25,354 nucleotides of DNA from an uncultured Hippea sp. (GTDB taxonomy: Bacteria; Campylobacterota_A; Desulfurellia; JAADFJ01). The notes under the pieces were generated by a model. It ran no database searches and had not been told where the DNA came from. It saw only the letters and a program-made list of their open reading frames with translations. Of the stretch, positions 1 through 25,354 are shown in pieces; position 1 is the first letter of the stretch; every line of letters begins with the position of its first letter. The position numbers and the translations under genes are program-made. Where the stretch lies: assembly GCA_913009315.1 (NCBI GenBank), contig CAJVZA010000022.1, forward strand, positions 1 through 25,354, given 5' to 3'.

Positions 1-36
1 ATATGCTTTGTCATATGCTTTCTTTTTTTTTTTTTT
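1..36. other. Non-genomic low-complexity tail
   Basis: A short stretch ending in 14 consecutive T (23-36) lies directly outside an Illumina adapter. Read on the minus strand it is adapter followed by poly-A and a few bases, the pattern of a read that ran through its insert, through the adapter and off the end. I infer that it is a sequencing artefact and not chromosome. Confidence 0.9.
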
Positions 37-94
37 AATGCTACGGCGACCACCGAGATCTACACTCTTTCCCTACACGACGCTCTTCCGATCT
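37..94 (+). other. Illumina P5 / TruSeq universal adapter contamination
   Basis: These 58 bases match the Illumina P5/TruSeq universal adapter, with the recognisable core ACACTCTTTCCCTACACGAC and the terminal CTCTTCCGATCT. The one difference I see is at position 41 (C for A). Genomic sequence resumes at 95. The contig end was not trimmed, so any reading frame crossing this block has an artificial end. Confidence 0.97.
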
Positions 95-306
95 ATCATC
101 TTTCTATATATTTTAAGGCTTTCAAGTGCGTTTTCTTTATCAATCTTGCTCATAGCAAAGCCGACATGTATTAGAATATAATCGCCGATATTGACCGTTT
201 CCGCTATCAAGTCCAAACTTACCTTGCGTTTAATTCCCATTGTATCAACCGTTGCAACATTGTTTTCATCAATTTCAATAACCTCCGACGGTATGGAAAG
301 ACACAT
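95..306 (-). CDS. hypC: HypC hydrogenase maturation chaperone, 3' end lost to adapter
   Basis: HypC is a small chaperone that works with HypD in assembling the Fe(CN)2CO group and delivers it to the hydrogenase large-subunit precursor. The protein begins MCLSIPSEV, giving the essential Cys2 right after Met and the MCxxxP signature. A typical HypC beta-barrel sequence follows (VATVDTMGIKRKVSLDL, then IGDYILIHVGFAM). About 70 residues are genuine. The open frame continues into the adapter and ends in residues (DRKSVV) encoded by contaminant, so the true C-terminus is unknown. HypC is usually about 75-95 residues, so little is missing. It starts 2 nt after the hypB stop, as part of the same minus-strand operon. 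hypD and hypE probably follow beyond the contig end, but this is inference. Confidence 0.93.
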
Positions 307-308
307 CG

Positions 309-1055
309 TCAGCTCCTTAATTTCCGTTTAAAATTTATCCAGTCAACTACATTTTTTACAGTTGCCGGATCTTTTACGGATAGTTCGAGAATATCGACGT
401 TCGGCTTAATACGTCTTGCCTCATCTTTTACTCTTTTGATATCGTAATCAAAATAGGGCAGAAGATCGGTTTTTGTAATCAGTATCAGATCGGCCTTACT
501 AAACATTACCGGATATTTTTCAATCTTATCTTCGCCCTCCGGCACGGACACCAAAACAAAGTTCAGATGAGCACCCACATCATAACTGGCGGGGCAAACC
601 AAATTGCCCACGTTCTCTATAAAACAGACATCCATCTTATTTAACGGCATGTCTGATATCCCTCTGCTTACCATAAATGCGTCAAGATGACATGCCGAAC
701 CTGTCTGTATTTGAAAAGCAGGTATGCCTTTAGACTGAATACGTTTTGCGTCATTATTCGTTTCGAGATCTCCTTCAATTACCCCAAATCTAAAATTTGC
801 CGCATCAGCCATAAATTCCAGCATGGTTGTTTTTCCGCTGCCCGGACTGCTCATAAGATTAATAGCTGTAACACCATTTTTATCAAAATGAACCCGATTA
901 TGATCTGCCTGATGATCATTTTTGTCCAATATTTTGGTAATAATCTCAATTGTTTTTGCATCGTTCAGTTGCGGATTATCATGAAGATGCTCATGATGAT
1001 GGCGGTGATTATGTTCATCTGTCTCTGTTATACTGCAGCCGCAATCTTTACACAT
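309..1055 (-). CDS. hypB: HypB nickel-binding GTPase for hydrogenase maturation
   Basis: HypB is a SIMIBI-class GTPase that helps insert nickel into the hydrogenase large subunit, usually with HypA. The 248-residue protein opens with CKDCGC (Cys2, Cys5, Cys7), the high-affinity Ni site of E. coli-type HypB. A His-rich stretch (residues 15-25) follows, suggesting Ni storage. The P-loop is GSGKTT at about 72-77. The metal/G-domain motif ENVGNLVCPASYDVG and the guanine-specificity motif TKTD are also present. A Shine-Dalgarno GAGG lies about 8 nt before the ATG. It is separated from hypF by 127 bp, the largest gap inside the operon, and is followed at once by hypC. No hypA is visible in the window. 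Confidence 0.96.
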   Translation of the reverse strand: MCKDCGCSITETDEHNHRHHHEHLHDNPQLNDAKTIEIITKILDKNDHQADHNRVHFDKNGVTAINLMSSPGSGKTTMLEFMADAANFRFGVIEGDLETNNDAKRIQSKGIPAFQIQTGSACHLDAFMVSRGISDMPLNKMDVCFIENVGNLVCPASYDVGAHLNFVLVSVPEGEDKIEKYPVMFSKADLILITKTDLLPYFDYDIKRVKDEARRIKPNVDILELSVKDPATVKNVVDWINFKRKLRS

Positions 1056-1132
1056 AATATATACCTCACTTATTAATTTAGGGCGCCTCTATTAATTTGA
1101 GCGTCCGATTGGGAGTCCGAATCCGTCTTACA

Positions 1133-1159
1133 AACTTACCTTACGGCAAAACTATTGCC
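1133..1159 (+). repeat. Short dispersed repeat copy with adjoining hairpin
   Basis: In the 127-bp hypF-hypB gap, 1133-1149 reads AACTTACCTTACGGCAA. The first 13 bases match the element at 19843-19855 with one difference, and the site at 16856-16866 is a further relative. It overlaps a small perfect hairpin, GGCAA-AACTA-TTGCC (1145-1159). No T run follows in either direction, so it is not an obvious terminator. It may be a remnant of the dispersed element seen around the mer operon. Confidence 0.45.
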
Positions 1160-1182
1160 AAAAGATAATCATTATAATACCG

Positions 1183-3522
1183 TTACTGTTCATTTTTACT
1201 GTCATGAAAATTATGCAGAGCACGCCATATCTGCCCCATCGAGACACCTCCATCGTTAACAGGTGTATTTTTCTGTATATAATACCTGCGATGCATTTTA
1301 TCCAGCTGATAAATCACAGACTCAAGCAATGTTCTGTTTTGAAATACACCTCCGCCTAAAACAACCGGAAGATTAATATTTTTGCAAAACGTTACAATAA
1401 TATCGGTTAATGTATTAATGAACATCGAAGCAATCATAGTTCTGATCACCTTTTTATCTCTATTGCTTTGATGCAAGTTTATGATTTGGTCGATCATAGG
1501 CAGCAACGATACGATGCCGTTTTTAATCTCATAGCTAAATTGTTCTTTTATTTCAGGATTTGCCCATGCTTCCATTTCAAGTCCGCTTTGACCCTCATAG
1601 CTTGTTTTCTGAACAAAACCGCCGAGACTGGCAACTGCATCGAAAATACGGCCGGCAGAGGAACTATATGGTGAATTGAGTCCTTTGCGCCACATGCCAT
1701 AAAACGCAGCAATCTTTTTTTTGCCAAATGCTTCAATAGTTGGAAGAGATAATGATAAAATTTTTTCCACACTATTATATTTTTCAAAAAGCATAGAAAG
1801 AGCAACTCGTCTTGGTTCTGCTATCGCTTTTTCACCGCCTAAAAGTCTGACAGGATAAAAATAACCTATTCGATTAAATTGTTTAGTGTCTGCAATCATT
1901 ATCTCGCCGCCCCAAATGGTTTCATCGTCTCCGTACCCTGTTCCATCCCAGGCAAATCCAAGCACCTTTTCATCTATATTGTATTCAGCCATGCAGGCCA
2001 ACAGATGCGCATAATGATGCTGAACCTTCAAAATTTCAATCGGCTTATTATCTTCAGCATTATGATTCTCTGCAAAATTTAATGCCCATTTTGTCGTTTC
2101 ATATTCAGGATGCTTATCGCAAACAATAGTGTCGGGCTCAAAATTGTAGAACCGTTTAAAAGTCTGAACAGTTCTCTTGAAATATTCAAATGCTTCATAA
2201 CCGTTTAAATCACCTATATGAGGAGAAACTATGATCTGATTGCCGAATGCAAGAGCGATGGTGTTCTTCTGATGAGCTCCAACCGCTAAAATTTTTTTCG
2301 CCGTTTTGAACGGAATTTTGAATGATTTAGGAGCATAGCCTCTTGACATTCTAAGCATTTCATGGCTCCTGCCGGCTCTCTGCACAACACTATCGTCGCA
2401 GGCGTTCACAATCTTACGGTTATAATCCAGCACACCGTCAACTACATGACCGAGCCTCTCAAAAATTTCGCCGGCGGAACAAATGATAGGCTCACCCCCA
2501 ATATTGGCGCTTGTTGCAATAAGAGGTCTGTTTATATGATCAAAAATTAGATGATGCAACGGAGTATACGGCAGAAAAGCGCCGATACGATCAATGTCGG
2601 GAGCAACAATCTCGGGAATCTGCTGCGATTCTTCTGTTTCGTCAAAGCATCGTTTATAAACCAGGACAATCGGCCGCTCTTTCGAAAGCAGCAGAGTTAT
2701 ATCATATAGATCTAAATTAGCAGCTCTGCCGATCGATTCTAAATTAGGAAACATAACCGCAAACGGCTTTTTCGGCCTGTTTTTCCGCTTTCTTAAGCGT
2801 TTAATCGTTTCAGCATTAGCTGCATCGCACATAAGATGAAAACCGCCTAATCCCTTTACTGCAATAATTTTACCTTTTTTCAGGAGAGCCGCCGTTAGAT
2901 TGACGGCATCATTTTGTGTTGCCGATACTGCCTGATTATTGTTTAGAAATGACAGTATCGGTCCGCAGTCAAAACAGCTTACCGGCTGAGCATGATAGCG
3001 TCTCTTGATAGGACTGTCATATTCTTTTTTGCATTCAGGACATATTTTAAAGAGATTCATCGATGTGTTGGGTCTGTCGTACGGCAAGGTTTCTATAATG
3101 GTATAGCGGGGGCCGCAATTCGTGCAGTTGATAAAAAAATAGTTATAACGTCGATCTTTCGGGTCCCTCATCTCTTTCAGACAGCGGCTGCATATAGCAA
3201 TATCAGGAGAAACTGCAGCCGTTTTCTGAGCACGATTATCAGAATCGACAATGAAAAATCCGGATCTGTCAAGAGCATTATCAAACCTTGTTTCTATGGA
3301 ATCGATTCTTGCCAGCGGCGGCCTCTTGCCCTGCAGATCAGCCATAAAATTTTCAAACAGATCCTTCCTTATATCAATATCTATCAAAACTCCGTCTGAA
3401 CGATTTTGTACAACTCCTTTGGCATTATAGCGGCTTGCCAATCGATAGACAAAAGGTCGAAAGCCGACTCCCTGTACAATACCGCAAACTTTTAATACGG
3501 CTCTCACTTTCATTTGAATCAT
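1183..3522 (-). CDS. hypF: HypF carbamoyltransferase
   Basis: HypF activates carbamoyl phosphate and passes the carbamoyl group to HypE, the source of the cyanide ligands of the NiFe site. The domain order is complete. An N-terminal acylphosphatase domain has GIVQGVGFRPFVYRLA. Two zinc-finger halves follow, CSRC...CTNC and CPEC...CFDC. The YrdC-like domain has KGLGGFHLMCDA and SANIGGEPI. The C-terminal Kae1-like domain has the metal-ligand motif HHYAH, then DGTGYGDDETIWGGE and LGGGVFQNRTLLE. I start it at an ATG giving MIQMKVRAV (779 residues). The frame stays open to a TTG at 3579 overlapping the protease stop, but the extra 19 residues do not look like HypF. No clear ribosome-binding site distinguishes these starts. 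Confidence 0.95.
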   Translation of the reverse strand: MIQMKVRAVLKVCGIVQGVGFRPFVYRLASRYNAKGVVQNRSDGVLIDIDIRKDLFENFMADLQGKRPPLARIDSIETRFDNALDRSGFFIVDSDNRAQKTAAVSPDIAICSRCLKEMRDPKDRRYNYFFINCTNCGPRYTIIETLPYDRPNTSMNLFKICPECKKEYDSPIKRRYHAQPVSCFDCGPILSFLNNNQAVSATQNDAVNLTAALLKKGKIIAVKGLGGFHLMCDAANAETIKRLRKRKNRPKKPFAVMFPNLESIGRAANLDLYDITLLLSKERPIVLVYKRCFDETEESQQIPEIVAPDIDRIGAFLPYTPLHHLIFDHINRPLIATSANIGGEPIICSAGEIFERLGHVVDGVLDYNRKIVNACDDSVVQRAGRSHEMLRMSRGYAPKSFKIPFKTAKKILAVGAHQKNTIALAFGNQIIVSPHIGDLNGYEAFEYFKRTVQTFKRFYNFEPDTIVCDKHPEYETTKWALNFAENHNAEDNKPIEILKVQHHYAHLLACMAEYNIDEKVLGFAWDGTGYGDDETIWGGEIMIADTKQFNRIGYFYPVRLLGGEKAIAEPRRVALSMLFEKYNSVEKILSLSLPTIEAFGKKKIAAFYGMWRKGLNSPYSSSAGRIFDAVASLGGFVQKTSYEGQSGLEMEAWANPEIKEQFSYEIKNGIVSLLPMIDQIINLHQSNRDKKVIRTMIASMFINTLTDIIVTFCKNINLPVVLGGGVFQNRTLLESVIYQLDKMHRRYYIQKNTPVNDGGVSMGQIWRALHNFHDSKNEQ

Positions 3523-3575
3523 ATCGGTATAACTACTTTGCTGCCTCAAAGGTGTCGATGAATAAGGGTATCTTT

Positions 3576-4151
3576 TCAAATCAATTGTTCTGAAACTTCC
3601 CTGCGGGCTGACGGTCGTTGTGCATGCGGCAAATTATATGACTGAATAATCGCATCTAATGATCTTTTGTTTCTCTTGCGCCTTGCTTTAAAGCCTGCCT
3701 TTTTCAGTTCATTAATAGCTGCCCCGACAAATGCGTCAAAATGATTTTTGAGTTTATCGGTTAAATCAATTCCTACGTTTTTTATATCTTCAGGTACGAT
3801 ACCTATGACATTAACTTCAGCCATTGTTTCTGTCAATGAACAGATCTCAAGCATTTCAACTACCTCTACTTCATGAGCTGTACGACGATAATGACCCATT
3901 CCCATTAACGCTTCTGAGGGCATACTGTAAATACTGCCCGGTTCATCATCAGCTGAAATAGTATCCAGAATAAACACTTTATCGTAACCCTGAAGATAAT
4001 TAATAAGCCTGTAGCCAATTGTTCCCCCGTCTATAATATCAATAGACGGGGAAAATAAAAAGTTCTCAGCAATATATTTCGCGGCATAAATACCTACACC
4101 TTCATCTTTCAACAGGATATTGCCTACCCCTATAATTACGGCCTCAGGCAT
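3576..4151 (-). CDS. hyaD: Hydrogenase maturation endopeptidase (HyaD/HybD family)
   Basis: This protease removes the C-terminal peptide of the [NiFe] hydrogenase large subunit once nickel is in place. The HybD nickel-sensing triad appears at nearly identical positions: Glu17 in KDEGVG, Asp63 in ILDTISAD, and His93 in RRTAHEVEV. GVGN near the N-terminus is also typical. From the ATG at 4151 it is 191 residues, longer than HybD because of a basic Arg/Lys-rich C-terminal tail of about 40 residues with no recognised role. A TTG 21 nt upstream is possible, but MPEAVIIGVGN is the natural family start. It overlaps the end of the cytochrome b gene by 8 nt, so translational coupling is likely. Its substrate should be the large subunit two genes upstream. 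Confidence 0.93.
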   Translation of the reverse strand: MPEAVIIGVGNILLKDEGVGIYAAKYIAENFLFSPSIDIIDGGTIGYRLINYLQGYDKVFILDTISADDEPGSIYSMPSEALMGMGHYRRTAHEVEVVEMLEICSLTETMAEVNVIGIVPEDIKNVGIDLTDKLKNHFDAFVGAAINELKKAGFKARRKRNKRSLDAIIQSYNLPHAQRPSARREVSEQLI

Positions 4152-4857
4152 CACTGCTGTCTGCTTTGGCAAATTTTGAACCGCCGAATGAGATTGCTAT
4201 GTCTCCTTCCTGCCAAAAGATAGTACGCCATACCTGATAATAGATATGAAACAATACCCAGACAATAATCCACCACATTCCGATATGATGTGCGATCCTG
4301 ACACCCATATTGCCGCCGAAGACATATAATGTCCAGTCTGTTGCCATATGCAGCAGCAATGGCCACCAACTTCCTATCGAACTTATGCCGGATTCAAGAC
4401 CCTGAACATAAAGCTGAAATCCGGTAAAAAGCATAAACAGCAGCATCAAATGCAGTATAGTGAAATAAACGGTGTTAAAGCTGTCGCTCTGACTTGAATC
4501 GAATCTTTTGCGTCTGTTAAAAGTGACAAGATTCAGAAGCACTTCGACAAATTCCTTGATATTGGCACGATTAGGAATCAACTTTTTGTAAGGTTTATCA
4601 AATCTACTGAAAAAGTAGAGATACGCTATTATAATAAATGTTACATCAAGCAGTATCGCACCTATAAAATGTGCCCATCTGTTCCACGCCATTACATATT
4701 TATGCACTGCCGAAACTGCAATAAATGTTTGATAATATGGGTGAGCGATATAGAGTCCCGTAGCTACTGCAACAACAATAGTAAAAAAGTTTATCCAATG
4801 GATGAAACGCATTGTCGTTGTCATCCTTTTAACCTTTTTATATGTTGATTTTATCAT
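4144..4857 (-). CDS. hyaC: [NiFe] hydrogenase b-type cytochrome subunit
   Basis: This is the membrane dihaem cytochrome that anchors the hydrogenase and carries electrons from its Fe-S chain to quinone. The 237-residue protein has four or more hydrophobic segments. Likely haem-ligand His residues lie in RFIHWIN (His20), RWAHFIG, RIAHHIGMWW and VLFHIYYQ, the pattern of HyaC/HydC-type subunits. The start has a strong Shine-Dalgarno, AGGAGG, about 5 nt before the ATG and overlapping the end of the large-subunit gene. It lies between the large subunit and the maturation protease, as in E. coli hya. I see no Isp1/Isp2-type electron-transfer genes, so coupling is through cytochrome b. Confidence 0.95.
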   Translation of the reverse strand: MIKSTYKKVKRMTTTMRFIHWINFFTIVVAVATGLYIAHPYYQTFIAVSAVHKYVMAWNRWAHFIGAILLDVTFIIIAYLYFFSRFDKPYKKLIPNRANIKEFVEVLLNLVTFNRRKRFDSSQSDSFNTVYFTILHLMLLFMLFTGFQLYVQGLESGISSIGSWWPLLLHMATDWTLYVFGGNMGVRIAHHIGMWWIIVWVLFHIYYQVWRTIFWQEGDIAISFGGSKFAKADSSDA

Positions 4858-4866
4858 ATCACCTCC

Positions 4867-6597
4867 TCACACCGTACAGGCAGTGTTAACTTTATAGTTT
4901 CCCAATTCTTTTCCATTGGTATCTATAAGATGAACAGCACAGGCAAGGCATGGATCAAAGCTGTGAATAGTGCGAAGGATCTCAAGCGGTTGATTGGGGT
5001 CGGCAACTTTTATGCCAATCAAGCTTGCCTCGTATGCCCCTTTTCTCCCTTTGTAATCTCTCGGAGCCGCATTCCATGTTGTAGGAACAACCATCTGATA
5101 GTTTTCAACCTTTCCATTTTTTATCTTTACCCAATGCCCCAAAGCACCGCGAGGTGCTTCTTCAAGCCCATATCCCACAGCATTTTTGCTCGCGCTGTCG
5201 AAATCAAATTCACTCCAGGTTCTCAAATCTCCCGAAGCCGCGTTTGCAGCAAGCTGGTCGCTCCATTCAACCATTACATCGGCAACAATTTCCGTTTCAA
5301 TGGCTCTTGCAGCTGTTCGCCCGAGCGAACTAAAGAGTACCTTGGCCGGAAGTCCGGATCTTTTGAGAAAATTATTAACATATTTAACGATACGTTTATC
5401 CTTCTTTGCATATCCTACTACCAAGCGCGCCAACGGCCCTACTTCGACTCGGTCGTCACCATATATCGGCGACTTAATCCAGCTGTATTTCCCTTTTGTT
5501 TTCAGATATGCAACACCATCACTCTTTTTTTCAAGTCCTGTGTAATCAGGTATGGTTACGCCTTCAAACGGATGCAGCCGCTTATCCCCCTTGTACCAGG
5601 AATGCGTTACATCTTCGATTATCTTTTTGTGGTCAAGGTCATATGCTTTTGTCAAATCACCATTTAAAACTACCCCGCTCGGGAAAAGCAGTTTGGAATG
5701 ATAAAATCCCGTATCATCGAGGCGGAAACTTCCGTAAACCATATAGTTTTTCAGACCTGCTCCGGTTCCGTCCAAGCCTTCATCAGCATACATTGTTCCT
5801 GCCATATAAATGTCGGGAAGGTAGGCATTCCTGATAAACTTTCTAACATTTCTCAGCAAACTTTTGAACAGGGCAATTCTTGCCGGATTTTCTATATCCT
5901 GAACGCATGACACGCCTCCCACAATAATTGATTGCGGATGAGGATTTTTTCCGCCAAATATTGCCATCATTTTTGCTGCATCTCTCTGAAGATCAAGCAC
6001 ATCAAAATAGTGAGACACGGCAATAAGATTCTGTTCGGGAGTCAGTTTATAATGCTTATTTCCCCAATAGCCATTGGCAAGTATTCCAAGACGACCCTGT
6101 TTTGCAAATTTTGTCAACCGTTCCTGCAGCTTTTTGTAAACTAATTCACCGGTATTCCACGTACCTGTTCCGGCAACTTCCGCCCATTTGTTCGCTTCCT
6201 GAGCTGCTTTTTTTGGATCTCCTTTTAGGGCGCTTATGACATCCACCCAATCCAGGCCGGCTAAATTATAAAAATGAACAGGATGATCATGGACGGTCAG
6301 CGCTCCCTGTATGAGATTGCGCACCAATCTGGCATTCTTGGGAATATTAATGTTAAAGGCGTTTTCAACGGTCTCGATGCTTCTAAGATAATGAGTTCCG
6401 GTGCATACACCGCAGACGCGCATTGCCAAAAGACCGCAATCACGCGGATCGCGTCCCTGCAATATTCTTTCAATTCCGCGAAACATTGTGGAAGAGCTAT
6501 ACGCATCGACAATAGTATTGTTATCATCTATGATAACTTCTATACGCAGATGCCCTTCAATTCTTGTGATTGGATCTATAACTATATGTTTACTCAT
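4867..6597 (-). CDS. hyaB: Membrane-bound uptake [NiFe] hydrogenase large subunit
   Basis: This is the catalytic subunit, oxidising H2 at a NiFe(CN)2CO centre on the periplasmic side after co-export with the small subunit. The N-terminal ligand motif is MRVCGVCTGTH (Cys62, Cys65). The C-terminal motif is DPCLACAVH (Cys550, Cys553, His556). The 20 residues after His556 (starting LIDTNGKELG) are the expected cleavable tail, consistent with the protease encoded downstream. At 576 residues it has normal length for group 1 enzymes. The ATG is preceded by GAGGGAG and overlaps the small-subunit stop by 8 nt. The conserved motifs suggest an active enzyme. Confidence 0.97.
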   Translation of the reverse strand: MSKHIVIDPITRIEGHLRIEVIIDDNNTIVDAYSSSTMFRGIERILQGRDPRDCGLLAMRVCGVCTGTHYLRSIETVENAFNINIPKNARLVRNLIQGALTVHDHPVHFYNLAGLDWVDVISALKGDPKKAAQEANKWAEVAGTGTWNTGELVYKKLQERLTKFAKQGRLGILANGYWGNKHYKLTPEQNLIAVSHYFDVLDLQRDAAKMMAIFGGKNPHPQSIIVGGVSCVQDIENPARIALFKSLLRNVRKFIRNAYLPDIYMAGTMYADEGLDGTGAGLKNYMVYGSFRLDDTGFYHSKLLFPSGVVLNGDLTKAYDLDHKKIIEDVTHSWYKGDKRLHPFEGVTIPDYTGLEKKSDGVAYLKTKGKYSWIKSPIYGDDRVEVGPLARLVVGYAKKDKRIVKYVNNFLKRSGLPAKVLFSSLGRTAARAIETEIVADVMVEWSDQLAANAASGDLRTWSEFDFDSASKNAVGYGLEEAPRGALGHWVKIKNGKVENYQMVVPTTWNAAPRDYKGRKGAYEASLIGIKVADPNQPLEILRTIHSFDPCLACAVHLIDTNGKELGNYKVNTACTV

Positions 6598-7843
6598 CTT
6601 TATCTCCCTCTTTCTCTTCTTCTTTGGATTTAGACTTTTTTCCTATTATCGCACTTACTGCTGCATGAGTAACGATACCGGCTCCTGCAAGGCCTAAGAT
6701 TCCCAAACCGAATTGATCAACCGAACTTTCAACTCCTCCGGCAGGTGCTTTGATATTGGCATCGGCTATAGGCCGCTCAAAGGCATATTTATCCCAAAAC
6801 TCAGGTTCGGAGCAGCCGATACATCCATGTCCGGCACCGACAGGCCAGTTGACCGCTTCATTGTAGCGCACTATAGGACAGTTATTGAAGGTCATCGGTC
6901 CTTTGCAGCCCATTTTATAAAGACAGAAATTATTCTTTGCTCTGTTATCACCCCATTCTTCCACATATTCACCTGCATCAAAATGAGCCCTTCTCTCGCA
7001 GTTATCATGAATTCGGTATCCGAATGCCCACTTCGGACGCAGCAGACTATCGAGTTCGGGAATTTGACCTTTTAGCACAACAAGCAAAATTGTACCAACT
7101 ATATTTATAGGGTTTGCCGGGCAGGCAGGAATATTGATTATCGGTTTTCCTTTAATTACACTCATAACCCCTTTGGCACCGGTCGGATTTGGAGATGCAG
7201 CCGGTACGCCTCCAAAGGTGGCACAATTACCGACTGCTATTATTGCAGCGGCATTCTTAGATAATCCGGTTAAATGTTCAATAAATGTTTCACCTGATGC
7301 CCCAATCGTTCCGTAAATACCGTTTTCTGCAGTCGGTACGGAACCCTCAACAATTAGAATATATTTACCTTTGAAATGTTTTGCCGCATTATTGAGCTGG
7401 GCTTCGGCCTGATAACCTGCCGGTACCATCAATGTTTCATGGTATTCAAGACTAATAATGTCAAGAAGAATCTCTTCTATCTTTGGACCGTCGTTTCTGA
7501 TAAATGCTTCTGTGTTCCCGGCGCAATCCTGAAGCTCAATCCAGATAACAGGCAGTCTGTTCATCAGCTCTGCAGCTTTTGCCACCAAAGGCTCAAAGGT
7601 CGGAGGCAGCATCAGCATCGCAGTCGTAGCACTTACCCACTTCAGAAATGTACGCCTGCTGAAACCGTTGGTCTTCAGCTCCTCTTGCAGATCTATGTTT
7701 TTAACAGGTTTTGCTGCCTCCAATTTGTCAAGTTGTTTTTTGCACTTTTTATAAAGTGCATCATAATAAGCCTTGCCTCTATTAGTATTCACCGCACAAT
7801 CTTTTGCAGTGAACAGCCTTTTGATAAATTCCCGTTTTTCCAT
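6590..7843 (-). CDS. hyaA: Uptake [NiFe] hydrogenase small subunit with Tat signal and C-terminal anchor
   Basis: This subunit carries the Fe-S electron relay from the NiFe site to cytochrome b. A Tat motif, SRRTFLKW, is followed by a hydrophobic stretch ending near AKAAEL. The two Arg are at about residues 63-64, after an unusually long lysine-rich N-region. Medial and distal cluster motifs are normal: HDNCERR, FCLYKMGCKGP, NNCPIVRY and GHGCIGC. At the proximal site the expected CxxC is DCAGNTEA, so the second Cys is Asn (residue 110, codon 7514-7516). The other proximal candidates, VGNCATFGG and IPACPANP, keep their Cys. A C-terminal hydrophobic helix and charged tail form the membrane anchor. 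I chose the ATG at 7843, preceded by AAGGGGGAG. A GTG immediately upstream is the alternative. Confidence 0.96.
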   Translation of the reverse strand: MEKREFIKRLFTAKDCAVNTNRGKAYYDALYKKCKKQLDKLEAAKPVKNIDLQEELKTNGFSRRTFLKWVSATTAMLMLPPTFEPLVAKAAELMNRLPVIWIELQDCAGNTEAFIRNDGPKIEEILLDIISLEYHETLMVPAGYQAEAQLNNAAKHFKGKYILIVEGSVPTAENGIYGTIGASGETFIEHLTGLSKNAAAIIAVGNCATFGGVPAASPNPTGAKGVMSVIKGKPIINIPACPANPINIVGTILLVVLKGQIPELDSLLRPKWAFGYRIHDNCERRAHFDAGEYVEEWGDNRAKNNFCLYKMGCKGPMTFNNCPIVRYNEAVNWPVGAGHGCIGCSEPEFWDKYAFERPIADANIKAPAGGVESSVDQFGLGILGLAGAGIVTHAAVSAIIGKKSKSKEEEKEGDKDE

Positions 7844-7971
7844 CACTCCCCCTTATGCAAATTGCTGTTAATGCATTTAAAACCGATAGAATCTGAATTG
7901 CACTCCCATATATCTTTTCTCAAAATCGGCAAACATAAAACCATGAACCGCTGCATTCTTACTAAATACAT
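7843..7971 (-). CDS. Possible 42-residue small ORF coupled to hyaA
   Basis: In the gap between the nickel permease and hyaA, an ATG at 7971 opens a 42-codon frame. Its TGA shares one base with the hyaA ATG (TGATG). A purine-rich AAGGGGG lies about 10 nt before the start. The peptide begins MYLVRMQRFMVLCLPILRK, weakly amphipathic, with no motif I recognise. A start with a ribosome site plus a stop-start overlap suggests a leader or coupling peptide. However, a frame this short can arise by chance, and the composition gives no independent support. The same stretch could simply be an untranslated spacer or hold a promoter. Confidence 0.3.
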   Translation of the reverse strand: MYLVRMQRFMVLCLPILRKDIWECNSDSIGFKCINSNLHKGE

Positions 7972-7995
7972 CTTTACTGTACCCCCTTGAAATAT

Positions 7996-9027
7996 TTATT
8001 TAAAGCTATTTTGCCTGACCAGCACCTTTTTATAATAGAAAAATGCGCTGACCCAGCTTATAACCATGATAAATACGATAAAAACACCCAACACCTCAAA
8101 GTTCAAACTATTCAGAAAATTAAAGAACGGTGTATCAACATTTAACTCCATAGACATTACCTGCATCCATTCGACCATTCCCACTGCAAGGGCAATAAAA
8201 ACACTGGTTCCGGTTATAATCACATTAAAGAATAACTTTCTTTTAACATCGATCATTGCCCAGTCGTAGATCTTCATCATAATAAGACCATCCAGGCCGT
8301 CCATCAGACTCATGCCTGCGGCAAACAGAAGAGGGAATATCAGAACGCCCCATACCGGAAGTGCAGAGCTCTTAGCCAAAGCCGCAGAGATGCCGAGTAT
8401 CGCAATCTCTGTTGCGGTATCGAAACCGAGACCAAATAGAAATCCGAGAGGATACATCTTGTAACTTGTGTTAATATGCCTGTATGCAAATCTAAAGAAT
8501 CTGCTTAAAAAACCACGTTTGTCTAAAAGATTGTCCAAGGTCTGATCTGCCAACTCTTTATGATTTTCCGAATTCCTGTAAGATTTAAAAAGTTTATAAA
8601 GTTCTATCAAAATGACAAAATTTATAACACCTATCAAAGTTAGAAAACTTGCAGACACAACTGTTCCGAATGCACCTCCTATATTTTTGAAAAATTGCAT
8701 ATGCGGCAAAATTGTTCTTGTTGACAGAACAACAGCGAGAGACAAAAGCAGGACAACGGTTGAATGACCAAGCGAAAAAAACAATCCGACAGTAACAGGT
8801 TTCTGATTATCCTGCCTCAGTTTTCTTGTTACATTATCTATTGCAGCTATATGATCTGCATCGAATGCATGCCTTAAACCGAAGAAATATGCCAATGCAC
8901 CCAAGCCTAAAAGTGAAGGTTCAAATTTGGTAATTGCGAAAAACAATATCCATGTGATTAGATTGAATAATACAAGAAAACTTATCATGATTGATGTCTT
9001 TTTCTTTAAATTCAGCACCTTAGTCAA
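7996..9027 (-). CDS. NiCoT family high-affinity nickel/cobalt permease (HoxN/NixA type)
   Basis: This inner-membrane transporter brings in Ni2+ (or Co2+), here most likely for the hydrogenase encoded downstream. The 343-residue protein has about eight hydrophobic segments and the full NiCoT signature: RHAFDADHIAAIDNVTR (HX4DH core, residues about 51-68), FSLGHSTVV, LGFDTATEIA and GMSLMDGLDG. The start used is a TTG immediately after a very strong purine tract (AGGGAGGGGGG). A GTG three codons in is an alternative. It heads the nickel-hydrogenase gene run, 152 bp before hyaA, so co-transcription is plausible. An inverted repeat over its promoter suggests repression by an unidentified metal or redox regulator. 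Nickel versus cobalt preference cannot be read from the sequence; nickel is inferred from context. Confidence 0.95.
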   Translation of the reverse strand: MTKVLNLKKKTSIMISFLVLFNLITWILFFAITKFEPSLLGLGALAYFFGLRHAFDADHIAAIDNVTRKLRQDNQKPVTVGLFFSLGHSTVVLLLSLAVVLSTRTILPHMQFFKNIGGAFGTVVSASFLTLIGVINFVILIELYKLFKSYRNSENHKELADQTLDNLLDKRGFLSRFFRFAYRHINTSYKMYPLGFLFGLGFDTATEIAILGISAALAKSSALPVWGVLIFPLLFAAGMSLMDGLDGLIMMKIYDWAMIDVKRKLFFNVIITGTSVFIALAVGMVEWMQVMSMELNVDTPFFNFLNSLNFEVLGVFIVFIMVISWVSAFFYYKKVLVRQNSFK

Positions 9028-9065
9028 CCCCCCCTCCCTAAAACCATCACAGCAATATAAGGAAT

Positions 9066-9084
9066 TTGATATATACTATATCAA
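9066..9084. promoter_or_regulatory. Perfect inverted repeat, candidate operator of the nickel/hydrogenase operon
   Basis: TTGATATA-TAC-TATATCAA is a perfect 8-bp dyad with a 3-bp centre, about 40-57 bp before the permease start. It overlaps the proposed -10 element, as expected for a repressor site. The outer TTGAT/ATCAA resembles FNR half-sites, but the spacing between them (9 bp) is wrong for FNR, and the sequence is not NikR-like (GTATGA). The regulator is unknown. Confidence 0.5.
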
Positions 9085-9104
9085 TCATTAGCCGTATGTT
9101 TCAA
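9075..9104 (-). promoter_or_regulatory. Putative sigma-70-like promoter of nickel permease gene
   Basis: On the minus strand, TTGAAA (9099-9104) and TATAGT (9075-9080) are 18 bp apart, about 48 bp upstream of the TTG start. The spacing and matches are acceptable but the region is AT-rich, so this is a weak prediction. The -10 lies inside the inverted repeat. Confidence 0.4.
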
Positions 9105-9389
9105 TTTCTCTTAAAGTAGAGCACAAATTTCAAAAAAATGCCATTTTCCAATATTATGCTCACAATATTATCACCATCTTATTAGAAGGTCAAGCTGTCA
9201 AATCATTTCATCAAAAATCTATACGAAAACAATAAAACCATTGAAAAGAAATTATGACAGAAAAGGCAGACTTTTCATCGGGAGGCATTCATGTTTCTTA
9301 AAAACATCTATAATTAATCCTAAGCAATCATTTTGAATCTCAAATTGGTCCTCTGCATCGTAAATCTGCTCTGAGAATAAGAATTTTGT

Positions 9390-9417
9390 TTGACAATGCA
9401 CTCTATGAAGCTATCAT
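9390..9417 (+). promoter_or_regulatory. Putative promoter of the ilvD-leuS-lptE operon
   Basis: A perfect TTGACA (9390-9395) is followed after 16 bp by TATCAT (9412-9417), five of six bases of the consensus -10. Transcription would start near 9424, giving an untranslated leader of about 25 nt that holds the AGGAG ribosome site of ilvD. Such a short leader leaves no room for attenuation. Confidence 0.6.
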
Positions 9418-9449
9418 AAAATTACGCAAATAACAGATAGGAGCATTCA

Positions 9450-11111
9450 ATGAGACGAAGTGATGTTATGATAAAAGGTATTGATAAGGCACCTCACAGA
9501 TCTTTATGGAAGGCCGACGGCTATACGGATGAAGAACTATCCAGACCGATTATCGGGATAGCAAATTCTGCAAACGATATTGTACCGGGACATATACATC
9601 TGAAACAACTTGTTGAGGCTCTCAAAGCAGGAATCTATATGGCCGGAGGAACTCCGGTTGAATTTAATACAATCGCAGTTGATGACGGAATAGCAATGGG
9701 TCATCTTGGTATGCATTATTCGCTGCCCAGCAGAGAAATTATTGCAGATTCCGTTGAAACAATGGCTTCGGCGCATCCTTTTGACGGACTCGTTCTTATG
9801 CCTGCATGCGATAAAATTGTTCCCGGAATGCTTATGGGTGCCTTACGGGTAAATATCCCGACTCTGATGTTTTCGGGAGGACCGATGCTTGCGGGAAAAT
9901 ATAACGGCAGAGCGATTGATCTGGCACAGATATTCGAGGGAGTAGGATCAAAAATTGCCGGAAAAATTGATGAAGCAGAGCTCAAAGCATTGGAAAATAC
10001 AGGGTGCCCGACCTGCGGGTCATGCTCGGGTATGTATTCGGCAAACTCAATCAACTGCATAAGCGAGGCTATGGGAATCAGTCTTCCCGGCAACGGCTCG
10101 ATACCCGCACCATATTCAAGCAGAACACGTCTTGCCAAACAGGCAGGAAAAAGTATCGTAAATCTCGTACAAAAAGAGATTCGTATTAGAGATATTATTA
10201 CCAAAGATGCGATAATAAACGCTGTTGCAGCCGATATGGCATTAGGCTGTTCGACAAATACCGTTCTTCATCTGCTGGCTATATGTCAGGAAGCCGGTAT
10301 CGATTTTTCGATCAACGATTTCAATAATATAAGCGACCAAATCCCGGATCTCTGCTCATTCTCTCCCGTAGGTCCTTACCACCTCGAAGATCTTGACAAT
10401 GCAGGCGGGGTTATGGCGCTTCTGAATAGAATTAACAAACTTGGCATTATCAACGGAAACAGTATCACTGTGACAGGGAAAACGCTGCAGGAAAGTTATC
10501 GCGATAAAGCCGTATTTGATGATGATGTTATCAGACCTCTTGATAATCCTTATTTTTCCGAAGGCGGTCTATCAATTCTGAAAGGTAATCTTGCTCCGGA
10601 AGGCTCTATTATAAAACAATCCGGAGTTGATGAATCTATATTGCATTTTAGCGGCACCGCAAAAGTGTTTGATTCCGAAGCCGCATCGCTTGATGCGATT
10701 TATGCTCAGAAGATCAAAGCCGGTGATGTTGTAGTAATACGCTATGAGGGACCCGCCGGGGGGCCAGGAATGAAAGAGATGCTTGCCCCGACATCGGCGA
10801 TAGCAGGAATGGGACTTGACAAATCTGTTGCACTTATAACAGATGGAAGATTCAGCGGGGCAACGAGAGGGCTTTCTATCGGACATATCGCTCCGGAGGC
10901 TATAAGAGGCGGAACAATAGGGTTGGTTAAAGACGGAGATAAGATCATCATTGATGTAAAAAGGCGTTCTATAATGCTGGATCTATCCGATGAAGAGATA
11001 AAAAAGCGAAAATCGGAATGGAAACCGAAAGAACCTAAGATTACAAAGGGATATCTTAAACGCTATTCAAAACTTGTTACCTCTTCAAGCCGCGGTGCAA
11101 TTCTGGAATAA
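9450..11111 (+). CDS. ilvD: Dihydroxy-acid dehydratase
   Basis: IlvD dehydrates 2,3-dihydroxy-isovalerate and 2,3-dihydroxy-3-methylvalerate to the keto acids leading to valine, leucine and isoleucine. The 553-residue length is normal. Fe-S and Mg ligand motifs are visible: [10 protein letters not shown] (Cys120) and [15 protein letters not shown] (Cys186, 189, 192). GPAGGPGM and [10 protein letters not shown] follow later. The N-terminal segment [10 protein letters not shown] lacks the extra Cys of plant-type [2Fe-2S] enzymes and resembles E. coli IlvD. I infer an oxygen-labile [4Fe-4S] enzyme. The start is an ATG with AGGAG 6 nt upstream. It leads the operon and is followed by leuS after 3 nt, pairing branched-chain synthesis with leucine charging. 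Confidence 0.97.
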
Positions 11112-11114
11112 TTG

Positions 11115-13571
11115 ATGGAAAAATATAATCCTGCTGCAATTGAAAAAAAGTGGCAGGAACGCTGGAGCAAAGCTAAAATTTTTGAAACAGAAAAGGCCGG
11201 CAGAAATTATTATCTGCTTGAAATGCTTCCCTATCCGTCAGGAAGAATACATATGGGACATGTCAGAAACTATACGATCGGTGACACAATAGCACGTTTC
11301 AAGATAATGAACGGATATAACGTACTTCACCCTATAGGATTTGATGCATTCGGCATGCCCGCAGAAAATGCCGCTATCGCACACAATATAGCACCAAAAC
11401 AGTGGACGCTTGAAAATATCGATTATATGGAAAAAGAACTCAAAACATTAGGCTTTTCTTATGACTGGAGCCGCGAGATTATCACTTGCCTTCCCGAATA
11501 TTATAAGTGGGAACAGAAAATTTTTATCGAAATGTACAAAAAAGACATGGTATACAGGAAGGATGCTGCGGCGAACTTCTGTAACAAATGTCAAACTGTT
11601 CTTGCCAATGAACAGGTAGAGGACGGATGCTGCTGGAGATGCGGAGAGAAAGTAGAAAAGAAACGTTTTTCGCAATGGTTTTTCAAAATCACAGATTATG
11701 CCGATGAACTGCTTGAGGATATGAAACAGATAGAAAACGGATGGCCTGAAAAAGTTCTGACGATGCAAAGACATTGGATAGGAAAAAGCTACGGCAGTAT
11801 GGTAGATTTCAGAATAGAAGGAACAGAAAAATTTCTGAGTGTTTTTACAACAAGACCCGACACACTGTTTGGTGTTACATTTGTATCTATCGCTCCGCTG
11901 CATTCGGATCTGCCTAAACTGATAGCCGGAAGTCCTCAGGAAAAAGAGATAAGAAAATTTATAGAAAAAAACAGCACCGGAACAACCAGCGAAGCTGAGC
12001 TTGCAAAACGTGAAAAAGAGGGTGTTTTTACAGGGATACAGCTGGTGAATCCAATAAATGGACAGAAGGTGCCTCTATACACAGCTAATTTCGTAGTAAC
12101 CGATTACGGTACCGGTGTAGTTATGGGAGTCCCTGCGCACGATCAAAGAGATTATGATTTTGCAAAAAAGTACAATCTGCCGATAAAATATGTCATACTG
12201 CCTGATCACGAAATTTCTAAAGATGCCGCTTATACCGACAAAGGAACATTAGTTGATTCGGGACCGTTCAGCGGACTTAACAATGTGGACGCAAATGATA
12301 AAATAACACAGTTTTTAGAGAAACATAAGCTCGGCAGGATTACTGCTCAGTATCGGCTCAGAGACTGGAATGTTTCGCGGCAGAGATATTGGGGAGCTCC
12401 AATACCTGTCATCTATTGCAAACAATGCGGTATTGTGCCGGTACCCGAAAAGGAGCTGCCGGTAGTTCTTCCCGATAATATGAAAATTTCGGGAAAAGGA
12501 GGCTCTCCTCTGAAAAATGATAGTTCATTTGTAAATGCAGCTTGTCCGAAATGCGGCAGATCTGCGAGACGCGAAACAGATACATTCGATACATTTGTCG
12601 AATCTTCATGGTACTTTCTACGCTATATATCTCCGCGGGAGAATGCGCCTTTCAATAAGGCGGAGGCGGAGAAATGGATGCCTGTTGATCAGTATATCGG
12701 CGGTGTTGAACATGCCGTTATGCATCTGCTTTATGCGCGCTACTTTACAAAGGTTCTCAGAGATCTGGGATACATAGATTGTGATGAACCGTTTGCAAGA
12801 CTCCTGACACAGGGAATGGTTATCAAAGATGGAGCAAAAATGAGCAAATCAAAAGGCAATGTCGTAAATCCCGATAAGCTAATCAGTCATTACGGCGCTG
12901 ACACTGCCAGGCTTTTTTCTCTTTTTGCGGCACCGCCGGAAAAAGAACTCAATTGGAGTGATGCCGGAGTTGCGGGAGCATATCGTTTTTTAGGAAGAGT
13001 ATGGAATCTCTTAATACCTCTTTCAAAGCAGCTGCCGCTGCAGGAAACGAGCAAAGATATAGATCTCTCAAATTTATCGGACAGCACAAAAAGTTTTCTC
13101 TCGCTGTTCAACAATACAATAAAAAAAATAACCGTTGATATGGAAAACTATCACTTCAATACTGTCATAAGTAAGCTTATGGAATTAACAAGCAGTTTTA
13201 GTAAGTTTAAAATCGCCTGCGAATATGACAGGATAGTGGCAGGGGCTGCCGCATCAGGTCTGATCAGAATGCTGGCACCTATGGTACCTCATTTTGCCGA
13301 AGAAATATGGGAAAAATTTGGCGGTAAACAGTTTGTTTCAAAGACTGAATGGCCGAAATACGACAAACAGCAAATATTTGTAGACAAGTTAAATGTTGCA
13401 GTTACAATTAATGGGAAATTAAGAGATCAGATATGCATTGATCCGGAAACCGGCGACAGAGAATTAGAAAAATTGGCCCTCGCATCGCCAAAAGTTATAA
13501 AATTTACAGCAGGCAGAGTGATCAAGAAGGTAATAGTCATCAAAAATAAAATTGTGAATGTGGTAATATGA
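11115..13571 (+). CDS. leuS: Leucyl-tRNA synthetase
   Basis: A class Ia aminoacyl-tRNA synthetase that charges tRNA-Leu in the cytoplasm. The 818-residue single-chain form is normal for bacteria. The HIGH motif appears as PSGRIHMGHVRNYTIGD (HMGH at 46-49) and the KMSKS loop as KMSKSKGN near residue 576. Zinc-binding pairs are seen in CNKCQ...CCWRCGE, and a further set in CKQCG...CPKCG. The CP1 editing domain lies between (TTRPDTLFGVTF, GTGVVMGVPAHDQRDYDFA). I start at the ATG at 11115; a TTG directly before it abuts the ilvD stop but adds only one residue. The last 4 nt overlap lptE, so translation is coupled. Confidence 0.98.
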   Translation: MEKYNPAAIEKKWQERWSKAKIFETEKAGRNYYLLEMLPYPSGRIHMGHVRNYTIGDTIARFKIMNGYNVLHPIGFDAFGMPAENAAIAHNIAPKQWTLENIDYMEKELKTLGFSYDWSREIITCLPEYYKWEQKIFIEMYKKDMVYRKDAAANFCNKCQTVLANEQVEDGCCWRCGEKVEKKRFSQWFFKITDYADELLEDMKQIENGWPEKVLTMQRHWIGKSYGSMVDFRIEGTEKFLSVFTTRPDTLFGVTFVSIAPLHSDLPKLIAGSPQEKEIRKFIEKNSTGTTSEAELAKREKEGVFTGIQLVNPINGQKVPLYTANFVVTDYGTGVVMGVPAHDQRDYDFAKKYNLPIKYVILPDHEISKDAAYTDKGTLVDSGPFSGLNNVDANDKITQFLEKHKLGRITAQYRLRDWNVSRQRYWGAPIPVIYCKQCGIVPVPEKELPVVLPDNMKISGKGGSPLKNDSSFVNAACPKCGRSARRETDTFDTFVESSWYFLRYISPRENAPFNKAEAEKWMPVDQYIGGVEHAVMHLLYARYFTKVLRDLGYIDCDEPFARLLTQGMVIKDGAKMSKSKGNVVNPDKLISHYGADTARLFSLFAAPPEKELNWSDAGVAGAYRFLGRVWNLLIPLSKQLPLQETSKDIDLSNLSDSTKSFLSLFNNTIKKITVDMENYHFNTVISKLMELTSSFSKFKIACEYDRIVAGAAASGLIRMLAPMVPHFAEEIWEKFGGKQFVSKTEWPKYDKQQIFVDKLNVAVTINGKLRDQICIDPETGDRELEKLALASPKVIKFTAGRVIKKVIVIKNKIVNVVI

Positions 13572-14065
13572 AAAAGTCTTATTTTTTGCTTATTTTATTT
13601 ATAAGTTTGAGCGGCTGCGGATATTCTTTTCTATCCGAAGTCAACACTTCTCCCGTTAAAACCGTTTGGGTCAAAACCTTTGTAAATCGAACTGCAGAAC
13701 CGGATGCCGGAAAGATTATGACTCAATTAATAAATAACAGACTTATTTCAAATAAGAAAATTACACTTCAAAACAGAAATACGGCGGAATCTATTCTCAG
13801 CGGAACTATTGATGCAATAAGAACAACACATATAGCCTTTGACAAGAACGGCAGAACTGCAAGAGACAGAATACTTTTAACAGTATCCTTCAAGCTGATC
13901 TCAAATGGAAAGGTTATAAGAAAAGGAGATAATATGATAGAGTTTGAGGACTATGACGCAAGCGGACCTCCATCTGAGGCAAATAACAACAAGCTTAAAG
14001 CAATACGAAAAGCGGCTGATAAAATGGCCGGTGATATAATAAATTCAATCTTTATTAACTTTTAA
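13568..14065 (+). CDS. lptE: LptE, LPS-assembly outer-membrane lipoprotein
   Basis: LptE plugs the LptD barrel and helps place lipopolysaccharide in the outer membrane. The 165-residue protein has a lipoprotein signal peptide with lipobox LSGC, making Cys17 the acylated residue, followed by the family hallmark GYSF. The rest shows the expected alternating pattern: VKTVWVKTFVNRTAEPDAG, then a conserved region around RTARDRILLTVSFKL. The ATG overlaps the leuS stop by 4 nt. leuS followed by lptE is a common bacterial order, which supports the assignment. It is the clearest sign in the window that the host has an LPS-bearing outer membrane. Confidence 0.9.
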   Translation: MKKSYFLLILFISLSGCGYSFLSEVNTSPVKTVWVKTFVNRTAEPDAGKIMTQLINNRLISNKKITLQNRNTAESILSGTIDAIRTTHIAFDKNGRTARDRILLTVSFKLISNGKVIRKGDNMIEFEDYDASGPPSEANNNKLKAIRKAADKMAGDIINSIFINF

Positions 14066-14070
14066 ACAGC

Positions 14071-14703
14071 ATGAATCTTTATCATATTTTGCAAACTATC
14101 GTAGTGTCGGCTATACCGATACTCATTGCCGTAATCAGTCATGAAGTTGCACATGGTTATGCTGCATATAAATTGGGCGATCCCACTGCGAAATTATCCG
14201 GCAGATTAACCTTCAATCCTCTGCCGCACATAGATCCTGTAGGTACAATCCTTATTCCGGTTGCTCTGATATTTTTCGGATCTCCGGTTCTTTTCGGATG
14301 GGCGAAGCCTGTTCCCATAAATCCGTCATATTTGAGACGAAAAAATGCTTTGTTGATAGTATCGGTAGCCGGAGTAGCTATGAACCTCGTTCTCGCCGTT
14401 GCTTCAGCGCTGATCTTAAAATTCGTTGGAATTCTGCCGCTTTTTCTGGCAGCTCCGTTGAGTTCTATGCTTTACTACAGTATAGTTATAAATGTGGTTT
14501 TGATGGTTTTTAATCTTATTCCCATACCGCCTCTGGACGGAGGACACATACTCGAAGAACTTCTTCCCATAGAACAAAAAATTACTCTTATGAAAATAGA
14601 ACCGTACGGATTGATAATCATAATGGTTCTTCTGTTCAGCGGAGCACTAAATGGGATTATTTCTCCAATAGTATACTCAATAATTCAAATTTTAACGGGA
14701 TAA
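14071..14703 (+). CDS. Site-2 protease family M50 zinc metalloprotease
   Basis: An intramembrane zinc protease of the small YwhC-like group within family M50, likely in the inner membrane. The 210-residue protein is mostly hydrophobic with about five to six segments. The catalytic motif HEVAH occurs at residues 24-28 in the first membrane segment, and the third zinc ligand is in NLIPIPPLDGGH near residues 148-158. FNPLPHIDPVGT is a further hallmark of this subgroup. It lacks the PDZ domain of RseP. The substrate is unknown. It sits 5 nt after lptE and 4 nt before trpS, inside the housekeeping operon, an arrangement that looks co-transcribed rather than functionally linked. Confidence 0.92.
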   Translation: MNLYHILQTIVVSAIPILIAVISHEVAHGYAAYKLGDPTAKLSGRLTFNPLPHIDPVGTILIPVALIFFGSPVLFGWAKPVPINPSYLRRKNALLIVSVAGVAMNLVLAVASALILKFVGILPLFLAAPLSSMLYYSIVINVVLMVFNLIPIPPLDGGHILEELLPIEQKITLMKIEPYGLIIIMVLLFSGALNGIISPIVYSIIQILTG

Positions 14704-14707
14704 AAAA

Positions 14708-15706
14708 ATGGAAAATGTTTTAAGCGGCATGAGACCCACCGGCAAACTTCATCTCGGAAATCTTTACGGAGCGGTCTCAAATTGGACAAGACTTGTATCC
14801 GAAGGATACAACTGTTATTTTTTTGTTGCAGATCTTCATGCATTAACTACAGGATTATCAAAAGTAAGCGAAATTTCACAAAATACAATAGAAATGGTTA
14901 GAGACTGGCTTACCTTTGGGATAGATCCGTCCAAATCAACTATTTTTATTCAATCGGAGATCCCGGCTCATTCCGAACTCACATTGCTGCTATCTATGAT
15001 AACTCCTCTCGGATGGCTTTTGAGAAATCCTACATATAAAGAACAGATTGAAAATCTCAAAGACAACAGCATAAATACATTTGGGTTTCTGGGTTATCCG
15101 GTCCTTATGTCAAGCGATATACTTCTTTATGATGCATCTTATGTACCGGTGGGAGCAGATCAGCTGCCTCATCTGGAAATAGCAAGATGGATCTCACGAA
15201 GATTCAACCATCTGTTTAATAAAAATATCCTGAAAGAACCGAAACCGCTGCTTGCGCCTGTTTCAAAAATTTTAGGAACTGACGGCCGCAAAATGAGCAA
15301 ATCATACAATAACGCCATCTACTTATCGGACAGTGATGAGATAACTGAAAAAAAGATTAAAAAAAGTTATACCGATCCGCAAAGAAAAAGGAGAGATGAT
15401 CCTGGCAGGCCCGAAATTTGTCCTATTTTTGCACTTCATAGAATTTTTACAGATAAAAATAAAACTAGCGAAATTTCCACAGTATGCAGAACTGCCGATA
15501 TCGGATGTGTAGAGTGTAAAAAGATATTAATATCAAATCTTAATAATACGCTTGCCGAATACAGAGCAAAACGGATGGAAATAGGGAAAAATGAGATATT
15601 GGATATGCTGCATGATGGAACAAAAAATGCAAAAATCAAGGCTAATGAAACATTGGATAGAGTAAGAACCGCCGTTTTTGGACAAAGCTCATTTTTTAAA
15701 TCCTGA
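14708..15706 (+). CDS. trpS: Tryptophanyl-tRNA synthetase
   Basis: A class Ic aminoacyl-tRNA synthetase that charges tRNA-Trp. The 332-residue length fits the short bacterial form. The ATP-binding signature reads GMRPTGKLHLGNLYGA (HLGN at residues 15-18). The KMSKS loop is DGRKMSKSYNN at about 195-199. The tryptophan-pocket region includes FFVADLHALTT and GADQLPHLEIAR. The ATG lies 4 nt after the M50 gene with only a weak GGGA upstream, so translational coupling is likely. It is the last gene of the tight run; a 94-bp gap follows with no clear terminator hairpin. Confidence 0.97.
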   Translation: MENVLSGMRPTGKLHLGNLYGAVSNWTRLVSEGYNCYFFVADLHALTTGLSKVSEISQNTIEMVRDWLTFGIDPSKSTIFIQSEIPAHSELTLLLSMITPLGWLLRNPTYKEQIENLKDNSINTFGFLGYPVLMSSDILLYDASYVPVGADQLPHLEIARWISRRFNHLFNKNILKEPKPLLAPVSKILGTDGRKMSKSYNNAIYLSDSDEITEKKIKKSYTDPQRKRRDDPGRPEICPIFALHRIFTDKNKTSEISTVCRTADIGCVECKKILISNLNNTLAEYRAKRMEIGKNEILDMLHDGTKNAKIKANETLDRVRTAVFGQSSFFKS

Positions 15707-15800
15707 ACAGTCCGATATAAATCAGCAAAGTATACTATCATTCTATTGAAAAGCAGCTGAGTTAACTTAAGTTTTTAGAAAATTATAAGGAGAAACATTT

Positions 15801-16838
15801 ATGAAAGATAAAGTGTTGAATGCATTAAAAGGAGTGCTCTATCCGGGATTCTCAAGAGATATAGTCTCATTCGGTATCATTAAAAATGTCGAGGTAAGAT
15901 CGGGTATCGCTGCAATAGATGCTGAGATTACAACAGATAACAGTCAGATCATAGAAACATTAAAAAAAAGTATCCCTGGTGCGGCAAAATCTGTTGCCGG
16001 AATAATCGATGTGGATTTAAAGTTTACCGTTCATAAGACATCCGAAACCGGTGAAGTTCAAAATAAAAATCTCGCACCGAATATAAAATATATAATTGCA
16101 ACAACAAGCGGCAAGGGTGGAGTAGGAAAATCTACAATAAGCTCAAATCTTGCTATTTCACTGGCAAAAAAATATGATGTAGGTCTTCTTGATGCAGATA
16201 TTTACGGACCCAACATACCCACAATGATGGGAATTGAGGGTCATCCGATTACTGTAAATGGGGACAAAAAAATTGTACCGATAGAGGTTTATAATCTCAA
16301 AGTTGTTTCAATAGGCAATATGGTTCCGCAGGGTAAAGCAATTATATGGAGAGGTTCTCTTATTCATCGGGCAATACAGCAGCTTTTAGGTGACGTAGAG
16401 TGGGGTAAACTTGATTTTCTGATTGTTGATCTGCCTCCGGGAACGGGCGATGCTCAACTGACATTAGCTCAGTCGGTGCCTATTTCCGCTTCTATAATTG
16501 TTACAACACCTCAAGAGGTGGCGATGGGCGATGCAATAAAAGCAATAGACATGTTCAAGTCGCTAAATGTTCCCATAGCCGGCGTCATTGAAAATATGAG
16601 CTATTTTCTGTGTCCCCACTGCGGCGAAAGAAGCGATATATTTGCAAGTAACGGCGGAAAAAAGCTATCAAAAAAATTCGATATTCCTCTGTTGGGAGAG
16701 ATACCGATCAACTTGTCCATAAGAGAAGGAGGAGATAACGGCAAGCCGATTTCGACAACCGATGAAGATACGATATTTGATCCGATAGCGGAAAAATTAG
16801 TTAAAGCCGTGGAAGAGAAAAACAAGAGAGATATTTAA
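15801..16838 (+). CDS. apbC: Mrp/ApbC (NBP35-type) Fe-S cluster carrier ATPase
   Basis: A cytosolic P-loop ATPase that binds and transfers Fe-S clusters to target enzymes. The 345-residue protein has an N-terminal MIP18/DUF59 domain (about residues 1-80, with LKGVLYPGFSRDIVS). The deviant Walker A is TSGKGGVGKST at 102-112, followed by LLDADIYGPNIP and IVDLPPGTGDAQLT. The cluster-bridging CPHCG lies at Cys271/Cys274. A good Shine-Dalgarno, AAGGAG, is 8 nt before the ATG. It is 94 bp after trpS and may have its own promoter. Hydrogenase, IlvD and other Fe-S enzymes in this cell are plausible clients, but this is inferred only from the neighbourhood. Confidence 0.95.
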   Translation: MKDKVLNALKGVLYPGFSRDIVSFGIIKNVEVRSGIAAIDAEITTDNSQIIETLKKSIPGAAKSVAGIIDVDLKFTVHKTSETGEVQNKNLAPNIKYIIATTSGKGGVGKSTISSNLAISLAKKYDVGLLDADIYGPNIPTMMGIEGHPITVNGDKKIVPIEVYNLKVVSIGNMVPQGKAIIWRGSLIHRAIQQLLGDVEWGKLDFLIVDLPPGTGDAQLTLAQSVPISASIIVTTPQEVAMGDAIKAIDMFKSLNVPIAGVIENMSYFLCPHCGERSDIFASNGGKKLSKKFDIPLLGEIPINLSIREGGDNGKPISTTDEDTIFDPIAEKLVKAVEEKNKRDI

Positions 16839-16854
16839 GGATATCTCCACTAAT

Positions 16855-16866
16855 TAACTCACCTTA
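16855..16866 (+). repeat. Left copy of 12-bp direct repeat flanking the mer operon
   Basis: TAACTCACCTTA here is identical to 19842-19853, 2,987 bp away in the same orientation, on the far side of the three-gene mercury operon. It continues TCGGCAA, close to the related copy at 1133-1149. Confidence 0.55.
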
Positions 16867-16926
16867 TCGGCAATCAGATGATACCCTAAACAAGCAGCAT
16901 AAGTGCAAAACAGCAGCAAGGTCTAT

Positions 16927-16980
16927 TTTGAGACTGCTGCACAAAATATGCGTATCTGCTTATTGCACAGCAGTCTCAAA
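16927..16980. repeat. MITE-like inverted repeat with 13-bp perfect arms
   Basis: TTTGAGACTGCTG (16927-16939) and CAGCAGTCTCAAA (16968-16980) are perfect complements around a 28-nt centre. The right arm plus part of the centre (16954-16978, read on the minus strand) matches 20007-20031 at 21 of 25 positions. It lies between convergent apbC and merA, 3 nt past the merA stop, so it could form a terminator-like hairpin. However, the loop is long and no T run follows. A small transposon-derived element is the better explanation. Confidence 0.6.
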
Positions 16981-16983
16981 TTC

Positions 16984-18633
16984 TTATACCGCACAGCAGG
17001 ATAGTTTATTTACATCTTTGGAAAATCCTATTGCGGCAAGTTTTACTCCTTCCGAGAGCGTTAAATACGGATGAAACATCTTTTTTATCTCTTCGGTTGT
17101 TATGCCGTACTTAATTGCAAAAGATATCTCCATCAAAAGTTCGGAACCTTCTGAAGCAAGAATGCGCGCGCCGATAAGCTTATCGGTTTTTCTATTTCTT
17201 ATAAGTTTAATAAACCCTTTTGTATTTCTTGCCGCAAGTGCCCGTGGAATATTTTCGATCGGAAGAAACGATACATCATAATCAATTCCCGCTGCGTCAG
17301 CTTGATTTTCATCCATACCTACTCCCGCTACCTGAGGATCTGTAAAAATAACCCAAGGCAAAACAGCATAGTCCTTTTCCGATTTATTTTCAGTAAACGC
17401 ATTTTTGACAGATAGTGCTCCGGCATAAGCAGCGGTGTAAACAAAAAGATGTTCGCCGGTAACATCACCCGCAGCATAGATGTTTGGGACTGCTGTGCGT
17501 TGATATTCATCGGTTTTAATGAAACCATTGCCGTGAGTCTCAATTCCTAATTTTTCCAATCCCAGATTTTTAGTGTTACCTTTGCGTCCTGTTGCGATAA
17601 ACAGGTGCGTGCCTTCAATAATCTCATCATTATCTTTTACGCTTATCTTTAGAACAATTTTATCATCCTGTTTTAGAACAGAATGAATTTTTACACCCGT
17701 TTTGATATCAACTCCTTCTTCTCTTAAATAATTGGAAAGATCTTCCGATATATCAGGCATTTCTGTTGGCAGGATACGAACTGATCTCTGGAGAACCGTA
17801 ACTCTTGAGCCGAGCCGCGCAAACAGTTGAGCATTTTCCAATGCTATGTATCTTCCGCCTATAATTATTAGATGCTTGGGAAGCTCTTCAAGCTCATAAA
17901 GGGTATCGTTTATATAATAGCCGGAATCTTTTAATCCATGAATATCGGGAATAAAAGTAGAAGAACCGGCAGCAATTAAAATCGTATCTGCAGTTCTTGT
18001 TTCACCGTTTACTTCAATCATATTTTTACCGGTAAGTTTTGCATGTCCTTTCAGAACCGTTATGTTCGGATCGTCACTGATAACGTCAACGTATTTTTTT
18101 TGACGCAGATCACTTACCAATTCTCTTTTTTGATTTATTATCTCTTTGAAATTGATCCTGTTTTTGCCATGTTTTATCCCAAAAAAATTAGGGTGATTAG
18201 AGTTATGAAAGGCTTCTGCAGTTCTGATTAATGTTTTAGAGGGCACGCATCCTACATTTACGCATGTTCCTCCGATCGGTAAACCATCGTTTATCATCAA
18301 GATTTTTTTCCCAAGTTCGCTCGCCTTAATTGCAGCGGAAAAAGCAGCCGAACCGCCGCCTGTAATAATAAGATCGAACTGCTCCGCAAAATCAAATTCT
18401 TTGCCGAATTCGCTAATCTGCCTCGATACTCTGTAGCCGGCTTTTTTGATCGCCTTCTCGATATCTGCTCGGGAAACTCCATCTTCGACTGTTAGTTTTG
18501 CATTTCCTTTTTTCCAGCTATCAATCGACACGTCAATTATACCGCTGATTTTTCTTAGTTCTCCGGAAACATCCTCTATGCATCCCGCACAATGCATTCC
18601 TTCAATTTTAAGATTTGTTGTTTTGATATTCAT
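16984..18633 (-). CDS. merA: Mercuric reductase with N-terminal HMA domain
   Basis: MerA reduces Hg2+ to volatile Hg0 in the cytoplasm using NADPH and FAD. From the ATG at 18633 it has 549 residues: an HMA metal-binding domain (GMHCAGC, Cys15/Cys18), an FAD-binding fold (IITGGGSAAF), the redox-active CVNVGC (Cys124/Cys129) and the dimerisation domain. The C-terminal vicinal pair KLSCCAV, which receives Hg2+, separates MerA from other flavin disulfide reductases. The active-site Tyr in MFHPYLTLSEG is present. An upstream ATG in the same frame exists, but the AAGGAGG that drives translation lies inside that extension, so the downstream ATG is the start. It is the last gene of a three-gene operon with no merR nearby. 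Confidence 0.96.
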   Translation of the reverse strand: MNIKTTNLKIEGMHCAGCIEDVSGELRKISGIIDVSIDSWKKGNAKLTVEDGVSRADIEKAIKKAGYRVSRQISEFGKEFDFAEQFDLIITGGGSAAFSAAIKASELGKKILMINDGLPIGGTCVNVGCVPSKTLIRTAEAFHNSNHPNFFGIKHGKNRINFKEIINQKRELVSDLRQKKYVDVISDDPNITVLKGHAKLTGKNMIEVNGETRTADTILIAAGSSTFIPDIHGLKDSGYYINDTLYELEELPKHLIIIGGRYIALENAQLFARLGSRVTVLQRSVRILPTEMPDISEDLSNYLREEGVDIKTGVKIHSVLKQDDKIVLKISVKDNDEIIEGTHLFIATGRKGNTKNLGLEKLGIETHGNGFIKTDEYQRTAVPNIYAAGDVTGEHLFVYTAAYAGALSVKNAFTENKSEKDYAVLPWVIFTDPQVAGVGMDENQADAAGIDYDVSFLPIENIPRALAARNTKGFIKLIRNRKTDKLIGARILASEGSELLMEISFAIKYGITTEEIKKMFHPYLTLSEGVKLAAIGFSKDVNKLSCCAV

Positions 18634-18660
18634 TTTATCCTCCTTCATATTTAAAATTTA

Positions 18661-19176
18661 TCAACCATTTATCCTGCAGGCATGGACTTTGATAACAGCT
18701 TTCGCATTTTGATACAAGGCAAAAACCAGCAGCAGGATTGCGCCTGCGAATAGCTCGATTTCATGCAGTGCAATAAAAGCTTGAACTGCATTGCCGCCGG
18801 AAACAGATAATAGCGGAATAAATCCACCCAAAAAACCGAAAATAATCGGCAATATCGGTGTACAGCAGAGAAACGGTGTTATTGACGAAACTAAAAATCC
18901 TCCGGCAGCGGCAGTCTTGCCCCCTTCTCTTACTTTATGATAGCTAAAGACTGTAAATGAGATAGTCATTGACATCAAGACGGCAAATAAACCCGCAAAA
19001 ATTATCAGCTCAGGGGTTAGAAATCTTAAAGATACGAGACCTATTCGTCCCCCGGTATAAGTAGAAGGCAGGATCAACAAGTAAAGCATCAAAAAAACCA
19101 ACAGAGAAGCAATGCCCAGAATTCTGTATCTTTTTGTAGAGAAAACAGTCTTGAAGGAGTGATAAATCATAAGCAT
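18661..19176 (-). CDS. Membrane protein with vicinal Cys pair, putative mercury transporter
   Basis: A 171-residue protein with about four to five hydrophobic segments (roughly 18-36, 54-80, 90-125, 137-157). The segment SITPFLCCTPILPII carries adjacent Cys104 and Cys105 inside the membrane, followed by a Gly/Pro-rich turn. A lone Cys167 lies near the C-terminus. MerT, MerF and related Hg2+ importers also use a membrane Cys pair, and the gene sits directly between a thioredoxin-like gene and merA. I therefore infer transport of Hg2+ or another thiophilic ion. I do not recognise it as a close match to MerT, MerC, MerF, MerE or MerH. It starts 3 nt after the upstream stop, with no strong ribosome site, suggesting coupling. 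Confidence 0.6.
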   Translation of the reverse strand: MLMIYHSFKTVFSTKRYRILGIASLLVFLMLYLLILPSTYTGGRIGLVSLRFLTPELIIFAGLFAVLMSMTISFTVFSYHKVREGGKTAAAGGFLVSSITPFLCCTPILPIIFGFLGGFIPLLSVSGGNAVQAFIALHEIELFAGAILLLVFALYQNAKAVIKVHACRING

Positions 19177-19179
19177 TGA

Positions 19180-19758
19180 TTATTTTACCGGTTTCCTGCT
19201 TTTGGCAAAATTGATAATCCGATCGATAGTTGCAGCAGGAGCATCACTTATAATTCTAATAAATCCTTTTTTATCAATCAAAAAATAGATATCCGGGTAA
19301 CCTTTCGAATTGTATATAGCAGCCAATCTTTTGGATGCATTACCAAATAGCCAGTTTGAAGATTTTACTACCGATTTCCCGTACTTTTCGGAGAACTCTT
19401 GAGCCGTTGGCCCCGAATATCCTCCATTTTTGTAATTTACAAGAGCAATTACCTGTAATCCGTATTTCTTTAGTCGAGGCTGATTATCGGACAATATCTT
19501 CAATCCAACCTGACAACTTGGGCACCATGTTGAGAATAACCAAAGCATAACTTTGCGGCCTCTAAATTGATCTAAATTGTATGTTTTGAGATTAACGGTA
19601 AAGACGGCATTCGGTGCTGCCTGGGCAGCCTGTGTTATGGAAATTTTTCCAGTCAAAAGAATAAATGCAACAAGCATAATTCCTGCTAAGTTCAGCAGAT
19701 GTTGTTTCAGTTTGATATCCGATGTTATATCGCTAACCATAAAAACTTTTTTGTACAT
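19180..19758 (-). CDS. Membrane-anchored TlpA/thioredoxin-like protein
   Basis: A 192-residue redoxin with one N-terminal membrane segment (about residues 21-37) and an extracytoplasmic thioredoxin fold. The active site is WCPSC (Cys79, Cys82) in LWLFSTWCPSCQVG. The fold's cis-Pro region is probably GYPDIYFLIDKKG. I start at the ATG at 19758, which has AAGGAG 5 nt upstream. The frame is open for 24 more codons, but those cross the operator and promoter. As first gene of the operon with the Cys-pair membrane protein and merA, it could act as a periplasmic thiol carrier or keep cysteines reduced, a role played by MerP in classical systems. That role is inference; a general TlpA/ResA function is possible. 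Confidence 0.8.
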   Translation of the reverse strand: MYKKVFMVSDITSDIKLKQHLLNLAGIMLVAFILLTGKISITQAAQAAPNAVFTVNLKTYNLDQFRGRKVMLWLFSTWCPSCQVGLKILSDNQPRLKKYGLQVIALVNYKNGGYSGPTAQEFSEKYGKSVVKSSNWLFGNASKRLAAIYNSKGYPDIYFLIDKKGFIRIISDAPAATIDRIINFAKSRKPVK

Positions 19759-19781
19759 ATTTGCTCCTTTTTTATTTACCC

Positions 19782-19798
19782 ATACCCTGTTGGGGTAT
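19782..19798. promoter_or_regulatory. CsoR-like palindromic operator before the mer operon
   Basis: ATACCC-TGTTG-GGGTAT is a dyad with 6-bp perfect arms, 24 bp upstream of the TlpA-like start codon. TACCC...GGGTA palindromes are typical of the CsoR/RcnR repressor family. On the minus strand TATTAT (about 19797-19802) overlaps its edge and could be the -10, so binding would block transcription. No MerR-type spaced dyad is seen. No regulator gene is in the window, so the assignment rests on motif similarity. Confidence 0.5.
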
Positions 19799-19841
19799 AA
19801 TAAATATATCGTGAAAAATCTTCTTTTCAAGCAAATATTTA

Positions 19842-20031
19842 TAACTCACCTTACGCACTAAATGTAGTTTCAGCAAAAAGAGAAGGTGTTAGATACAAGG
19901 CGGGTTCTTGCCGCCATAGCTGCGGCTTATGGCAGTATAGTTCCAACGCAGCCAAGTCACATCGGTAGATACTAAAAGTTGTTATTTTTTATCATTGTAT
20001 CGATTATGAGACCACTGCACAATAAGCAGAT
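19842..20031 (+). repeat. Non-coding repeat element, right flank of mer operon
   Basis: This unit begins with TAACTCACCTTACGCA and ends with a 25-nt sequence (20007-20031) related to 16954-16978 on the opposite strand. Between them are two small hairpins: GGCGG...CCGCC (19899-19915) and GCCATA...TATGGC (19913-19933). It occupies most of the 302-bp space between the TlpA-like gene and the racemase gene; I see no gene in that space. The structure resembles the non-coding end of an insertion sequence or a MITE, but no transposase is present. Confidence 0.5.
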
Positions 20032-20060
20032 TTACAGCTGTCAACTCCTGCACGTTTTTA

Positions 20061-20795
20061 TTATAATAATTTAGCCGGAATTTTTCCGGCGTAAAGAATT
20101 GCCGAGCGGGCAAGAATAGTCAGAGAATCAAAATATGGCACAGATATATGCTCTTGCCTCAATGCAAGAGGAATTTCCGTACAACCGGCAACTATGGCCT
20201 CTGCACAGTCATGTTTTCGATAAATCATATTTTTTGCAACTGCTATTAACCTGGTAGTTATTTCAGACATTGAGCGTGAACGCTCGGAATTCTTGATATT
20301 ATAAATTGCTTCCATAATCTCTGATTGTTCTACTGTTTCCGGTACAACAGTTTTAATACTTTCTTTGGCAAGACGCCTCTGGAACAATCCGCCGGTAACT
20401 GTCCCTGTTGTTGCCATAAGACCAACAGTTCTGATTTTATGATATTCTCTTGTAATAGTTTCAGCCACAGCATCAAAAATGGATAAAATCGGTAAATCTA
20501 TCTGTTTTTGAATTTCGGATAGAAAAAAATGTGCAGATACGCAAGGAATTATAATAAAATCGGCACCGGCCATTTCAACTGCATGACAACTATGTACTAT
20601 GGACGGTACCGGAGATTCACCGTTACCTATAATGGCTGCCGTTCTATCCGGTACCTTAGGATTGGAATCAATAACTACCCTAATATGCTGCTGATCTGTT
20701 TTAGCAGGTGTATTTTTAATAACTTTCTCAAAACAACTTAAAGTAGCTTCAGGACCCATCCCACCCACAATTCCAATGGTCTTTGTATCCATCAT
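20061..20795 (-). CDS. Aspartate/glutamate racemase family protein
   Basis: A PLP-independent amino acid racemase of the Asp/Glu/hydantoin racemase superfamily, cytoplasmic, 244 residues. GIVGGMGPEAT at the N-terminus is typical of aspartate-racemase/YgeA members. The two catalytic thiols are Cys85 in IIIPCVSAHFF and Cys205 in VAGCTEIPL. The usual PCNTAH is PCVSAH here, so the Asn and Thr beside the first Cys are changed, which may shift substrate choice. It is the last gene of the amino acid transport operon, 25 nt after the ATPase gene. It could interconvert D- and L-forms of the imported substrate before DcyD acts, but its actual substrate cannot be read from sequence. Confidence 0.88.
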   Translation of the reverse strand: MMDTKTIGIVGGMGPEATLSCFEKVIKNTPAKTDQQHIRVVIDSNPKVPDRTAAIIGNGESPVPSIVHSCHAVEMAGADFIIIPCVSAHFFLSEIQKQIDLPILSIFDAVAETITREYHKIRTVGLMATTGTVTGGLFQRRLAKESIKTVVPETVEQSEIMEAIYNIKNSERSRSMSEITTRLIAVAKNMIYRKHDCAEAIVAGCTEIPLALRQEHISVPYFDSLTILARSAILYAGKIPAKLL

Positions 20796-20820
20796 TGATT
20801 TAATGCTCCATAATCATTTT

Positions 20821-21543
20821 TTACAAGATCTGTTTTAGAAAGTCCTTTGCTCTATCGGTTTTTGTATTTATGAAAAATTCTTCATATGCACCTTGTTCAA
20901 TAATTTCTCCCTTGTCGATAAATATAATATTGTCAGCTACTTCCTTGGCAAAACCCATTTCATGTGTAACGCAAACAATTGTCATTCCGCTTTTAGCCAG
21001 GCTAATCATAATATCAAGAATGCCTTTAATCGCTTCGGGGTCCAAAGCAGACGTAGGCTCGTCAAACAACACTATCTGCGGCTTCATTATAAGAGCTCTG
21101 CCAATTGCCACGCGTTGTTGCTGACCTCCGGAAAGTTCAGCTGGGTGTGCTTGCGCATTGCTTCCCATACCAACTTGTTCCAAAAACACCATTGCTTCTT
21201 TTTCAGCTTTATGCTTAGACCAGTTAAGTACCTTTATAGGTGCTATACAAATATTCTGAAGAGCTGTCATATGTGGATAAAGTGCAAAATGTTGGAAAAC
21301 CATTCCAATATTTCTCCTCAGCTTATATAGATCTGTCTTGGGATCATTAAGAGAAATACCATTAACAATAATTTCACCTTTCTGGTACTTTTCTATACCA
21401 TTGATGCAACGAAGTAAAGTACTTTTGCCGGAACCGCTTGGCCCGCAAATGACCACCGTTTGATTACGTTCAATCGTAACATTTATATTTTTCAATACTT
21501 CAGGCTTTCCATACCATTTGCAGACATCTGTAATTGTAATCAT
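20821..21543 (-). CDS. tcyN: Polar amino acid ABC transporter ATP-binding protein (GlnQ/TcyN type)
   Basis: The cytoplasmic ATPase of a polar amino acid importer, 240 residues. Walker A is GPSGSGKST (34-42), the ABC signature LSGGQQQR, Walker B VLFDEPTSALDPE, and the H-loop VTHEMGFA. These are all intact, so it should be active. The ATG overlaps the stop of the upstream permease gene by 4 nt. Sequence alone places it in the glutamine/cystine/arginine group. The neighbouring dcyD, as in the E. coli tcyJ-dcyD-tcyL-tcyN arrangement, makes cystine or D-cysteine the first guess. The symbol is provisional. Confidence 0.93.
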   Translation of the reverse strand: MITITDVCKWYGKPEVLKNINVTIERNQTVVICGPSGSGKSTLLRCINGIEKYQKGEIIVNGISLNDPKTDLYKLRRNIGMVFQHFALYPHMTALQNICIAPIKVLNWSKHKAEKEAMVFLEQVGMGSNAQAHPAELSGGQQQRVAIGRALIMKPQIVLFDEPTSALDPEAIKGILDIMISLAKSGMTIVCVTHEMGFAKEVADNIIFIDKGEIIEQGAYEEFFINTKTDRAKDFLKQIL

Positions 21544-22196
21544 GATAACCCAGTTTTTTTATTCGCCGTTTCAAAATATGTTGCAATTTTCGATCCACTG
21601 AAGCAAAATATAAAAAATACGATAGCAACGAATCCATAAATTTGTATTGAACGCACTTCTATATTATCTACAATAGATGCACTTCTCACGAATTCTCTCA
21701 ACCCTATTACAAAAGCTAAGCTTGTATCCTGAAAAGTTATAATTGCCTGAGTAACCAAACTTGGCAACATACGTTTAAAAGCAATAGGAATTAAAATGTA
21801 ACGAGCTATTTGCGTATGCTTCATACCCGTAGATAAAGCAGCAGAAACTAAATCCTTGCTGATAGACTGGTAACCCGACCTGAAAATTTCCGCGAAGTAA
21901 GCTGATTCAAAAATGATGAAGGAGATAGTTGCTGAAAAAAATGGAGTAAATGAACGCCCGGAAATTATAGGCATAAAAAAGTAAAACCAGAATATGACGA
22001 GTATCAGCGGAATACTACGCAAGATATTGATATAGACGGAAACAAAATAATATACGAATTTATTTTTAGAAATACGACCAAGACCCAACAGAGCTCCTAA
22101 AATAATACCCCCTATAATGCCAAGAATTGCCAATTCGAGGGTTAATGTAAATCCGTTTATAAAAAATACTATGTTATTAGTTACAGCTTTAAACAT
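21540..22196 (-). CDS. Polar amino acid ABC transporter permease, second copy
   Basis: One of two HisM/TcyL-type inner-membrane permeases, 218 residues, with about five hydrophobic segments. It has the family N-terminal pattern GFTLTLELAILGIIGGIILG. The EAA loop reads AALSTGMKHTQIARYILIPIAFKRMLP, the ATPase contact site. It begins 2 nt after the stop of the other permease gene and overlaps the ATPase gene by 4 nt. The two permeases differ clearly in sequence, so they likely form a heterodimer rather than being a recent duplication. Confidence 0.92.
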   Translation of the reverse strand: MFKAVTNNIVFFINGFTLTLELAILGIIGGIILGALLGLGRISKNKFVYYFVSVYINILRSIPLILVIFWFYFFMPIISGRSFTPFFSATISFIIFESAYFAEIFRSGYQSISKDLVSAALSTGMKHTQIARYILIPIAFKRMLPSLVTQAIITFQDTSLAFVIGLREFVRSASIVDNIEVRSIQIYGFVAIVFFIFCFSGSKIATYFETANKKTGLS

Positions 22197-22198
22197 AT

Positions 22199-22912
22199 CT
22201 ACCGCCCGGCCATACCGGGTATCCTTACCTTAGATTCAATAATTCCGGATATCTTTACAATAGTCAAACTGAGTAATAAATAAATGGTCATTGCCCCTGT
22301 AGTTGCTTCTAATCCATGAAAAGTTGTAGAAGCAATGCGGTAGCTCGTAAATGTTGTTTCTGCAACACCAATCGTCATTGCTACTGATGAGTTTTTAAAA
22401 ATTGTTAAAAACTCCGTTGTTAAAGTTGGGATGATTATTATCAGGGCATGCGGGATGATCACATGGCGATACATTTGATAACGAGTCATACCTGTAGACA
22501 AAGCTGCCTCGTACTCCATTGTCTCTATAGATGCTAATCCTGCCCGCATATGTTCTGCGATCCTGGATGCAGTATAAAGTCCCAATGCAATTATAGCTAT
22601 ATAATAGTTAAAACCAATAATATGATTAATATAAATTCTAATAGTATCTGGAAAAATCATCGGGAATGCAAAATACCACATAAACAGTTGCACTAAAAAA
22701 GGAACGTTACGAAAGATCTCCGTATAAGCAGTAGGTAAGAAATGCAGCCATCCTGAAGAGGATGACCGCAATGTACCTATGAAAATACCTGAAAGAGCTA
22801 TTATCCATGCAAAGAAGCCGATTTCGAGTGTTAGCCGTATTCCATGCATCCACCATGTAATGTATGGTTGCGACCACAAAACACTCCAATTATAGTGATA
22901 AGCAAAAGTCAT
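22199..22912 (-). CDS. Polar amino acid ABC transporter permease, first copy
   Basis: A HisM/TcyL-type permease of 237 residues with about five hydrophobic segments. It opens with a hydrophilic stretch (YHYNWSVLWSQPYITWWMHG) and then GIRLTLEIGFFAWIIALSG. The EAA loop is AALSTGMTRYQMYRHVIIPHAL. A good ribosome site, GAGGAG, is 5 nt before the ATG. It follows the solute-binding protein gene by 27 nt. The longer N-terminus resembles GltJ-like permeases of acidic amino acid systems, so glutamate/aspartate import remains an alternative to cystine. Confidence 0.92.
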   Translation of the reverse strand: MTFAYHYNWSVLWSQPYITWWMHGIRLTLEIGFFAWIIALSGIFIGTLRSSSSGWLHFLPTAYTEIFRNVPFLVQLFMWYFAFPMIFPDTIRIYINHIIGFNYYIAIIALGLYTASRIAEHMRAGLASIETMEYEAALSTGMTRYQMYRHVIIPHALIIIIPTLTTEFLTIFKNSSVAMTIGVAETTFTSYRIASTTFHGLEATTGAMTIYLLLSLTIVKISGIIESKVRIPGMAGR

Positions 22913-22939
22913 ACATGCTCCTCTATGCTTTTTACTTTT

Positions 22940-23842
22940 TTATTTCCACCATCCACTTGACATTGGGAATACCATCATCTTAAGGTAATTTTTGTATGCG
23001 ATAGACAGAGGTATTGGAATAACACCGTTCGGACCCATCCATTTGCGGTACATTTTAAAAAATTTGCCGGTTTTAATAGACCATTTAATAGTATCATTTA
23101 CAAAGTCCCTGAAATCCGAGTTATTTTTTCGCATTATGTAACCATAAGGCTCATACGCTATAGCAAAGTCAACTGTTCTCCATTTATTCGGATGTCTCGA
23201 CTTCATGCGTATTCCCTCTAAAAGGCTTCTATCGGTTGAGTATGCGTCAATTTTGCCACTTTCTAAAGCCAACATGCCCTGTGGATGAGTTTCAGTAACT
23301 ATAATGGCCCGAGGATGAATTTTCCCTTCTTTAACCAGTTTTTCTACAGCATGCAGGTTAGTGGTTCCACGCGCCGCACCTATACGTTTCCCATTAAGAT
23401 CCTGCAAAGTTTTAATGCCGCTGTCCTTGGCAACAAGAAATGTTGTTTCAGAAAAGAAAAAAGGCATACTAAAATCAACTACATCTTCGCGTTTTTGCGT
23501 GTAAGTGGTAGATCCCATTTCAATATCAATAGTTCCATTAATAGTCAATGGAATACGTGTGGCTGGCGTAATGGTGATAGGTACAATTTTAATCTTTTTA
23601 TTAAAGTGTAAACTTAGATATTTCACTAATTGTTTTGCCATATCTACGGAAAATCCTATATGCTTTCCAGTTTTAGGTGTAATATAAGCAAACGGGATTG
23701 ATCCTTCTCTAAAACCGATTCTGATTTCTCCAGTTTTCTGAATTCTGTTCATTGTTCCATCCGCCATCGCTACGGTACTTGTTGCAAATATTAAAACACC
23801 AAGCATGACAATTGCCAATCCTATGTTGAATAACCGTCTCAT
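22940..23842 (-). CDS. Periplasmic solute-binding protein of the amino acid ABC transporter
   Basis: A family 3 extracellular solute-binding protein of 300 residues that captures an amino acid in the periplasm. The N-terminus is a Sec signal peptide (MRRLFNIGLAIVMLGVLIFA, cleavage probably after VAMA). There is no lipobox Cys, so it is soluble as expected for a Gram-negative. Typical features are GEIRIGFREGSIPFAYI, GFSVDMAKQLVKYL, the domain-crossing segment FSMPFFFSETTFLVAKD, and LNGKRIGAARGTTN. AAGGGGGA lies about 6 nt before the ATG. The DMA and RGTT motifs are close to those of glutamate/aspartate-binding GltI and to FliY/TcyJ. Ligand choice cannot be settled without a structure model or binding data. 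Confidence 0.93.
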   Translation of the reverse strand: MRRLFNIGLAIVMLGVLIFATSTVAMADGTMNRIQKTGEIRIGFREGSIPFAYITPKTGKHIGFSVDMAKQLVKYLSLHFNKKIKIVPITITPATRIPLTINGTIDIEMGSTTYTQKREDVVDFSMPFFFSETTFLVAKDSGIKTLQDLNGKRIGAARGTTNLHAVEKLVKEGKIHPRAIIVTETHPQGMLALESGKIDAYSTDRSLLEGIRMKSRHPNKWRTVDFAIAYEPYGYIMRKNNSDFRDFVNDTIKWSIKTGKFFKMYRKWMGPNGVIPIPLSIAYKNYLKMMVFPMSSGWWK

Positions 23843-23881
23843 AACATCCCCCTTAAAATTTTTTTACATATATTAATAAAC

Positions 23882-24880
23882 TTAATTCAATATCTCCTTT
23901 TGATAAGCGAACAATGCCGGTGAGCCTCCTGTATGTACAAATAGTACGTTTTCACCTTTTTTAATAACGCCTTTGCGCGACAGGTCAATCAAACCAGCCA
24001 TTGCCTTTCCCGTATATACAGGATCCAAAAGAATGCCTTCGATTTGTGCTAACATATTTATTGCCTCTGATGTCCCTGCATTAAGTAAAGAGTACTGTGG
24101 ACGCCAGTAATCTCCAAAACAGGTCACAGCATTACTACTGATAGATGAATTAACACCTACATGGTCAGCTGTTTTTTGTACAAGATCATAAACTGCTTTT
24201 TCCTGAATCTCCTTGTCGCGGCTAACATCAATACCCCAGATTGGAATATTCATATTACATCCGTACATTCCTGTTATTAAACCGGCTTGAGTGCCGGTTG
24301 ATCCACTGGCAACAACTATTTTATCAAAATTAAGTCCTTTTTCGTGCATCTGATTCTGTATTTCCTGGGCACAGGCAACATATCCGGTTGCACCTATAGG
24401 ATTAGAGGCGCCACCGGGAATGATGTAGGGTTTATGTCCTTCTTTATCAACCTCCTCAGCTACCTGTTCCATGGCCTCCATCATATTTGAGCCACCCAGA
24501 ACAACTTTAATCTTTTCCACACCCAGTAAATAATAAAGAAAATTATTTCCACTGGCATTCTTATCGTAAGAGTTTACAACGCGTTCTTCCAGGACCAAAC
24601 GACATTTCATTCCTTCCTTAACTGCAGCAGAAAGAGTTAAACGACAGTGATTAGATTGAATGGCTCCACAAGTAATTAATGTGTCATATTCTTTATCTAA
24701 AGCATCAGCAACTACAAATTCCAATTTACGTGTTTTATTGCCGCCACCTGTTAGTCCCAACAAGTCGTCCCGTTTAATGTATACGTTTGGTCCTCCCAGA
24801 ACCTTAGTAAGTTCCGGAAGAAACTCAATCGGCGTTTGTCCTTCAGTATACCTTCTACGCGGAAATTTCGTCAAATTCAT
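23882..24880 (-). CDS. dcyD: D-cysteine desulfhydrase (PLP enzyme)
   Basis: DcyD breaks D-cysteine into pyruvate, H2S and ammonia in the cytoplasm. It is a fold-type II PLP enzyme of 332 residues, close in length and motif order to E. coli DcyD: FIKRDD-like YIKRDDLLGLTGGGNKTRKLEF (catalytic Lys in NKTRK), GAIQSNHCR, VVASGSTGTQAGL, LDPVYTGKAMAGLI and FVHTGGSPALFAY. ACC deaminases of the same family have Glu in the DPVYEGK position; here it is Thr, which favours D-cysteine desulfhydrase. AAGGAGAGG lies about 6 nt before the ATG. It follows ridA by 98 bp and precedes the binding-protein gene by 39 bp. A broader D-amino acid lyase activity is possible. Confidence 0.9.
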   Translation of the reverse strand: MNLTKFPRRRYTEGQTPIEFLPELTKVLGGPNVYIKRDDLLGLTGGGNKTRKLEFVVADALDKEYDTLITCGAIQSNHCRLTLSAAVKEGMKCRLVLEERVVNSYDKNASGNNFLYYLLGVEKIKVVLGGSNMMEAMEQVAEEVDKEGHKPYIIPGGASNPIGATGYVACAQEIQNQMHEKGLNFDKIVVASGSTGTQAGLITGMYGCNMNIPIWGIDVSRDKEIQEKAVYDLVQKTADHVGVNSSISSNAVTCFGDYWRPQYSLLNAGTSEAINMLAQIEGILLDPVYTGKAMAGLIDLSRKGVIKKGENVLFVHTGGSPALFAYQKEILN

Positions 24881-24978
24881 AATAACCTCTCCTTTTCTGT
24901 TTTAATAAATTATTGAATGCCCAAATTACCTTCAAAATATTTCTTTGAACTTAAATCTTAATATGGTAAATAATAAAG

Positions 24979-25354
24979 TTATTGTATAGCGATTGCTTCA
25001 ATTTCTACACTCACATCCTTTGGCAAACGTGCTACCTCCACGCAGCTTCTTGCAGGAAATTTTTCTGTAAAATATTCCGCATATATTTGATTAAATTTGG
25101 TGAAATCATTCATATCTTTTAAAAATACAGTTGTTTTTACCACATTTTTCAAAGCAACGGAATATAACCCTAAAAGCATCTTTAGGTTCTCTAATATTTG
25201 TTTAGTCTGCTTTTGCACATCTCCCTCTACTATATTTCCGGTTTCAGGTTCTTTAGGAATTTGGCCTGATACAAATAACGTATTTCCCACCTTTACTGCC
25301 GGAGAATATGGCCCAATTACGACAGGGATCTTATCGCTTTTATTAACAACTTTT
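24979..25354 (-). CDS. ridA: RidA family enamine/imine deaminase, 5' end off the window
   Basis: RidA hydrolyses reactive enamine/imine intermediates such as 2-aminoacrylate, which PLP enzymes like DcyD release. The frame runs unbroken to the right edge of the window and shows 124 residues, including IGPYSPAVKVGNTLFVSGQIP at the N-terminal side and PARSCVEVARLP with the substrate-binding Arg near the C-terminus. A GTG at 25290 opens a shorter frame, but the sequence upstream of it is clearly RidA (DKIPVVIGPYSPAVK), so the true start is a few codons beyond 25354. Full-length RidA has about 125-130 residues. Placement before dcyD in the same direction suggests one detoxifying pathway. Confidence 0.93.
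   Translation of the reverse strand, partial: KVVNKSDKIPVVIGPYSPAVKVGNTLFVSGQIPKEPETGNIVEGDVQKQTKQILENLKMLLGLYSVALKNVVKTTVFLKDMNDFTKFNQIYAEYFTEKFPARSCVEVARLPKDVSVEIEAIAIQ

Follow-up and report, generated by a model that had tools for sequence, protein, structure and literature searches.

MITE insertions and remnants around the mer operon of an uncultured Hippea species

The three mer genes on a 25,354-nucleotide contig of an uncultured Hippea sp. (the window) very probably form a vertically inherited operon with ordinary MITE insertions and MITE remnants around it, in a genome that has been much rearranged. An earlier note had taken the repeats on both sides of these genes for the borders of a mobile resistance cassette carried by non-autonomous elements. 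Such elements are indeed present beside mer, as the repeats are ends of families dispersed genome-wide, but the claim that they carry the genes as a unit fell on partial flanking copies, of which those on the right have lost their outer ends, on the lack of a bracketing target-site duplication, and on a core-like divergence of the operon. The mobile mercury cassette was a false lead, now removed, and two MITE families stand in its place. The literature searched contained no paper on MITE1 or MITE2, nor one on MITEs derived from IS1182 in this group; MITE1 and MITE2 are new families of a known kind.

The window is one contig (C22) of the source genome G000 (1.74 Mb, 96 contigs, 88% complete), and the sister species G001 and G002 are represented by incomplete MAGs (88% and 94%). 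Copy numbers were obtained by pattern searches across each genome, with the reversed sequence as the control for repeat counts, and the context of copies was read from single stretches around them.

The mer locus and its flanking repeats

The sequence TAACTCACCTTA lies on both sides of the mer genes, at 16855-16866 and 19842-19853, on the same strand and 2,987 bp apart, as the earlier note had reported, and the window holds no further copy. The second pair that it described, 16954-16978 on the minus strand and 20007-20031 on the plus strand, also proved real, with 21 of 25 bases matching. A 13-bp inverted repeat said to include the left TAACTCACCTTA was not found there; the sole 13-bp inverted match nearby is TCGGCAATCAGAT, which lies beside the copy at 16867-16879 and has its partner far away at 2234. 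What had been overlooked is a nearly perfect palindrome at 16927-16980, one arm of which is the left minus-strand copy.

It is scarcely conceivable that these shared flanking sequences are chance matches. Apart from a 12-mer being short, nothing favors chance. One common to both intergenic gaps appeared in 11 of 5000 shuffles, and the genome counts speak against chance: TAACTCACCTTA has 10 copies in G000 and the 21-mer MITE1 end TGAGACCACTGCACAATAAGC has 142 sites at up to 3 mismatches, dispersed and multicopy, each against 0 in the control. MITE1 and the right TAACTCACCTTA are not chance matches; for the left TAACTCACCTTA the refutation is incomplete. At the left copy, which has an orthologous stretch in G001 (L085:7757-7659), the next bases, TCGGC, diverge from the MITE2 family sequence CGCACTAAA, so that the consensus is left after 12 bases; this copy may be a chance match or a degenerate, heavily decayed MITE2 end.

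The left neighbor of the operon is apbC/Mrp (15801-16838, plus strand), encoding a NUBPL-type P-loop ATPase (Pfam PF10609, 6.8e-96). The genes apbC and merA converge, and the gap between their 3' ends holds the palindrome, a short MITE1 of the form GAGAC...GTCTC (48 bp at 16930-16977) that is a complete element of the 49-55-bp class, with 18-bp arms that are 89% complementary. All three mer genes are on the minus strand. The gene merA (16984-18648) encodes a mercury(II) reductase with an N-terminal HMA domain and a C-terminal Cys-Cys, identified with TIGR02053 and Pfam, and its score of 531 bits against NCBIfam TIGR02053 exceeds the curated family cut-off of 454. Next to it is a gene for a 171-aa membrane protein with Cys-Cys (18661-19176), called MerT-like by position and motif only, which had no Pfam or NCBIfam match and is kept in both sister species. 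The first gene of the operon (19180-19755) encodes a TlpA/ResA-like thioredoxin-fold protein (Pfam Redoxin/AhpC-TSA, NCBIfam ResA-like). In the promoter region of mer, at 19783-19797, a pattern scan of the window and of loci L085, L086 and L118 found TACCC-TGTTG-GGGTA, a palindrome conserved in G001 and a putative operator, similar to those of the CsoR type.

On the right side, a MITE2 fragment at 19838-19951 (plus strand) consists of one end (TA, then ACTCACCTTACGCACTAAA) and part of the body, with the other end absent; it matched over a dozen places in G001 at 79-90%. Beyond it, a solo MITE1 end at 20007-20044 (plus strand), its outer end toward mer, matched dozens of MITE1 copies; no partner end was found for it, and the rest of the element is absent before cuyB. 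This right neighbor (20061-20795, minus strand; NF052483, 228 bits, cut-off 190) encodes the cysteate racemase CuyB and is the first gene of a cysteate-use cluster. A search of the window for Rfam families gave none at gathering score.

Two dispersed MITE families

With no more than 2 mismatches allowed, searches for the MITE1 end gave 141 sites in G000, 122 in G001 and 2 in G002, and none in 38 further relatives. Among other named genomes, the bulk of the copies was in MAG M_MaxBin.016, Campylobacterota (JAADFJ), with match positions as in G001. A Sulfurimonas match (L139) was rejected, being a lone degenerate 21-mer with no clear partner end; by a rough estimate, about one match of this kind is expected by chance in 257 Gb. 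The loci retrieved held 52 distinct inverted pairs with 20- to 28-bp terminal inverted repeats, mostly 49-55, ~155, ~263 or ~427 bp in size and 49-457 bp overall, non-coding and without a transposase gene. Exact 5-bp repeats flanked 23 of the 52 pairs and all were ATNAT, and because the flank is always AT-N-AT, they are equally readable as a 3-bp TNA duplication within a preferred ATNAT site. A clean empty site was found for a 263-bp copy, which in G000 stands between AAACAATAAT and ATAATGCAA, whereas G001 has AAACAATAATGCAA with a single ATAAT; a second comparison, for a 51-bp copy in G001, gave a near-empty counterpart that is not clean. With its inverted ends, short length, lack of a transposase gene, target duplication and many copies, MITE1 is a MITE.

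MITE2 was defined by extending TAACTCACCTTA by 9 bases to the end sequence TAACTCACCTTACGCACTAAA, which, with as many as 3 mismatches allowed, matched 16 sites in G000 and 0 in the control. MITE2 end sites numbered 13 in G000, 49 in G001 and 1 in G002. Full copies in G001 are ~265 bp long with ends AACTGATGTTACGCACTAAAC, carry terminal inverted repeats and are multicopy, and G000 has the sequence variant AACTCACCTTACGCACTAAA. The target duplication is clear in few copies; those at L124 and L085 have TATTA before and after them, and others have imperfect repeats.

The earlier note had proposed to look for intact insertion sequences with the same ends; what turned up in G000 was one DUF772/DDE (DDE_Tnp_1) transposase, truncated at 291 aa, with one matching MITE1 end 138 bp upstream and no second end. 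Its scores were below the family cut-offs (IS1182, 123 of 270 bits; IS5_4, 113 of 140 bits). The MITE1 end that it bears would link MITE1 to IS1182/IS5-like insertion sequences (DUF772 plus DDE_Tnp_1), although the copy is truncated and sub-cut-off and its internal sequence shows no resemblance to MITE1. It is perhaps the parent of MITE1, a candidate and not proof.

Age and neighbors of the mer operon

Each of the three species sampled in the genus carries the genes merA, merT and tlpA, whose G000 proteins are 91, 89 and 90% identical to those of G001 and 74, 71 and 73% identical to those of G002. Neighboring proteins fall at 91-99% and 72-85%, respectively (apbC 97 and 83%, trpS 92 and 79%, lptE 92 and 72%). 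DNA identity to G001 is 90.5% for mer and 91.8% for the adjoining 12 kb of core sequence, and identity to G002 is 72.7% for mer versus 76.1% for the flanking core. Other relatives at class level gave only matches of ~25-37%, as expected of other members of the flavoprotein family. Presence in all three species together with core-like divergence indicates that the operon is old in the genus, and a recent horizontal gain was rejected on this divergence from the sister species. The empty site joining apbC to the racemase operon, for which the earlier note had suggested a comparison with relatives, did not appear, as all three species have mer and no relative has an apbC-to-cuyB join.

The surroundings of the operon have changed within the genus. 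The earlier note had held that its proposal would fail if the repeats were absent elsewhere in the genome and mer occupied the same place in all relatives; the repeats do occur elsewhere, and mer abuts apbC in G000 and G001 and not in G002. In G002, the genes next after apbC look from their translations like a DUF47/Pit/Ppx-type cluster, and mer adjoins FTR1- and ArsR-like genes. A search for the pit/ppx cluster in G000 and G001 found nothing, which carries no weight by itself. The G002 neighbors of mer are spread over three separate G000 contigs, indicating that scrambling is general. On its other side, mer is next to dnaJ-hspR-ruvA-xseA in G001 and to the cysteate cluster in G000; except for a short ABC-ATPase stretch, this cluster had no DNA match in G001 or G002, an absence that could be a gap, since both MAGs are incomplete. 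The G000 contig with dnaJ terminates inside a MITE1 copy, which together with the fragments beside mer places MITE remnants at the differing junctions.

Could the operon nevertheless be, or recently have been, a composite element with a MITE copy at either end, mobile as a whole? The same repeat families flank both sides of mer, mer lies elsewhere in G002, so that its neighbors did change within the genus, and there is a precedent in Acinetobacter, where integrons enclosed by a pair of 439-bp MITEs moved, with target repeats of 5 bp (PMC3934969). Like those integrons, the mer genes here are resistance genes between related non-autonomous elements; there, however, the two MITEs are full and identical and the outer direct repeats measure 5 bp, whereas G000 mer has fragments, no outer duplication and no evidence of movement as a unit. 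In a composite, the outer ends would have to face outward on either side and the target would have to be duplicated. At this locus, the left MITE1 is a 48-bp derivative, MITE1 and MITE2 on the right are single mer-facing ends without outer ends, the TAACTCACCTTA copies are direct and not inverted, and no target duplication lies outside mer. A composite mer transposon was rejected on these truncated copies and the missing outer duplication. The core-like divergence of mer from both sister species, and a change of neighbors that belongs to the general scrambling, with the G002 neighbors on separate G000 contigs, likewise make unit movement highly improbable.

We favor instead a sequence of events in which MITEs would have entered two intergenic gaps beside an already resident mer operon. 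MITE1 presumably moved by means of a transposase acting in trans, perhaps an IS1182/IS5-like enzyme, of which the broken copy with the same end would be what remains. Later deletion and recombination at MITE copies may then have altered the neighbor of mer, leaving dnaJ in the sister species and the cysteate cluster here. A possible refinement, rather less likely than not, is that a MITE-mediated rearrangement before the split of G000 and G001 put mer beside apbC, and that later ones swapped the other neighbor. The contrast after apbC (the DUF47/Pit/Ppx-type cluster in G002, mer in G000 and G001), the different dnaJ sides of G000 and G001, and the remnants of MITE1 that occur both at these junctions and where the G000 dnaJ contig ends are consistent with it, but other repeats or plain recombination could suffice, and contig breaks hide the joins.

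Compared with other mer operons (MerA TIGR02053), the operon has a true MerA and an adjacent small Cys-Cys membrane protein, but its first gene is TlpA-like, the window has no merR, and where a divergent regulator would stand there is an operator-like palindrome; G002 has an ArsR-type sequence upstream of mer. For mercury biology, an operon of this sort, passed on vertically and lacking merR, holds modest interest.

Fold of MITE1 and comparison with known elements

The 263-bp MITE1 folds into an outer stem made from its ends and two long hairpins, with a folding energy of -111.7 kcal/mol versus -54.4 in shuffles (z -12.9). When 15 copies were aligned in corrected orientation, 96.2% of cells paired, and 23 pairs had changed on both sides versus 13.8 in shuffles (0/500), a count that kinship among copies can inflate; sliding the partner abolishes the excess. 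Because the arms of a palindrome may exchange sequence, paired changes are no proof of selection, which either such exchange or descent from few sources could mimic. We consider it rather improbable that this three-way fold is under selection as a single-stranded DNA or RNA form recognized for the element's own movement or in host transcripts, with the copies remodeling the mer borders.

A local role is somewhat less doubtful but still unlikely, for example that the palindrome would terminate the apbC and merA transcripts, the repeats having been retained as REP-like elements or domesticated MITEs. The merA stop is immediately followed by the palindrome, whose hairpin on the merA strand reaches -30.2 kcal/mol (z -6.3) and whose family preserves base pairing through changes across copies; on the other side, no strong T-run follows the hairpin, the content of the left gap differs in G001, and any MITE is expected in intergenic gaps.

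Bacterial MITEs reviewed previously include Chunjie of Geobacter uraniireducens, QMITE2 of Coxiella and Correia of Neisseria, and MITEs are already known to fold stably (PMC10969869). The families described here share with them short, non-coding sequences, inverted ends, flanking duplications (clear in few MITE2 copies), intergenic positions, tens to more than 100 copies, size variants and very stable stem-loops. They differ in sequence and host, for which no earlier description was found, and MITE1 differs in its outer stem with two long hairpins and its mostly discrete size classes. Part of the fragmentation of the G000 assembly is probably due to MITE1, and its expansion in two of the three sampled species (141, 122 and 2 end sites) offers a small natural series for a MITE burst.

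Products and putative control of the mer operon

One product of the mer operon, a membrane protein of 171 aa with a Cys-Cys motif (window 18661-19176), matched no Pfam or NCBIfam family, and it is kept in all three species, that is, in the genome containing the window (G000) and in the two sister genomes, G001 and G002. Between merA and apbC, G001 also carries a gene for a 124-aa Cys-rich protein with a YHS domain (L085:6813-7187), a putative accessory protein that possibly handles metal and that is missing from the window.

The mer promoter region contains the palindrome TACCCTGTTGGGGTA (window 19783-19797), which is conserved in G001 and may resemble CsoR-type operators. No merR gene occurs in the window. 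In contrast to this palindrome without merR, G002 appears from its sequence to encode a putative ArsR-type regulator directly upstream of tlpA (L118, ~300-690).

Cysteate-use cluster and a recurring ATPase fragment

To the right of the mer operon, a cysteate-use cluster (window 20061-25353) encodes the racemase CuyB (profile score 228 bits, cut-off 190), an amino acid-type ABC transporter, the sulfo-lyase CuyA (511 bits, cut-off 450) and RidA. No counterpart of this cluster was found in G001 or G002, except for a short ABC-ATPase match. Within G000, 55 bp from the end of the ABC ATPase gene (window 20809-20863) recur identically on contig C66 (positions 122-176, stretch L117), where they link an end of the dispersed element MITE1 with the final part of a distantly related ABC ATPase paralogue (32%), a junction that reflects either recombination or an assembly chimera.

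Dispersed repeats and contig ends

Many G000 contigs end within MITE1, among them C9, C12, C13, C18, C20, C21, C42, C44, C53, C64, C66, C74, C76 and C79, so this element probably accounts for part of the fragmentation of the metagenome-assembled genome. The MITE1 family, including the copy at L046:1258-1520, has a three-way fold, in which 23 base pairs have changed in both partners. Directly past merA, G002 has yet another palindromic repeat of the dispersed kind, the third (L086:10604-10862); it matches several places in G000 and over ten in G001.
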